Shown here piece after piece: positions 1 through 64,000 of a DNA stretch of 64,000 nt. Source of the DNA: Acidobacteriota bacterium (GTDB lineage: Bacteria > Acidobacteriota > Terriglobia > Acidiferrales > UBA7541); the NCBI GenBank assembly GCA_003224055.1, contig QHYE01000044.1, forward strand, positions 1-64,000. Reading direction: 5' to 3'. The position numbers were made by a program, and so were the translations under genes. The notes beneath the pieces are model-generated. The model did not search any database. It had not been told where the DNA came from and saw nothing but the letters and a program-made list of their open reading frames with translations. Within the stretch, counting starts at the first letter, position 1, and each line of letters begins with the position of its first letter.

Positions 1-198
1 TGGTTCGGTCTGCAGCGCGCGCTGCAGACCGCGACCGCCACCTGAGCCAAGCAAGGTGCCGTAGTGGTTAGAAGGAACGAGGAACAGAATGATTAGCCTC
101 GCCACAAATCTGGCAGAAGTGCCGCTTCATCGACCGGCTTCGCTTAAGAAATCAATTTCTTCACACGTTCCTGTCCCCGATTCCCCCCGATTCCCCTA

Positions 199-465
199 TC
201 AGCCAGCGGCCTTCCCCGCAGAGGCTCTGGCGGCAGCGATCTGACCTTGAACGTGCGTTTCTCGTGCCTCTAAATCTCTCCGAACGGCGTCGAGTAGGTA
301 TTTGTAATCCTTTGCTTCGAGGCTTGTATGATGTGTGGCGCTGAAAAGATCGCTGTAATAGTTCACGATACGAAGCCCGTTGCCAATCAGAGCCTTAATC
401 TCTGAAAAAGGGATTGGATTTTTCTCAGTGAACGCTTTGGAGTCTAGGGCGGCCGGGTGCCCCAT
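199..465 (-). CDS. hypothetical protein, 88 aa
   Basis: I do not recognise a family. The C-terminal three quarters look protein-like: a stretch around FSEIKALIGNGLRIVNYY followed by a charged helical tail with several Arg, Glu and Lys residues. The only nearby ATG (465) lies inside a hairpin repeat shared with 1207-1251, so the first residues may be repeat-derived and the original 5' end may be lost. The region is richer in A and T than its neighbours. It could be a gene remnant. An upstream ATG at 540 would add a low-complexity Pro-rich leader that I do not trust. Confidence 0.35.
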   Translation of the reverse strand: MGHPAALDSKAFTEKNPIPFSEIKALIGNGLRIVNYYSDLFSATHHTSLEAKDYKYLLDAVRRDLEARETHVQGQIAAARASAGKAAG

Positions 466-487
466 ACGCCGATTTTGCGTGTGGGGT
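451..487. repeat. hairpin repeat, copy 1
   Basis: The sequence GGCCGGGTGCCCCATACGCC is followed by GATTTTGCGTGTGGGG; CCCATACGC pairs with GCGTGTGGG. The same opening (CGGCCGGGTGCCC) and an internal GCGATTTTG occur in the second copy at 1207-1251, so both belong to one interspersed palindromic family. The two copies flank the YdeI-like gene. Confidence 0.6.
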
Positions 488-628
488 TTTTGCCTGTGGA
501 TATAAGATGGCGCAGGAGAGTCAGGAGGCGGGTGGCGCATCCAGCCGCAGCTAGAGCAGACGGGTTCTTAACGTTCACTTGCGGGCGAAGTGCTATCTAT
601 TTGAACGGCGCAGCTGAGGCCAGTCAGC

Positions 629-1189
629 ATGACGGCAGAACTCATGACGTTGCAAGTTCGGAGCCGCCGACAATGGCGGGCGTGGCTGGCAAAGCACCAT
701 ACGTCAAGTCCAGGGGTCTGGCTCCTCTTCCACAAGGCCGACACGGGGGTGAAGTCGATTCCCTACGAAGACACCGTTCGTGAGGCGCTGTGCTTCGGGT
801 GGATCGACAGTCTCATCAAACGCCTTGATGACGACCGATACGCCCTCAAGGTCACGCCGCGGCAACCCACGAGCAAGTGGTCGGATATCAATCGGAATCG
901 GTGGCTGGAACTTAAGACTGCTGGCCTGCTCATGTCGGCCGGTCTCGCAGCGGCACCCACGAACAATACCTACGCGCCACGACCAGTAGTCCCCGACCTA
1001 CCGGTCTACATCGCCAAAGCGCTGAAGGCAAATTCCAAAGCGTGGGAGTTCTTTCGGGAGCTGGCGCCCACCTACCGACGTGACTTCGTCGTTTGGATTC
1101 ATACGGCTAAACGACCGGAAACGCGCGAGAGGCGCATTCGCGAATCGATCGCACTGATGGCGGCGGGAAAAAAACTTGGCTTGAAGTAG
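629..1189 (+). CDS. YdeI/OmpD-associated family protein
   Basis: A 186-aa cytoplasmic protein of the YdeI/OmpD-associated family. Members are linked to stress or peptide resistance, but the biochemical role is unsettled. The family signature is clear: GVWLLFHKADTG near residue 30, then REALCFGWIDSL near residue 52, then a basic tract with QPTSKWSDINRNR, and a C-terminal part with the FFRELAPTYRRDFVVWI segment followed by Arg-rich ERRIRESIALM. Start ATG 629 is used; an in-frame ATG at 644 also fits the domain. It stands alone between two copies of a hairpin repeat and has no obvious operon partner. Confidence 0.85.
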   Translation: MTAELMTLQVRSRRQWRAWLAKHHTSSPGVWLLFHKADTGVKSIPYEDTVREALCFGWIDSLIKRLDDDRYALKVTPRQPTSKWSDINRNRWLELKTAGLLMSAGLAAAPTNNTYAPRPVVPDLPVYIAKALKANSKAWEFFRELAPTYRRDFVVWIHTAKRPETRERRIRESIALMAAGKKLGLK

Positions 1190-1206
1190 ACGGGAGGAGT
1201 TCTCGG

Positions 1207-1251
1207 CCGGGTGCCCTACCCTTTGCGATTTTGTTTTGTGCAAAGGGTGGG
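1207..1251. repeat. hairpin repeat, copy 2
   Basis: CGGGTGCCCTACCCTTTGC pairs with GCAAAGGGTGGG across a short T-rich loop. It shares its opening sequence with the copy at 451-487. It lies just after the YdeI-like stop codon and could also act as a transcription end. The rest of the 1190-1443 gap shows nothing else that I can name. Confidence 0.6.
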
Positions 1252-1443
1252 CAATTCTTTGGTTCGCTTTGCCCAGCCGCCGACGCTTCAACCCACAACT
1301 CAACCCACAAAAGCCACTGCACTGTTGCGTTCATCCCCACGGCGGCCGGAGCGCGCAGCGCTCTGAATCGCACCCGCCAAGAAAGCATCAGACCGTGCAT
1401 CCCCGCACGCCGACTGAAACCGTTGCCTGGGCTCCCTACCTTT

Positions 1444-1480
1444 ATATACCTTGACACGTATATGCCCTGTGGAGTATATT
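1444..1480 (+). promoter_or_regulatory. sigma70-type promoter and candidate operator of the ArsR gene
   Basis: A perfect -35 box TTGACA (1451-1456) is followed after 18 nt by TATATT (1475-1480). A start about 7 nt downstream would coincide with the ArsR ATG at 1487, so the transcript may be leaderless or nearly so. The inverted repeat ATATAC (1444-1449) / GTATAT (1458-1463) overlaps the -35, and GTATAT recurs at 1474-1479. That is where an autorepressing ArsR protein would bind. Confidence 0.6.
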
Positions 1481-1486
1481 AAGAGC

Positions 1487-1864
1487 ATGGAATCTGTGTT
1501 CGAAATCATTGCGGAGCCGAACCGCCGCGCGATACTGAGCCTCCTGGCCTCGTCACAACAGTCGGTGGGAGAGATCGAGCGTCAGCTTCGTATGCCGCAG
1601 CCGACCGTGTCAAAGCACCTGCGAGTGCTGCGCGAGGCCGGTTTCGTGGAGTCCACGGTGGACGCACAGCGGCGTCTCTACCGGCTGAAGCCAGAACCAC
1701 TTCAGGAGGTGGTTGCCTGGCTGGTTCCGTTCCGTCGGTTCTGGTCCGCTCGCGTGGATGCTCTCGAACGCCACCTCGACCGCATGGATGAGGCAACAAC
1801 AACGAAAAGGAAGGCAAGGAAAAGACCACGCGGCGCAAACCGCGAACGTGACAAGTCGGAGTAG
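1487..1864 (+). CDS. ArsR-family transcriptional regulator
   Basis: A 125-aa winged-helix repressor. The HTH lies at about residues 10-70 (AEPNRRAILSLLASS, then MPQPTVSKHLRVLREAGFV), followed by the wing and a basic Lys/Arg-rich tail. No ArsR-type metal-binding Cys pair is visible. It therefore resembles the ArsR proteins that accompany SRPBCC and VOC genes rather than metal sensors. The start at 1487 is chosen because the HTH begins immediately after it and a good promoter ends at 1480. Its natural partners at 3784 and 4194 are now separated from it by an antisense group II intron. Confidence 0.88.
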   Translation: MESVFEIIAEPNRRAILSLLASSQQSVGEIERQLRMPQPTVSKHLRVLREAGFVESTVDAQRRLYRLKPEPLQEVVAWLVPFRRFWSARVDALERHLDRMDEATTTKRKARKRPRGANRERDKSE

Positions 1865-1893
1865 GAATCATGTTTGCGCACAACCCCCTCCAC

Positions 1894-1927
1894 GGATCCG
1901 GACAAGCGGGATTCCCGCATCCGGCTC
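1894..1927 (-). ncRNA. group II intron domain V
   Basis: The minus strand reads GAGCCGGATGCGGGAATCCC followed by GCTTGTCCGGATCC. It folds into the expected short stem with a two-nucleotide bulge and a GAAT apical loop. It lies 6 nt downstream of the maturase stop codon, the usual position. It is the catalytic core of the ribozyme, and domain VI with the branch point should follow between 1870 and 1893. Confidence 0.85.
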
Positions 1928-1932
1928 TTGCC

Positions 1933-3410
1933 TTAGGTGAGGACGCCCATGCGGCGGAGAGGATAGGGATGACAGACGGTAGGCAGAGGCAGCCAGCGAG
2001 TGATGAGGCGCCGCATGCGGTCCCAGAGTACGCGACCGTTCTGGCTGCGCCGCGACAGCGCGCGATGCCAGAGCCGTCCCACTTGGAATCGAAAAAGAGC
2101 CAGCGCCGAGTTGTTCATGGGCACTCCGTAATACCGGATGTGTCCACGCACCACCGCTTGCAACCACTTGCCCTGTTCGGGGATGGGTTCGTGCATACGA
2201 CGCTGAAGTTCGGCTTTCACCTCGTTCAGCTTCGTCTGCAGTCTCTTGCGTATCGTTTGCCGCAACACCGTAAACCGTCCGTTGCTCCCCTTCTTCACGC
2301 AGATGTGCGTAAAGCCGAGGAAGTTGAACGTCTCCGGTTTCCCTTCTCCACGCCACTGCCGTTGGTCGATGGCATACGGACCGAACTCCAGAAGGCGCGT
2401 CTTCTCGGGATGCAGTTCCAGGTTGAACTTCCTCATTCGTTCGGTAAGCTCCGCCCGAAACTGATCAGCATCCGCTTTGCTGTGGAATCCCACCACGATG
2501 TCGTCGGCAAATCGCACGACGATGATGTCGCCGTGCGCGCGCTTCTGACGCCATGCTTGAACCCACAGGTCAAATACGTAATGAAGATAGACGTTCGCCA
2601 AAAGCGGCGAGGCACTGCCACCCTGGGGCGTCCCTTCCTCCGTCCGTATTCGTTTCCCATCCTCCGGCACGCCGGCCTTCAGCCATTTCTGGATGAGCCG
2701 CACGACGCGCCGGTCTGCTATCCGGTGCTCGATGAACTTCACCAGCCATTCGTGGGAAATTCCATCGAAAAAGCCTTTGATGTCCAGATCGAGCACCCAG
2801 TTCACCTTTCTCGTCAACAGTCCCGTGTACAGTGCATCCAGCGCTTGATGCTGGCTGCGCCCTGGCCGGAACCCGTACGAAAATCCAAGAAAGTCGGTTT
2901 CGTAGATAGTGTTCAACACCTCGACCGCCGCGCGCTGGACGATTTTGTCTTCCAGCGCCGGGACTCCGAGCGGTCTTTGCCGCCCGTCGGCCTTAGGGAT
3001 ATACACTCTACGCACCGGCTTCGCTCGGTACGCTCCTCGCTTCAGCCTTTCGACAAGATCTTGGAGGTTAGCCTCCAGTTGCTCGCCGTAGTGCCGCCAC
3101 GTCTCCCCGTCCACACCGGGCGCAGCTTCCTTCTTCAAACGGAAGTAGGCCATGCGCAGTGTTTCCAGGTTGTAGATGTGGTGCAGAAGCGCCGTGAACC
3201 GCAACTTCTTATCCTTTCCTGCTGCTTGACGTACCGCTCCAGCGCACTCGGCGCATCTTTCCGGCTCGGTGTCCGGGACGCGTTTTGCTGTGGCAGGTTC
3301 CCTTTGGCCAAACCTCTTCCCTCCATCCCCTCCGCCGCCGGTTGCCCAGCGTTGTTCGGGGACTTCTCAGGTACTACAGGTCTGTCCGACTTCCCAGGTC
3401 CGTTCGTCAT
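1933..3410 (-). pseudogene. ltrA: group II intron reverse transcriptase/maturase, frameshifted
   Basis: The N-terminal part starts at ATG 3410 (MTNGPGKSD) and runs in one frame to ALER. The main body (RT and maturase) is in another frame, ending at 1933. The break is at about 3234, where one C of an expected CCC run is missing on the plus strand. Restoring it gives ALERVRQAAGKDKKLRF, the sequence usual in this family. The body carries the RT motifs DLDIKGFFDGI, GTPQGGSASPLLANVYL and a VVRFADD catalytic box (the more common form is YADD), then the thumb/X maturase domain. I see no HNH endonuclease. A functional protein would need ribosomal frameshifting, translation from an internal start, or correction of a sequencing error. 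Confidence 0.85.
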
Positions 3411-3783
3411 CGGCGTACGTCCTTGGACTTCCCGATGCGTCCCAAGGCAACTGCTGCGCTGGGCGGACTTGGGATCTCCCGGTTCCCATGCGAGGTGTCT
3501 GCGTACGTGCACGGGGTCTCTGATCGCGCGGGACTCTGGCTCACCTCGCGATATCGGTGCACCAGATGTTGCCTTCCGCTTTCTCCTACAGCGTCGACGT
3601 CCCGGAGTAATCGTCTTACGCGGCTGAATACCCGGCCCGCACGTTCCCCTGTCAACGCTTCGACGCCGCCCTCGCGAGCAGCTCCGCATGACTCGGGGTC
3701 GATGTGGGTCGCTAAACCACTTTCGTATGACTTTTTCATTCACTACAACCTCGCCGGTTTAACCGGCGCACAGGAGAAAAGAA

Positions 3784-4176
3784 ATGAAAATCAAAGTGAC
3801 CAGCATATACGTGGACGACCAGAGCAAGGCCCTGCGCTTCTATACGGAGGTACTGGGCTTTGCCAAGAAGACTGATTTCAGCCAGGGCCCGTATCGCTGG
3901 CTGACGGTGGCCTCGCCCGAGGAGCCGAACGGCACTGAGTTGCAGCTGGCGCTGAACAACAACCCAGCGGCCAAAGCGTATCAGCAGGCGATGTTTCAAC
4001 AGGGCCAGCCGGCGGCGATGTTCTTCACCGAGGACGTCAAGGGCGACTACGAGCGGATCAAGGCGCGCGGCGCCGAGGTCACGATGCCTCCCAAGGACGT
4101 GACCGGCTCGACCATTACGATGCTGAACGACACCTGCGGTAACCTCATCCAGCTGACCCAGCTGGCACGCTATTGA
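3784..4176 (+). CDS. VOC-family (glyoxalase/bleomycin-resistance-like) protein
   Basis: A 130-aa cytoplasmic protein of the vicinal oxygen chelate fold. The two beta-alpha-beta-beta-beta modules are visible: IKVTSIYVDDQSKALRFYTE at the N-terminus and a second module from about residue 75 (AAMFFTEDVKGDYERIKARG) to the closing GNLIQLTQ. The substrate cannot be predicted. A strong AGGAG lies 8 nt before the ATG, and this ribosome-binding site is exactly where the intron boundary falls. The SRPBCC gene follows after 17 nt, and the pair belongs with the ArsR gene beyond the intron. Confidence 0.85.
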   Translation: MKIKVTSIYVDDQSKALRFYTEVLGFAKKTDFSQGPYRWLTVASPEEPNGTELQLALNNNPAAKAYQQAMFQQGQPAAMFFTEDVKGDYERIKARGAEVTMPPKDVTGSTITMLNDTCGNLIQLTQLARY

Positions 4177-4193
4177 GGCTAAGGAGAAGATAG

Positions 4194-4745
4194 ATGCTAG
4201 AGCGCGAGCAGTACATACCTGGTCCGGCAGGCGGGGCGCAGATACGAAAGGACGGAGAGAAGTGGACGCTCGTTCTCGTCAGAGAACTGCGCCACTCGCC
4301 GGAAAAAGTCTGGCAGGCGCTTACCGACCCGGCGCATCTGCGCGAGTGGGCGCCCTTTGAGGTCGATGGGAACCTGGGTACGGTTGGAACGGTGAAGCTC
4401 ACCTGGGTGGGAACGCCCACGCCGCTCGAAACAAGAGTGACGCGCGCCGATGCTCCCAAGGTGCTCGAGTACAACGATACCCGGTGGGAACTCGAAGCCT
4501 TTGGTGGCGGGACGCGCCTGACACTGTGGCACAACATCGATCGCCGCTTCATCTCGTGGGGCGCCGCCGGCTGGCACATTGCTTTCGATGTTCTGGATCA
4601 CCTTCTCAGCGGAACTCCCATCGGACGGATCGTCGGGGCCGACGCGATGAAGTTCAGCGGCTGGCAGAGATTGAACGCCCAGTACGCCAAGCAGTTCGGC
4701 GTTGAAATGCCCAAATGGCCGTCTAAGCCGGCTCAAAATTCGTGA
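4194..4745 (+). CDS. SRPBCC-family protein (Aha1/START-like fold)
   Basis: A 183-aa soluble protein with the hydrophobic-ligand pocket fold. The family pattern is clear: LVLVRELRHSPEKVWQALTD near residue 28, then HLREWAPFEVDG, then the beta strands with GTRLTLWHNI and a C-terminal long helix. Such proteins commonly sit next to ArsR regulators. The ligand is unknown. It is co-transcribed with the VOC gene upstream (17-nt gap) and probably with the small membrane protein downstream (13-nt gap). Confidence 0.85.
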   Translation: MLEREQYIPGPAGGAQIRKDGEKWTLVLVRELRHSPEKVWQALTDPAHLREWAPFEVDGNLGTVGTVKLTWVGTPTPLETRVTRADAPKVLEYNDTRWELEAFGGGTRLTLWHNIDRRFISWGAAGWHIAFDVLDHLLSGTPIGRIVGADAMKFSGWQRLNAQYAKQFGVEMPKWPSKPAQNS

Positions 4746-4758
4746 AGCGAGGTGGATC

Positions 4759-4992
4759 ATGAACCCAGGCACAAAACGTTGGATTTTTCGCACGATTCAC
4801 ATCGTCTTTAGCATTCCGATAATCGGCTATATTTATAGTCCGTTTGAAAGAATTCCGGACTACGCCACTCCCACTCGGTATTTCTTCGTTCCTATGCTTG
4901 TCCTTTCGGGATTGTGGATGTGGAAAGGCCATGTCCTTCGACGGCTCTTTTCGAAGGGCTCGGCTCAACAAGGTGCTGCAGATAACTCCTAG
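4759..4992 (+). CDS. small membrane protein, 77 aa
   Basis: I do not recognise a named family. There are two hydrophobic segments, about residues 8-23 (ending in IPIIGYIYS) and 39-55 (YFFVPMLVLSGLWMWKG), so an inner-membrane location is likely. The ATG at 4759 follows a GAGGTGG ribosome-binding site. It is the third gene in the run VOC-SRPBCC-small membrane protein, on the same strand and with short gaps, so it may share their control. Confidence 0.6.
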   Translation: MNPGTKRWIFRTIHIVFSIPIIGYIYSPFERIPDYATPTRYFFVPMLVLSGLWMWKGHVLRRLFSKGSAQQGAADNS

Positions 4993-5040
4993 CCGCAAAG
5001 AATCGCGAAAGCGATTCCGAAGGCAGAAAGTAGAGTGACA

Positions 5041-5442
5041 ATGAGAACGGAGCTGTTGCGATTCGACGGCGCCGTCGAGCGGGATCCCGCCATTGATGCG
5101 TGGATGAAAGAGCATGCAGGTGAATTGGGAGCCATCGCGCATCAGTGGTTTGAGGTGATGCGAAAATGCGGGGACGAAGTCCGGGAGCTTTTGCATGACG
5201 GCTGCCCGGTTGCATGTTTGGGAGATGCGCCCTTCGGCTACGTCAATGTATTCCATTCGCACGTAAACGTGGGGTTCTTCCACGGCGCGGCGCTGCCGGA
5301 TCCGGCTCACTTGTTGCAAGGCACCGGCAAGTTCATGCGCCATGTGAAGCTAAGACCAGGAACGTCGACATACGACACAGCGCTAAGCGCGCTCATCGAA
5401 GCAGCGTACTCTGACATCAAGGCGCGCGTCGAAAACGGCTAG
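5041..5442 (+). CDS. DUF1801-like protein
   Basis: A 133-aa soluble protein resembling the DUF1801/YdhG family (function unknown). The visible core is the HSHVNVGFFHGAALPDP segment near residue 75 and GTGKFMRHVKLRP near residue 95, the pattern in which DUF1801 proteins place a conserved aromatic/Gly strand and a basic strand. A GTG at 5035 is an alternative start two codons earlier. It is followed by a second, divergent DUF1801 gene. Confidence 0.7.
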   Translation: MRTELLRFDGAVERDPAIDAWMKEHAGELGAIAHQWFEVMRKCGDEVRELLHDGCPVACLGDAPFGYVNVFHSHVNVGFFHGAALPDPAHLLQGTGKFMRHVKLRPGTSTYDTALSALIEAAYSDIKARVENG

Positions 5443-5499
5443 CTACCCGCGTATCAAGGATGAGCGCAGCAAAACTAGCTGCGAGAATTGGAGCTACAC

Positions 5500-5928
5500 A
5501 TGAAAAGGCCCGTCGCGGTGGAATCTGCCTCTGCATTCATCGACGAGAAGATCAAGGAACTTGGGGACTGGCGCGGGAAGACGCTCGCGAAAGTGCGCGG
5601 AATCATACACGAGGCGGACCCTGAGATCCTCGAAGAGTGGAAGTGGATGGGAACTCCCGTCTTTTCCCACAGTGGCATCGTCTGCACGGGAGAAACGTAC
5701 AAGAACGTCGTCAAGATGACGTTTGCCAAGGGAGCTGCCTTGAAGGACCCTTCAGGTCTATTCAACTCCAGCCTCGACGGGAATATCAGGCGCGCCATCG
5801 ACATCCACGAAGGCGACAAGGTCGATGAGGCGGCCTTGAAGGATCTCATCCGCGCTGCAGTGGCGCTCAATCTCAAGGGCAAGAGCAAGTCGAAGCCCCG
5901 GCGAGCGAGCAGCAAGCGGGCCGACTAG
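5500..5928 (+). CDS. DUF1801-domain protein
   Basis: A 142-aa soluble protein with a well-conserved DUF1801 domain: FIDEKIKELGDWRGKTLAKV near residue 15, then IHEADPEILEEWKWMGTPVF near residue 38, the TYKNVVKMTFAKGA strand and the DGNIRRAIDIHEGD strand. The tail is basic and low in complexity (Lys/Arg/Ser). The function of the family is not established. The start at ATG 5500 is chosen over an in-frame TTG at 5488 because the domain begins after it. It ends 64 nt before the convergent yhaM-like gene. Confidence 0.8.
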   Translation: MKRPVAVESASAFIDEKIKELGDWRGKTLAKVRGIIHEADPEILEEWKWMGTPVFSHSGIVCTGETYKNVVKMTFAKGAALKDPSGLFNSSLDGNIRRAIDIHEGDKVDEAALKDLIRAAVALNLKGKSKSKPRRASSKRAD

Positions 5929-5992
5929 CTTCATCGCAGGTCCCGGCCATATCTCCTCCCATAGGGGAAGAGCTTCCCGGATTTCATCGTCA

Positions 5993-7000
5993 TCACTGAA
6001 ACAGCTTTGGGCTGGGCACGTTTTCTTCCGCTTTGCCACTAGTGGACTTCACGAATTGGTCGAGGCGGAGGAATTTGCGGCCGAGGGCGCCGCTGTAGGC
6101 GGACCATTCGGGTTCGCCGGAATCGACCGCCAGCGCGGCGCGGGCGGCGGCGAGTTTGGAATCGAGATCGTCGAGATAGTGGAATGCGAGCGCTTCGCGA
6201 ATCATCGGGAGCTTCGGCGAACCGAATTCGTATTGGCCGTGGTGGCTGATCAAGAGATGCTGCACGACGGTTTTCAAATTTGCGGGAAAACCTTCGATGG
6301 CGTCCATCGCTTTGGAAACCGTCTCGAATTCCATCATGATGTGGCCGAGGAGCTGGCCTTCGACGGTATAGTTGATGGCGCGCTCGTAGCAAAGTTCATC
6401 GAGCTTGCCAACGTCATGCAGAATCGCAGCGGTCAGCAGTAAATCCACATCCAGTTCTGGATAGTGCGCTGCGATCTGCTTCGCGAGGCCACACAGACTA
6501 ATGACATGTTCGAGCAAACCGCCGAGATACGCATGATGCATCACTTTCGCGGCGGGAGCGCGCTTGTACTTCGCGGCGATTTCCGGATTCGAGACAATTC
6601 CCGTGACGAGTTTCTTGAGCCAGGGATTTGCAATCGAGTTCGCGTATTCCAGCAACTGCGCGTACAACTTTCCAACGTCTTCTTTTGTGTGCAGGAGAAA
6701 ATCGGCGAGGTCAATCTCCTCGGGTTTCGCAAGCCGAAGCTGCTGCAGCGAAAGCTGCGGCCTATTGCGGTAAATCTCCACGCGCGCTTGTACTTTAACG
6801 AAATCGTCGCGGTTGATGTCTTTCACTGCGGCGTCGAACTGATCCCACATGCGCGCTTCAATCGTGCCGCTGCGGTCGCCCAGCTCCAGGCGCAAGTACG
6901 TCTTGCCCTCGCGGGTATTGCGAATCTCTTTTTCGTGAACGAGAAAAAACGAGGTGATGTTCTGTTCCGTGCCGAGATCGGTGACAAACGACGTCTTCAT
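5993..7000 (-). CDS. YhaM-like 3'-5' exoribonuclease (OB fold plus HD domain)
   Basis: 335 aa. The N-terminal OB fold is at about residues 10-95 (FFLVHEKEIRNTREGKTYLR). A metal-dependent HD phosphohydrolase domain follows at about 150-310, with MHHAYLGGLLEHV and the signature AAILHDVGKL (His195-Asp196) and ISHHGQYEFGSP. This order matches Bacillus YhaM, which trims RNA from the 3' end. A role in RNA turnover is inferred from that family. Its ATG overlaps the stop of the surA-like gene (ATGA), so the two are translationally coupled. It is the last gene of the rfaE2-mfd-surA-yhaM operon. Confidence 0.85.
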   Translation of the reverse strand: MKTSFVTDLGTEQNITSFFLVHEKEIRNTREGKTYLRLELGDRSGTIEARMWDQFDAAVKDINRDDFVKVQARVEIYRNRPQLSLQQLRLAKPEEIDLADFLLHTKEDVGKLYAQLLEYANSIANPWLKKLVTGIVSNPEIAAKYKRAPAAKVMHHAYLGGLLEHVISLCGLAKQIAAHYPELDVDLLLTAAILHDVGKLDELCYERAINYTVEGQLLGHIMMEFETVSKAMDAIEGFPANLKTVVQHLLISHHGQYEFGSPKLPMIREALAFHYLDDLDSKLAAARAALAVDSGEPEWSAYSGALGRKFLRLDQFVKSTSGKAEENVPSPKLFQ

Positions 7001-8229
7001 GTTCCCGATTGTGCTCCGGAGCGTTTGCCAAACAGAAGGAATTTCTTGCGGCCTTTCTTCGCCTTGCTCGCTTCGGGCATGGCACTCACTTCCTGAATCT
7101 CGGAGTTGCCCGGCCCGCCCGCGGCATCCACGTAGCCCGGCTTGATCACCACAAAGCTCTGCTCGCGCAGCGTCTTCAGGTATTCGCGCATCGCCGGTTC
7201 CATCCGCGCGCCATACAGCTTGTCCATGATTTCATTTTTTACTTTGGCGAGCGACTGTTCGCCCTCGTCGTAATGCTCCAGCACCTGCAGAATGAGGAAT
7301 CCCTGCTTCGTTTCCGTCACTTCCGTCAGCTCGTTTTTCTTCATTTTGAAAACTTTGTCTTCGAGTTCCTTGGAAAGTTCTCCGCGCTTGTACAGGCCCA
7401 GGAACCCGCCTTGCGTTTTCGTATTGCTGTCGGAAAACCGCTTGGCCATCTCGCCAAAATCCTCTCCGTCCTTGATGCGCTGGAGCGTGGTTTCCGCTTT
7501 TTTCTTCAGATCGGGAATCTCTTCCGGCTTCTTCCCCTGCGTGCTCACCTCGATTTCCCGCAGCGCCACCTGTTCCTGACGCACGTATTCCTTTTTGTGC
7601 GCCTCGTAATATTTCGATATTTCCTCATCGCTGATGGTGATGTGCGAACCGACTTCGCTGCCGATCACTCTCTGCGTCAGCAGCGTATTGCGAATGTTGT
7701 TCTTGAAATCCTCCCAGTTGAGCCCCTGCGAGGTTACCGCCTTTTCCAGCTCTTCCATGCTCTCGATTTTGTTCTGAATGCGGATGGCATCGAGCCTCTT
7801 GATCAATTCCGGCTCTACGCTCACGCCCATGTCTTTGGCGCGCTGCACCAGCAGCGATTGATCAATCAGGTCGCGCAGCGAAGTCTTCTGCCTTTGATCG
7901 ATCTCCGCTTTCAGCTGTCCCGGGGTGCACTTGCCCTGGCAATCCTCACGGGCGCCTTCCTCGGCGCTCTGCCGCGATTTCTCATATTCCGACCGCGTGA
8001 TAATTTCGTTGTTGACCCGCGCGATGATTTCTTCCACGGTCCTGCCCGCATTCGGATCGACCGCTTTTTTCACCGGAGCTGCAGGAGCGGGCTTAGCTGC
8101 TTCAGGCGCCATTCCCGGTTTTTCCAGCACCGGAGCCGGCGGTTTCGCTTGCGGCTTGTCGGCGGGCTTTTCCTGTGCCGCGAGCGGCAACGCGGCACAC
8201 ATCGCCGCAATGACAACTAGTTTTCGCAT
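6997..8229 (-). CDS. SurA-like periplasmic peptidyl-prolyl isomerase
   Basis: 410 aa, exported. A short signal peptide (MRKLVVIAAMCAALPLAAQ) is followed by a Pro/Ala/Lys-rich linker to about residue 60. Next comes a SurA_N chaperone domain (EIIARVNNEIITRSEYEKS onward), then a parvulin domain at about 210-320 with VRQEQVALREIEVS, GGFLGLYKRGEL and GFLILQVLEHYD. The tail is long and basic. In the family it folds outer-membrane proteins and isomerises prolyl bonds. One parvulin domain is present, where E. coli SurA has two. It follows mfd by 20 nt and overlaps the yhaM-like gene. Confidence 0.85.
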   Translation of the reverse strand: MRKLVVIAAMCAALPLAAQEKPADKPQAKPPAPVLEKPGMAPEAAKPAPAAPVKKAVDPNAGRTVEEIIARVNNEIITRSEYEKSRQSAEEGAREDCQGKCTPGQLKAEIDQRQKTSLRDLIDQSLLVQRAKDMGVSVEPELIKRLDAIRIQNKIESMEELEKAVTSQGLNWEDFKNNIRNTLLTQRVIGSEVGSHITISDEEISKYYEAHKKEYVRQEQVALREIEVSTQGKKPEEIPDLKKKAETTLQRIKDGEDFGEMAKRFSDSNTKTQGGFLGLYKRGELSKELEDKVFKMKKNELTEVTETKQGFLILQVLEHYDEGEQSLAKVKNEIMDKLYGARMEPAMREYLKTLREQSFVVIKPGYVDAAGGPGNSEIQEVSAMPEASKAKKGRKKFLLFGKRSGAQSGT

Positions 8230-8249
8230 TCATTCCTCACAACAGAAGT

Positions 8250-11200
8250 TTAGCTCTGCCCCTGAAGGCCGAGCAATACGTTTCTCAAAGCCGCGGGGAA
8301 CGATTCGCCCCGTTTCACTTCCATCCAGAGCACGCCGCTGGGATCGAGCTTAATGCCTGCTCTTGAGCGTACCACGGTCACCAGTTTTGCCGGGTCCAGA
8401 GTCGTCTCCGGATGGAAGCGCACGGCGATCCGGGTGCCCTGCCGCTCTACCGCGGAGATGCGCAACCGCTCGCACATGGATTTGAGTACGGCGTACTCCA
8501 AAAGGTTTTCCACCGAAACGGGCGGAGCGCCAAAGCGGTCGGCCAGCTCCTTTCGAACGTCCTGCTTGTCCTCTTCGGTGGCGATTGAAGAAATGCGCTT
8601 GTACGTTCGCAGGCGCAGGTTTTCGCTGGGGATGTAATCCTGCGGGATTCGAACGTCAAAGCCGAGGCTGAGCGTGGTACGCAGCTCCGGTGCGGCTTCC
8701 TCGCCTTTCAGTTTCGAAACCGCGCGCTCGAGCATCTGGCAGTACATGTCGAAACCGATAGCTTCAATGTGGCCATGCTGCTGGCGCCCCAGCATGTTGC
8801 CGGCGCCGCGCAGTTCGAGGTCGAGGGCGGCGATTCGAAAGCCCGCGCCCAATTCGCTGAATTCCTTCATGGCGGACAGGCGCTTTCGGGCAATGTCCGA
8901 GAGAACCGTCTCCGGAGGAACGAGCAGATATGCATACGCGCGCTGGCTCGAACGCCCGACCCGGCCGCGCAACTGGTAAAGCTCGGCGAGGCCGAGGCGA
9001 TCCGCGCGATTGATTAGAATCGTATTGGCGCGCGGGATGTCCAATCCGTTTTCGACGATGGTCGTGGCCACCAACACATCGGCTTCATCGCGGATGAATT
9101 TCAGCATCACGCTCTCGAGCTCTTTTTCGCCCATCTGGCCATGCGCTACTACGACGCGCGCCTTCGGAACGAGCTTTGCGACCATGGCGCCGAGTGAATA
9201 GATCGATTCGACGCGGTTGTGAATGAAAAACACCTGTCCTTCCCGCGCGAGCTCCGTTTCGATTGCGCGCTGCACCAACTCTTCCTCGAAGGGTGCGACG
9301 ACCGTTTGAATCGCGAGGCGGTCGCGCGGCGGCGTCTCGATCAGGGACATATCGCGAAGGCCGACGAGCGACATGTGCAGCGTCCGCGGAATCGGCGTCG
9401 CCGACAGCGCCAGCGCGTCCACGTTCTTGCGCATTTCCTTGAGGCGTTCCTTGTGGGCCACACCGAAGCGCTGCTCTTCGTCCACGATCAGAAGTCCGAG
9501 GTCGGCGAATTTCACATCTTTCGAAAGGAGCCGGTGGGTGCCGATGACCACATCGACCTTGCCGGCTTCGAGGTCCGCGAGGATCTTCTTCTGCTGCGCC
9601 GCACTGCGAAAACGGCTGAGCATTTCGATGCGCGCGCCGAAAGCCGCGAATCTTTGCTTGAAGGTTTCGAAATGCTGGAAGGTAAGCACCGTGGTTGGGG
9701 CGAGAACGGCAACTTGTTTGTTGTCGGCGACGGCTTTGAACGCGGCGCGCATGGCCACTTCCGTTTTGCCGTAACCGACGTCGCCGCAGAGCAGGCGGTC
9801 CATGGGTTCGGCGCGCTCCATGTCGCGCTTGATATCGGTGATGGCGGTGAGCTGGTCGTTGGTTTCCTCGAATTCGAAAGCGTCTTCAAACTCGTGCTGA
9901 AAATTTCCGTCCTGAGAAAAGGAAAATCCCGGGGTCGTTTTGCGTTGCGCGTAGAGGGCAAGGAGCTGGTCGGCCATGTCCTCGACCGACTTGCGCGCGC
10001 GCGTTTTGCGCGTGTTCCAGGCGGTGCCGCCGAGTTTATCCAGCGGCGGATGCGCGCCTTCCAGGACGCGATAATTTTGGACCAGATCCATTCTCTCCAG
10101 CGGGACGTACAGACGCGCGTCGTCGGCGTACTTGAGCAGCATGAACTCGCCGTGATGGCCCCCGGATGCAATCTGCCGGAGCCCTTCGAACTGCCCGATG
10201 CCGTGGTCCACGTGCACGACAAAATCGCCGGGCTTCAGCTCGGCAAAATCGCTGAAGAAACCCGAGGTCCGAATCTTCCGGCTGGGGCGCTCGACCGTGG
10301 GAGTAACGTCGAACAAATCCGCATGGCCGTAGATCGTCAGCTTCGCTTCGGGAAACGTCACCCCCTCCGCAAACGGCGCGCGAATCAAAAGCATGGCGGC
10401 GGATTCCTGCGCGCCTTCGGCAGTGAATCCCGCGGCCGCGTCTTCGGACTCCCCGAGCACGTAGGGCACTTCATATTCGCGGCAGATGTCGGCAAAGCGC
10501 TCAATTTCTCCGGTACTGGCGGCGGTGAGAAAGACGGTTCCGCCGCTCGCGAGCTGCGATTTCACGTCGCCCATGCAGGCGACGACGTCGCCATGAAAGC
10601 GCGCACTGGGGCGCGAGGAGAGTTCGAATTGGTGCGCGGACCCAATGCCGAGCGCGAGCTGCTCGATATGGATTTGCGAAGTTTTTTCCAGGGCCACCGC
10701 GAATTCTTCCTCCGACGAGAAATAGTGACCCGCGGCGGGAGAGTTTGCGTGCCCGTGCCGCTCGTAATTCTCTGTCGCCGACGCCAGATACTTCGCGGCC
10801 GTTTCACGGAGCGTTTGCGGCTCGTCCAGAAAAACAATCGGCCGGAGCGAACTCTCTTTCAGATCGAAGAGTGCGCTTGGCCCCGGCTCGCCAGCCGGCC
10901 CAAAAAAGGGAGGCGTCTCCCAGGCGGCTTCTGCATTCAAATCGATTTTCTCCGGCGCGGGCACGGACCATTCCGTGAGCGGCAAGAGCGTAGTGCGCTG
11001 CACCGGCGCGATGGAACGCTGCGTGCGCGGATCGAATTCACGCACGGATTCCACGGCGTCTCCGAGCAACTCGATACGCACGGGACGCGGCGCTTCCGGC
11101 GAAAAGACGTCGATGATTCCTCCGCGCACCGCAAACTGCCCGGGCAGCTCCACCATTTCGGTGCGCGTATAGCCCACGGAGCCAAGGTGCGTGACGAGCT

Positions 11201-11684
11201 CGTCGTGGGGGATCTCGGTGTCCTTGGCTAGCGTTCGCGTCAAGTACAAGTAAACGGCAGGATCCTGATAGCGCCAAAGCGCAGCGGCAACCGGAGCGAT
11301 GGCCAGAGAAATCTGCCCATCCGCAAGCCGGAAAAGCGTGGCCGCGCGGCGTTCCAGAATGTCCGCGTGCGGGCTCCGCGATTCCCAGGGAAGGGTGTCG
11401 AAGGCGGGGAGCGTGGCCACGCCGCCCGCCGCTCCGGGAAAAATCCCGCTGAAAAACCGCAGCGTTTCCGCGAGCGATTCCGCGCGGCGGTTCGAATCCG
11501 TCACGAAAAAAGCGGGGCGGCGAAGTTCGTGCGTCAGATACGCAGCAACGAAAGCTTTCGCGACGTCATGCAGGCCGGCCACCGAGACGTGGCCCGCGCC
11601 TCCGCGCAGAGCGGCCAACGCGCCCTCCATCGCCTCATGGCGAAGCAAAGCCTCCAATCTTTCGCGGACGGCAGGAAGTATCAT
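8250..11684 (-). CDS. mfd: transcription-repair coupling factor Mfd
   Basis: A 1144-aa ATP-dependent translocase that removes RNA polymerase stalled at DNA lesions and recruits UvrA. Visible domains in order: UvrB-like N-terminal region (about 1-330), the RNA-polymerase-interacting domain with GDFVVHVDHGIGQFEG near residue 485, the RecG-like motor with Walker A GDVGYGKTE near 631 and the DEEQ box (LLIVDEEQRFG) near 728, the second motor lobe with the TRG-like region and GRVGRSSQRAYAYLL, and the C-terminal autoinhibitory domain. The start at ATG 11684 (MILPAVRER) is preferred to 11729 because the longer form would run into rfaE2. The gap to rfaE2 is 10 nt. Confidence 0.97.
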   Translation of the reverse strand: MILPAVRERLEALLRHEAMEGALAALRGGAGHVSVAGLHDVAKAFVAAYLTHELRRPAFFVTDSNRRAESLAETLRFFSGIFPGAAGGVATLPAFDTLPWESRSPHADILERRAATLFRLADGQISLAIAPVAAALWRYQDPAVYLYLTRTLAKDTEIPHDELVTHLGSVGYTRTEMVELPGQFAVRGGIIDVFSPEAPRPVRIELLGDAVESVREFDPRTQRSIAPVQRTTLLPLTEWSVPAPEKIDLNAEAAWETPPFFGPAGEPGPSALFDLKESSLRPIVFLDEPQTLRETAAKYLASATENYERHGHANSPAAGHYFSSEEEFAVALEKTSQIHIEQLALGIGSAHQFELSSRPSARFHGDVVACMGDVKSQLASGGTVFLTAASTGEIERFADICREYEVPYVLGESEDAAAGFTAEGAQESAAMLLIRAPFAEGVTFPEAKLTIYGHADLFDVTPTVERPSRKIRTSGFFSDFAELKPGDFVVHVDHGIGQFEGLRQIASGGHHGEFMLLKYADDARLYVPLERMDLVQNYRVLEGAHPPLDKLGGTAWNTRKTRARKSVEDMADQLLALYAQRKTTPGFSFSQDGNFQHEFEDAFEFEETNDQLTAITDIKRDMERAEPMDRLLCGDVGYGKTEVAMRAAFKAVADNKQVAVLAPTTVLTFQHFETFKQRFAAFGARIEMLSRFRSAAQQKKILADLEAGKVDVVIGTHRLLSKDVKFADLGLLIVDEEQRFGVAHKERLKEMRKNVDALALSATPIPRTLHMSLVGLRDMSLIETPPRDRLAIQTVVAPFEEELVQRAIETELAREGQVFFIHNRVESIYSLGAMVAKLVPKARVVVAHGQMGEKELESVMLKFIRDEADVLVATTIVENGLDIPRANTILINRADRLGLAELYQLRGRVGRSSQRAYAYLLVPPETVLSDIARKRLSAMKEFSELGAGFRIAALDLELRGAGNMLGRQQHGHIEAIGFDMYCQMLERAVSKLKGEEAAPELRTTLSLGFDVRIPQDYIPSENLRLRTYKRISSIATEEDKQDVRKELADRFGAPPVSVENLLEYAVLKSMCERLRISAVERQGTRIAVRFHPETTLDPAKLVTVVRSRAGIKLDPSGVLWMEVKRGESFPAALRNVLLGLQGQS

Positions 11685-11694
11685 GCTTGGGTGA

Positions 11695-12192
11695 TTAGGA
11701 TTCCTCGCGCGAGGTGCGCGCCCCTTCACGAATTTTCTTCAGAATGGCGGAAGTGGAATAGCCGGGGACCACAGGTACAGAAACCACGCGGCCGCCCGCA
11801 GCTTCGACCTCCTCGCGTCCCACGATTTGGTCGCCGGGCCAATCGCCGCCCTTCACCAGGACATCGGGAAGCAGCCTGGCGATTAGTTCGCGGGGCGTTG
11901 GATCATCAAAAATGACAACCGCATCCACGCATTCCAGTGCAGCGAGAATTTCAGCGCGCTCGCGTTCCGGGATGACGGGACGGCCTTCACCCTTTAATTG
12001 ACGCACGCCCGCGTCGCTATTCAGCCCCACGATCAGCGCGTCTCCCAATGCGCGCGCCTGCTCCAGGCTGCGGACATGCCCGGGATGCAGCAGGTCAAAG
12101 CATCCGTTGGTGAAAACAACGCGGCGGCCGTTGCGTTTCTCGCGGCCAAACCGCAAAATCGCTTCCTCCAGCGTGAGGATCGAACTGTTCAA
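11695..12192 (-). CDS. rfaE2: D-glycero-beta-D-manno-heptose 1-phosphate adenylyltransferase
   Basis: 165 aa. It transfers AMP from ATP to heptose-1-phosphate, giving ADP-heptose for the LPS inner core. The nucleotidyltransferase signature [13 protein letters not shown] is at residues 28-40 (HPGH), with [12 protein letters not shown] and [12 protein letters not shown] near the end. The kinase half of HldE is absent, so this is the split form. I choose TTG 12192: it puts GGAG five bases upstream and gives the usual length. Longer in-frame starts would add a low-quality leader. It heads the operon with mfd; the other heptose genes are not in the window. Confidence 0.9.
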
Positions 12193-12293
12193 AGGGTCTC
12201 CATGCGGACTTGGACAAAACTCAAGATGAGCCCACTGAAAAACCAAGTTTATCACGCGCGGGAGGCACGGCGCCTGCACGGGGCGCCGTCGCG

Positions 12294-13802
12294 ATGAAAT
12301 CCGCCAGCGCGTACCGTGCCATCACCGGAGTCCTGCTCTGCGCGGCGGGCGCCTGGCTAGCGATTCCTACGGCGTACCACGAGCAAATCTATTTCATCAA
12401 CGCCGGCGGCTGCCGCTTGGCGACCACAGTTCTGGAGAAGTCTGGAGGCGCGAAAGAGGGCTCCGTCGTGCTCTTTCACGGAATTTCCGCAAACAAAAAG
12501 ATCATGTCGTACCTGGCGCAGGGGTTCGCCGAGCAAGGGCTGCGCGTTTTCGCACCGGACTTCCCAGGACACGGCCGCTCGCCAGGGCCATTTTCTCCCG
12601 CACGCGCGGAACAATGCGGCGAAGCCTTGGTGCGAGAACTCCTCTCGCGCGGCGCGATTTCGGCGGACCGCACGATTTTCGCGGGGCACTCGATGGGAGG
12701 TGCGATTGCTGTTCGAATCGCGTCGCGGGTCCCTGTCGCGGGCTTGATCACGATTTCGCCCGCGCCGATGCTCCCGACCCACGGCGTTTCCCCCGAAAAG
12801 CTCCTCTTCCGTGATCCGCCGCAGCTGCCTCCTCATTCCTTGGTGATCACCGGATGGCTCGAACTGGAATCCATGCGCCGGAATGCCGCCGACTTGGCCG
12901 CCTCGCGAAATGACGGCACGGCGAAATACCTGGAAATTCCGGGCGCAACCCATGTCAGTCTGCTTTTCAGCTCCGCGGCGATGCGCGCCGCGCAGGAGTG
13001 GTCTGCGCAAGTCCTGCGATTGCCCCCATCGCCGAATTTGCCCTCGCATCGTCCGCTCGCCGGGGCGCTTGCCGGCTTCGCAGGACTTTTGCTGATCGCG
13101 GGACCTTTTCTGCGAGAAGCGGTTGGAAAAGTTTCGCCGCAAGATCTCCCCGCAACGGGCGCGAGCATCGGAGTTGTGCGGCTCTTCCTGGAGTTGGGCG
13201 CGGGTTCGATCCTCGTCGTGCTGCTCCTGCAATTCTGGGTTCCGTTGAAAGTGCTCGGACTTTTTCAGGGCGACTATCTTGCAAGTTTCTTGTTGATTCT
13301 TGGATTGGCTCTGGCGGCAAGCCATTGGAACACTCTCCGCACCGCCCTCTCCAGTTCTCCGCGGGAAATGATTTCCGCGGCATTCGCCGGGCTGGTCCTG
13401 TTGTTGCTGGTTACCGCGTGGTTTGATCTAACGTTCTACGAAGCGTGGCTCACTCCCATGAAGTGGGGACGCTTCCCGTTTCTCCTTGCGGTTTTGCTCC
13501 CCTATCATTTCGCCGAAGAGACGCTCCTCGGCCCGCCCCAGGCCGGGAAAATAGGCCGCAGGATGAGCCTCGCGCTGTCGCTGCGGCTCATTACGTGGGG
13601 CGCGCTGATGGCCGGGGTGCTGATTCTGCACAGCGGAGAAATTTTAATGGGCCTGCTGGCCGTATACATGGCACTGTTCAATTTGATACAGACTGGTGCG
13701 GTGCATATCGTGCACAAAGGGACCGGATCGGCAGGAGCAGCGGCAGTTTTCGGTGCTATACTTCAGGCTGGTTTTTGCTTGGTGATCTTCCCCACCAGCT
13801 AA
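12294..13802 (+). CDS. alpha/beta hydrolase with a C-terminal polytopic membrane domain
   Basis: 502 aa. An N-terminal hydrophobic anchor (about 9-24) leads to an alpha/beta hydrolase of about 240 residues with the oxyanion region [17 protein letters not shown] and the nucleophile elbow GHSMGG (Ser133), and a late His in GATHVSLL. From about residue 265 there are at least six hydrophobic segments (for example [20 protein letters not shown] and [16 protein letters not shown]). The hydrolase would sit on one face of the inner membrane. Substrate is unknown; esters or lipids are possible. An upstream ATG at 12210 is less likely. It is divergent from rfaE2 and followed after 65 nt by the geranylgeranyl-reductase-like gene. 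Confidence 0.8.
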
Positions 13803-13867
13803 TGGCCCACTTGCCGGGACCCCGGCGGCAGTGAGCCGAATTCCAGGCACGCAGCGAGACTTTAACC

Positions 13868-15058
13868 ATGGCGGAGATAGCAATCGTCGGCGGCGGACCC
13901 TCCGGCGCAATGTGCGGTGAACAGCTCGCTCGCGCGGGACACAAAGTCGCCATTTTTGATGAGCACCTGGCCTGGGAAAAGCCGTGCGGCGGCGGGCTGA
14001 CGCACAAAGCCATCCAGTGCTTCCCTTTCCTGCTTGAAAATTCCTACCCGAAAAAACTTGTACATTCTGTGGACCTGATCAGCAGCGAAGAGCATCGCGC
14101 CACGCTCGACATGGCGCATCCGATCGTGATTTATTCGCGGACGGTGCTGAACGGCATGCTGCTGGATCGGGCACGCGAGGCGGGTTGCAGCGTGCAGCGC
14201 TCGCACGTCATGAGCGTGGATACCGCCGGGACGAAACCGCGTTACTGCCTTGAAGGCGAATGGCACGAAGCCGATTTTCTGGTGCTCGCCGCAGGCGCCC
14301 GCAACCAACTGGTGCCGGAGACGCGGCCCTTGCAGCGCGACGAATTGGAAATGACGCAGGGGTATTTCGTTCCGCAAACTGCCGACTCCATCACCATAAA
14401 ATTTCTTCCACACTTTGAGGGTTACATCTGGTCCTTTCCGCGCTGCGATCACCTGTCCGTGGGAATTTGCGGCAGCATGGCTTCGCACACGAGCACGGAA
14501 CTTCGCGGCCATCTGCAGAAGTTTGTAGAGAAGCAGGATATTTCCACCGAGGGCGCAAAGTTTTACAGTCACGTGCTGCCTTCTCCGCTGGAGCGCACGC
14601 TTTCCCAGCGCCCCGTGGTCGGAAGAAATTGGGCCTTGGTGGGCGACGCCGCCGCCTGGGTGGATCCGCTGACCGGCGAAGGACTTTTCTATGCGATACG
14701 CTCCGGCGAATTGCTCGGGCGCTCGCTGGCCGCGGGCTGCCCGGAAAAATATCCCGCATGGGTGAAGGCTGCGTTTTCCACGGAGCTCGAATTTGCGGCG
14801 CGCATCGTGCGGCGGTTTTATCGCGGGTCGTTTCTTGGAAGCGCGGTCACGACGCGCATGGTGCAGTTCCTGCGCCGCAGCCCCGTTTTCCGCCAATTGA
14901 TGAGCGACCTCTTCAGCGGCACTCAGGATTATTCCAGCCTGAAGCGGCGGCTGTGGGGCCACCTCGGCATCACCCTGAGCGAATTCATCTCCAGCGTGCT
15001 CAATCTCGATGGACCGACGAGGGCGCGCGTACCTCGCACAGGAACCGCTGGAGATTAA
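13868..15058 (+). CDS. geranylgeranyl-reductase-family FAD-dependent oxidoreductase
   Basis: 396 aa. The N-terminal FAD-binding beta-alpha-beta motif (IAIVGGGPSGAMCGEQLARAG) is followed by the family loop EKPCGGGLTHKA, a second conserved DxxxA-like motif and the late FAD motif NWALVGDAAAWVDPLTGEG near residue 260. Family members reduce isoprenoid chains or hydroxylate aromatic and polyketide substrates, so the exact substrate is open. It lies between a membrane hydrolase and an MsbA-like exporter on the same strand, which would fit lipid or quinone modification, but this is only inference. Confidence 0.85.
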   Translation: MAEIAIVGGGPSGAMCGEQLARAGHKVAIFDEHLAWEKPCGGGLTHKAIQCFPFLLENSYPKKLVHSVDLISSEEHRATLDMAHPIVIYSRTVLNGMLLDRAREAGCSVQRSHVMSVDTAGTKPRYCLEGEWHEADFLVLAAGARNQLVPETRPLQRDELEMTQGYFVPQTADSITIKFLPHFEGYIWSFPRCDHLSVGICGSMASHTSTELRGHLQKFVEKQDISTEGAKFYSHVLPSPLERTLSQRPVVGRNWALVGDAAAWVDPLTGEGLFYAIRSGELLGRSLAAGCPEKYPAWVKAAFSTELEFAARIVRRFYRGSFLGSAVTTRMVQFLRRSPVFRQLMSDLFSGTQDYSSLKRRLWGHLGITLSEFISSVLNLDGPTRARVPRTGTAGD

Positions 15059-15147
15059 GCAGCTTCGTTCCTCCGTAGAATATTGCCGTGTAGATATTCG
15101 CAGGTTGCGGGCATCTAAGACGCAGGGTACCCTTCATCCCACAAATC

Positions 15148-17064
15148 ATGGCCGCTGAAAAAGATCCCAAGTCACCATCGAAAACCGAGAAGCGCAAAAA
15201 CACGTGGAAAAATCTTCCCGACGTCTGGGCATTGATGAAGCCGAGGCGCGGGTTGCTCGCGCTGGGCTTCCTGCTCATGGCCATCAACCGCTTGTCGGGA
15301 TTGGTACTCCCGGCTTCGACGAAATATTTTGTGGATAATGTGGTCGTCAAGAAAGAAGTAGGCGTACTGACGCCGATCGTCCTCGCCGTCCTGTTTGCCA
15401 CGATTCTCCAGGGCCTCACTTCCTTCAGCTTGACGCAATTGCTTTCCAAATCCGCGCAAAAAATGATCACGGAACTGCGCCGCAAAGTGCAGGCGCATAT
15501 TGGCCGCTTGCCCATCTCGTTTTACGACGCGAACAAGACGGGCGTGCTCGTTTCGCGCATCATGAGCGACGTCGAAGGCGTGCGGAACCTGATCGGAACG
15601 GGGCTGGTTGAATTTGTGGGCGGGCTGATGACGGCGGTGATCGCGCTCGTATATTTGATTCACACCAGCGTGCTGATGACGGCCGTCGCGTTCTCGATAC
15701 TGCTGGTGTTCGGGTTCGGCATCAGCAAGGCCTTCACGACGATCCGGCCGATTTTCCGCGCGCGTCCGAAGATTACAGGCGAAGTCACGGGACGGCTCAC
15801 CGAGTCGCTCGGAGGCGTGCGCGTGGTCAAGGGCTACCACGCGGAAGAGCGGGAAGAAAAAATCTTTGCATCCGGCGTGCAGCGATTGCTGGACAACGTG
15901 TTGAAAACGCTCACAGCCACTTCGCTGATGAGCCTCTCGGGCGCGATGCTGCTGGGCATCGTCAGCGCGCTGATGCTCGAGCTTGGTGGACACAAAATTC
16001 TTTCCGGAAGCATGACCCTGGGCCAGTGGTTCGCATACAACGCCTTCCTGGCCTTTCTGATTGCGCCCGTCTTTCAGATCGTGGCCATCGGCACGCAGAT
16101 TACCGAAGCCATCACCGGGCTGGAGCGTACGCGCGAAATCCTGAAAGAAAATCCCGAAGATGAAGCACCGGGACGTACGGTCTCGCTTGAACGCGTGGAA
16201 GGCCTCGTGGAAATGGAACACTTGAGCTTCGCGTACGAGACGCGGAAAGAAGTTTTGCACGACGTAAGCTTCAAGTCCGAACCAGGCACGGTCACGGCCC
16301 TCGTAGGGCCTTCCGGCGCGGGAAAATCAACCATTATCGGATTGATTGCAGCGTTCTACATTCCTTCGAGCGGACGCGTGTTAGTCGATGGCGAGGACCT
16401 TTCGACCGTGAAACTCAGCTCGTACCGCACGCAGCTAGGCGTGGTGTTGCAGGAGACTTTTCTCTTTGACGGGACCATCCGCGAAAATGTGGCCTTCGCC
16501 CGGCCTGAAGCCACGGAAGACGAAATTCTGGCCGCGTGCCACATCGCACGCGTGGACGAATTTGCCGAGACTTTCGAAAACAAGTACGACACGGTCGTCG
16601 GCGAACGCGGCATCAAGCTTTCCGGCGGACAAAAGCAGCGCGTTTCCATCGCACGCGCGATCCTCGCCGATCCGCGCATCCTCATTCTGGACGAAGCGAC
16701 CTCCAGCCTGGACTCCGAATCGGAAGCGCTGATTCAGGAGGGGCTGCGGTACCTGATGCGCGGGCGGACGACATTCGTCATCGCGCACCGGCTTTCGACG
16801 ATTCGGCGCGCGGATCAAATCCTGGTTGTGGAAGCCGGCAGAATCATCGAACGCGGAAATCACCAAACGCTTTATGCGCTGAACGGGCGCTACTACGACC
16901 TCTACACCAAGCAGCACGCCGTGGAGGCCAATCTTTTTCTTGCTCCCGGTGAAAGCACTCTCGAGAGCGACGATCCCGCCGGGCGCGAAGCCTCCGCAGG
17001 CAACGGGCGCGGCGCCGCAGACTTGCCGGATGCCATTCGCCTCATCCGCGGCCAAGGCAACTGA
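15148..17064 (+). CDS. MsbA-like ABC exporter (fused permease and ATPase)
   Basis: 638 aa half-transporter. After a Lys-rich N-terminus comes a six-helix ABC transmembrane domain (about 35-310), then the ATPase with Walker A GPSGAGKST near residue 387, Q-loop LGVVLQETFLFDG, signature LSGGQKQR near 490, Walker B LILDEATSSLD near 511 and the H-loop IAHRLST. The tail of about 50 residues is variable. Likely role: export of lipid A-core or another lipid across the inner membrane, by family. A bidirectional hairpin terminator follows at 17082. Confidence 0.92.
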   Translation: MAAEKDPKSPSKTEKRKNTWKNLPDVWALMKPRRGLLALGFLLMAINRLSGLVLPASTKYFVDNVVVKKEVGVLTPIVLAVLFATILQGLTSFSLTQLLSKSAQKMITELRRKVQAHIGRLPISFYDANKTGVLVSRIMSDVEGVRNLIGTGLVEFVGGLMTAVIALVYLIHTSVLMTAVAFSILLVFGFGISKAFTTIRPIFRARPKITGEVTGRLTESLGGVRVVKGYHAEEREEKIFASGVQRLLDNVLKTLTATSLMSLSGAMLLGIVSALMLELGGHKILSGSMTLGQWFAYNAFLAFLIAPVFQIVAIGTQITEAITGLERTREILKENPEDEAPGRTVSLERVEGLVEMEHLSFAYETRKEVLHDVSFKSEPGTVTALVGPSGAGKSTIIGLIAAFYIPSSGRVLVDGEDLSTVKLSSYRTQLGVVLQETFLFDGTIRENVAFARPEATEDEILAACHIARVDEFAETFENKYDTVVGERGIKLSGGQKQRVSIARAILADPRILILDEATSSLDSESEALIQEGLRYLMRGRTTFVIAHRLSTIRRADQILVVEAGRIIERGNHQTLYALNGRYYDLYTKQHAVEANLFLAPGESTLESDDPAGREASAGNGRGAADLPDAIRLIRGQGN

Positions 17065-17081
17065 ATCTCCAAAAAGAAAAA

Positions 17082-17100
17082 GCGCGGCAGTAAGCCGCGC
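17082..17100. terminator. bidirectional rho-independent terminator
   Basis: A perfect 7-bp stem, GCGCGGC / GCCGCGC, with loop AGTAA. The flank AAAAAGAAAAA (17071-17081) gives a strong U-run for minus-strand transcripts (XRE gene). CCTTTCGTT on the other side gives a weaker run for the ABC exporter. It separates two convergent genes. Confidence 0.85.
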
Positions 17101-17128
17101 CCTTTCGTTCCATTGTGAAGTGATGAAA

Positions 17129-17548
17129 TCAGGCCGTTGGGCGGCGAACCAGCAGCTTCTTCGCCGCTGCGACGGGAAGCAGCGTGGCCATCTTTCGAAT
17201 CATGGCCAGCACGAGCCGTTTGTCACCATCGGAAAGGGTTGTGCTGTACTTTTTGATCTCCGCCAGGAAGCGAATCTCGTCCTGCGAGAGTTCGCCGAGG
17301 GCCTTCTGGGTTTCGCGGTCGCGCGGCGTTTCGGTCCCGGGAAAAAAGTCCGCGAGCGAAATGTCCATGGCTTCCGCAATTTTGGCGAGCGTTTCGAGCG
17401 ATGGCACGGTGTGGCCGTTCTCGACGCGCGAAAGGTAGCAACGTAAGAGGCCGGTGCGGCGCTCGATGTCGCCCTGCGACAAGCCGCGCTGGCTGCGATA
17501 GCTCTTGATGACTTCACCGATGTTTACACGAGGTTTTTCTTTTGGCAT
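17129..17548 (-). CDS. XRE-family transcriptional regulator
   Basis: 139 aa. A classic Cro/CI helix-turn-helix fills residues 9-65: VIKSYRSQRGLSQGDIERRT, then LLRCYLSRVENGHTVPSLETL and KIAEAMDISLADFF. A C-terminal helical region of about 65 residues has no recognisable sensor domain. Target unknown. The gene stands alone, with a terminator after it and a perfect 11-bp palindrome 24 nt upstream of its start, consistent with autoregulation. Confidence 0.88.
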   Translation of the reverse strand: MPKEKPRVNIGEVIKSYRSQRGLSQGDIERRTGLLRCYLSRVENGHTVPSLETLAKIAEAMDISLADFFPGTETPRDRETQKALGELSQDEIRFLAEIKKYSTTLSDGDKRLVLAMIRKMATLLPVAAAKKLLVRRPTA

Positions 17549-17571
17549 GGTCTTCCACCAGAGGGGGTATC

Positions 17572-17582
17572 TTAGTCACTAA
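17572..17582. promoter_or_regulatory. candidate operator of the XRE gene
   Basis: TTAGTCACTAA is a perfect palindrome (5-bp arms around a central C/G) located 24 nt before the XRE start codon. Small palindromes in this place are typical sites for Cro/CI-type autorepression. No protein-DNA evidence exists. Confidence 0.4.
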
Positions 17583-17668
17583 CAGTAGGAGTGGCAAGAG
17601 GGAATTTTGGGCGGATGCTGCCAACTTGATACGGGGTATTTGCTCGAGAGAGGTCCAGCCGTAATGAG

Positions 17669-17692
17669 AAGGGCGAGCCGGAGCCCGCCCTT
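17669..17692 (-). terminator. hairpin after the glycine-zipper gene
   Basis: AAGGGCG / CGCCCTT form a 7-bp stem around a GC-rich 10-nt loop, 46 nt after the stop of the glycine-zipper gene. There is no long U-run, so termination strength is uncertain. Confidence 0.4.
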
Positions 17693-17737
17693 GCGAATCC
17701 CACTGAATATGTACGTTTCGCAGGTGGCGCAATCGGC

Positions 17738-18559
17738 CTAACGCTGTGTCGGCGCAACCGTGACAGGCTGCTGCAGGCGAAATTCCAGCAGCGTCTCGCT
17801 GGGCACCTTTACCTGCTGACCGCGCGTGAAGACCTGGACGCCCGCCCCTGCCGCGGAGCCGACGCCCGCGCCGATGGCTGCACCCTTGCCGCCGCCGGCA
17901 ATCGCGCCGATGATCGCGCCGGCCACGGCGCCGCCGCCGACTTTCTTCGCCGTATCGGAGCCTCGACCTTTACCCTTCAAACTGTAATCGCTGCTGACGA
18001 CGGGGTAGTCCTTCCCGTCGATCACAATGCGCGTCAACTCGAGCTGCAGCTCGGAGCTGCCGGATATGTGTCCCGCTTCCTTGGCTTCCGCCAGGCGCCC
18101 GTACACGTCGGTGCCCTTGCGAGCGATGACGGTGTTGTTCACCATGACATCCGTCTCGAGGCTGGCGTGGAAGACATCGCCCACATGATTTTTCGAGGAA
18201 TCGACGCCGTCAATCATGCGTACCAGCAGAGACTGACCGGCAGGAACAGTCACACTGTCCCCGTACCCAGCAGCCGAGGCGGCCGCCATCGGAGGAGGGG
18301 TAGTAGGAGCCATAGCTGAAGGAGCAACTGCCGGAGGCCCACCCACAGACCGGCCGGTGAACGTCAGCGCAACGATATCAACCGTGTTGAACGCCTGCAC
18401 TTCGCCGTTCACCTCGAAGCGCAGTACCGCTTGCGTCCCACCAAGATACTTTCCGCGCAACACGCGGCCGTCTTTCAATTCCAGGGTGTCCGCGGCCGCC
18501 ATGCCGACAAAAAACAGGGCCAGAACTGCTGCGGTCAAAAAACGATTCCGTTTGCTCAT
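17738..18559 (-). CDS. exported glycine-zipper protein
   Basis: 273 aa. Signal peptide [19 protein letters not shown] ending near AAA-D at residue 23. An SH3-like/DUF-type strand region follows ([20 protein letters not shown]), then a Pro/Ala linker, then a beta domain with [19 protein letters not shown] (a pattern seen in BON/TrbI-like stabilising domains). A clear Gly-zipper is at about 206-240 ([20 protein letters not shown]). Such zippers insert in or pack against membranes. The specific function is unknown. Start ATG 18559 is chosen because the signal peptide follows it directly; the in-frame ATG at 18631 would hide the signal. Confidence 0.7.
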
Positions 18560-18806
18560 TGCTCCCTCACTCTGGTGGAAGACCAGGCAATCCACGCAAT
18601 TTTCGCGCGTTCTCCGCGCGCCCCAGGGCACCAGGCCATTCTACCGCATTGGATGAGGGGCGTGCGGGGATGGTTGCGCCAGGGGGACCCGCCGGCTCAA
18701 ACAAGAGAACCTCCTGGCAATACCGGACAGCAACGCAACGCTTTTTTAGGACGTATCCAGGCAAAACTGCGTGCCGTTGCAACACCGTCTTGAATGATAA
18801 GGAAAA

Positions 18807-18832
18807 GGGCCCAAGCGGAAAGGCCTGGGCCC
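18807..18832 (-). terminator. rho-independent terminator after the ferritin-like gene
   Basis: GGGCCCA / TGGGCCC form a 7-bp stem with a 12-nt loop. On the minus strand the stem is followed by TTTTCCTT, so it should end the ferritin-like transcript. The rest of the 18560-18888 gap (about 330 nt) probably holds the promoter of the glycine-zipper gene; I see no gene in it. Confidence 0.75.
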
Positions 18833-18888
18833 GGATGCTTCGACCGCACGGCTAGGATGAGTGAGGTTGCTGCTGCGTGCCCTGCTGC

Positions 18889-20103
18889 CTAGAATTGACG
18901 GCGGGCCTCATCGGCTTCTTCAGCCAGGCGCATGAGCACCGGCACGATCCCGGTGTCGCTTTTATTGGTCTTGGGATTAATGAAAAGCCCGTCCGTCACA
19001 AATGACTGGACAGAAGCGACCGCGCCACCAAAAGCTGTGGAGGTCGGGCGTATGATGGCCACTGGGCCGAACTTCTTGTCCAGGAAATGGGTCGGCTCGG
19101 GCATGATCAAGTTGGACTGCAAAGTGTCCCCGTTCAGGGATTCCGGGCTTGTCTCCCCTTGAGCCGCACTCAGTGTTGTAAACGTCACCGTCGAGTTGTT
19201 CACCGGATCCACATCCGTGAGAGGAGTGGCATTGCCGGCTTTGTCCTGCCAAGTCTGGAAGTGCATGGTCTCGCTGGGGCCGATGCTCAGCAGGATTCTC
19301 AAGACTTCCAGGTTGGTGACGTGCTGTGCCAACGTCGGATAAAGGCTAGTGCCACCCTGCTCGATGAAAGCGAAGTGAAACCCTGCCGTGAAGGCGATCG
19401 CTTTGAGGTGGTCAGTAAAGGTTGACTGTGTGGGATCGCCGAGATTGATGACGCTTCCCTGCGTGTCAGCGTTGCTTCTCGGGATAGCCGTGTGTTGATT
19501 GACGTTTAGGCTGGGAACCGCCTGAGCAAATTTTGCCATGGGATCAAAATCCGGATTGGTGATGCTGCGGTAGCGCGACCAAAAACTCGTGTCGATGGTG
19601 AGCTGGGTCAGGTTGGTGAGCCGCCCAATTTGCTGTGCCCCATCGGCCGTACTGCTCGGCAACACCTTGAAGTGGGTGAGGTCAGCGGACCCCGCGCCCT
19701 TCGATTCCAGATAATTCTTTAGAAAGCTGGCATGACTGATCTCGTCGTCGGTATTGTCGTGGATGTATTGTGGCATGTCCCCGTCGAGGAGTTGCAGCGC
19801 CTGTATATAAGCCGCATTCCCACCGGTAAGTCCGGTGAATTCGTCGTCCTGGGTACCTCCGAGTTCCGCATATTGCCGCCAAAGGTCTTCTTCTACCCGC
19901 TCGAGGGCCTGCAAGAACCTTAGAATGGCGATGTCCCCCCTGGTGATTGGTGCGCGGTCGCCGTCATCTTCCCGGTCGAAGGCAAACGTCTTGCCTGCCA
20001 GCACTCCGGCACCCAAAGTCGCAGCGCCCGCTGCTACTGTTCCCTTCGTCAAGAATGAACGTCGATTTGTACGACCCGGGAACAATTTTCCCATTTCTTT
20101 CAT
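18889..20103 (-). CDS. Tat-exported ferritin-like-domain protein
   Basis: 404 aa. The N-terminus has a twin-arginine signal (TNRRSFLTKGTVAAGAATLG) and should be exported folded. A ferritin-like four-helix domain follows from about residue 55 (ITRGDIAILRFLQALERVEE, EEDLWRQYAEL) with a carboxylate/His set including HDNTDDEISHASF and, later, SIGPSETMHFQTWQDKAG. The family is widespread in Acidobacteriota, with unknown function. The gene is divergent from the winged-helix/TolB gene at 20344 across 240 nt, which may regulate it. Confidence 0.82.
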   Translation of the reverse strand: MKEMGKLFPGRTNRRSFLTKGTVAAGAATLGAGVLAGKTFAFDREDDGDRAPITRGDIAILRFLQALERVEEDLWRQYAELGGTQDDEFTGLTGGNAAYIQALQLLDGDMPQYIHDNTDDEISHASFLKNYLESKGAGSADLTHFKVLPSSTADGAQQIGRLTNLTQLTIDTSFWSRYRSITNPDFDPMAKFAQAVPSLNVNQHTAIPRSNADTQGSVINLGDPTQSTFTDHLKAIAFTAGFHFAFIEQGGTSLYPTLAQHVTNLEVLRILLSIGPSETMHFQTWQDKAGNATPLTDVDPVNNSTVTFTTLSAAQGETSPESLNGDTLQSNLIMPEPTHFLDKKFGPVAIIRPTSTAFGGAVASVQSFVTDGLFINPKTNKSDTGIVPVLMRLAEEADEARRQF

Positions 20104-20343
20104 CGAATATTCTCCATTTCGAATTGAGAGTTAAGTGTTTTGGTTCGAATAGCCCACGTATGATCCACCCGCATACCTTTCTTAGATGGCAAAAGTCCGC
20201 CGGGAATAAATCACCGGGAGGACAAGTCTTTATCAGCGTCGAGGCGCTTCGCAGGAAGAGACTTACGAGAGAAAATCAAGGCAAGCAGAGAGGACTATCG
20301 GGCAACCTGGGGGCCGGGCCGGGCAAACCGTTGAAATGAAACC

Positions 20344-21150
20344 ATGAAAGACGCCCAATTTTCAGACGCCGTAGAGTGTTTTGGCGCCTTCGAAGTTGAT
20401 TTCCAATCGCGCAAACTTCGCAAGCACGGCATGCGCATCCGGCTCGAGGAGCAACCCTTCCAGATTCTGGAAATGCTGCTCGATCGCGCCGGCCAGGTCG
20501 TCACCCGCAAATCTCTTCGTGAGAAACTATGGCCGAATACGATCGTTGGTTACGAACATAGTTTGAACACCGCCGTGAACAAATTGCGCGGGTTACTCGG
20601 AGACTCGGCGCAGAGCCCCCGCTTCATCGAAACCGTGCCGCGCGTTGGTTACCGCTTCATTGCCCCCGTCACAAAACTGCATCGCGCGAGTTCGCCCGCC
20701 GAAAAGAAGATGCTGATGGCGCTGCCATTCGAAAATCTGAGCGACAGCCGTGAGCGGGACTACTTCGCCGATGGCCTCACCGAAGAGATGATCTCACAAC
20801 TCGCCAAGCTCGATCCGAAGCGGCTGGGAGTCATCGCGCGGACGTCCGCCATTCAGTACAAGGCTGCAAAGAAAACCATTGGAGAGATTGCGCAGGAACT
20901 GAACGTGGATTACGTCTTGGAAGGCAGCGTCCGCGGCGATGGCAAACGTGTCCGCATCACTACCCAATTGATCGAAACGCGGGCACAGACTCACCTGTGG
21001 TCCGGCAGCTACGACCGCGACCTGCGCGATGTTCTCAATGTGCAATCCGAAGTGGCGCGTCAAGTTGGTAAGGCCCTGGCCCTGGAGTTGCTTCCCGAAG
21101 ATTCATCGAAATCTTTTGCCTTTGAGGCCTCTCGCACGCGCGCAGTCTAA
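20344..21150 (+). CDS. winged-helix (OmpR-type) plus TolB-like regulator, short form
   Basis: 268 aa. An OmpR/PhoB-type DNA-binding domain occupies residues 12-100 (RIRLEEQPFQILEMLLDRAG, ETVPRVGYRF). A TolB-N-terminal-like (FlgO/CadC) region follows at about 120-255 (ALPFENLSDSRERDYFADGL, VDYVLEGSVRGDGKRVRITT). Related acidobacterial proteins usually continue with a long TPR or WD-type region. This one stops after EASRTRAV, so it is a short or truncated version. It has no transmembrane segment. It is divergent from the ferritin-like gene. Confidence 0.8.
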   Translation: MKDAQFSDAVECFGAFEVDFQSRKLRKHGMRIRLEEQPFQILEMLLDRAGQVVTRKSLREKLWPNTIVGYEHSLNTAVNKLRGLLGDSAQSPRFIETVPRVGYRFIAPVTKLHRASSPAEKKMLMALPFENLSDSRERDYFADGLTEEMISQLAKLDPKRLGVIARTSAIQYKAAKKTIGEIAQELNVDYVLEGSVRGDGKRVRITTQLIETRAQTHLWSGSYDRDLRDVLNVQSEVARQVGKALALELLPEDSSKSFAFEASRTRAV

Positions 21151-21197
21151 CGACAAACTGCATCTCTGCCGTGCCTGCCTGATGAATTAGTCCATCG

Positions 21198-23894
21198 CTA
21201 GTTCGCGGCGGCCCTACTGGAAGCAGGCTGCACGGCGCTCGAGACGACGTTGTACCCGTCCATGACCAGCACGCCCGCCTTCCCATCGAGGCCAGATACA
21301 TCGTAATTTGCTGTAATTACGCGCTCTTCATCGGGGAGCAGTGAAAAATAGTTGTCGCTCCAGAAAATGGGCACGACATCATCGCCGCCCGGTCCGCTCG
21401 TCAGCCGCAGATGCGCCATGAAGGCAATGCTGCTGCTGGGATTCTTCACCGTCACCGTGATCGTGTCCCTGCCGCCCGCGGTGGTCTTCGCCGCATGCAC
21501 GGATAGCGTGACCTGCGGCAAAGAGTTCAGTCCGCTGAGATCCGCAAAGTCCTTTTGCGGCGTATAGACCGTATCTTTTCGTTTGGCCCAGTCCAGCGTA
21601 TCGACCTTGGTCGAAAGCCAATAAAAATTATCGCTCAACAGCTTTCCCTGCGCATCGTGCAACTTCAGCTTCAGGAAGTAGGTGGTCGAGATTTTATCGG
21701 GCAGCGGCAAATCGAGGACTTTGGTGCTGCTGTCGGATGCCAGGTCCAGCGTCCCGCCATCCGTTGCAACTTGCGTGGCATCCAGATTGTAGATAGTCGC
21801 GCTGACCTTTACTCCTGGCACGGCGTTCCGCGTATCGTTTACCACTGCAACGGAATGATCGTCGTAGCCGTACTGCACGTGAACCGGCTCCATGGCCTTC
21901 TTGGTGCCGAAATATCCGCCCGCGGGCACCAGGTAGTAGTCGTAGAGGTGCCAGATCAACGAGGGCCAGGAATTGTTGAGCATCCACTGAATCACGCCCG
22001 TCGAAGTGTACTTGTTCCGCCCATAGGCCTCGAACATCGCGCGTTGACCGTCGTAGGTCATAGCCTGAGCCTTGCGCTCGTAGTCGTTGAGCGAAGTCGC
22101 CGGACCATACCGACGCGTCAGCCCGTCGGTAAATACGTTCACCGTAGTAAAACGCTCCTTGCCGGCGTGATAATTCCATACGTCATCGATGGGCCAGAGA
22201 TGTTCCGTCGGTATGAATTTCTCGAGCGACTCGCGCGTCGGTATCGCCGGCCCCGGACTCGTCTCCGTGTTGTAGCCATACGCCCCGCCGGCTTTAGTGT
22301 CCGCCAGCCAGTACACGGGCGGGACGTACTCGTAGGGGCCCGTCATCTTTACGCCGGAATTGCCAGTCAGCTTTGTTGGCGTATTGCTGGCGGAAGATAG
22401 CGCGGGGTTCGGCCATTCGGCCTCCTTCAGAACGTCGAGATACATTTGCTCGACATCGGCTGGCGGCGGTCCGTCGCTGCCGTAGAGCCAGACGAAGACG
22501 CTCGCATGATTGCGAAGCCGTCGCGCCTGATCGGCCATGGATGCTTTAGCGATGGCATGCGTTTCCGGCGTCCAGCGCTTCCAGCGCTCCCACGTGTCGC
22601 AGCAGGTCCAGCCGGGCATAACGAGAATGCCGAGCTTGTCGGTCTTCTCGAAAAATTCGTCACGGTCGATGCGGCCTTCGAGCCGAATCGTATTCAGCCC
22701 CATGTCGCGGACATAGGCGAGGTCCGCGTCCAGCTTCTTGGACATGGGGCGCAGAAACATGTCCGGAGCCCAGGCCGCGCCCCGAATCAGAATATTCCGG
22801 CCGTTAAGTTTGAATAGGCGATGGCCTTTTTCGGTGAGCTCGGAAGTGAATTCGCGAATGCCAAAGGTCACTTGGGCGTGGTCCGAAACGTTTTCCCCCT
22901 TGTCCATGTGAAAGTGCAATTCCGCGGTATACAGGTTTGGGGTCCCCAGCGTGTAAGGCAACCAGAGTCGCGGATGTTCGAGCTTCAACTGCGGGAACTG
23001 CGCGGCCGCGAAACGCACTGTCTTGGTTTCGCCCGCGGCCAGCTCGACATCCTGTTTCAACGTCTGCCCGTCCACATCCGCCACCAGCGTGCCCCTGACA
23101 CTCTTATCAGTTTGATTTCGCAAATCTCCACTCAGCGTGAGCTCCGCGGTCTTGTATTCCGCGCCGAGCTTTGATTTGACGAAAGCATTCCGTACTGCCA
23201 CGGGCCCGCTCGAACTCAGCGTGACCTCCTTCCAGATACCCATGTCCTTGTCCGCAGGCGTCGGGTTCCAGTCCACCCAGGTAATGCCCAAATCATCTTT
23301 TCCGGGCGCAAAGATTTCAAGCGCCACGGCGTTCTGCCCATTCGTATTCAGTGCCGATGTCACGTCGAACTCAAAAATCCTGTACGTGCCGGCCACGTCC
23401 TTGGCGTCGGCGATTTTCTTCCCGTTCACCCAGACGTTGGCTCTGTAGTTGATCCCCGGAAAATGCAGCCAGAAATGCTCGCCCGAGAACGGTGGCTTCA
23501 CCGCAAACTCCGTCCGCCACCACCACGAACAGCGGAACGGGCTGCCCTCCGGCATGTCCTGGAGCGCAAAGAACGACTTATCGGAGTAATTCATTCCCGG
23601 GAGTTTTTTTAGATTCATCCCATACATGGGGGCAGGGTAAGTCTTATCGTCCACCAGCGTGCCAACTACCGTGTTCGGGACGGTCGTCTTGTGCCAACCG
23701 GTTGCTTCAAACCCCGGCGTCGAAATCTGCTGGCCGGTTGCCTTGGCTTCGCAAGACGACTGAATCTGCCAGCCATAGTTCAAGCTAACGACGGAAGCCG
23801 GCAATTTTTCCAGGTTTTCCGCCCAGCTCCTTGCAGACATAAAAATCGTGGCAACGACAACTCCGAGAGCACACACGCATCGGAAACGAAGCAT
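21198..23894 (-). CDS. GH2 exo-beta-D-glucosaminidase-like enzyme
   Basis: 898 aa, exported by an N-terminal signal peptide (to about residue 25). The jelly-roll sugar-binding domain, two Ig-like domains and the TIM-barrel of glycoside hydrolase family 2 follow. At the catalytic acid/base site the protein has YGSDGPPP (Asp474), not the Asn-Glu of beta-galactosidases. The nucleophile is Glu544 in YNTETSPGP. That Ser-Asp/Thr-Glu pattern and the length match the exo-beta-glucosaminidase subfamily (CsxA type), which releases glucosamine from chito-oligosaccharides; substrate is inferred. It is a single gene, with no co-transcribed partner seen. Confidence 0.85.
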   Translation of the reverse strand: MLRFRCVCALGVVVATIFMSARSWAENLEKLPASVVSLNYGWQIQSSCEAKATGQQISTPGFEATGWHKTTVPNTVVGTLVDDKTYPAPMYGMNLKKLPGMNYSDKSFFALQDMPEGSPFRCSWWWRTEFAVKPPFSGEHFWLHFPGINYRANVWVNGKKIADAKDVAGTYRIFEFDVTSALNTNGQNAVALEIFAPGKDDLGITWVDWNPTPADKDMGIWKEVTLSSSGPVAVRNAFVKSKLGAEYKTAELTLSGDLRNQTDKSVRGTLVADVDGQTLKQDVELAAGETKTVRFAAAQFPQLKLEHPRLWLPYTLGTPNLYTAELHFHMDKGENVSDHAQVTFGIREFTSELTEKGHRLFKLNGRNILIRGAAWAPDMFLRPMSKKLDADLAYVRDMGLNTIRLEGRIDRDEFFEKTDKLGILVMPGWTCCDTWERWKRWTPETHAIAKASMADQARRLRNHASVFVWLYGSDGPPPADVEQMYLDVLKEAEWPNPALSSASNTPTKLTGNSGVKMTGPYEYVPPVYWLADTKAGGAYGYNTETSPGPAIPTRESLEKFIPTEHLWPIDDVWNYHAGKERFTTVNVFTDGLTRRYGPATSLNDYERKAQAMTYDGQRAMFEAYGRNKYTSTGVIQWMLNNSWPSLIWHLYDYYLVPAGGYFGTKKAMEPVHVQYGYDDHSVAVVNDTRNAVPGVKVSATIYNLDATQVATDGGTLDLASDSSTKVLDLPLPDKISTTYFLKLKLHDAQGKLLSDNFYWLSTKVDTLDWAKRKDTVYTPQKDFADLSGLNSLPQVTLSVHAAKTTAGGRDTITVTVKNPSSSIAFMAHLRLTSGPGGDDVVPIFWSDNYFSLLPDEERVITANYDVSGLDGKAGVLVMDGYNVVSSAVQPASSRAAAN

Positions 23895-24104
23895 TTTTCC
23901 TCACACAGAGAGAATTCACAACTTTGCCGGGACACAATCTTAAACCGTTTCAATAACCACTCAGAACATTTATTTTAGAGATCAAAGGGAGAGTCGAGCG
24001 ATCTTCGCGGAGGAACAACAGAAGGATCAGCGCTGCGTGGGAACACGAGCCGCGGTGAGGTCGCGCGGAGGCACTCTGCACAACCTCACCGCTGGCTCCT
24101 CCGC

Positions 24105-25646
24105 TTAGGAACAACCCGTGAAGTCCAGCTCCGCCGCAGTTGTGGTGGCTCCCGCAGTAACCTTCAGCGGCATTGCGGCCCCGTCCTTACTCGTGGTTTG
24201 AGACGACGGTGAGCACATCGCGGCGTCGGATGTTGGATTTGACGCATCCGCTTCGACCGTATACAGAACGTCGCCTGTTGCCGGCGCCGTGATTGTGGTC
24301 TTGCCCGCGGAGAACGTGCCTACGGTCGGATTGCTCGCTGGAACGACCAATGTATAGCTTCCGCAGAAGGCTCCCGTAGGTGCTCCCGTTGGGCACGATG
24401 TGCCCGAAGTCACCTTAACGTCCGCCGCTTTAGAATTCGCGAACAACGGAACGGTGAACGTGTGGCTTGTGCTCGATACCGTCACGCTCTGCAGCGCGCT
24501 AACGTCCGCGTCGATGGTCGCTCCCGTTGTTCCATTGATCGCCGTGATCGTTCCCTGGATCGTTCCCGGCCCGGTCGAAGCGCCGGCTGTCGCTGGCGTC
24601 TCAGCGACGAGAGGGACTGCGCCCAGGTTCGTTCCTCCGGGAACGTTCAACACCACCGTGGCGTTGTACGCTGTGCCCGAAGCGGTAAGGGCATCCGACA
24701 CGACATCGAACACCGCGCCCACGGCGAGCGGGCAGAAACTGAAGTGTCCGGCCGGATCCGTCAGCTGCTGCATAACGATGCGATCCGTGCCGGACTTGTC
24801 CGCGAATTGCAGCGTGACGATAGCTCCGGCAAGGGGTTGCGACGTAACGCTATCCACGATCTGCCCGCTGATCCCTGTCATATTTGCGTTCACTACGCCC
24901 GCGGTCAGCGCCGGCTTCAAACGGAAATCTCCGTTGCCTTCCATGTGGATGGAGGCGCACGTGTTGAAATCGATGTTCAGGTCCACCGACTGTCCCGCAG
25001 CCACGTGGATCGGGCCTCCCATAATTTGCCCGGGCGGAATCTTCAGCCCCGTGTTCGCCTCGCCGCTCAAATTCAGTGTGTGCGTGACCTTGTTGCTGTC
25101 CACCACACAGTTGAAGACGTCGCCGCCGAGGTCATTGAAGCATGCGTTCTTCGCGTTCGACGGCGCAGGCCCGCTCGGCGCTGCGTTGGCAAGCAGAATA
25201 AGGCGAATCTGCTGATAATCACCCGCAGGCAACGATGTGGAGCCAAGCAGCTCGAGCAGGCATTGCCCGTTCTGCGGCAGATTCAGAAGATCGACTTGTA
25301 CTGGAGCGGAAACGAGTTGGGGGCCAAGTTCCTGCCAGCCGGAAGAGGCATTGTCCGCAGTCGCGCTGGTATGCGCCTGGATCGAACGAATCGTGACGTA
25401 CACATGTTGAAATGTCCCGGTAGGCGCGGCCGTACCTCCCACAGGCACAGTGGCAGCGCCGGACGAGGCCGCCGCGCAGGAGGGCGGATCGCTCAAGGAC
25501 ACGTTTATTGTGCCCATGCTCGGGGTCTGCATCGTAGACGTCCCCCCGCTACAACTGATAATGATGGCAGCCACGATCGCGGCCGCAAGAGTCACTACAA
25601 CTGGAATCGTCCGTTGTCTCAACTGGAGAAGCACAATCGATTTCAC
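24105..25646 (-). CDS. DUF4382-domain lipoprotein
   Basis: 513 aa. A hydrophobic N-terminus ends in an IISC lipobox (Cys32), so it is probably a lipoprotein. The DUF4382 domain is at about 45-250 (MGTINVSLSDPPSC, FQHVYVTIRSIQAHT, LPAGDYQQIRLIL). A carboxypeptidase-regulatory-like beta domain follows (SGQIVDSVTSQPLAGAIVTL), then a Thr/Ser-rich tail. The function is unknown, with a surface or periplasmic role likely. The gene is isolated, with about 650 nt of non-coding sequence upstream. Confidence 0.8.
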   Translation of the reverse strand: MKSIVLLQLRQRTIPVVVTLAAAIVAAIIISCSGGTSTMQTPSMGTINVSLSDPPSCAAASSGAATVPVGGTAAPTGTFQHVYVTIRSIQAHTSATADNASSGWQELGPQLVSAPVQVDLLNLPQNGQCLLELLGSTSLPAGDYQQIRLILLANAAPSGPAPSNAKNACFNDLGGDVFNCVVDSNKVTHTLNLSGEANTGLKIPPGQIMGGPIHVAAGQSVDLNIDFNTCASIHMEGNGDFRLKPALTAGVVNANMTGISGQIVDSVTSQPLAGAIVTLQFADKSGTDRIVMQQLTDPAGHFSFCPLAVGAVFDVVSDALTASGTAYNATVVLNVPGGTNLGAVPLVAETPATAGASTGPGTIQGTITAINGTTGATIDADVSALQSVTVSSTSHTFTVPLFANSKAADVKVTSGTSCPTGAPTGAFCGSYTLVVPASNPTVGTFSAGKTTITAPATGDVLYTVEADASNPTSDAAMCSPSSQTTSKDGAAMPLKVTAGATTTAAELDFTGCS

Positions 25647-26299
25647 GACTGCCTCCCAAATTACAAAGAGTTTCTATTTTTGTAAGCGGCCCGACCGGGG
25701 ACGTAACGCAACTTGATGGGGGCAGCCCTTCGGGGGAATCGAAGGTGTGGTACTAAACCTCATAGTAGTCTGTCGCCCGTTGCATCCTTCTGGACAGTGC
25801 AAAACCGAAAAGCATCGTGCAATCCTCTGGCCGAATCACGTTTCTCCTAATTCATGGAGTCTCCGTGATTTAGCGGCCGCGAGGAAACTTGCATCCGCGT
25901 GCGTATGGGTCAAAACTACGGCGCCGCATGTAAATACGGGTAATCGCCACGCAATTCCATCGAGGAACCGGCGCGATGCGACCGCGCTGCTTTGGCCCGG
26001 CAGCGGGATTCCAGAATCTGATGGCGGAATAAAGATTGATCCCGGAGAGGGAGCGAACTCACAAGGACAGCAAACTTTGCGGAACGAGCTTTTGCATTTG
26101 ACAGCCGCTCAGGGACGCTTCCCTTCATTATTTGGTTGCATGCGGACGGCCATTATTTGAATTGGCGTGCAGTGTCAACTCAAGACTGATGAACATGGAC
26201 TTTAGCAATACTCAACGCTCGGAGATCGCGTCTCGCATTACAATTGGATCCGGCACTTCGCTTGGTGTTGGACGCAATTGCGATTCTGAGGAGCGCTTC
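25647..26299. other. intergenic region without a recognised gene
   Basis: About 650 nt between the divergent DUF4382 lipoprotein and SDR genes. Reading both strands I find only fragments with poor coding character. A GAGGAG ribosome-binding site for the SDR is at 26288-26293. The rest may hold divergent promoters or a decayed gene. Confidence 0.5.
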
Positions 26300-27076
26300 A
26301 TGGGTCATTCGCTTCTTGACCTGACGAACAAAACGGCAGTGGTGATCGGCGGAACCAGTGGCATCGGGCTTGCGATCGCTCGAGGACTGGCCCAGGCTGG
26401 GGCCAATGTTGTACCGACGGGCCGCCGCGAAGAACAGGTACGAGGCGCGGCTGCGGAAGTTGTCGCGCTCGGGCGGCGCTCGCTTTCGCTGACTTGCGAC
26501 GTCACCGACAACGCCAGCATCGAGCGGCTCCTGCAAGCGGTGCTCTCCGAATTCGGCAGCGTCCAGATTCTCGTGAATTGCGCCGGCCGCACGAAACGAA
26601 CACCCACGCTCGACGTTCCTGAGGCCGATTGGAATGCGATCATGGAAACGAACTTGAACGGAACTCTGCGCGCCTGCCGCATATTCGGCCGGCACATGAT
26701 CGAGAATCGCTACGGCCGCATCATCAACATCGCCTCGCTTTCCTCCTTTGTGGCGCTCTTTGAGGTTGCCGCGTACAGCGCCAGCAAGGCGGCCGTCGCT
26801 TCCCTCACGAAATCTCTTGCGATCGAATGGGCGGCATCGGGGGTTTGCGTCAATGCCATCGCGCCGGGGGTATTTCGCACGGATTTGAATTCCGCTCTGC
26901 TCGATGGGACCGAGCGTGGCCGGGAATTCCTGCTGCGCACTCCGATGCGCAGGTTCGGCAAGATCGAAGAGCTGGCAGGCGCAGCGGTGTTTCTCGCTTC
27001 CGATGCCGCGAGTTTCGTAACCGGTCACTTATTAGTGGTGGACGGAGGGTTTCTGGCCAGTGGCGTTAATCAATAG
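26300..27076 (+). CDS. short-chain dehydrogenase/reductase (KduD-like candidate)
   Basis: 258 aa, classical SDR. It has the NAD(P) motif GGTSGIGLAIARGL near residue 17, NCAGRTK near 98, the catalytic Ser in IASLSS, the YSASK pair (Tyr-X-X-X-Lys) near 160, and the closing TGHLLVVDGGF. It converges on the sugar-acid operon, 39 nt from the eda stop. It could be the KduD-type 2-dehydro-3-deoxy-gluconate 5-dehydrogenase or a uronate/mannonate reductase supplying that operon, but substrate cannot be read from sequence. ATG 26300 has a GAGGAG 6 nt upstream; the longer in-frame start at 26132 gives a poor leader. Confidence 0.85.
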   Translation: MGHSLLDLTNKTAVVIGGTSGIGLAIARGLAQAGANVVPTGRREEQVRGAAAEVVALGRRSLSLTCDVTDNASIERLLQAVLSEFGSVQILVNCAGRTKRTPTLDVPEADWNAIMETNLNGTLRACRIFGRHMIENRYGRIINIASLSSFVALFEVAAYSASKAAVASLTKSLAIEWAASGVCVNAIAPGVFRTDLNSALLDGTERGREFLLRTPMRRFGKIEELAGAAVFLASDAASFVTGHLLVVDGGFLASGVNQ

Positions 27077-27115
27077 CGCCGCATGCTTTCCACGCAACCT
27101 GACTGGAAACCTTCA

Positions 27116-27802
27116 TCAGCGGCTGCTCTTGGCAGCGATACCGGAGGATGCCAGTTGGGCTCGCGCCTGTTTTACGATCGCAAGGAATTTCCGCGCATTC
27201 TCAACAATGATCTCCGGCTTGTTGGACTTCAGGGCGTCGGCTTGCACCAATTCTCCGCCTATCCCCAACGCCGCTGCGCCCGCTTCGATGAATTCTGCCG
27301 CCGTGTTCAGATTGACGCCACCGGTCGGAACAAGTGGAATTTGCGGGAGGGGGCCCTTTAGCGCTTTGATGTATTTCGCTCCGCCTACCTGGCCACACGG
27401 GAAAATCTTGACGAAGTCCGCGCCAGCGTCCCACGCAGTAATCACTTCCGTAGGTGTCAACGCCCCCGCCATGATCAGCTTCCCTTCCCGGACCGCAAGC
27501 TCTACGGTTTTCAGGTTCAACCCCGGGCTGACCAGGAATTGTGCCCCGGCGTCCAGGCACCGGCGCGCCGCCTCAGGATTGAGCACGGTTCCGGCTCCGA
27601 TGAGGACATCGGACGAGCAGTTCTTCACCAGCTCGCGAATGACGTCCACGGCGCCGGGCACAGTCATGGTGATTTCCACGATGGGAATGCCCCCTTGACA
27701 GACAGCATCAGCCGCTACACGCGCTTCGCCTGCCGAAGACGCACGCACGACCGGCACGATTCCAATCTCGATAATCCGATCACGAACCTTTTGTTTATCC
27801 AT
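27116..27802 (-). CDS. eda: KDPG/KHG aldolase
   Basis: 228 aa. It cleaves 2-keto-3-deoxy-6-phosphogluconate to pyruvate and glyceraldehyde-3-phosphate. The class I aldolase features are present: Schiff-base Lys132 in ADFVKIFPCG, Glu43 in GIPIVEITMT, and the phosphate-binding end (PTGGVNLN). It is the last gene of the nine-gene minus-strand operon and takes the product of kdgK just upstream (30-nt gap). Together they form the lower part of uronate or galactarate-type catabolism. Confidence 0.93.
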   Translation of the reverse strand: MDKQKVRDRIIEIGIVPVVRASSAGEARVAADAVCQGGIPIVEITMTVPGAVDVIRELVKNCSSDVLIGAGTVLNPEAARRCLDAGAQFLVSPGLNLKTVELAVREGKLIMAGALTPTEVITAWDAGADFVKIFPCGQVGGAKYIKALKGPLPQIPLVPTGGVNLNTAAEFIEAGAAALGIGGELVQADALKSNKPEIIVENARKFLAIVKQARAQLASSGIAAKSSR

Positions 27803-27832
27803 GGGCGGTCACCTTCCTCCGACACACCTTCG

Positions 27833-28927
27833 TCAACGCGCGATGCGCGCCCCGACCCCCTTCATCACTTGCAGGACTTCCTGCATGGTGGCCATCGAAG
27901 TGTCGCCCGGCGTGGTCATGGCGAGCGCACCGTGCGCGGCGCCACATTCCACCGACCACTGCGGATCTTGTCCCGCCAGGAATCCGTAAATCAGGCCGGA
28001 AGCAAAGGAATCGCCTCCTCCTACGCGGTCGAAAATTTCAAGACTCTCACGGTTTCTTGACTGGTAGAAATTGCCATCGCAAAAACAAATCGCGCCCCAA
28101 TCATTCCGTGTCGCAGTCTTTGCCTTCCTGAGCGTGGTAGCAACTACCTTGAACGGATATTCCTTTACAACCTTCGCGATCATTTGCTTGAAACCCTCCA
28201 CTTCAAACGTGGAGTGATGCTCATCCATTCCGGGCACTTCGTAGCCAAGAGCCGCCGAGAAGTCTTCCTCATTGCCGAGCATGACGTCCACGAACGGTGC
28301 GATGCGGCGGTTGACATCCTGCGCCTGCTTTTTGCCGCCGTGAGACTTCCATAGCGATGCACGGTAGTTCAGGTCGTACGAAACGACCGTGCCGTTCCGC
28401 CTTGCGGCCTGCATGGCCTCCAGGGTGACTTCAGGCGTCGTCTGAGAAAGCGCGCAGAAGATGCCGCCAGTATGAAACCAGCGCGCGCCCTGCTTGCCAA
28501 ATATCTGATCCCAATCGATGTCGCCGGGCTTCAACTGCGAGACGGCCGTGTGCCCGCGATCGTAACTTCCCAGCGCCGCGCGCACCCCGAAGCCGCGCTC
28601 CGTAAAATTGAGGCCGTTGCGCGCCGCGCGTCCCACGCCATCGTGTTCCACCCAGCGCACCAGCGACTGGTCTACACCGCCCTGATAAATTAAATCCTGA
28701 AGGAGCCTGCCAACAGGGTCATCGGTGAATGCTGTGACCACCGCGGTGTCCAGGCCGAAACATCGTTTCAGCCCGCGCGCGACGTTGTATTCCCCTCCGC
28801 CTTCACAAACCTCGAAGGATCGCGCCGTCGCAATGCGCCGCTCGCCCGGATCGAGCCGCACCATGACCTCGCCCAAGCTGACCAGGTCCCAGCGGCATTC
28901 TTTCTTCGGCTTGATCGTCAATGCCAT
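27833..28927 (-). CDS. kdgK: 2-keto-3-deoxygluconate kinase (PfkB family)
   Basis: 364 aa. It should phosphorylate KDG to KDPG at the expense of ATP. PfkB features: early GGEYNVARGLKR (substrate-binding Gly-rich turn) and late DRVGGGDSFASGLIYG with the catalytic Asp of the GxGD motif near residue 300. Assignment as KDG kinase rests on the operon: eda follows directly, and ManD and a KduI/IolB isomerase lie upstream. ATG 28927 is preferred to 28948 because the fold begins just after it. Confidence 0.85.
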   Translation of the reverse strand: MALTIKPKKECRWDLVSLGEVMVRLDPGERRIATARSFEVCEGGGEYNVARGLKRCFGLDTAVVTAFTDDPVGRLLQDLIYQGGVDQSLVRWVEHDGVGRAARNGLNFTERGFGVRAALGSYDRGHTAVSQLKPGDIDWDQIFGKQGARWFHTGGIFCALSQTTPEVTLEAMQAARRNGTVVSYDLNYRASLWKSHGGKKQAQDVNRRIAPFVDVMLGNEEDFSAALGYEVPGMDEHHSTFEVEGFKQMIAKVVKEYPFKVVATTLRKAKTATRNDWGAICFCDGNFYQSRNRESLEIFDRVGGGDSFASGLIYGFLAGQDPQWSVECGAAHGALAMTTPGDTSMATMQEVLQVMKGVGARIAR

Positions 28928-29020
28928 GCGCTCACCTCGGCCGCCCATCCAAATGAAAAATTGTTACCGGCACATTCTCATGAAATACCTGGGATGTTTC
29001 CACATTCGCGTTTGCATTTT

Positions 29021-30367
29021 TCAAGTGATTCTGGCCGGCTCCATCCTGGGCACCAGAGAATGGATGATGACGAGCGCCAGCAAATACGCCGAACCTGCAA
29101 TCAGGAAAGGCACCCTGTAGCTCCCGGTCCATTGAAGCACGTGGCCCACGACGGTGGCGATAAACAACCCTCCGATCGCGCCGGCCATGCCGCCGATTCC
29201 CACGACCGAGCCCACGGCGCGAGCCGGAAACATGTCGGAGGTTAGTGTAAACAAATTCGCTGAAAAACCTTGATGACACGCAGCTGCCAGCCCGATCAGC
29301 AGTACGGCAGACCACGTGCTCTCCACCCGGTATGCAAACACAACGGGCGTGACGCCAATCGCACAAATGAGCATCGCAATCTTGCGGGCCGCGTTTACGG
29401 TGCTGCCGCGCTTAATCATCGAGGACGACAACCAGCCTGCGGCCACGCTGCCAACATCGGAGAGCAAATAGATCACCACGATGGGCGCTCCGATCCGCGT
29501 CAAGGCCAGGCCGTGCTGGCTCTGCAAGAAACCCGGAACCCAGAAGAGATAGAACCACCAGATCGGATCCGTCAGAAACTTGCCGAGGACGAACGCCCAG
29601 GTCTGCCGGAGCGGAAGCAAGGCAGCCCATTTGATTTTCCCCGCCGATGCCTGGGGATCGCCGCGGATGTAATCGAGTTCCGCTTTTGATACGCGAGGAT
29701 GCTCCTCCGGTTTGCGATAAATCAAGAGCCAGAACACCAGCCAGACAAAACCCAGCGCGCCGATTCCAAGGAAGGCCCCGCGCCAGCCCCACCGCGCGTT
29801 GATCCACGGCACGACGACGGGCGTGAGCATGGCGCCAACACTGGTCCCGGCATTAAAAATCCCCGTGGCCAGTGCACGTTCTTTCTTCGGAAACCATTCG
29901 GCCACGGCCTTAATGCTGGCGGGAAAGACCGCAGCTTCTCCCAAACCAAGGGCGACCCGCGAAACAGCAAAACTCGTCAGCGAATTCCCCAGCGCGGTCC
30001 CCATCGAAGCGAGGCTCCAAAAAATCATCGCCAGCGCGTAACCCAATCGAGTGCCGAGCTTGTCGATGAGCCGGCCGACCACGACCATTCCCACTGCGTA
30101 AGCCGCCTGGAATGCCACCACAAGATTGCTGTAGTCAATCTCGCTCCAACCCAGATCATGTTGCAGCGTCTTATTGAGCACGCCGAGAACATTTCGGTCC
30201 ATGTAATTCTTGGTGGTGCCGAAGAGAAGGAGTGTGCAGATCACCCAGCGAAAATAGCCGGCGTAGGATGAAACAGCCGGCGGCGCCTGTTCATTCCCCT
30301 TCGCGGCCTCGGCATCCGCCGACGCTGCCAGGCTGCCGGATGCGGAGGTGGGGCGCGCTGGGTCCAT
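29021..30367 (-). CDS. MFS transporter, hexuronate/galactarate type
   Basis: 448 aa, 12 predicted transmembrane segments with a loop in the middle. The N-terminal half carries TKNYMDRNVLGVL, and the motif GRLIDKLGTRLGYA matches the MFS motif between helices 2 and 3. The family resemblance is to ACS-type sugar-acid symporters (ExuT, GudP). It lies between the isomerase and kdgK genes in the operon, so sugar-acid uptake is the natural reading. A polar N-terminal extension of about 35 residues is unusual but in frame. Confidence 0.85.
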   Translation of the reverse strand: MDPARPTSASGSLAASADAEAAKGNEQAPPAVSSYAGYFRWVICTLLLFGTTKNYMDRNVLGVLNKTLQHDLGWSEIDYSNLVVAFQAAYAVGMVVVGRLIDKLGTRLGYALAMIFWSLASMGTALGNSLTSFAVSRVALGLGEAAVFPASIKAVAEWFPKKERALATGIFNAGTSVGAMLTPVVVPWINARWGWRGAFLGIGALGFVWLVFWLLIYRKPEEHPRVSKAELDYIRGDPQASAGKIKWAALLPLRQTWAFVLGKFLTDPIWWFYLFWVPGFLQSQHGLALTRIGAPIVVIYLLSDVGSVAAGWLSSSMIKRGSTVNAARKIAMLICAIGVTPVVFAYRVESTWSAVLLIGLAAACHQGFSANLFTLTSDMFPARAVGSVVGIGGMAGAIGGLFIATVVGHVLQWTGSYRVPFLIAGSAYLLALVIIHSLVPRMEPARIT

Positions 30368-30385
30368 GGAGTGAATGGAAAGCTA

Positions 30386-31213
30386 CTACTTCTTGCGGCC
30401 GGCTTCCAAGCCGGATGGTCCCTGCTTGAACCCGGGTTGCACATTGACGACGCCGAATTGACGGTCGGTGACCTCACGGTGCGCCGCCATGGCCCACAAA
30501 AAGCAGATGCGATGGCCGGGAACGGAAACGTTCGGGTGATATCCATTAGGGATAAGCACGGCGTCGCCATCGCGCACCACGGTCACCAGTTCCGGATTTT
30601 CCGTGTTGTTGTAGACCAGCTGAATGCCGTAGGCCGGCTCAGGCATGTCGAAATAGACGTACACCTCTTCCAGCATCGCAGCGTGCTCGTGCGGCGGCCA
30701 GCTCGTCCAGTTTCCCGGGTCGGCTTGCGTGATTCCGGCGATGAGCCTCCCGGCTTCAATGTTTTTGGCCAGCAGCATTTGCAGGTGCCGCGTGCATCCG
30801 GGTCCGCCCGTGCTGAATTTCAATCCAGGGTCCATTGCGATGTCGGCGGAGCGCACGACTTGCAGCGGATAGCGATTGTCAACGTCGGCGGAAAACTCGG
30901 CAAGGTCCACGCCTGTCTTGGTCGTGATGGTGACGGAAGCATCGCGCGGAACGTAGATCGCATCGTACTGCCCAATCTCGATGGCTTTCTGATCCACCGC
31001 TACGACGGCCTTGCCCGAGAGACAGATGAGTCCGGTCTCGCGATCTCCCGTTGAAAAGGACTCCGCGGATTTTGACGAGCTCAGCAGGATGCGGCCGTAC
31101 GCAAGATGGCGCATCGAGCTATTTCCGGGAGTAATGAAAACATGCCGGCCCGCATGCGCGTTGGTCTTGCGGAAAACCATTTTCTCTACGGCGGCTTGCT
31201 GCGGCGCAGTCAT
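30386..31213 (-). CDS. KduI/IolB-family isomerase
   Basis: 275 aa cupin enzyme of the KduI/IolB family, which isomerises 5-keto-4-deoxyuronate (KduI) or 5-deoxy-glucuronate (IolB). The metal-site pattern is visible: His175 and His177 in WPPHEHA, Glu182 shortly after, and His226 in IPNGYHPN, matching the His-His-Glu-His set of KduI. The YVYFDM segment after the site is KduI-like, while other parts resemble IolB, so I leave the symbol blank. Start ATG 31213 has an AAGGAG just upstream. It sits between manD and the MFS gene; a KduI role would feed the KDG pathway. Confidence 0.8.
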   Translation of the reverse strand: MTAPQQAAVEKMVFRKTNAHAGRHVFITPGNSSMRHLAYGRILLSSSKSAESFSTGDRETGLICLSGKAVVAVDQKAIEIGQYDAIYVPRDASVTITTKTGVDLAEFSADVDNRYPLQVVRSADIAMDPGLKFSTGGPGCTRHLQMLLAKNIEAGRLIAGITQADPGNWTSWPPHEHAAMLEEVYVYFDMPEPAYGIQLVYNNTENPELVTVVRDGDAVLIPNGYHPNVSVPGHRICFLWAMAAHREVTDRQFGVVNVQPGFKQGPSGLEAGRKK

Positions 31214-31423
31214 GGAAACTCCTTGTCCAGAATAGCTTGGCGCGATCCAAGCGGCGAGGCACACCTGTTCGCAAGATTCATTGCGAACTATAAGAACTGC
31301 CCGCCCTGGAGTCAAACCGTAAAAACTGAAGTTCCCATTCAGTGGGACTCAACAACACACGGAGCGAAATTGTAGCCATCGAATGGACTTGCCATGACCC
31401 GCTCCGTTTCGAACGGCATCCGC

Positions 31424-32632
31424 CTACCAACTGTGCATGGTGCCGTCGCGGAGGCGATTCACAGGAAGGTACGCCCGGCGATAGGGGTACTTGGATGCAA
31501 GGCTTTCATCCAGATCCGCGCCGAGACCTGGGGCATCGCCAGGGTGCATCATCCCGCCGGAAAAACTATACGAATGCGGAAACACGCGGTCGGTCTCATC
31601 GGAATGGCGCATATATTCCTGGATGCCAAAATTGTGGATGCTCAAATCGAAATGCAGCGCCGCAGCCATGCACACGGGACTCAAATCGGTCGCGCCATGC
31701 GATCCCGTCCGCACGTAATAGAGCTCGGCCAGGCTAGCGATCTTTCGCAAGTGTGAAATGCCTCCGGCATGCACCACAGTAGTCCGGATGTAGTCGATGA
31801 GTTGTTCCTGGACAAGCTGCTGGCAATCGTAAATGGTATTGAAGACTTCACCCACGGCCAGGGGCGTGGTGGTGTGCTGACGAATCAGGCGGAAGCTTTT
31901 CTGCAGCTCTGCCGGAACTGGATCCTCGAGCCAGAACAAATGAAATGGTTCGAGGCTCTTCCCCAGGCGCGCTGCTTCGATCGGTGTGAGCCGGTGATGC
32001 GCATCATGCAACAAGTGAACTTCCGCTCCGAACTCCTTGCGAAGCCGTTCGAACAAGAGCGGCGCGAAGTTCAGGTACAGCTCGGAGCTCCAGACATTTT
32101 CCGGCGGAGCATCTTTTTCCGCTGGCTCGTAATACATTTTGCCGCGGCCCACTCCGTACGCGCTTTCCAACCCGGGAATGCCGCTTTGCGCGCGAATCGC
32201 TTTGTATCCAAGTTTGAGGTAGTCGGCGACCGCTTTGACGGTCTCTTCGATGTCCCGCCCGCTGGCATGTCCGTAAACGAGAACGCCATCGCGGGAAGCG
32301 CCTCCCAGCAATTGATAGACGGGCGTGTTCAGCGCTTTGCCCTTGATGTCCCAGAGCGCCGTGTCAACGGCGGCAATCGCGCTCATGGTGACCGGGCCAC
32401 GGCGCCAGTACGCCCCCTTATAAAGGTATTGCCAGAGGTCCTCAATCCGCCGCGCATCTCGCCCGATCAGGAGTGGAATAACGTGGTCGGTGAGGTAGCT
32501 GGCAACCGCAAGTTCTCGGCCGTTTAGTGTGGCATCCCCCAGGCCGTAAATCCCGTCTTCCGTCGTAACCTTTAGCGTCACGAAATTCCGCCCCGGACTG
32601 CAAACAATCACTTTGGCATCGGTGATTCTCAT
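31424..32632 (-). CDS. manD: D-mannonate dehydratase, enolase superfamily
   Basis: 402 aa. It removes water from D-mannonate to give 2-keto-3-deoxygluconate. The numbering follows the known Novosphingobium ManD almost residue for residue: metal ligands Asp210 (LLHDAHH), Glu236 (FWLEDP) and Glu262 (LAVGEVFN), His212, Arg147 and Tyr159, and HGAT at 312-315. Position 314 is Ala, which as I recall is the residue of the efficient group; this should be checked. The ATG overlaps the galT stop by 4 nt. The reaction feeds kdgK and eda further down the operon. Confidence 0.9.
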
Positions 32633-33723
32633 TTTTGGTTTACATCCCCTTTGGCGATATCTTCGAAATCGCGGGTCAAGCGATCGAGGTAATGCGTTTC
32701 AGGCATGTCCCTCAATCGCGCCGCCGCACTTTCCGCTGTGATGTCGCGTTGCGGCCCTGCCAACAATTCGTAACCGACCATGAATTTCTGCACGGTTGCA
32801 GACCGCAGCAGCGGAGGAAAGTAGTGCGCATGAAAGTGCCACTCGGGATGCTCCATTTGATCCGTCGGTTGCTGATGGAATCCCATCGAATATGGAAACG
32901 CGGTCTCAAACAGGTTGTCATATCGAATCGTCAGACGCTGCAGGATGTCGCCCAGGCCGTTTTTCTCTTTTTCGTTTAACCCCGCGAGGCTCGAAAAATG
33001 ACGCCGGCTTAAGACCAGCGTTTCGAAGGGCCACACCGCCCAATAAGGCGCCAGCGCCACGAATTCTTCGTTTTCGCAAACAATCCGCTCCCCGCTTTCG
33101 AGTTCCAGTCGCAGGTACGCGCACAGCAGGCAATTGCCTTGAACTTGCTGATATTCGCTCATCGCGGCCTGTTCGCGCGCGGGGAGGTTTGGCACTTCCC
33201 CGTTTGCCCAAATCTGGCAATGCGGATGCGGATTGCTCGCGCCCATCAGCTCGCCGCGATTTTCGAAAATTTCGACGTGCCGGACCCACGGGAGTGCGCT
33301 GAGTTCGCGATACTGTTCCACCCACGCATCGACAACCGCGCGAACTTCTTCTGGTCTCATGCGCGGTATCGTCAGGTCGTGCCGCGGAGAGAAACACACC
33401 ACGCGGCAGATCCCTCTCTCCGTGCGCGCGACGATCAGCCCGTCCTTTTCACATTTGCCCTCGGGCACATCCGGCAGCAGCGCTGGAAAATCGTTGTCGA
33501 ATACGAACGTCGTCTTATAGGCAGGATTCCGCAACCCCTGCGACCGCGCGTTTCCCGGGCACAAATAACATTCCGGATCGTATTCGACCGCCTGCGGGGC
33601 GGCGCGCCTGGCTACCTGCCCAAGCCAGGGGCGTTGCGTCCGATGCGGTGAAACAAGGATCCATTCCCGCAGCAGCGGGTTCCAGCGGCGGTGCGGTGTT
33701 TCTCGAAACTCGTTCCAATTCAT
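32629..33723 (-). CDS. galT: galactose-1-phosphate uridylyltransferase
   Basis: 364 aa, HIT-superfamily enzyme of the Leloir pathway that exchanges UMP between UDP-glucose and galactose-1-phosphate. It shows the Zn pair Cys52/Cys55 in PECYLCPG and the active-site [12 protein letters not shown] (His166-Pro-His168), and later HFHAHYFPP. The start at 33723 overlaps the galK stop (ATGA) and is preferred to 33783. It overlaps manD by 4 nt at the other end, so galK, galT and manD are translationally coupled. Confidence 0.93.
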
Positions 33724-34901
33724 CCTGATTTTTCGCCTACGCTTGAACTTCGGATTGCGCCAGCGCCCTCGGCCGGCGCGCAAATATAAATCTGCGGAAC
33801 GATTCCCGTTTCTTTTTCGTAGCCTCTGGCCATGTTTTCCGCGAATGCATCGGCAAAACGGCTCTCCACGAGATTTATCGTGGACCCGCCGAACCCGCCT
33901 CCGGTCATGCGCGCTCCGTAGACCCCCTCTTGCCGATTCGCCTGGTCCACCATCAAGTCGAGCTCCACGCAGCTCACTTCATACAAGTCCCGGAGGCTGG
34001 AGTGCGACTCGGCCATGCGTTTCCCAAACCGTTCAAGATCTTCCGCCCGTAGCGCCTCCGTGGCACCCAGCACGCGGGCATTCTCCGCTATCACGTGCAG
34101 CGCGCGTTTGTAGAGGACCTCGGAAAGCGTTCCGCGGTGCAGGTCCAATTGATCCAGCGTTACGTCGCGCAAGGAACGAATCCCCGGCAGGACCTTTGCA
34201 AGACGCTGGACCGCCTCTTCGCATTCCGCGCGCCGCTGATTGTAACCGCTCGATGCATGTTCGTGCTTAACCATGGTGTTGCAAATAACCAGCCGCACAC
34301 ATTCGGGAATCGCGACCAATTCAAAATCGAGCGCACGGCAATCGAGCAGCAACGCGTGATTCTTTCGTCCGTGCAGTGAAATGAATTGATCCATAATCCC
34401 GCAGCGCGCGCCGACGAATTCGTTTTCCGCTTTCTGGCACAGGAGGGCCAACTGCACGCGATCCGGAGAGTGGCCGGATTGTTCCGCAAGCGCGAGTGCC
34501 GTGGCCACCTCGATCGCCGCGGAAGAGCTGAGCCCCGCTCCCATCGGGACCTCACCGTGGATGAGCAAATTTGCTCCGCGCAAAGGAACGCCAGCGCGCT
34601 TCAGTTCCAGTGCAACGCCAACCGGATAATCGCTCCAGGTCTTGCGTGGGTGGATCTCTGGGGAATCTAATTCCACCTCAGCGGTGTCTGAAAAACCGTC
34701 GGAGCTGATCACCAGCTTTTGATCGTCTCTCGGGCTAATGGCTAACCAGCAGTAAAACCCGAGCGCCACGGGCATCACATAGCCCTCGTTGTAATCGGTG
34801 TGCTCTCCGATCAGGTTCACTCGGCCGGGCGCGCGGTAGACACGCGGATTCGCGCCAAATTTTGCGCGAAACTGTTCGGCGATGGACGTGGACCCTCTCA
34901 T
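33720..34901 (-). CDS. galK: galactokinase
   Basis: 393 aa GHMP-family kinase, phosphorylating galactose at C1 with ATP. The galactokinase signature [15 protein letters not shown] is at residues 26-40, the GHMP phosphate loop [10 protein letters not shown] at 119-128, and the third motif ([14 protein letters not shown]) near 345. It overlaps galT at its 3' end. No galE or galM is present in the window. It follows the small membrane protein by 79 nt. Confidence 0.95.
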
Positions 34902-34980
34902 AGACCTTCGTCCCGGGGAAATTCAATCGAAATGAAAAGGCCGGGCTCCGGGTCGTCCGAACTCCAGCACAAGATGGTTC

Positions 34981-35205
34981 CTAGGAACGCGGCGCCGTTT
35001 TCCTCCCCGCTTCACGCATGGCGCGTCTGCCGAAGACAAACATCACCAAGCCGAACACTAGAAGAACAAATCCCCACCCTACGTTGAGGTTCACTCCGAG
35101 CGACTGTTCGTTACGCGAGGCATCCCCGAGCAAACCGTACCCAGCCAGGATGCCCCCAAGCAGCGAAAATAAAATTCCAATCGGCAGACGAATGTCCAGG
35201 TTCAT
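34981..35205 (-). CDS. small two-TM membrane protein
   Basis: 74 aa. Two hydrophobic segments: RLPIGILFSLLGGILAGYGL near the N-terminus and VGWGFVLLVFGLVMFVFG in the C-terminal half, with a basic tail (RRAMREAGRK). No family recognised. Its start is 9 nt after the symporter stop, so the two are almost surely co-translated; it may be an accessory subunit of the symporter, which is inference only. ATG 35205 has the symporter's end as leader; longer in-frame starts lie inside the symporter gene. Confidence 0.65.
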   Translation of the reverse strand: MNLDIRLPIGILFSLLGGILAGYGLLGDASRNEQSLGVNLNVGWGFVLLVFGLVMFVFGRRAMREAGRKTAPRS

Positions 35206-35213
35206 GAAAGTTC

Positions 35214-37001
<1,788 letters not shown>

Positions 37002-37114
37002 TCCGGAAGCACTCCTTCCTTTTTCTTTGCGTCGCACCAAGGCTTGTGGGTCCGCGGCGCACCATTCCAGAAGTAGGCATTCACAAAGTTGGGAGGGTAC
37101 ATGAGAGTGGAACT

Positions 37115-37135
37115 TGCCGCAAGCACTTGTCGGCA
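37115..37135. promoter_or_regulatory. candidate LysR-type operator
   Basis: TGCCG and CGGCA form an inverted repeat separated by exactly 11 nt (centre includes CAAG..CTTG), the T-N11-A layout typical for LysR-type regulators. It is 102 nt before the LysR ATG and 114 nt before the symporter ATG, between the two divergent starts. A TAGAAT at 37139 could be the -10 of the LysR gene. Confidence 0.5.
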
Positions 37136-37236
37136 GTGTAGAATGCGGTGCGCCTTCTCACGGATGCGAAAAACAAGGATGGAAGACTCCGACGCGTCCC
37201 GCCTGTGTTCGCGCCGGGGCAAATTGGAGCAGGCAA

Positions 37237-38127
37237 ATGGATATTCACCAACTCGAACTGTTCCTAGCCGTCATGGACTCCCCTAGCATGACGCGCGCGG
37301 CGGAAAAGATTCACCTGTCGCCGGGCGCCGTTAGTCTCCAGCTCCATAACCTTGCTGACGAACTTCACACGGAACTCTTCGTACGGCGTGGAAAGCGGTT
37401 GATTCCGACTCCGGCAGCCTTGCGCCTTGCGGAGCGGGCCAAGGAAGTTGTTAAGCTGATGGGCCACATCCAGCAAGAGTTTGAGAATGATCTTTCGAAA
37501 GATATTCGCCCTTTCCATTTCGCGACGGGCGTCACCACCCTGATCTACCAGTTGGGGGGCCCGCTGCGACAGCTGCGAAAGCGCTATCCCAACGCGGAAA
37601 TCCGCGTGACCGTAGGCGTAACGGAGGAAATGGTTTCCGGCTTGCTCGATCGCCGCTTCGACTTGGCGCTCATCTCGCTACCGGTTTCTGAGTCCGGCCT
37701 CCGGCTCATTCCGCTTTTTGACGAAGAGCTGCTCATTGTGCGCCCTTTGGCAAACAAGGGCGGGAGCGGACATGTCAGCTCCCTGCGCGCTTCGGAACTA
37801 ACCGACGTACCATTTCTGCTCTACCCGAAGCGAAGCAATGTGCGGCTGGTCATTGACCGGTTTTTCAAGGAGCTCGGTGTGACGCCGCGTGTGCTGATGG
37901 AGGCAGATGACACGGAAGCCATCAAACGCTTGGTGGAATCTGGTTTCGGCTACTCGATACTTCCCGAGCATGCTGTGAGGGGGCGGTCGCAGTTCCTTCA
38001 AAAGTTTCGCGTCGAAGGTCATCGTCTGACGCGGAGTTTGGCACTCGCGATGGCAAATACCGAGTGTCCTCGAAAGCTGACGGAATCCATCGCCGGCTTT
38101 CTCCGGACCACCCTGGTCGAGACTTGA
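37237..38127 (+). CDS. LysR-family transcriptional regulator
   Basis: 296 aa. The LysR helix-turn-helix is at residues 1-60 (DIHQLELFLAVMDSPSMTRA, HLSPGAVSLQLHNLADEL). The effector-binding domain follows, with periplasmic-binding-protein-like strands (FATGVTTLIYQLGGPLRQLR, RFDLALISLPV). It is divergent from the symporter-led operon and is the likely regulator of it. ATG 37237 is chosen because the HTH begins at once; upstream in-frame starts are weaker. Confidence 0.9.
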   Translation: MDIHQLELFLAVMDSPSMTRAAEKIHLSPGAVSLQLHNLADELHTELFVRRGKRLIPTPAALRLAERAKEVVKLMGHIQQEFENDLSKDIRPFHFATGVTTLIYQLGGPLRQLRKRYPNAEIRVTVGVTEEMVSGLLDRRFDLALISLPVSESGLRLIPLFDEELLIVRPLANKGGSGHVSSLRASELTDVPFLLYPKRSNVRLVIDRFFKELGVTPRVLMEADDTEAIKRLVESGFGYSILPEHAVRGRSQFLQKFRVEGHRLTRSLALAMANTECPRKLTESIAGFLRTTLVET

Positions 38128-38312
38128 TGCTGCGGGGAAAATACCTAAACGATTCCTTTAGAAAGTCTCAACACCCCAATTTCCTGACTTGGCTTACTAT
38201 TAGTTCGCTCGGAGATTCCTGGCAACGGAACCTAAGGTTACCGGTGCCAGTCACATGCCAAGGAACTGTCGCCTCTAGTCGGCGCATTCTCTTCGCATTT
38301 GATGGAGGTTAT

Positions 38313-39740
38313 ATGTCTGCACAAAGAGCTTCGCGGCGGGACTTTTTGAAAATCACTGGCGCCGGCGTCGCCAGCACTGCTCTGGGCGTTTCGGCATCCA
38401 GCTACGCAAGAATCATGGGCGCAAATGACCGTGTCCGAGTGGCAATCTGCGGAGTGCGAGGCCGCGGCAACGATCACATCCACGGCTTTTCGCGTGTCCC
38501 AGGGACAGAAATTGCCGCGCTCTGTGATGTGGATGAGAGCGTGTTAAACCGTCGCCTCGGGGACATCGATAAGCTGGGATTGCCAAAGCCCAAATCCTAC
38601 GTCGATGTCCGCAAACTGCTCGAGGACAAAGATATTGACGCAATTTCCATCGCTACGCCCAATCATTGGCACTCGCTGATGGCCATCTGGGCCTGCCAGG
38701 CGGCGAAAGACGTCTATGTGGAAAAGCCGTGTTCGCATAACTGGTTTGAAGGACGGCAGCTGGTGCGTGCCGTGAAAAAGTACAACCGAATTTGCCAACA
38801 TGGAAGCCAGTGGCGATCCAACCCAGGCATGCTGGAAGCCATGAAGCATATGCGTGACGACACGATCGGTGATGTCTACATGGCCCGTGCGCTTTGCTAC
38901 AAGTGGCGGGCATCCATCGGGCACGCTTCCGAGGAACCCGTTCCTGCAGGCGTGAACTATGACTTGTGGACCGGACCGGCACCGCTGAAACCGTTTACAC
39001 GCAACCGCTTTCACTACAATTGGCATTGGATCTGGGACACCGGTAACGGTGAGGTCGGCAACCAGGCCATCCACGAAATTGATATTGCACGTGCGGGATT
39101 GGGTGTGGGTTTCCCCACATCGGTGTCCGCCATGGGTGGACACTTTATGTTCGAGGACGACCAGGAGACGCCCAACACCCTGAACGCCACGTTTTGTTTC
39201 GATGCTCCCGGTGGCAAGCGCAAGATGATGGAACTCGAAGTCCGCCACTGGATCACCAATCACGAGGTGGAGATTGGCACTGGTGCTTATGGGGCCAGTG
39301 GCGTGCCCCCCGCGGGACTCACCGCCGATACGAAGAAAAACCCTGACAGCAAACAGTCCCTGGGGCCAAAGGACGCAAAGACCAACACCGTCGGAAACAT
39401 TTTCTACGGGTCGAATGGCTATCTCGCCATCGACGGCTACGACGCTTACAAGACGTGGCTAACAGATGAAGTCGCACCAGGGCCGTCCGGCAAGTCGTCT
39501 GGTGACCACTACGCGAACTTTACTGATTGCATCCGCAGCCGCCGTGCCCAGGATATTCATTCGCCGATCGAGGAAGCCCACATCTCGACGACACTCGTGC
39601 ATTTAGCAAATGCCTCGTACCGCCTGGGGCGCACGCTGCGCTTCGATCCCGCGAAGGAGCAGGTCATTGGCGATGACGAAGCCAATCGCCTCCTCCGCGG
39701 AACCTATCGCGCACCCTATATTGTGTCGGAAGAGATTTGA
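38313..39740 (+). CDS. Gfo/Idh/MocA-family oxidoreductase with Tat signal
   Basis: 475 aa. A twin-arginine signal (ASRRDFLKITGAGVASTALG) is followed by the NAD(P)-binding Rossmann domain (VRVAICGVRGRGNDHIHGF) and the EKPCSHNW motif, which carries the conserved catalytic-region Lys. The C-terminal beta-sheet domain follows. Exported members are thought to keep a tightly bound cofactor and act on sugars in the periplasm. ATG 38313 is preceded by GGAGG. It begins a plus-strand group with a DUF6807 protein and a second, cytoplasmic oxidoreductase. Confidence 0.88.
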   Translation: MSAQRASRRDFLKITGAGVASTALGVSASSYARIMGANDRVRVAICGVRGRGNDHIHGFSRVPGTEIAALCDVDESVLNRRLGDIDKLGLPKPKSYVDVRKLLEDKDIDAISIATPNHWHSLMAIWACQAAKDVYVEKPCSHNWFEGRQLVRAVKKYNRICQHGSQWRSNPGMLEAMKHMRDDTIGDVYMARALCYKWRASIGHASEEPVPAGVNYDLWTGPAPLKPFTRNRFHYNWHWIWDTGNGEVGNQAIHEIDIARAGLGVGFPTSVSAMGGHFMFEDDQETPNTLNATFCFDAPGGKRKMMELEVRHWITNHEVEIGTGAYGASGVPPAGLTADTKKNPDSKQSLGPKDAKTNTVGNIFYGSNGYLAIDGYDAYKTWLTDEVAPGPSGKSSGDHYANFTDCIRSRRAQDIHSPIEEAHISTTLVHLANASYRLGRTLRFDPAKEQVIGDDEANRLLRGTYRAPYIVSEEI

Positions 39741-39877
39741 GCCATTCAGCGTCAAAAGAGATGCAGCTCTCACACATCACAAACGTCGGCACTTCATGGG
39801 AGGAGCGGTTTCGCGAGAGAGTTGACAATGCCCGCGACGCCAAGCGGCGAGTTTCCAGGGAAGGAACACAGCTAGCC

Positions 39878-40942
39878 ATGCGCATTCCTATTGCCGGTGC
39901 ATTTTTCATCCTCGTAATTGTGGCTGCCGCTCTAACGTCTTTTGTCTCTGCCGGCCCTCATCCCCCCGACCGCGTCACCGTCGCCGTCAACGAAAAGGAC
40001 CGTCGCGTCGACGTCTCCATCGATGGACAGCCTTTCACTTCCTACATTTGGCCCACGACGCTCAAGAAACCCGTTCTCTATCCCCTGCGAACCGCCAAGG
40101 GCACGATTGTTACTCGCGGCTTTCCGCTCGAGCAGCGCCCCGGCGAACGCATCGATCACCCGCACCACGCCGGCCTTTGGTTCAACTATGAAAGCGTCAA
40201 CGGCATCGATTTCTGGAACAATTCCGACGCCATCAAACCGGAAAACGCTCCAAAGATGGGCACCATTCTCCATCGCTCCATTGTCGCCGCGAAAAGCGGT
40301 TCGCAGCAGGGCGAGCTCGACGTCGAAACCGATTGGATCACGTTTGACAAAACAGTTTTGCTCAAGGAACATACTCACTTCGTCTTTCGCGGTGGGCCCG
40401 GCTTCCGCAGCGTGGACCGCATCACCACCCTGCGCGCTGTCGACAAGAAAGTCGATTTGAAGGATGAGAAAGACGGCGTCCTGGGCCTTCGCGTCGCGCG
40501 TGCTCTCGAGATCCCTTCGGACAAGCCCGAGGTCTACACCGACGCCAGCGGCCGCCCCACCACCGTCGCCAAGCTGGACAACACCGGCGTCAACGGCACC
40601 TACCTCACCAGTGAAGGTAAAAAGGGCGACGCCGCCTGGGGCACGCGCGGCCGATGGTGCAGTCTCAGCGGTCTCGTTGGCGACGAGCCCGTCACCATCA
40701 CTATTCTCGATCACCCTGCCAATCCCGGCTTTCCCACCTATTGGCACGCCCGCGGCTACGGCCTTTTCGCCGCCAATCCGCTCGGCCAGAAAATTTTCAG
40801 CGAAGGCAAACAAGCCCTGAATTTTTCTCTAGCCCCCGGTGCCAGCGCCACATTTCGCTACCGCATCCTGATCTCTTCGGCCATCGCCACCTCCGATGCC
40901 ACCGAAGCCGCCTACAAGGACTTCGTCGCCGCCTATCGCTGA
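39878..40942 (+). CDS. exported DUF6807 (PmoA-like) protein
   Basis: 354 aa. Signal peptide MRIPIAGAFFILVIVAAALT to about residue 24. The family core is visible: SYIWPTTLKKPVLYPLRTA, TRGFPLEQRPGER followed by IDHPHHAGLWFNYESVNGID (His-rich motif) near residue 90, and VTITILDHPANPGFPTYW. The DUF6807 family has no assigned activity; it accompanies Gfo/Idh/MocA enzymes in glycan-catabolic clusters, as here. A longer start at 39737 would lose the signal. Codon third positions are strongly C-biased, as in the next gene. Confidence 0.8.
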   Translation: MRIPIAGAFFILVIVAAALTSFVSAGPHPPDRVTVAVNEKDRRVDVSIDGQPFTSYIWPTTLKKPVLYPLRTAKGTIVTRGFPLEQRPGERIDHPHHAGLWFNYESVNGIDFWNNSDAIKPENAPKMGTILHRSIVAAKSGSQQGELDVETDWITFDKTVLLKEHTHFVFRGGPGFRSVDRITTLRAVDKKVDLKDEKDGVLGLRVARALEIPSDKPEVYTDASGRPTTVAKLDNTGVNGTYLTSEGKKGDAAWGTRGRWCSLSGLVGDEPVTITILDHPANPGFPTYWHARGYGLFAANPLGQKIFSEGKQALNFSLAPGASATFRYRILISSAIATSDATEAAYKDFVAAYR

Positions 40943-41053
40943 TTCGCCGAGCCGCATGACGACAATTCACGTCGACATGGTTTGGAAAAAACCGCATTCC
41001 CGACTATTCTTCTTCCTTACTTAAAGCTGATAGCCAGCAACTAAAAACTCTTT

Positions 41054-42076
41054 ATGACTACCCATATCGGTCTCATCGGCGGCGGCAACATCACGGAAAC
41101 CCACGCCCGCGCCGCGCGCGCCATCCCCGGCGCCGAAATCTCCGCCATCCACGGAACCAACGCCGAAAAAATCGCCCGCCTCTGCCGCGAACACGGCGGC
41201 ACTCCCTATCAAGACTTCGACGCCTTCTTGCGACATCGCCCCATGGAGCTCGTCATTATCGGTAGTCCTTCCGGCCTGCACGCTGCCCAAGGCATCGCCG
41301 CCGCCCGTCATGGCCTGCACGTCCTTACGGAAAAACCCATCGAAATCAGCATCGCGCGTTCCGACGCCCTCATCGAAGCCGCAAAACAATCCAAGGTTCA
41401 GCTCGGCGTGATTTTTCAGGACCGCAGGAAGCCACACATTTGCCAACTCAAGAAGTGGATCGATCAAGGCCTGCTCGGCAAGATCCTATTCGTCGACGCC
41501 CGTGTGAAGTGGTATCGCCCTCCCGAGTACTACGCCGGCTCGCGCTGGCGCGGCACGCTCGCTCTCGACGGCGGCGGCGCGTTGATCAATCAGGGCGTTC
41601 ACACCGTGGATTTGCTCCTCTGGCTGCTCGGCGATGTCGTTCGTGTGCAAGCCCGCACCGCCACCCAGCTCCACAAGATCGAAGCCGAAGACACCGCCGC
41701 CGCCATCCTCGAATTCGCCAGCGGTGCTTTGGGCGTTTTCCACGCCACCACCGCCGCCTATCCCGGCTATCCTCGCCGCGTTGAAATTGCCGGCACCGAG
41801 GGCACCGTCATCCTCGAGCATGACCGCATAATCGCCGCCAATCTCCGAAACGCAGCGGCGGCCATCGAATCTGCTCCCCTCGACGAAAATCTGAGCTCTT
41901 CCACCGCCACCGTCAGCGATTTTCGCGGCCACCAGTCCGTCCTCGAGGATTTTCTCCAAGCCATCCAGCAGAATCGCGCCCCCGCTTGCGACGGCATCGA
42001 AGGCCGCCGCAGCCTCGCCCTCATCGAAGCCATCTACCGCGCCGCAAAAACGCCCGATCGTGTCGCAACGGTGTGA
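41054..42076 (+). CDS. Gfo/Idh/MocA-family oxidoreductase, cytoplasmic
   Basis: 340 aa, no signal peptide. The Rossmann nucleotide-binding region (HIGLIGGGNITETHARAARA) is at the N-terminus. The catalytic-region motif HVLTEKPIEISI contains the conserved Lys, and the C-terminal domain has LALDGGGALINQGVHTVDLL. The substrate is probably a sugar or polyol but cannot be given. It follows the DUF6807 gene by about 110 nt on the same strand. Confidence 0.88.
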   Translation: MTTHIGLIGGGNITETHARAARAIPGAEISAIHGTNAEKIARLCREHGGTPYQDFDAFLRHRPMELVIIGSPSGLHAAQGIAAARHGLHVLTEKPIEISIARSDALIEAAKQSKVQLGVIFQDRRKPHICQLKKWIDQGLLGKILFVDARVKWYRPPEYYAGSRWRGTLALDGGGALINQGVHTVDLLLWLLGDVVRVQARTATQLHKIEAEDTAAAILEFASGALGVFHATTAAYPGYPRRVEIAGTEGTVILEHDRIIAANLRNAAAAIESAPLDENLSSSTATVSDFRGHQSVLEDFLQAIQQNRAPACDGIEGRRSLALIEAIYRAAKTPDRVATV

Positions 42077-42160
42077 CCGGCAGATTTCCGAATCGTTTGC
42101 CCATATTCAGGAGATTCGTGTAAAGTTCGCTGCATCCATCGTGGTCCACGAGGTACAACC

Positions 42161-43282
42161 ATGGCCACAACTCTCGCGACTTCTGAAAAAGGCGTTTTGC
42201 CGTCATCCACTTCGTCTGCGGCCCAGCCGGCAACGAAGCGCTATCTGGCCCTCGACGCCTTTCGCGGCTTCATCATGCTCACCCTCGCCGCGGAGGGATT
42301 TGGGTTCTCCGCTCTAAAGGGTGATCCCACCTGGGGCCGCGTGGCGAGCTGGTTCCACCACGTGCCCTGGGAAGGCGGCGTGTTCTGGGACATGATTCAG
42401 CCTTCTTTTATGTTTATGGTCGGTGTGGCCATGCCGCTCGCCCTTGCCCGTCGCACGGAACTGGGCGCCACACCTCGAGAGAATTTTCGCCACGTGCTGA
42501 CGCGCTTTGTCCATCTGATCATCCTGAGCCAGATCCTCATCTGGGTTTCCGCCGGACAGATCAAGCCGCAGTTGATCAACGTTCTCTCTCAGATCGCCTT
42601 CACGTACGTCCTTACCTATCTCATCATACGATGGCCGTGGCGATATCAGGCCCTCGCGGCTTTTGTGCTGCTCGCAGGATGGACCGCGTTGCTCTTCGCT
42701 TTCCCCGGTCCCGACGGCCCGTTCTCTCACCGGGATCACATTGGGCTTCGAGTCGACCGCGCCATTTTTCGCTACGATTACGATCCCGCTTACTCCACAC
42801 TGAATTTTCTCACCAGCACCGTGTGGACTCTGGCGGGCGCTTGGGTGGGCCGCTTGCTCATGAGCAATAAATCCCATCGAGAGAATCTGACCAAGCTCGC
42901 GGCAGGTATGGTTGTCTCCTTTGCTCTGGCCTTCGCTTTACATCCATGGATTCCCTTCATCAAACAGGTCGGCACGGCGTCCTTCGTCTTGTATAGCCTC
43001 GGTTGGGTTCTCTTCATGCTCATCGGGTTTTATTGGCTCATTGAGGTGCGCGGCTACCGCAGATGGACGTTTCCGCTTGTCGTCGTGGGCATGAATTCAA
43101 TTTTCATTTATTCCTTAAGCGTGATTCTGCCGGAGTGGCTGGATCACACCGTCGGAGTTTTCACCTTTCACTACAATTTCATTGGGACACTCGCTCCCGT
43201 TGCGCAGGCATGCACGGTCCTCTTCGTCATGTGGTACCTGTGCTATTGGCTGTACAAACGGAACATCTTCTTGAAGCTCTGA
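42161..43282 (+). CDS. HGSNAT-like / DUF5009 membrane protein
   Basis: 373 aa with about ten transmembrane segments. The N-terminal motif RYLALDAFRGFIMLTL is typical of the heparan-alpha-glucosaminide acetyltransferase-like (DUF5009) family, followed by a helix containing WDMIQPSFMFMVGVAMPLAL. Family members are predicted to pass an acetyl group across the membrane to amino sugars; activity in bacteria is untested. It closes the plus-strand group of sugar-related genes. Confidence 0.82.
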   Translation: MATTLATSEKGVLPSSTSSAAQPATKRYLALDAFRGFIMLTLAAEGFGFSALKGDPTWGRVASWFHHVPWEGGVFWDMIQPSFMFMVGVAMPLALARRTELGATPRENFRHVLTRFVHLIILSQILIWVSAGQIKPQLINVLSQIAFTYVLTYLIIRWPWRYQALAAFVLLAGWTALLFAFPGPDGPFSHRDHIGLRVDRAIFRYDYDPAYSTLNFLTSTVWTLAGAWVGRLLMSNKSHRENLTKLAAGMVVSFALAFALHPWIPFIKQVGTASFVLYSLGWVLFMLIGFYWLIEVRGYRRWTFPLVVVGMNSIFIYSLSVILPEWLDHTVGVFTFHYNFIGTLAPVAQACTVLFVMWYLCYWLYKRNIFLKL

Positions 43283-43402
43283 GCTCGCTTGAACACAGCA
43301 GGGCTCGCCCAGGGCTCTTCGCCAGAGCGGCGGTCAAGCATCTGTCTGTGCTCGTTGGCCCAATTTCGATGCAACCTGGGGACGCACGCCTCGCGGGGGT
43401 TC

Positions 43403-44347
43403 CTAGAGTTCCTGGCTAAGTACGATTTCGCCGATCCCGCCTTCCACCTTCAGACGGATCGTGACAGGAGTTTTTCCATATGCGTCGTTTGTGTAGGAAT
43501 CGTCTTCATGTTTCAGCCCGTGAGCATCAATGCTCCCGATTCCACCTGAAGCGTGCACAATCACGCCAACGTTTTTCGGCAAACGGATGTTCGCCTGGCC
43601 CACGCCTCCCTCGATATCGGCCGTTAAATCCGTCTTGCGGTCACCGGTCAGGTCGACGTCCACCTGCCCTGCACCAATGTTCAGATCCAGGCGCGTGAGC
43701 GGCACATCTCGCAAATGCAAATTCCCCTGCCCCGCGCCCATGTCGATCTTGAGCTCCAGTGGAATGTCCTTGCTGAAATGCAGGCTCCAATCGTTTTCCG
43801 AGTGGCCGATGTGCGCGGACCGCGAATCCTGCGAGACAGTGAGTTGACCCACGCCCTCCGCCACGTTGTACTCCACGCGAGGCTCGTCGTACGAATCGCT
43901 GAAACTAAAATCAGCCTCCAGCAGATTCGCCGAACCGCCATTGATGGTGAGCTGCCCAGCGCCCATCTCCAATTTCGCACGTGCCGATTTAGCTCGTTGT
44001 GGCTCGACAATTTTTGTTGTGTGTTTTGTGCCAAAAACTCCGCCTCGCCCGCGCAAATATCCGCGGCCATGCCAGATTAGCATGCCGATAACCAGCACAA
44101 ACGCCACGGCGCCAAACGTGGCGCCGAGCGAAATGCCGGGCGGCGCGTTGGGGTTGCGGCTCCTCTGGACGTTGTCCCAAATTTTGCCGATCCCGATGAA
44201 GATCAGGATGAGCGGCCAGTACGTCCGGAGAATCGACCAGGGCTCAAACGCAGGGTTCCATCTCCGAAGCAGAAATAGCGCCCCAAATCCGATCAACACT
44301 ATGGGGAACACCAAGGACGTTCTTCTCGGACTTCCGTCCTGGGCCAT
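43403..44347 (-). CDS. LiaF-like protein with toastrack domain
   Basis: 314 aa. Two or three N-terminal transmembrane segments (SLVFPIVLIGFGALFLLRRW, YWPLILIFIGIGKIW, GATFGAVAFVLVIGMLIW) lead to a beta-helical toastrack domain of about 190 residues made of repeated units such as LEMGAGQLTINGGSANLLEA and LDLNIGAGQVDVDL. The layout is that of LiaF/VraT-type envelope-stress sensors, but no cognate kinase is next to it. It is transcribed away from deoB. Confidence 0.82.
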   Translation of the reverse strand: MAQDGSPRRTSLVFPIVLIGFGALFLLRRWNPAFEPWSILRTYWPLILIFIGIGKIWDNVQRSRNPNAPPGISLGATFGAVAFVLVIGMLIWHGRGYLRGRGGVFGTKHTTKIVEPQRAKSARAKLEMGAGQLTINGGSANLLEADFSFSDSYDEPRVEYNVAEGVGQLTVSQDSRSAHIGHSENDWSLHFSKDIPLELKIDMGAGQGNLHLRDVPLTRLDLNIGAGQVDVDLTGDRKTDLTADIEGGVGQANIRLPKNVGVIVHASGGIGSIDAHGLKHEDDSYTNDAYGKTPVTIRLKVEGGIGEIVLSQEL

Positions 44348-44536
44348 GGCACACCTCCGCTACCTATTACTACGCGCGAGATTCAAAAAAAGTTCAGGCA
44401 CCCGCCTCAAACTACCAAAAGCATAGCGCAATCGCCTCCGTCCTACACACAGCCATCGAGGCAGGCCAAGGGCACGTTGTTGCCGCACTCCCAAACGCCG
44501 TTGTGCTAAAGTTCGCCATAGCCAGGTCCGCGAGGG

Positions 44537-45742
44537 TTGTCGGTGAGGGATTTCGAGAGAATTTTCTGGATCGTGCTCGATAGCGTGGGAATCGGCGAAC
44601 TTCCCGATGCCGCGGACTACGATGACGTCGGCAGAAGCACGCTCGGGCACATAGCGGAGTCGCGCGCGCTGCAAATCCCAAATCTGGTGCGCCTCGGACT
44701 CGCAAATATCGCGCCGCTCAAACACCAAACGCCGGCAGCAGCGCCTCTTGGGGCGTACGGAAAGGGTGCCACGCACTCTCCGGGAAAAGATACGACCACG
44801 GGGCACTGGGAAATGGCGGGCGTATGGCTGGGCCAGGCGTTCCCTGTTTACAAGAATGGATTCCCGCCCGTGTTGATCCAGGAATTTGAGAGGCAGATCG
44901 GCAGGAAAACCATCGGAAACAAGCCCGCCTCCGGCACGGAAATCATAAAGGAACTTGGTGAAGAACACGTTCGCACGGGTAAGCTCATCGTTTACACGTC
45001 GGGCGACAGCGTGTTTCAAATTGCCGCCCACGAGGACATTATTCCGATCGGCGAGCTCTACCGCATGTGCGAGATCGCCCGGAAATTGCTGGTTGGGCCG
45101 CATCGCGTCGGCCGCGTCATCGCGCGGCCGTTCACGGGAACTCCGGGTAACTTCGTGCGCACCACGCGCCGCCACGACTATGCCGTGGATCCGCCCAAGC
45201 CCATGCTCATGGACGTTCTGGCCGAACGCAAAGTCCGCGTCTTCGGCATCGGCAAGATCCATGACATTTACAACGGCCGCGGCGTCGAAGAATACGTCAC
45301 CACCAAAGGCAATGCCGACGGCATGGAAAAATTGACCGCGGCAGTCAGCGACCGCAAGAGTGGCCTCGTTTTCGCAAATCTCGTCGATTTCGATATGCTC
45401 TACGGCCACCGCAAGGATGTCGAGGGTTTCGCCAAGTCCCTGGAAGAATTTGATCGCATGCTCGGCGATTTTTTGCCGCTGCTCAGCCTCTCCGATTTGC
45501 TGATGATTACCGCGGACCACGGCTGCGATCCCGATCCGCGCTGGCCCACCACCGACCATTCCCGTGAGTACGTGCCGATTCTGGCGTATTCGGCCGCAAC
45601 TGGTGCTGGTGTGAACCTCGGCGTCCGGGACACGCTGGCGGATATGGGACAGACGATTGCCGAGAATTTCGGCACCGCAATTCCCCACGGCACCAGCTTC
45701 CTCCGTGAAATCAGCGGCAAGTTCGCAGACGCCGCGAGATAG
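44537..45742 (+). CDS. deoB: phosphopentomutase
   Basis: 401 aa, alkaline-phosphatase-superfamily enzyme that interconverts ribose-1- and ribose-5-phosphate (and the deoxy forms). It has the N-terminal LDSVGIGELPDAADYDDVG motif with metal-binding Asp, the phosphoacceptor Thr in GKDTTTGHWE and the late metal cluster TADHGCDPDPRW with TDHSREYVP. Start is TTG 44537 or GTG 44543; the latter has GAGGG about 6 nt upstream. Its function is nucleoside salvage. Confidence 0.94.
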   Translation: MSVRDFERIFWIVLDSVGIGELPDAADYDDVGRSTLGHIAESRALQIPNLVRLGLANIAPLKHQTPAAAPLGAYGKGATHSPGKDTTTGHWEMAGVWLGQAFPVYKNGFPPVLIQEFERQIGRKTIGNKPASGTEIIKELGEEHVRTGKLIVYTSGDSVFQIAAHEDIIPIGELYRMCEIARKLLVGPHRVGRVIARPFTGTPGNFVRTTRRHDYAVDPPKPMLMDVLAERKVRVFGIGKIHDIYNGRGVEEYVTTKGNADGMEKLTAAVSDRKSGLVFANLVDFDMLYGHRKDVEGFAKSLEEFDRMLGDFLPLLSLSDLLMITADHGCDPDPRWPTTDHSREYVPILAYSAATGAGVNLGVRDTLADMGQTIAENFGTAIPHGTSFLREISGKFADAAR

Positions 45743-45785
45743 GCAATCGCGCAGCACGCACTCTGAAAAGAAAGGCTTAGCGCAC

Positions 45786-46535
45786 GTGGACAGAATCATC
45801 TCACCCGGACGGATTTTCATCGCTATTTCCCTGGTAGTTTTCGGGATTCAACATTTCCTGTATGCCAATTTCGTGGCGACGCTGGTGCCCGCGTGGGTGC
45901 CGGGGCGGCTGTTCTGGGCGTACTTTGTAGGCGTCGCGTTCGTCGCAGCCGCAATCGGAGCCGTCGTCCCAAAAATGACGCGGCCTGCGGGGATTCTGCT
46001 GGGAATACTGTTCTTTCTTTTCGTTGTGACGCTTCATATCCCGAGAATTGCCGCCCACTCGCGGGATGGAAATGAGTGGACCAGTGGATTTGTGGCGCTG
46101 GCCATGTGTGGGGGCGCCTGGATTCTTGCCGGCGCTACTTCACTGGAAGGCAAGCGCGAAACACCGTTTCCGTTCTTCAGAGTCGGGCGTTACTTTTTTG
46201 CCTTGGCCATCGTGGCGTTCGGCGTTCAGCATTTCCTCAACGAGAAACTTACCGTTCGGGTCGGCCCGCCGTGGTTTCCGGGACGGCCCCTCTGGGCGTA
46301 TCTCACCGGCACCGCCCTGGTTGTCGCAGGCGCGGCGATTGTCATCGGGAAACATGCGCGACTCGCGGCTACTTTTGTTGGAACGATTCTTTTTCTATTT
46401 TTTCTGTTCCTTCACATTCCTCGTATCTTGGCGAATCTGCACGATCCGCGCCCGTGGACCAGCGGCTTCGAAATCCTGGCCCTGTGTGGAAGTGCTCACG
46501 CCCTGGCCAGCACGCTGCCAAGAGATTCAAAATAG
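45786..46535 (+). CDS. DoxX-like membrane protein with internal duplication
   Basis: 249 aa. It consists of two homologous halves of about 115 residues. Each opens with a helix containing FGIQHFLY or FGVQHFLN, then WVPGRLFWAYFVG or WFPGRPLWAYLTG, then a long hydrophobic helix and LHIPRI, then WTSGF before a final helix. That gives about eight transmembrane segments. The unit resembles DoxX/DUF-type quinone-linked membrane proteins. GTG 45786 is chosen because the first helix follows it. The function is unknown. Confidence 0.78.
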   Translation: MDRIISPGRIFIAISLVVFGIQHFLYANFVATLVPAWVPGRLFWAYFVGVAFVAAAIGAVVPKMTRPAGILLGILFFLFVVTLHIPRIAAHSRDGNEWTSGFVALAMCGGAWILAGATSLEGKRETPFPFFRVGRYFFALAIVAFGVQHFLNEKLTVRVGPPWFPGRPLWAYLTGTALVVAGAAIVIGKHARLAATFVGTILFLFFLFLHIPRILANLHDPRPWTSGFEILALCGSAHALASTLPRDSK

Positions 46536-46603
46536 CAAGTTCAGCGCGGTCGGGCCCCGACCCGGCAGAATCGGGAGTTATTCCCTGCTCCGCTCCTTCT
46601 GCC

Positions 46604-47611
46604 TCAGTGCAGCGAGGCGACGTCGCGAGAGACCCCGGACGAAGAAACAAGCGATCGCACCCTCAGTTTGGCTTGCGCAAGTTGAGCGGGAGTGAGTTGC
46701 CGCTCCAGAGAGTGAAGCGTGGCGTTTCCTCGAGTGTCCCCCTGTAGCGCGGCCGCCGAGATCCAAATGTACGCGGCGGGCAGGTCCTTCGCCGTGCCGC
46801 GGCCGGCAGCATACATCGACCCGAGCATGATGCGCGCTCCCGCGTGTCCCTGCGCAGCAGCCTTCTGGAACCAGACGAAAGCAGCTGCGTCATCTTGTGG
46901 AACGCCTTCGTTGTGGAGGTAAAGATCGGCGAGATTGTACTGCGCCTGCGAGTCACCGGATTCGGCAGCTTGGCGATACCAATGGGCGGCCGCGCCATGA
47001 TCCTGAGCGACCCCGAGACCGTGATCGTACATGTAGCCAAGATTTACTTCGGCGGCGGCATCGCCTGCCTGGGCGCCTTTTGCAAAGAAACGAAATGCTT
47101 CGGCATAATCCTGCCAAACGCCGCAGCCCTTGAAGTAAAGGATGCCTAGGTTGTAAAGGGCCGGAGCGTACCCTCGATCGGCAGCGGCTTGCAGCCAGTA
47201 CAAAGCAGCGCCGGCATTCGGCTGCGTGCCCCATCCGGCCAGCGAGGCCACCGCAAGATTTACCATCGCTGCCGGACGCCCGCCGCGCGCCTCCCTTTCA
47301 AAAATCTTGTATGCTGCCCGCGTCGGGCGTTCCGGGGAGAGGCCACGCACCCTACCAGCATAGGCCGCCGCCTCCTGCCGGCGCGTTTGGTCGCCGTTCC
47401 GCTCCGGGATTGCGCTCACGCGAACCGAATTTCCTTCCTGCACGATCAAGGAAGCCAGGTCGGACGGAGCACAGGCAGACGGAGTCGAGGCCACCTTTTG
47501 TTGGGCTCGAACCCGGTTCGGAAGGCACCAAAAGGCTAAAACGGCCAGGAAGCAGTAGCTGCTGATGCGGCGCAACACCGGAAAAATGGATTTTGCTTCA
47601 AGTACATTCAT
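46604..47611 (-). CDS. Sel1-repeat protein, exported
   Basis: 335 aa. An N-terminal hydrophobic segment (SYCFLAVLAFWCLP) suggests export or membrane anchoring. From about residue 125 it has five Sel1-type repeats of 36 residues, for example YAPALYNLGILYFKGCGV and AAEVNLGYMYDHGLGV. Such proteins are adaptors in envelope and stress signalling. It follows the ADOP permease by 156 nt, and the gap contains palindromes like the one upstream of padR, so it may be part of the same regulon. ATG 47611 has a good GGGGGAA before it. Confidence 0.85.
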   Translation of the reverse strand: MNVLEAKSIFPVLRRISSYCFLAVLAFWCLPNRVRAQQKVASTPSACAPSDLASLIVQEGNSVRVSAIPERNGDQTRRQEAAAYAGRVRGLSPERPTRAAYKIFEREARGGRPAAMVNLAVASLAGWGTQPNAGAALYWLQAAADRGYAPALYNLGILYFKGCGVWQDYAEAFRFFAKGAQAGDAAAEVNLGYMYDHGLGVAQDHGAAAHWYRQAAESGDSQAQYNLADLYLHNEGVPQDDAAAFVWFQKAAAQGHAGARIMLGSMYAAGRGTAKDLPAAYIWISAAALQGDTRGNATLHSLERQLTPAQLAQAKLRVRSLVSSSGVSRDVASLH

Positions 47612-47665
47612 ACTTCCCCCTTCGAGTCGCGAGAGCGACAAAAAGCTGAAGGCAAGAGGCTCTAG

Positions 47666-47716
47666 GATAGAACTTCTACCTGTAGAACATCTGCCTACAC
47701 GCATAGACGTTCTATC
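47666..47716. promoter_or_regulatory. palindromic operator region before the Sel1 gene
   Basis: TTCTACCTGTAGAA (47674-47687) is a perfect inverted repeat. GATAGAAC (47666-47673) and GTTCTATC (47709-47716) form a wider inverted pair, and ATAGACGTTCTAT is another partial palindrome. TTCTACATGTAAG upstream of padR shares TTCTACNTGTA. A PadR-type dimer could bind here. Confidence 0.5.
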
Positions 47717-47766
47717 TATGGAAATGTTCCATGAAAAATACGGCGAAGAAGCAGATTTCGTGAGAA

Positions 47767-50409
47767 TTATTCGTAGCGCAGGGCGGAGGATGGATTGACC
47801 CGTGTTGCCCGGCGGGCGGGAATCCAGCAGGCGATCAGGCCTACGAGAAGGAGCAGGCCGGACACGGAGACAAATGTGAGGCGGTCGTACGGGGAAACAC
47901 CCCAAAGCTGGCTTACCAGCACCCGGGAGAGCGCGAAACTCACGCCCAGCCCGATGATGATGCCCGCCAGCAGCAACTGCAATCCCTTTCGCAGCACCAT
48001 CTTCAGGACATCGGCTCGTGCGGCACCCAGGGCTATGCGGAGGCCGATTTCGTGTGTCCGGCGCGACGTAGTGTAAGCAATCACGCTGTAAACACCGATG
48101 CTGACTAACACCAAACCGATGACGGCAAATATGGTGACCAGCCAGAGCCCGAAGCGCGGCTGGGCAAACGTAAAGAGATTGAGAAAGTATTCAAGAGTTT
48201 CGGGTTGCGCCATGGCCACGCTCGGATCGGTGGCCCAAATTTCCTTGCCGACGGCTTTGATCATGGACTTGGGCTCGTTCGTGGTACGCACGAGGATGCC
48301 GCGCATGAATGATCCGGTAACAGTATAGGGAATCCAGACTTCCGGCCAGAGCGGTTCCTGCAAACCCTGATTTCGCACATCGGCCACCACACCGATCACC
48401 TCAAACCAAGGCTCGTTCAAGGGATCTGAAAACTCTTTCAGCTCCTTCAACTGGATGCGGCGGCCGATGGGATTTTCGTCTCCGAAGTAGCGGCGCCGAA
48501 ACGTTTGGTTGATGACCGCGACCTTCCGGGCGTCATTGACTTCGGCCTCGGTGAAAGAACGACCATCAAGGAATTGAATTCGGAGCACCGAGAAATAATC
48601 CTCGCTGCAAAGCTGAAATAGGGTGTTCCATTTTTCCGTGTGCGCTTTGCCGGGGACTTCCACTTCACTGCGAATTCCGCCGTAAGGCGGAAGCGTGCTG
48701 GTTTCCGCTGCGAAGGCAATACCAGGCACGGACTTCAAACGGGCCAGGAGGGGCCGGAAAAAAGATGTGAGTTGAGCAGCGGTCTTATAGTGCCCCGACG
48801 GCAGCGGAATACGCGCAGTCAGAACATGATCCATCCGCAAACCAAGAGACACTTCCTGAAGAGCGACGAAGCTGCGCATGAACAGACCGGCAGTGAAAAG
48901 CAGCGCGAGTGAGAGGGCCACTTCCAGGACGATTACGGCATTCCGCAGTCCGGCGCGGCCAACCGTTCGGCCGACCCCTTTGCCGGTGTCACGGAGCGAA
49001 TCGTGGAGGTCGCAGCGCGAAGCCTGGAGCGCAGGAACTAGGCCGAAGAGAAACACCGTGCCAACGCCAACAACCAACGCGAAGAGAAGGACCGCTCCAT
49101 TCATTGCGATGACGGTTTCGGAGGCAATGGTGAACTCAGGAATCACCGCGGCAAGAGTTTTCACGCCGGCCCAGGCGAGAAAAATTCCGAGCATCGCGCC
49201 GCTGATTGCCAGAAGAAAGCTTTCAGCAAGCAGTTGGCGTACGACACGGAAACGGCTTGCTCCCAGGGCTGCACGCACAGCAAATTCTTTTTCACGAGCG
49301 GTTGCCCGGGCAAGCAAGAGATTGGCAACATTGCCGCAGCCGATGAGGAGGAGAAGTCCCACTGCTGCCAGGAAAACATACAGGCTGTTGCGAAAACGCG
49401 GGGAGAGTACCGCAGAGCCGAAGGATAGAACCTCCATGGTAAAATGCTTTGGATATTCTTTCGGGTAAACCGCGGAGAGCCGCTGGGCGATGACGGCGAG
49501 ATCCGCTGACGCTTGGTGAGCGGTCACACCAGGTCTGAGATGGGCGACAACTCCCCAGTGCCGAGGGAAATCGCCTTCCCTTAGAACCCTCGGCTCGTCC
49601 GGCCCGCGCGGCATCCACAGATCGGCGCCACCCCAGGCAAAGCGCGGCGCGGCAATGCCAACGAGCGTGCGGGAAACACCGTTCAGCGTAAACGTCTTGC
49701 CGATCAAGGAAGGATCGGAATTGAACTTGCCAACCCAGGTGGCATGACGCAGGACGAAAACAGGGGGAGCGCCAGACTGATAGTCGGCGGCCTCGAGGGA
49801 GCGCCCGAGGAACGGGGCAACGCCAAAGAACTCAAAGGTGCCTGAAGTAACGTAGTTGCCGCCCAATTGCAGATTGCCATCGCCGGCCGTGTAGACAATG
49901 TCATCCTCGAGGTTGGCCACCATGCCATCAAACACATGGTTCTGCTTCATGAGGTCCTGAAATTCGGCAAACAAAAAGGCGCCGCGCCAACGGTCGGCCT
50001 GGTCCTGATCGTGGAGTCTAATCGTCACGAGGTGCCGCGAGTCTTTGTAGGGCAAGGGCTCGAAGACAGCGTTGTCAACCACGCTAAAGATGGCGGTGGA
50101 TGCGCCAATTCCGAGGGCCAATGCGAAAATGGCGATGAAAGCGAAGTGGCGATCCTTTGCAAGGCCTCGAAAGGCGATGCGGAAGTCTCGCGCAAGAATC
50201 TCTAGGTGATTCTCCCACCGTGCCTCGCGGCATTCTTCCTTGAAGCGCTCAACCCCGCCGAATTCGATGGAGGCGCGTCGGCGCGCTTCCTCGTGGGGGA
50301 ACCCGGCTGCGATATATTCGGCGGCTTGCTGCTCAACGTGGAATTGCAGCTCCGAGTCGAGCCGGCGCTCGGTCAGCGATTTGTGCCAGAGACGGCGGAG
50401 CCAGCGCAT
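47767..50409 (-). CDS. ADOP-family permease (MacB/FtsX-like)
   Basis: 880 aa acidobacterial duplicated orphan permease. An N-terminal cytoplasmic permease-prefix helix region (residues 1-65) is followed by a first transmembrane helix (FAFIAIFALALGIGASTAIF), a MacB periplasmic core, the FtsX three-helix module (GLLLLIGCGNVANLLLARAT), a second periplasmic domain and a second FtsX module (WLVTIFAVIGLVLVSIGVYS). No ATPase is encoded beside it, hence orphan. The substrate is unknown; export of peptides or lipids is possible. padR lies 10 nt upstream and probably controls it. Confidence 0.92.
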   Translation of the reverse strand: MRWLRRLWHKSLTERRLDSELQFHVEQQAAEYIAAGFPHEEARRRASIEFGGVERFKEECREARWENHLEILARDFRIAFRGLAKDRHFAFIAIFALALGIGASTAIFSVVDNAVFEPLPYKDSRHLVTIRLHDQDQADRWRGAFLFAEFQDLMKQNHVFDGMVANLEDDIVYTAGDGNLQLGGNYVTSGTFEFFGVAPFLGRSLEAADYQSGAPPVFVLRHATWVGKFNSDPSLIGKTFTLNGVSRTLVGIAAPRFAWGGADLWMPRGPDEPRVLREGDFPRHWGVVAHLRPGVTAHQASADLAVIAQRLSAVYPKEYPKHFTMEVLSFGSAVLSPRFRNSLYVFLAAVGLLLLIGCGNVANLLLARATAREKEFAVRAALGASRFRVVRQLLAESFLLAISGAMLGIFLAWAGVKTLAAVIPEFTIASETVIAMNGAVLLFALVVGVGTVFLFGLVPALQASRCDLHDSLRDTGKGVGRTVGRAGLRNAVIVLEVALSLALLFTAGLFMRSFVALQEVSLGLRMDHVLTARIPLPSGHYKTAAQLTSFFRPLLARLKSVPGIAFAAETSTLPPYGGIRSEVEVPGKAHTEKWNTLFQLCSEDYFSVLRIQFLDGRSFTEAEVNDARKVAVINQTFRRRYFGDENPIGRRIQLKELKEFSDPLNEPWFEVIGVVADVRNQGLQEPLWPEVWIPYTVTGSFMRGILVRTTNEPKSMIKAVGKEIWATDPSVAMAQPETLEYFLNLFTFAQPRFGLWLVTIFAVIGLVLVSIGVYSVIAYTTSRRTHEIGLRIALGAARADVLKMVLRKGLQLLLAGIIIGLGVSFALSRVLVSQLWGVSPYDRLTFVSVSGLLLLVGLIACWIPARRATRVNPSSALRYE

Positions 50410-50419
50410 GGCGAGCCTC

Positions 50420-50755
50420 CTACCCCGCAGTCCGGAGAATCAGGGCAACTGCGTCGGAAAGCCGCTCCCAGTTCAGCATTTCAGTTTCGAGTTGGGCCCG
50501 GCCTTTCCGCGTCAGCTTGTAAAACTTCGCCTCGCGGCCCGTGCTGGTGTCCTTCCACTCCGCTTCCAGCCAGTCGCGTTCCTCGAGCCGGTGCAGCGCG
50601 GGATAAAGGGACCCCTGCGGAACCTGAAAGAAGTCTTTGGATATTTGCTGAATCCGCTGGGAGATAGCGTAGCCGTGAATGGGGCCGCCAGCCACCACCT
50701 TGAGAATCAGCATGTCGAGAGTCCCCTTGAGGAACTCTGCTTTTTCCTGAGGCAT
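50420..50755 (-). CDS. PadR-family transcriptional regulator
   Basis: 111 aa. A PadR winged helix fills residues 8-90 (FLKGTLDMLILKVVAGGPIH, VPQGSLYPALHRLEERDWLE) and ends in an amphipathic dimerisation helix. It is typical for regulators placed directly upstream of ADOP permeases. A palindrome lies over its own predicted -10 box. ATG 50755 is used; GTG 50764 is possible. Confidence 0.9.
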   Translation of the reverse strand: MPQEKAEFLKGTLDMLILKVVAGGPIHGYAISQRIQQISKDFFQVPQGSLYPALHRLEERDWLEAEWKDTSTGREAKFYKLTRKGRAQLETEMLNWERLSDAVALILRTAG

Positions 50756-50786
50756 CGTAGACACCTAGCTATGCTACCTGTCTAAG

Positions 50787-50819
50787 TTCTACATGTAAGC
50801 CTAACTCTGTCTATTGTCA
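50787..50819 (-). promoter_or_regulatory. promoter and operator of padR-ADOP
   Basis: On the minus strand TTGACA (50814-50819) is followed after 16-17 nt by TTACAT or TACATG. That -10 overlaps the perfect palindrome TACATGTA (50790-50797) inside TTCTACATGTAAG. A repressor bound here would block RNA polymerase. The TTCTAC-N-TGTA core is repeated before the Sel1 gene. Confidence 0.55.
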
Positions 50820-50889
50820 AGAAAATTCGCGAGCGAAAAGCAGGCGGACTGAGGTTCGCCCGCTCTTCAATACAAGTGAGGAAAACTTC

Positions 50890-51912
50890 TCAGTTGCCGG
50901 AGCCGGACGTGGTGGAGGCAGCGGGGGCGCTGGGGGCGTAGTAGCCGTTGCGCGTGCGTGCCATGAGTTTGCCGCGGCCTCGCGGTGGAATTACTTCGAC
51001 GGAGACGGCACGGAAGCTGCCGTCCCGGTTCGCGTTGCTGGGGTAGTAGGCCAGGGTGTACTGATTGCGGATGTCGTGCGCCACTTGCTCGCAGATGCTG
51101 TGAACGTCCTCGACATTTTCCGGGAAATACGCCACGCCGCCGGAAGCCGCGGCGATCTCCTGCAGAACTTTCTTGGCGCGCTTGGCTTCTTTCTTGCCCT
51201 CACTGCCAAGAAGACCGATCGTGTAGATCACCGTGTCGGTCTTTTGAATCTCCCTGAGGGTTTTTTCCAGCGAATTGTGGCTGGCATTGTCTTCCCCGTC
51301 GGTGACCACCAGCAACACTTTCTTGTCCTTTGAACCCTTCTTGAGATGGTCCAGCGAGCCGATAATAGCGTCGCGAAGCGCGGTGCTTCCGCGTGAATCG
51401 ATCCGCTCCAGCGCTTCTTTCAGCTCCGGGATGCTGCTGGTGAAATCCTTGTCCAGGTCGAGATAGAAGTCGTCATTGAAGTTCACGACAAAGGCCTCAT
51501 CCCGCGGATTGCTGGCTTGCACCAGGGTGAGCGCCGCTTCGTTAACGCGCGGCCGCTTCTCGCGCATGCTGCCGCTGTTATCGATGACCAGCCCCATGCT
51601 GACCGGCACGTCTTCGCGCTTGAAAACGGAGAGTTTCTGCTCGACCTTGTCCTCGAAGACCCGGAAATTTTCCTGCTTCAGTCCGTCGGCAAACCGCTGC
51701 CGGTCGTCGAGCACCGTGGTGTGTAGCACCACGAGGTTCACGTCGACTTTAATGCTGGAACCCTGCTTGCCTGAATTCGAGGCCTGGCCCGGGGGCGGAG
51801 GCGGGGGCGGGCTTGGCACCGGAAGCTGCGCCGATGCCGACGATGCCAGCAGGACGACCGCGCACAGCAAAATGGATAAAGTCTGCACCCAGCAAAGAAC
51901 GCGGGGCCGCAA
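50890..51912 (-). CDS. VWA-domain protein of the acidobacterial type (copy 1)
   Basis: About 340 aa, exported by a hydrophobic N-terminus (QTLSILLCAVVLLASSASAQ), then a Pro-run (PSPPPPPPPG) and a von Willebrand A domain with the MIDAS DNSGSM in SMGLVIDNSGSMREK. The region before it (DVNLVVLHTTVLDDRQRFAD) is the N-terminal beta domain of this family. The start is unclear: TTG 51912 directly after the upstream stop, or GTG 51888. It follows its paralogue in tandem. Such proteins may bind cell-surface ligands, but function is unknown. Confidence 0.8.
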   Translation of the reverse strand: MRPRVLCWVQTLSILLCAVVLLASSASAQLPVPSPPPPPPPGQASNSGKQGSSIKVDVNLVVLHTTVLDDRQRFADGLKQENFRVFEDKVEQKLSVFKREDVPVSMGLVIDNSGSMREKRPRVNEAALTLVQASNPRDEAFVVNFNDDFYLDLDKDFTSSIPELKEALERIDSRGSTALRDAIIGSLDHLKKGSKDKKVLLVVTDGEDNASHNSLEKTLREIQKTDTVIYTIGLLGSEGKKEAKRAKKVLQEIAAASGGVAYFPENVEDVHSICEQVAHDIRNQYTLAYYPSNANRDGSFRAVSVEVIPPRGRGKLMARTRNGYYAPSAPAASTTSGSGN

Positions 51913-51913
51913 G

Positions 51914-52963
51914 CTAATGGCTGGGAGCGTAGTAACCCGTCTTTGAAAAGACGCTAAGAGGCGGGAGTCCCTTGGGTGCACGCAATTTGATTTTGACCTT
52001 GCGCCAGCGCGCGTCGTGGGCCTTGTTGCTTGGTCGATAGCCGAGGACATATTGATTTCGCAGCTCCATGCCTATTTTCGAGGCGATGTCCGGAAGCTCC
52101 TCCAACCTTTCCACGTTGAAGACGCGGCCCCCGGTCATCTCCGTTACTTCACTGAGAAGCGACGGGCCGGCAAGTTCTTCCGGCGACCGGTTGCGTGAGC
52201 CGATGGGATCAAAGATGCCGATCGCATAGAGCTGGGTGTCCGCTTCCTTCACCAATCGCTTGATGTCGCTTTCGTTGTACCTACTATGATTATCGCCTCC
52301 ATCCGATAAGATGAGCAAGGCGCGTTTGGCGTTGTGTGCACCCCTCATCTGGCTGAGGCCAAGATAGAGGGCGTCGAGAAGCGCAGTGCGGCCCTTCGGC
52401 GCGGTCAGCATCATGCGGCTCTGCAAATCTTCCACGCTGTTGGTGAAGGAACTGCTCAGCTCGGCGCGCTCATTGAAGCTCACAAGGAAAAACTCATCCT
52501 GCTGATTGGCGGTCTTGAAAAATTGCACGGCAGCTTCCCGCGCCTTGCCGACTTTGTTGGACATGCTGCCGCTGAAATCGAAAATCACGCCAATGGAGAT
52601 CGGCACATCCTCCGCGGAAAAGGTGACAACCTCCTGCTCAATGTTATCTTCAAACACCCGGAAATTATCCGGCTCAAGCCCCGTGACCAGCCGGTTGTAA
52701 GGATCCGTTACGGTGACGTTCAATAATGCGAGGTCGACATCCAGTTTGATAAGCTGGCGCGGTTTGATGGAAACTCCGGGCGTATCCCTGCGAACGTCAT
52801 CTTTCTTCACTTCCTCGCGCTTGGCTTCGTCTCTGGGCTTGTTTTCGTCCGACGTGGACTGTGCAGCGAGGGAAAATCCGGCTGGCAGGGCGAACAGACA
52901 TACCGGCAGCAGAACTCGAAAGGACAGAATAAGGACCCGAAAACCTGGCGCATCGCGTTTCAC
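51914..52963 (-). CDS. VWA-domain protein of the acidobacterial type (copy 2)
   Basis: 349 aa. GTG 52963 has a GAGGG upstream and opens a signal peptide (VLILSFRVLLPVCLFALPAG). A Lys/Arg/Glu-rich linker precedes the N-terminal beta domain (KLDVDLALLNVTVTDPYNRL) and the VWA domain with MIDAS FDFSGSM and LLILSDGGDNHS. A long in-frame extension to 53404 overlaps kdsB and looks spurious. Both VWA copies are 1-2 nt apart, so co-translation is likely. It is divergent from kdsB. Confidence 0.85.
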   Translation of the reverse strand: MKRDAPGFRVLILSFRVLLPVCLFALPAGFSLAAQSTSDENKPRDEAKREEVKKDDVRRDTPGVSIKPRQLIKLDVDLALLNVTVTDPYNRLVTGLEPDNFRVFEDNIEQEVVTFSAEDVPISIGVIFDFSGSMSNKVGKAREAAVQFFKTANQQDEFFLVSFNERAELSSSFTNSVEDLQSRMMLTAPKGRTALLDALYLGLSQMRGAHNAKRALLILSDGGDNHSRYNESDIKRLVKEADTQLYAIGIFDPIGSRNRSPEELAGPSLLSEVTEMTGGRVFNVERLEELPDIASKIGMELRNQYVLGYRPSNKAHDARWRKVKIKLRAPKGLPPLSVFSKTGYYAPSH

Positions 52964-53195
52964 GGCACCCTCTACATCCCGGCCAACTGGGACGGCCGCG
53001 CGGCTCGGACTAACCGGAATTCTATCACTCGGCTTCGCGAAAACAAGTTCAATTACTTGCTGTGCCGTATTGAACAGTTTGATGGGCCGGTCGGAGCGAG
53101 CGGCGTGTGTTAGCATCGCCCCACGGGCACTCTCCCGTTTGTGTAGGACCGGCCCGGAAGCTCTGTTATTCCCGGTACACGGAGAGCAAGAAGCG

Positions 53196-53936
53196 ATGAG
53201 TTCGGCCAAAGTAGTCGTAGTCATTCCTGCGCGGTATGGCTCCACGAGGCTGCCCGGGAAACCACTGGTGTTGCTCGCGGGAAAGCCGATGATCCAGCGC
53301 GTATTCGAACGAGCCAAACTTTCGAAACACGTCCACCACGTAATTGTGGCTACCGATGATGAACGTATTGTGAAAGCGGTGCAAGAGTTCGGCGGCGAAG
53401 CCAAAATGACGCGCCAGGATCACCGCACGGGAACGGAGCGCGTGGCGGAGGTGGCCGCCCACGTGGAAGGGGACGTCTTCGTGAACGTCCAGGGAGATGA
53501 GCCACTGTTGGATCCTGCGGCGGTGGACGCAGCCGTAAATTCCCTGCTGGAAGAGCCCCAGGCATCGATCAGCACCGTCGCGACAGCGATCAAAACCCCG
53601 GCGGACATCATGGATCCCAATGTCGTGAAGACCGTGCTCGATTTCGAAGGCAATGCGCTCTATTTTTCACGCGCCCCCATCCCCTGGGTCCGCGATACCG
53701 CAAGCAAAATCCACGTGCAGCACTTGAAGCATCTTGGGCTCTACGTTTTTCAGCGTGAGGCCCTGCTGGAATATCCGACCCTGCCGCAAGGTGAACTCGA
53801 AAAGATCGAGCAACTCGAGCAATTGCGCTGGCTGGAAAACGGCTGGAAGATTCGCGTTGCGGAAGTAGCCCACGATGCGGTCAGCGTGGACGCCCCCGAA
53901 GACGTCGCGCGCGTGGAAAAACTCCTGCAAAAGTAA
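53196..53936 (+). CDS. kdsB: CMP-Kdo synthetase
   Basis: 246 aa. It couples Kdo to CMP using CTP, the activation step for LPS inner core. The N-terminal nucleotide motif VVVIPARYGSTRLPGKPLVL is at residues 7-26, with VNVQGDEPLLDP near 94 (Asp) and the late LRWLENGWKIRVAEV. It is the first of the Kdo genes; pyrG makes the CTP and kdsA, kdsD and kdsC supply Kdo further along. A convergent hairpin terminator follows. Confidence 0.95.
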   Translation: MSSAKVVVVIPARYGSTRLPGKPLVLLAGKPMIQRVFERAKLSKHVHHVIVATDDERIVKAVQEFGGEAKMTRQDHRTGTERVAEVAAHVEGDVFVNVQGDEPLLDPAAVDAAVNSLLEEPQASISTVATAIKTPADIMDPNVVKTVLDFEGNALYFSRAPIPWVRDTASKIHVQHLKHLGLYVFQREALLEYPTLPQGELEKIEQLEQLRWLENGWKIRVAEVAHDAVSVDAPEDVARVEKLLQK

Positions 53937-53940
53937 AACC

Positions 53941-53963
53941 GCCCGGCGGGAACTCCGCCGGGC
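53941..53963. terminator. hairpin between convergent genes
   Basis: GCCCGGCGG / CCGCCGGGC form a 9-bp perfect stem with loop GAACT just after the kdsB stop. No long U-run is seen, but position and strength fit a bidirectional terminator. Confidence 0.7.
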
Positions 53964-53988
53964 GCAATACCGCAATATCAATCCTTCC

Positions 53989-55560
53989 TCAGGGCTGCCG
54001 CGATAGTGAGCCAGCGATCACACGGACGCGGTTGGGATCCGTGCCGGCCTCCGCGCCGACCAGAAACACGGCATTCGAATCCACGGCGTAGGCCGTAAAA
54101 TCGAACGTCCTCGCCGATGGGAAGTTGGTTGTCACCGAGAGCGTGTTTGGACCGGTGCCTGGCGCGGTGATGGTGAGCGGTCCTTTGAACTGAATATCGA
54201 AGAATTGCGTCCCCGTTCTGAACTCGTTGAAATCCATGATGCCGCTGGCGTTATTCCCGGAGGCCGAAGTCAACTTCATTTGCCCGACAAAGTCCTCCTC
54301 ATCGCTGCTTACGCCGGTCCAGACGAACGCGAAGTCGCCCGCAAGCGAAGCGGGCGAGATCGGGCCGGCGGTCTGCGTCAGAAACGTTCCGTCGCTTGTG
54401 ATGCCGCCGTCCGTCTCTTGAAAAACTGCCTGCGTTGGCGAAATCAAATAGAAAATGAAGGAAAAAGTTCCGGCGTTGGAGTCCGTCCATGTTGCGGTAC
54501 CGCCGCCCAGCCCATTGGCATCGACAGTATAAGTCCCGGTGACTGTGCCGCCCTGCGACGGAAGGAGCGTAAGGCCTCCATTGTTGTTCTCATCGAGAAA
54601 TATCTCGGAAACTTTTCCGGCGCCATCTGCGGTGAAGCGCCCCGCCGTGGCAATGGGCCCCGTCGAACTGCTGCCTCCGATCAGAAATGCAAGGCCGCTG
54701 TTCACCGAAGCGTCACTGAAAGACATATTTTGCTGTGCAAACGCTTCCCCGGAGAGCGCGGCGGGAAAATTGGTGCCGAGCAGTTTCAAGCGAGTGCCAT
54801 CGACGATATAGAATGCAAAATTGTGCCCGGCAATGTTCGCCGTGCCGCGGCCAAAGTTAGTGCCGTCGCCATTTGTATCTATTTGATAGAACGCGCCCGC
54901 TGGAAAAAGCTGTTGGTTGGAGGGCGTACCCGCTTCATTGGAGTCAAACAGACCAGTATTAGTATTAATGCCGCCCGCGCCATCTGCCGTAAAACGTCCG
55001 ATGACCGATTCGGGATTCAATCTGACGTTGATGCCCGCGAAATCAAAAACGTAACCTCCCGCAATCGCTGGATTGGAGAAAGCCGCCGGGTTCTGTCTCT
55101 GGAACGAACCAGTGGCCGTCGAGTTCACGTCGGTCTGCGCAACGACCCCCTGTGTCGCGGAAGTGAGTGTGATGCTGTAATTGGTCGTCCCCGTGCTGTT
55201 CTTCAGGGTAAGCTTGCCGCGGCCATCGGCACCTATGGAGTACGTGCTGTTGGTGAATTGCAGGGTGAAAACCCCCGCGCACACGTTGACATCCTCAAGA
55301 CCACCCGATATATGACCATTGCCGTCAGCAGTGAAACTCCCGGCTCGCGTGAAGAAGCTGGGAAAACCGGGGTTAAGGCCACAGAGTTCCGTGCCCGTCA
55401 TCGAGAAAGCGTATTGGCCCTTCAAGCTTGCGTTGGAAAAGTTCCCCATTGGCGGAGGTGGCGGCGGTCCGACCACTGTAGTTCCACTGTTGCAAGCTGC
55501 CGTAACCGAAGCAAGCAAGATTGCAGCGAACAGGGTGAAGCGCTGGGTGGAGGCGTTCAT
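53989..55560 (-). CDS. Gly/Thr-rich lipoprotein, unknown function
   Basis: 523 aa. The signal ends in a TAAC lipobox (Cys23), then a Pro-run and repeated beta-rich modules, each with a GSFTADGNGHISGG-like turn (also GRFTADGAGGINTN and GRFTADGAGKVSEI) and a SLKGQYAFSMTG or LAGDFAFVWTG start. This repeat pattern is common in Acidobacteriota and has no assigned role. It overlaps the upstream gene by 4 nt (ATGA), so both are translated from one mRNA. Surface exposure is likely. Confidence 0.72.
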   Translation of the reverse strand: MNASTQRFTLFAAILLASVTAACNSGTTVVGPPPPPPMGNFSNASLKGQYAFSMTGTELCGLNPGFPSFFTRAGSFTADGNGHISGGLEDVNVCAGVFTLQFTNSTYSIGADGRGKLTLKNSTGTTNYSITLTSATQGVVAQTDVNSTATGSFQRQNPAAFSNPAIAGGYVFDFAGINVRLNPESVIGRFTADGAGGINTNTGLFDSNEAGTPSNQQLFPAGAFYQIDTNGDGTNFGRGTANIAGHNFAFYIVDGTRLKLLGTNFPAALSGEAFAQQNMSFSDASVNSGLAFLIGGSSSTGPIATAGRFTADGAGKVSEIFLDENNNGGLTLLPSQGGTVTGTYTVDANGLGGGTATWTDSNAGTFSFIFYLISPTQAVFQETDGGITSDGTFLTQTAGPISPASLAGDFAFVWTGVSSDEEDFVGQMKLTSASGNNASGIMDFNEFRTGTQFFDIQFKGPLTITAPGTGPNTLSVTTNFPSARTFDFTAYAVDSNAVFLVGAEAGTDPNRVRVIAGSLSRQP

Positions 55561-56048
55561 CGCGGACCTGCTTGGATGGCGAGCTGGGAGCGCTGGGCAG
55601 GAGACAGCGCGCGCGCCCCGGCGCGAGAGAGCGGTGCGCCCTTCGCGGTTCGCAGCGCAAGGGACTGCCCGCCCTTTTGGATTACGCGAACAAGAAAGAC
55701 GCTTCCCTGCCGTGTCGCGGAACTCGCTCCCACGACTCTCACCGAATCACCCTTTGCCAGAGAAAAGTGGTTGGCCTCAAGGTAAGAGGCCGCCCCAAGA
55801 TGAACGTCAGTGCTGCCGCTCGCGGTCTGCAGTACGATGTGGGCTCCCATCGGCGGTGTCGCGGATTCTGCGGAATAGCTCAGGACCGTTCCTTCGATCA
55901 TCGTCTCCTGGGTCGCGTTATAGGCGAGGCTGCGCGTCGCGGACTGTCGCGGCCGCTCCCCCAACTTCTGTCCCGAAGCGGTATAGCCGGAAAACAGCAA
56001 CAGCACCGAGAGATAACCTGCAATTCTGACGAGATTCATTCTGCGCAT
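55557..56048 (-). CDS. exported beta-domain protein (DUF5666-like)
   Basis: 163 aa. Signal peptide (VRIAGYLSVLLLFSGYTASG). The mature part is one beta domain resembling DUF5666/OB-type folds: ETMIEGTVLSYSAES, AHIVLQTASGSTDVHLG, KGDSVRVVGASSA, VFLVRVIQKGG. The tail is basic. Family assignment is tentative. It precedes and overlaps the lipoprotein gene. ATG 56048 or 56039 is the start; a longer one at 56075 is less likely. Confidence 0.65.
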   Translation of the reverse strand: MRRMNLVRIAGYLSVLLLFSGYTASGQKLGERPRQSATRSLAYNATQETMIEGTVLSYSAESATPPMGAHIVLQTASGSTDVHLGAASYLEANHFSLAKGDSVRVVGASSATRQGSVFLVRVIQKGGQSLALRTAKGAPLSRAGARALSPAQRSQLAIQAGPR

Positions 56049-58147
<2,099 letters not shown>

Positions 58148-58182
58148 CCCATCTGATCAGCGGCGTCGTTCGAGTTTCCGAC

Positions 58183-58698
58183 TTGTGCGTTAACCAGGCA
58201 TGTGGGCCATCCGCGACAAATTCGGTTAATCTATTCGGGCGGGATGTCGTCATCGCGACACTTGATGGAAAAACGAAGCAAGCAGAAGGTGTAGCACACT
58301 GCGAAGGAGTGGTTTTCGGCAGTAACTTGGGATGGAGTATGGCGAACCTAGGCATGCTACGAACCAGAACATTTGCGGCCCTGCGCGAGCCGATACAGGT
58401 GCTTTCTAAACTGGTCGGAATCCCCTTAATCTGTTTGACCGCCTTGTTCCTCGCTGCACTGTACTTGCTTGGCGGGGCCGACCTGTTACGATTCGCTCTA
58501 AAACAGCTGACGTGGAAGGTATCGTTCAAGATTGTCGCCGGATTAGCTTTGTTCACGTGGATAAGACATGTAGCTTGGTACCACGACGAGCTGCCGCCGC
58601 TGTGGTGGCGGCGGTCTACTTGGCTGAATCTTCTTGAAATCCTCGTCCTGCTGGCCTTGATATTCCTCGCCATTTGGGCAATACCAAGATTTGCGTGA
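58183..58698 (+). CDS. putative membrane protein, unknown
   Basis: Up to 171 aa. The C-terminal half has two strong hydrophobic segments (PLICLTALFLAALYLLGGAD and LLEILVLLALIFLAIWAIP) separated by a Trp-rich loop (WYHDELPPLWWRRSTWLN). The N-terminal 50 residues look weak, and an internal ATG at 58339 (MANLGMLRTRT) may be the true start. No family recognised. It lies alone between pyrG and kdsA. Confidence 0.4.
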   Translation: MCVNQACGPSATNSVNLFGRDVVIATLDGKTKQAEGVAHCEGVVFGSNLGWSMANLGMLRTRTFAALREPIQVLSKLVGIPLICLTALFLAALYLLGGADLLRFALKQLTWKVSFKIVAGLALFTWIRHVAWYHDELPPLWWRRSTWLNLLEILVLLALIFLAIWAIPRFA

Positions 58699-58897
58699 CA
58701 ACCTCACCTTAGTGAATTCAAGTCTAGCTGCTGACAAAATCACCTGAGACACACTCACTTAGTTCTAGGGACTAATTCCGCGCTAGCGCCTGGTTGTCGC
58801 TTAATCGGAAACTGCCCGCTGCCTGTATTCTTCTGACGTTGCAAACCCGGCGCGGCCTGCGTAGCCTTAGAGGCTTGCTGTATATTTGACATCTCAG

Positions 58898-59737
58898 ATG
58901 AGTCTGACGCGTGAAATTGCACTTAGTTCGTTGCGCCTCGGCGGCGGGAATCCGCTGTTCCTGATTGCCGGGCCGTGCGTGATCGAAAGCGAAGCCCACG
59001 CGCGGATGATGGCGGAAAAAGTTGCGAAAATCGCGACGGATGCCGGCGTGCCCTACATCTTCAAAGCCTCCTACGATAAAGCCAACCGGACTTCCGTGAA
59101 GTCATTTCGCGGGCCGGGAGCGCAAGAAGGCCTGCGGATCCTCGGCAAGATCAAAGCGGACTTGAAGGTCCCTGTGCTCACCGATATCCATGATGCATCG
59201 CAAGCCGGACCGGCAGCGGAAGTATGCGACGTGCTGCAAATCCCCGCGTTTCTCGCGCGGCAGACGGAGTTGCTGATCGCGGCGGGCAAGACCGGTCGCA
59301 TCATCAATATAAAGAAAGCGCAGTATCTCTCTCCGTGGGATATGGCCAACGTCGCCGAAAAAGTAGCAAGCACTGGCAATTCGAAAATCCTCCTCACGGA
59401 GCGCGGCGCTTCCTTCGGCTACCAGAATCTTGTGGTGGATTTCCGCTCATTCCCAGTAATGCAGAAAACCGGTTATCCCGTCGTTTTTGACGTGACGCAT
59501 TCCGTGCAGCTTCCCGGCGGGCAAGGCCATGCCAGTGGCGGCCAGCCGGAATTTATCGAGCCGCTGGCTCGCGCAGGTGTAGCCGCCGGAGTAGATGGAA
59601 TTTTCCTGGAGACTCATGACAATCCCGCAGCGGCTTTGTCCGACGGCCCGAACGCTCTTCCCCTGGCGCAGCTCCCCGCCCTGTTGGCGAAATTGAAAGA
59701 ACTAGGCACCTTGGTTCGTCGCTGGAGAACAGATTGA
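58898..59737 (+). CDS. kdsA: 3-deoxy-8-phosphooctulonate (Kdo-8-P) synthase
   Basis: 279 aa TIM barrel. It condenses arabinose-5-phosphate with phosphoenolpyruvate. Typical motifs: FLIAGPCVIESE near residue 22, FKASYDKANRTS near 57, LTERGASFGYQNLVVDF near 170 and DVTHSVQLPGG near 205. The PCVIES Cys suggests the metal-dependent class, to be checked. ATG 58898 is used (TTG 58886 is alternative). kdsD follows after 97 nt with a palindromic repeat between. Confidence 0.95.
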   Translation: MSLTREIALSSLRLGGGNPLFLIAGPCVIESEAHARMMAEKVAKIATDAGVPYIFKASYDKANRTSVKSFRGPGAQEGLRILGKIKADLKVPVLTDIHDASQAGPAAEVCDVLQIPAFLARQTELLIAAGKTGRIINIKKAQYLSPWDMANVAEKVASTGNSKILLTERGASFGYQNLVVDFRSFPVMQKTGYPVVFDVTHSVQLPGGQGHASGGQPEFIEPLARAGVAAGVDGIFLETHDNPAAALSDGPNALPLAQLPALLAKLKELGTLVRRWRTD

Positions 59738-59773
59738 GCCATCTCGACGCACCTCCGATTTGTCTGTTCATAG

Positions 59774-59793
59774 GGGCACGATATATCGTGCCC
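59774..59793. repeat. palindromic repeat between kdsA and kdsD
   Basis: GGGCACGATATATCGTGCCC is a perfect 20-nt palindrome between the kdsA stop and the kdsD start. It is of the same general type as the stems at 60812-60990. Confidence 0.7.
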
Positions 59794-59834
59794 TTACGGT
59801 TGATCCGACTTTTGGGCGTCATATGGGGCCACCC

Positions 59835-60794
59835 ATGAGCCTCGACACCGCGCGCCGCGTTCTCAAAATCGAAGCGCAAGCGATTCAAGACGTCTTGGCG
59901 CGTCTCGATTCCAGCTTCGAAAAAGCGGTGGACCTTTTGTTCGCCTGCAAAGGCCGCGTCGTGGTCACCGGCATGGGAAAATCCGGCCTCATCGGACGAA
60001 AAATCTCCGCAACACTCTCCAGCACGGGAACCCCCTCCTTTTTCCTGCACGCGGCCGAAGCTCTTCACGGGGATATGGGCATGCTCGCCCGCGGCGACGC
60101 TCTCCTGGCCGTCTCCTACGGCGGCGAAACCGAAGAGATCGTGCGTCTGCTCGAAGCCTTGAAGCGGCTGGAGATGCGCCTTGTCACCCTCACCGGCAAA
60201 ATTCATTCGACGCTGGCCGAAGCCAGCGACGTCGCACTGGACGTCAGCGTGAAAGAAGAGGCTTGTTCCATGAACCTCGCACCAACAGCAAGCACCGCAG
60301 TAGCGATGGCGGTAGGTGACGCGCTAGCCGTTTCACTTCTCGAGCGCCGCGGATTCCGCCCCGATGACTTTGCCGCGCTGCATCCCGCCGGAAGCCTGGG
60401 AAAGAAATTGCTTCGCGTCGAACACTTGATGCACGCGGGCGACGCGCTGCCCCGCGTTTCGAAAGATACGCCGATGCCCGACGTGTTCCACGAAATGTCC
60501 GCCAAGAAGCTTGGAATGACCACTGTCCTTGAACCGGATGGACGCCTCGCGGGAATTTTGACCGACGGCGACTTGCGGCGGTTAATGGAAAAGCATCGAG
60601 GAGCGGTTCTCGAAATGCGCGCCGCGGATGGCATGACGAAGAATCCCCAAACCATCGGCCCGCACGTGCTTGCCAGTGAGGCCTTGAATTTGATGGAAAA
60701 GAAAAAAATCACCTCGATCGTCGTCGTGGATGAAGCGAACGGCGTCCTTGGCGTGGTGCATCTGCATGATTTGTGGACGCTGGAGCTGATCTAG
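59835..60794 (+). CDS. kdsD: arabinose-5-phosphate isomerase
   Basis: 319 aa. The SIS domain (about 1-195) carries RVVVTGMGKSGLIGRKISAT, the SYGGETEEIVRLLEALK loop and TASTAVAMAVGDALAVSLLE. A tandem CBS pair follows (206-319; DGRLAGILTDGDLRRLMEKH). It makes the arabinose-5-phosphate used by KdsA. ATG 59835 is selected; a start at 59760 would cross the palindrome at 59774 and add an unusual leader. kdsC follows. Confidence 0.93.
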   Translation: MSLDTARRVLKIEAQAIQDVLARLDSSFEKAVDLLFACKGRVVVTGMGKSGLIGRKISATLSSTGTPSFFLHAAEALHGDMGMLARGDALLAVSYGGETEEIVRLLEALKRLEMRLVTLTGKIHSTLAEASDVALDVSVKEEACSMNLAPTASTAVAMAVGDALAVSLLERRGFRPDDFAALHPAGSLGKKLLRVEHLMHAGDALPRVSKDTPMPDVFHEMSAKKLGMTTVLEPDGRLAGILTDGDLRRLMEKHRGAVLEMRAADGMTKNPQTIGPHVLASEALNLMEKKKITSIVVVDEANGVLGVVHLHDLWTLELI

Positions 60795-60811
60795 CCAACG
60801 CGACCTAGGAG

Positions 60812-60990
60812 GGCACGGCTTTAGCCGTGCCGGAAGCTCCGGTACTTAGTGGGCTTTAGCCCCTGAGGAACGTTCTGGAACCTGCGAGACCATTTGGACA
60901 TATCTCGCTTTCTCAGAATCGTCTTTGGGGGTCGGAGCTTCAGCTCCGACATTACGGAGCCTTAGAAGTGTGGGCTTTAGCCCCTGAGGG
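60812..60990. repeat. cluster of palindromic repeats between kdsD and kdsC
   Basis: Four or five stems lie in 180 nt: GGCACGGCTTTAGCCGTGCC (60812-60831), CCGGAAGCTCCGG (60830-60842), GGGCTTTAGCCCCTGAGG (60851-60868), GTCGGAGCTTCAGCTCCGAC (60931-60950) and a second GGGCTTTAGCCCCTGAGGG (60972-60990). The two GGGCTTTAGCCC copies are 121 nt apart. They are intergenic REP-like units. They fill most of the 272-nt gap. Confidence 0.8.
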
Positions 60991-61066
60991 AGCGGTCGGG
61001 AATCTAGCAAGAACATTTTGAGACAGTTTCGGTTCAGAGTTAGAGAACTATTCCCGGAGGAGTAAT

Positions 61067-61627
61067 TTGGCACGAACACCAGGCAGTGCAACCCCTATCG
61101 TCAAGAAGCGCGCAAGCCGCATCAAAGTTCTGTTGATGGATGTGGATGGCACACTCACGGATGGAAGCGTCACCCTGCTCTCCCAATCGGATGGCAGCGC
61201 GCTCGAAATCAAGAACTTTGACGCCCATGACGGCCAGGGCCTGACCCTGGCCGTCACCGCCGGTCTCCATACCGGAGTCATCACCGGCCGCGGCAGCGCC
61301 GCGCTTCGCCGCCGCTGCAAGGAACTCGATATTACGTATGTGTACGAGAAACAGGGCCACAAGATCGCCGCCTACGAAGACGTTCTGCGAAGAACCGGCG
61401 TCAACGAATCCGAGGTCGCCTTCCTCGGCGACGACTTGCCGGACTTGATGGTTATGAAGCGGGTCGGCCTCGCCGTGGCCGTCGGCAACGCCACCGACGA
61501 AGTAAAACGCGCCGCGCACTACATCACCAAGGCCGTTGGCGGCAAAGGCGCCGCCCGCGAGCTCGTCGAGCTGATCCTCCGGTCCAAAGGCATCTGGGAA
61601 AAGATGATTGACAAAGCCCGCGCCTGA
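61067..61627 (+). CDS. kdsC: Kdo-8-phosphate phosphatase (KdsC, HAD family)
   Basis: 186 aa. It removes the phosphate from Kdo-8-phosphate. HAD motif I is LLMDVDGTLTDG (Asp25, Asp27), motif II lies in GVITGRGSAALRRRC, and GDDLPDLMVMKRVG is the late Asp motif. The start is TTG 61067, with GGAGGAG 5 nt upstream. The tail (IWEKMIDKARA) fits the family. It completes the set kdsA, kdsD, kdsC and kdsB in one block. Confidence 0.92.
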   Translation: MARTPGSATPIVKKRASRIKVLLMDVDGTLTDGSVTLLSQSDGSALEIKNFDAHDGQGLTLAVTAGLHTGVITGRGSAALRRRCKELDITYVYEKQGHKIAAYEDVLRRTGVNESEVAFLGDDLPDLMVMKRVGLAVAVGNATDEVKRAAHYITKAVGGKGAARELVELILRSKGIWEKMIDKARA

Positions 61628-61713
61628 ACCCAGGTTCGTCCGGCTCTCACGCGGCGGCAATCCACCCCAGCATCAGCCATCTCACAGCAAACAAACCACC
61701 TACGAATTATCAT

Positions 61714-61741
61714 TTGACAAAGGGTACAGTCATGATATAAT
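61714..61741 (+). promoter_or_regulatory. consensus sigma70 promoter upstream of ppa
   Basis: TTGACA (61714-61719), 16-nt spacer, TATAAT (61736-61741): both hexamers match consensus fully. A transcript would start near 61748 and run about 370 nt to the ppa ATG at 62117, through the repeat array. Confidence 0.8.
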
Positions 61742-61865
61742 GTTTTCGTTGTGACGGCGTGATTCTTCCGCCCAGACGGCGATGCTCTCCCGCGCAGCGG
61801 TCCTTCTAACTCCTTCAGATTCTATCCGCCCTCTATCGTTACCTTTTTATAAACATCGCGCGTCC

Positions 61866-61990
61866 GTAAGTCCTTTGTTTGCCACTCTTAGGAGCCACCC
61901 GCAAATCATTGAAAGCACAAGCACATTAAGTCCTTTCCTTGCCACTCATACAGACTTGTCACCCGTAAGTCCTGTATTTGCCACTCATAC
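61866..61990. repeat. array of three 26-nt repeats
   Basis: Imperfect copies begin at 61866, 61926 and 61965. The conserved parts are TAAGTCCT near the start and TTGCCACTC followed by TTA or ATAC. CACCCG precedes the third copy and also occurs near the first. Spacing is uneven (60 and 39 nt), so it is not a CRISPR. Confidence 0.65.
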
Positions 61991-62116
61991 GAAAACAACC
62001 GGGGTGTGTACCAACAATTTCCACTCTGGAACCCGGCCTCCGCTCCAACTTCTGGCGCTCAAGGCCATCTCGCGTCATAATGCCGTCCTGCGCCGCGTTC
62101 GTGAGGACCCTTAACG

Positions 62117-62671
62117 ATGCTCCACGCATGGCATGACGTTTCTCCTGGGGAGGATCTCCCGCGGGATTTTCAGGCGGTGATCGAGATTCCTCTGGGCTCC
62201 AACGTGAAGTACGAGTTGGATAAAGCGAGTGGGCTATTAAAGGTGGATCGCATCATCCATTCGGCGGTCTTCTACCCTGCAAACTATGGATTCATCCCGC
62301 AGACGTATGCGGACGATAACGACCCTCTCGACGTCCTCGTTTTGTGCCAGGAGCCGGTACAGCCACTGGCGCTCATCAAAGCGCGGGCCATTGGATTGAT
62401 GACGATGATCGATTCCGGAGCGAGCGACGACAAGGTCATCGCCGTGGCCACCAACGATCCGGAATTCAACAGTTACGTCGAAGCCAACGAATTGCCGCCG
62501 CATCGCTTGCTCGTCTTGAAACGGTTCTTCCAGGATTACAAGCAGCTGGAAGGTAAGCAGGTACAAGTGGAAGATATTCGCCCAGCGTATGCGGCGGTGA
62601 AAGTGATAGAACAGTCGCTGGCGCGCTACAAGGAGCAAAGAGAAACCCTTCGCGCGACGGGTCGCTACTAA
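62117..62671 (+). CDS. ppa: inorganic pyrophosphatase
   Basis: 184 aa, family I soluble pyrophosphatase. It has the EIPLGSNVKYELDKASG region, YGFIPQTYADDNDPLDVLVL with the catalytic Asp cluster, and later VIAVATNDPEF and LKRFFQDYKQLEGKQVQV. A GAGGA is 9 nt before the ATG. It pulls biosynthetic reactions forward by removing PPi. The long leader upstream carries a consensus promoter and repeats. Confidence 0.95.
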   Translation: MLHAWHDVSPGEDLPRDFQAVIEIPLGSNVKYELDKASGLLKVDRIIHSAVFYPANYGFIPQTYADDNDPLDVLVLCQEPVQPLALIKARAIGLMTMIDSGASDDKVIAVATNDPEFNSYVEANELPPHRLLVLKRFFQDYKQLEGKQVQVEDIRPAYAAVKVIEQSLARYKEQRETLRATGRY

Positions 62672-62810
62672 TGCAAATGCACTATTCTTACGGTCTGAGC
62701 TCGGTGCTAGCTTGCAGCGGTGGAAACGGCCCGAGTTTCTGGTGCGCCTGCGACGCGCGGGGTTTGCCTTTTTGAAGCGGGCCTAAGTCTATCTGCTGGA
62801 GCGAGACGGC

Positions 62811-63512
62811 ATGAAGCGGTTCTTGAAATGGACACTGGGAGTTGTGCTGGGACTTTTGGTCGTGGCCTTTGGGGCGCTTTCCTATCTGGCCGGCAGCCCG
62901 AAGGATGCCTTGTACATGGTGCGGTACGCGCTGCCGCACATGCATCGTGGCACTCTGAAAGTGGGCGACGATGCGCCCGATGCCCGGCTCCTCGCTCTCG
63001 ATGGTCAGACCCGTTTCCACATCCGCGAACGCACCGCGGGCCGGCCCCTCGTTCTCGTTTTCGGCAGCTTTACTTGACCGCCCTTTCGTCGCCAGGTCGG
63101 CGACGTCGTGCAGATTTACAACGACTATAAGGACCACGCCGATTTCCTGACCGTCTACGTGCGCGAAGCGCATCCCACCGATGAATGGCAGATGAAATCG
63201 AACGTGAAAGACGACGTGTGCTACGCGCAGCCGAAAACTTTGGAACAGCGCATGGCCATCGCCAACGACTTCACCAAGCGCTTCAAGTATCCACTGCCCT
63301 TTGGCGTGGATGACATGGCCAACGCGGCCGATCTTGCGTACTCCGCGTGGCCGGAGCGTCTTTACATCATCGATGAAAACGGCCGCATCGCCTATCGCGG
63401 CGGAATGGGCCCGTTTAACTATAAGCCCGGCGAAGCTCGCGCCTGGCTGGCCGGGCGTTACGGCGAAGTAAAGCACCCGGAAAAAACGGAGACCGCGCCG
63501 AAGAAAAGTTGA
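62811..63512 (+). CDS. iodothyronine-deiodinase-like selenoprotein (in-frame UGA)
   Basis: 233 aa if TGA 63075-63077 is read as selenocysteine (residue 89). An N-terminal membrane anchor (about 5-27) is followed by a thioredoxin-like fold. RPLVLVFGSFT then the UGA codon then PPFRRQVGDV matches the deiodinase active site, where Sec or Cys stands before PPF or PSF. Further on YVREAHPTDEW corresponds to the EAHxxDGW motif of deiodinases and YIIDENGRIAYRGGMGPFNY closes the fold. The reading frame is uninterrupted on both sides of the TGA. The substrate is unknown; a redox or dehalogenase role is inferred. It lies between ppa and an RsuA-type gene. Without Sec insertion it would end as an 88-aa stub. 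Confidence 0.85.
63087..63105 (+). promoter_or_regulatory. candidate bacterial SECIS hairpin
   Basis: CGTCGCC (63087-63093) and GGCGACG (63099-63105) form a perfect 7-bp stem around the loop AGGTC. It begins 9 nt after the TGA, so the apical loop is 16-21 nt downstream, in the range known for SelB-bound elements. The loop resembles the AGGUCU loop of the E. coli fdhF element. The bulged U seen there is absent. Confidence 0.75.
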
Positions 63513-63516
63513 GCCT

Positions 63517-64000
63517 ATGAGGAATCGTGCCGGCAACTTGGCTGCGCCTCGATCCAAAACTTCGCGAAACATCGGTCTGGCTCGGGCGCTCTCCAAGCTC
63601 GGCGTTTGCTCGCGTTCGCAGGCCGCCGAACTGATTCGCGCGGGACGCGTCAAGCTGAACGGAACATTGCGCCGCGATCCGGAAACTCCGGTACACATCG
63701 AAAAAGATCGCATCGAACTGGATGGGAGTCCGCTCGCGAAGAGCGAAAGAATTTATCTCGCGCTCAACAAGCCGCGTGGTTTGGTCACCACCGCATCGGA
63801 CGAAAAAGGCCGCGAAACGGTTTACGGCTATCTCCCCGCAGATTTTCCATGGGTTGCACCCGTCGGCCGACTGGACATGGCCAGCGAAGGGTTGTTGCTG
63901 CTGACGAATGATTCCGAATGGGCCGCGCGAATCTCGGCGCCGGAGACGCATCTGGAAAAAACGTATCACGTTCAGATTGATGCAATCGCGGATGAGAATT
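63517..64000 (+). CDS. 16S/23S rRNA pseudouridine synthase, RsuA/RluB family (partial)
   Basis: The gene runs off the window end; 161 codons are visible. An S4 RNA-binding domain (LARALSKLGVCSRSQAAELI, then RAGRVKLNG) precedes the pseudouridine synthase domain with LALNKPRGLVTT and the catalytic GRLDMASEGLLLLTN motif (Asp). Which rRNA it modifies cannot be decided from this part. ATG 63517 is 4 nt after the selenoprotein stop, so both may share a transcript. Confidence 0.9.
   Translation, partial: MRNRAGNLAAPRSKTSRNIGLARALSKLGVCSRSQAAELIRAGRVKLNGTLRRDPETPVHIEKDRIELDGSPLAKSERIYLALNKPRGLVTTASDEKGRETVYGYLPADFPWVAPVGRLDMASEGLLLLTNDSEWAARISAPETHLEKTYHVQIDAIADEN

Follow-up and report, generated by a model that had tools for sequence, protein, structure and literature searches.

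Autoregulators of the PadR-2 subfamily adjoin transporters, as in LftR-LieAB of Listeria, and the PadR wHTH domain has signature tyrosines, which are Y20 and Y42 in BsPadR and Y28 and Y48 in LftR (PMC6457526, in the part of the text available). In Acidobacteria, PadR-like regulators of family TIGR03433 are paired with ADOP permeases of family TIGR03434, and a literature search turned up no study on the function or regulation of ADOP. Among ECF sigma factors, the -35 element is GGAACTT for E. coli RpoE and ATTGAAACCTTT for B. subtilis SigW (PMC8103513), and the S. coelicolor SigE promoter is AAC/TC with a spacer of 16-17 bp (PMC6767563), both sources again being available in part.

We analyzed a 64-kb stretch of acidobacterial DNA (the window), in which three genes are arranged on one strand in the order padR, ADOP and Sel1, as follows.

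50423-50764, minus strand: open frame of padR, 114 aa when begun at GTG 50764, encoding an acidobacterial PadR-family regulator
47770-50409, minus strand: ADOP permease gene, 880 aa
46607-47611, minus strand: Sel1-repeat protein gene, 335 aa, with ATG 47611 after GGGGGAAGT

A profile search assigned the PadR protein to PF03551 (E 1.5e-23), and comparison of starts indicated that ATG 50755, the position used by the relatives, is a likelier start than GTG 50764. As in the other acidobacterial padR-ADOP pairs, both proteins score above the curated cut-offs, PadR with 143.4 bits for TIGR03433 padR_acidobact (cut-off 101.8) and ADOP with 852.2 bits for TIGR03434 (cut-off 622.3). The permease has an N-terminal permease prefix domain, matched by NF038403, and the duplicated MacB_PCD-FtsX arrangement of an ADOP, with two MacB-like periplasmic and two FtsX domains (PF12704 and PF02687, two stretches each). 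The preliminary description called it an orphan, and we agree, as no ABC ATPase gene adjoins it, the identified genes of 44537-53128 being deoB, a DoxX-like gene, Sel1, padR and two VWA genes. The Sel1-repeat protein matched PF08238 in 4 stretches (E 1.7e-35, 120.6 bits); its N-terminus looks like a signal peptide by eye and the AQ following the hydrophobic stretch is invariant among the five orthologues, and the protein is probably exported.

The locus resembles LftR-LieAB, as far as the available part of that report (PMC6457526) describes it, in that the regulator is a small wHTH protein (about 110 aa), has a candidate operator in its own promoter and has a transporter as the target; the tyrosines of the HGY and LYP motifs of PadR, which by eye may correspond to the signature tyrosines from that text, are invariant in 12 relatives. 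Compared with the same account, it differs in that no ATPase gene was seen beside ADOP, that the candidate operator repeats a one-sided half-site instead of forming a single palindrome, and that there is a second putative target with an ECF-type promoter. Unlike other TIGR03433/TIGR03434 pairs, this one is accompanied by a Sel1 gene with a common candidate operator.

The order padR-ADOP-Sel1 is kept in five genomes, namely the window's own genome (G000, 4.5 Mb), G017, G032, G016 and G006. The last four hold the four best of 24 Sel1 relatives in GTDB, and the remaining 20 are from other groups, judging from their titles. At least 5 of the 61 genomes searched have a Sel1 gene with the common operator beside padR-ADOP. 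Gene order alone is weak evidence, because the neighbouring deoB and VWA genes are also partly syntenic.

The preliminary description had noticed a palindrome on both sides of the permease, TTCTACCTGTAGAA before Sel1 and TTCTACATGTAAG at 50787-50799 before padR, and both are present, the latter overlapping the -10 of the padR promoter as read by eye. The exact motif TTCTACNTGTA occurs twice in the window, 3.1 kb apart (shuffle mean 0.010; two copies in 0/300 shuffles). Across the whole genome its count is 6 vs 5 for the reversed pattern, and with up to two mismatches TTCTACNTGTAGAA shows no genome-wide excess (66 matches vs 99 for the reversed pattern). The exact motif was not found at the orthologous locus of any of the four relatives and, missing there and lacking an excess, it was ruled out as the operator. 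The wider pair, GATAGAAC at 47666-47673 and GTTCTATC at 47709-47716, is indeed present, but in an alignment by eye it is not conserved in the four relatives, and it was rejected. These results, together with the unconserved outer arms (by eye), could mean that the palindrome is a chance resemblance of two unrelated sequences; we consider this very improbable, since the pair of exact copies was reproduced in none of the shuffles and both copies overlap conserved half-sites. As a general mark of padR-ADOP genes the palindrome fails, being present at 0/15 other PadR genes of the genome, and the local claim stands.

The conserved feature, found in both the padR promoter and the ADOP-Sel1 gap, consists of a half-site repeat, AYAGGTAG-N7-AYMGGTAG, and a module, GTAG-N5-CTAGG. 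This putative operator is the true conserved site, longer than the palindrome and built unlike it. The elements discussed below are as follows.

50792-50820, minus strand: padR promoter of sigma-70 type, TTGACA 50820-50815, 17 nt, TACATG 50797-50792, read by eye
50774-50796, minus strand: candidate operator in the padR promoter, ACATGTAG-N7-ACAGGTAG
50764-50777, minus strand: second operator module, GTAG-CATAG-CTAGG, overlapping the padR ribosome-binding region
47704-47730, minus strand: ECF-sigma-type promoter of Sel1, GGAAC-N16-CGTCTA
47676-47698, minus strand: candidate operator before Sel1, GTAGGCAG-N7-ACAGGTAG, at and after the predicted transcription start
47674-47687, plus strand: palindrome TTCTACCTGTAGAA, conserved only in its core CTACAGGTAG (minus strand)

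The core CTACAGGTAG is invariant in all five Sel1 operators. The Sel1 site of the window is the weakest of the five, with a degenerate first half-site (GTAGGCAG) and without an exact GTAG-N5-CTAGG. The module itself was found in 7/8 padR promoters of the clade and 4/5 Sel1 gaps and in 0/55 upstream regions of ADOP genes without padR (G000 and G016). When the Sel1 gaps were aligned, 35 of 57 columns from GGAAC to the last half-site were invariant, compared with 4/60 upstream and 5/73 downstream. This conservation bears on whether Sel1 is simply an operon member transcribed by read-through from ADOP, with gap elements that are remnants or have no role. The two genes are on the same strand with a gap of 155 bp, and none of the four terminator-like matches of a scan of 47500-51000 falls within it; however, the block is far better conserved than its flanks, and promoter and operator follow in the same order in the five genomes, so that we regard read-through as quite improbable.

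The two sets of sites predict each other. In four of the five genomes, a weight matrix trained on padR sites, with the own genome excluded, scored the Sel1 gap higher than each of 800 sampled background windows; in the window, 2/800 equalled or beat it. The best Sel1-gap sites were on the same strand in all five. With the matrix trained on Sel1 sites, the padR promoter outranked 1792/1792 background windows in 5/5 genomes, the best padR site of G006 being placed on the opposite strand. A covariance model built solely from padR sites had the G017 Sel1 gap as its top non-training match among the candidates scored in five genomes; it reported 1/5 Sel1 gaps in whole genomes, where 150 of 217-466 candidates were scored per genome, and likewise 1/5 on the locus sequences alone. 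In 11 whole genomes, the exact operator pattern, which was fitted to both the padR and the Sel1 sites, gave 8 matches, all at the padR-ADOP-Sel1 locus.

The candidate operator is a feature of this PadR clade alone, not of padR-ADOP pairs in general. Under the Sel1-trained matrix, the other 15 padR promoters of the genome ruled out a general padR-ADOP operator: at 13 of them at least 97 of the 1792 background windows scored higher and at L013 26 did, while one unrelated promoter, L003, also outscored the entire background. Of the 25 padR promoters in the set from G000 and G016, one contained GTAG-N5-CTAGG, namely the window's own. Inspected by eye, the regions preceding L108 and L109, two Sel1 homologues that do not adjoin padR-ADOP, showed no operator, and neither did the ADOP-ADOP gaps of L101 and L104 or the sequence directly 3' of ADOP in four loci without Sel1; in the last four, a script found ATAGGTAG or the repeat nowhere but in the L103 and L104 padR promoters. 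With 0 Rfam matches in 46000-52000, a known RNA element was excluded.

The preliminary description had proposed that one PadR controls both the permease and Sel1. Phylogenetic footprinting in five genomes and the two-way cross-prediction strongly support a common operator, which is not the palindrome, and PadR control of both genes is well supported comparatively. The genome encodes 16 PadR genes, and another regulator or a paralogous PadR might bind the sites in place of the locus-encoded one. We consider this unlikely, since the motif is in this PadR's own promoter in 5/5 genomes and at background level at most other PadR promoters of G000, and the exact matches in 11 genomes are confined to the locus. 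PadR as the protein binding the common site is the simplest reading.

The putative padR promoters of the relatives also have TTGACA, with a second hexamer that is mostly TATAGG; a sigma-70 scan of 47500-51000 returned zero promoters, the TACATG of the window failing the second-hexamer rule of the scan. The putative Sel1 promoter resembles those of RpoE, SigW and SigE, as given in the available parts of the reports above, in its GGAAC(T) -35, 16-bp spacer and GTC-type -10, and GGAAC, the spacing and CGTCTA are identical in 5/5 orthologous gaps. Unlike in those accounts, the pattern here precedes Sel1 and ADOP permease genes. The preliminary description did not mention this promoter. GGAAC...CGTCTA might instead be part of the PadR operator, since CGTCTA overlaps the GTAG-N5-CTAGG module, or of a sigma-70 promoter, TTGAC-N17-TATAGG, a reading also possible by eye in G016 and G006. 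We find this rather doubtful, because the window, with TTCCAT and GTGTAG, does not retain the sigma-70 reading whereas GGAAC-N16-CGTCTA is kept in all five, and because the ECF pattern also precedes an ECF sigma gene in G057 and many ADOP genes, while the module was found in 0/55 upstream regions of ADOP genes without padR in G000 and G016. Most likely, Sel1 is transcribed by an ECF holoenzyme and repressed at its start by PadR.

We thus favour, as a rather probable explanation of the whole locus, a small PadR regulon, in which one repressor probably switches padR-ADOP and Sel1 in this acidobacterium and its four relatives. PadR would repress its own operon through AYAGGTAG half-sites that recur with a 15-bp period across the -10 and the start region, and Sel1 downstream through the same half-sites at about +1 to +22 of the ECF-type promoter, the -10 of which would be covered by the module in 4/5 genomes. 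On release of PadR, the permease and the Sel1 protein would be made together, and the ECF promoter would provide a second, stress-type input to Sel1, as seems to be the case for many ADOP genes of the genus. From co-regulation and gene order we only infer that Sel1 may be a partner protein of ADOP; the conserved operator would thereby link one ADOP to an identified protein that is probably exported, a candidate partner for the permease. Both the operator and the ECF link are open to ordinary DNA-binding and transcript assays.

The ECF pattern derived from the Sel1 gaps had 25 other scored matches, 17 of them with an ADOP (11) or PadR (6) starting within 123 nt downstream and 8 with neither, which may link many ADOPs to a stress-type input; one count of the pattern showed no excess (32 matches vs 40 for the reversed control). 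In 28 further genomes there were 11 exact matches vs 3 for the reversed pattern, comprising 2 at ADOP genes, 1 at what by eye is a PadR start at the end of a contig, 1 at an ECF sigma gene and 7 at none of these; with so few at ADOP or PadR, the ECF-ADOP link is weaker there. The survey of ADOP promoters covered 80 of the 124 matches of G000 and G016 (29/40 and 51/84), its prefix/orphan split being a rough regular expression with a few cases misplaced. Tentatively, the output of an ECF-type envelope-stress response may include the ADOPs of the genus, reached directly via GGAAC-N16-CGTCTA in the case of orphan ADOPs and via local PadR repressors in that of padR-ADOPs, with Sel1, which has both control elements, serving one ADOP as a dedicated exported partner; the candidate sigma would be an ECF factor that has an anti-sigma partner of the zinc type and GAAAC-N17-TGTCTA in its own upstream region. 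A strict-pattern scan for autopromoters at 30 sigma loci of G000 (L252 left out) gave no convincing case. When 11 orthologues of the sigma gene from G057 were scored, with six second-best paralogues left out, 10 had a loose pattern (AAC, 15-18 nt, NGTC), and GAAAC-N17-TGTCTA was present in 8/9 of those in the genus, the ninth having just 202 nt upstream. ADOP-type genes are abundant, an ADOP N-terminal profile giving 40, 67, 84 and 52 matches in the four genomes searched.

The padR-ADOP-Sel1 locus of the window lies on the minus strand, with the following arrangement.

Genes and intergenic stretch of the locus in the window
53128-51917, minus strand: VWA gene 1
51909-50893, minus strand: VWA gene 2
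from 50764 (open frame; likelier start, ATG at 50755), minus strand: padR
50409 to 47767 (end of the stop codon), minus strand: ADOP permease gene
155 bp between ADOP and the Sel1-repeat gene: the Sel1 gap
47611-46607, minus strand: Sel1-repeat gene
beyond the Sel1-repeat gene, plus strand: deoB and a DoxX-like gene

padR, ADOP and Sel1 keep this order and orientation in the genome of the window (G000; 4.53 Mb, 136 contigs) and in four others (G017, G032, G016, which has two ADOPs, and G006), that is, among the PadR matches listed, in at least five of the 61 genomes searched, including 35 others of the genus. Identity to the proteins of the window was 78-89% for PadR and 48-63% for Sel1. G000 has 16 PadR genes, 13 of them followed, by eye, by an ADOP-like permease. 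The two tandem VWA genes (TIGR03436; 50893-53128), which precede padR on its strand, are kept at loci L099, L100 and L102 and were not found in the L101 stretch. The DoxX-like membrane protein (45720-46532; Pfam score slightly below the cut-off) has an open frame overlapping the end of deoB, and its two halves match each other's places in the G017 orthologue. The G017 ADOP (L099, contig C204, 6631-5225) is a single open frame lacking about half of the protein, in which residues 1 to about 390 join the last FtsX domain directly, as if duplicated halves had recombined; PadR and Sel1 are retained there, and a misassembly is possible.

The preliminary description, whose motifs and coordinates were correct, had proposed a palindrome shared by padR-ADOP and Sel1. 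The window's two exact copies of TTCTACNTGTA are more than chance would give: shuffled sequences averaged 0.010, and none of 300 had two. The other four of the six copies in G000 (contigs C48, C57, C74 and C109) are at none of the 16 PadR genes. The other four genomes together have six copies, none inside the locus. The padR promoters of the five genomes have a common order of TTGACA, ATAGGTAG-N7-AYMGGTAG with some variation, and CTAGGT or CTAGGC ahead of the start codon. The window has ACATGTAG as its first half-site (the candidate operator unit) and G006 has ATATGTAG; the second is ACCTGTAG in G016 and G006. All five Sel1 gaps have the ECF-type promoter pattern GGAAC-N16-CGTCTA, followed by two half-sites at the 15-bp distance seen in the padR promoters, the second being ACAGGTAG in every genome. 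When the gaps were aligned, the block with the promoter pattern and half-sites had 35 invariant columns of 57, compared with 4 of 60 on its upstream side and 5 of 73 on its downstream side.

Matrices trained on the sites of four genomes were tested on the left-out genome against background windows. With padR training, in G017, G032, G016 and G006 the Sel1 gap outscored every one of 800 sampled background windows, and in the window it was equalled or beaten by 2 of 800; with all five padR sites, 2 of 1797 windows reached the gap in the window and none of 1797 in the other four. With Sel1 training, the padR promoter outscored 1792 of 1792 background windows in all five genomes, the top site in G006 being on the opposite strand. 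The pattern AYANGTAGN7AYMKGTAG had eight exact matches in 11 genomes, all in the locus (five padR, three Sel1), which show exclusivity and not independence because both sets of sites were used to fit it; with one mismatch it had 20 matches, including one further Sel1 gap, and its reverse 89. A model from padR sites alone gave seven matches in the five genomes. Five were the sites it was trained on; the remaining two were the Sel1 gap of G017, at 15.8 bits (E = 0.19), and one further site at 12.4 bits. The Sel1 gaps of G000, G032, G016 and G006 were not reported among the 150 candidates scored of 217-466 per genome, and over 12 sources the model again returned nothing beyond its training sites and the gap of G017.

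The second module, GTAG-N5-CTAGG (searched with an expression that also accepted GTCG), was present in seven of eight clade padR promoters and four of five Sel1 gaps, where it overlaps CGTCTA. It was absent upstream of 42 orphan and 13 prefixed ADOPs, and in the G000 and G016 set one of 25 padR promoters had it, the window's own.

The pattern GGAACNTTTN12CGTCTA, derived from the Sel1 gaps alone, had 32 matches with up to one mismatch in 11 genomes, versus 40 for its reverse. Among the 30 scored for downstream genes, five were the Sel1 gaps; of the 25 elsewhere, an ADOP match started within 123 nt downstream at 11 and a PadR match at six, and eight had neither (one limited to 89 nt by a contig end). 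Because ADOP and PadR upstreams make up roughly 0.1% of such a genome, 17 of 25 would be far from chance. In the G000 and G016 set, AAC-N16,17-CGTC occurred upstream of 14 of 42 orphan ADOPs (shuffle mean, 1.31; maximum of 200 shuffles, 6), 5 of 25 padR genes (mean, 0.61; maximum, 4) and none of 13 prefixed ADOPs. An exact pattern gave 11 matches in 28 further genomes, versus three for its reverse: two ADOP by score, one PadR by eye, one ECF sigma gene and seven others. GGAACNTTT-N12-CGTCTA (up to one mismatch) lies directly ahead of ADOP and padR genes of the genus (L115, L117, L118, L120, L124, L129, L130, L133-L139 and others).

The ECF sigma gene from the 28-genome search has an apparent zinc-type anti-sigma gene behind it. 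The loose AAC...GTC pattern, weak in itself, lies upstream of 10 of 11 orthologues scored. Loci L305 and L308-L318 have both genes, preceded by GAAAC-N17-TGTCTA with varied spacers (eight orthologues of the genus) or a GGAAC-type element (G043, G057), an upstream element as for autoregulation. This sigma factor is only a candidate for the one acting at Sel1, because 40 matches to the ECF region 4 family occur in the genome and the gene's own upstream element differs from the Sel1 promoter in both boxes. Published elements are GGAACTT for RpoE (PMC8103513) and, for S. coelicolor SigE, AAC/TC with 16-17 bp (PMC6767563).

The predicted PadR sites cover the -10 and start at padR; those before Sel1 fall on its predicted start, and there the second module overlies the -10. 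Both placements would suit repression through blockage of RNA polymerase. PadR-family proteins are described as sensors of toxic compounds that induce detoxifying enzymes or efflux pumps (PMC6457526), and the PadR of the locus likely acts in this way. Our partial literature search returned no study on ADOP regulation, and the word PadR is absent from the main text of the Solibacter paper (PMC3174227). The finding of the preliminary description is real, and its main proposal, one PadR governing permease and Sel1, is the best reading once the motif is corrected and an ECF-type promoter is added; Sel1 as a partner of ADOP is a lead.

Among 12 related PadR proteins (window 50423-50764; L099-L107, L110 and L111), the residue preceding HGY varies, by eye, with the promoter module: I or L in all 8 with GTAG, S or N in all 4 with GTCG, a pairing that may reflect phylogeny only. 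The padR promoter of L007 (G000, contig C111) has a different palindrome, GTAGAACGTCTAC, resembling GTAGAACGTCTAGG of the G017 Sel1 gap.
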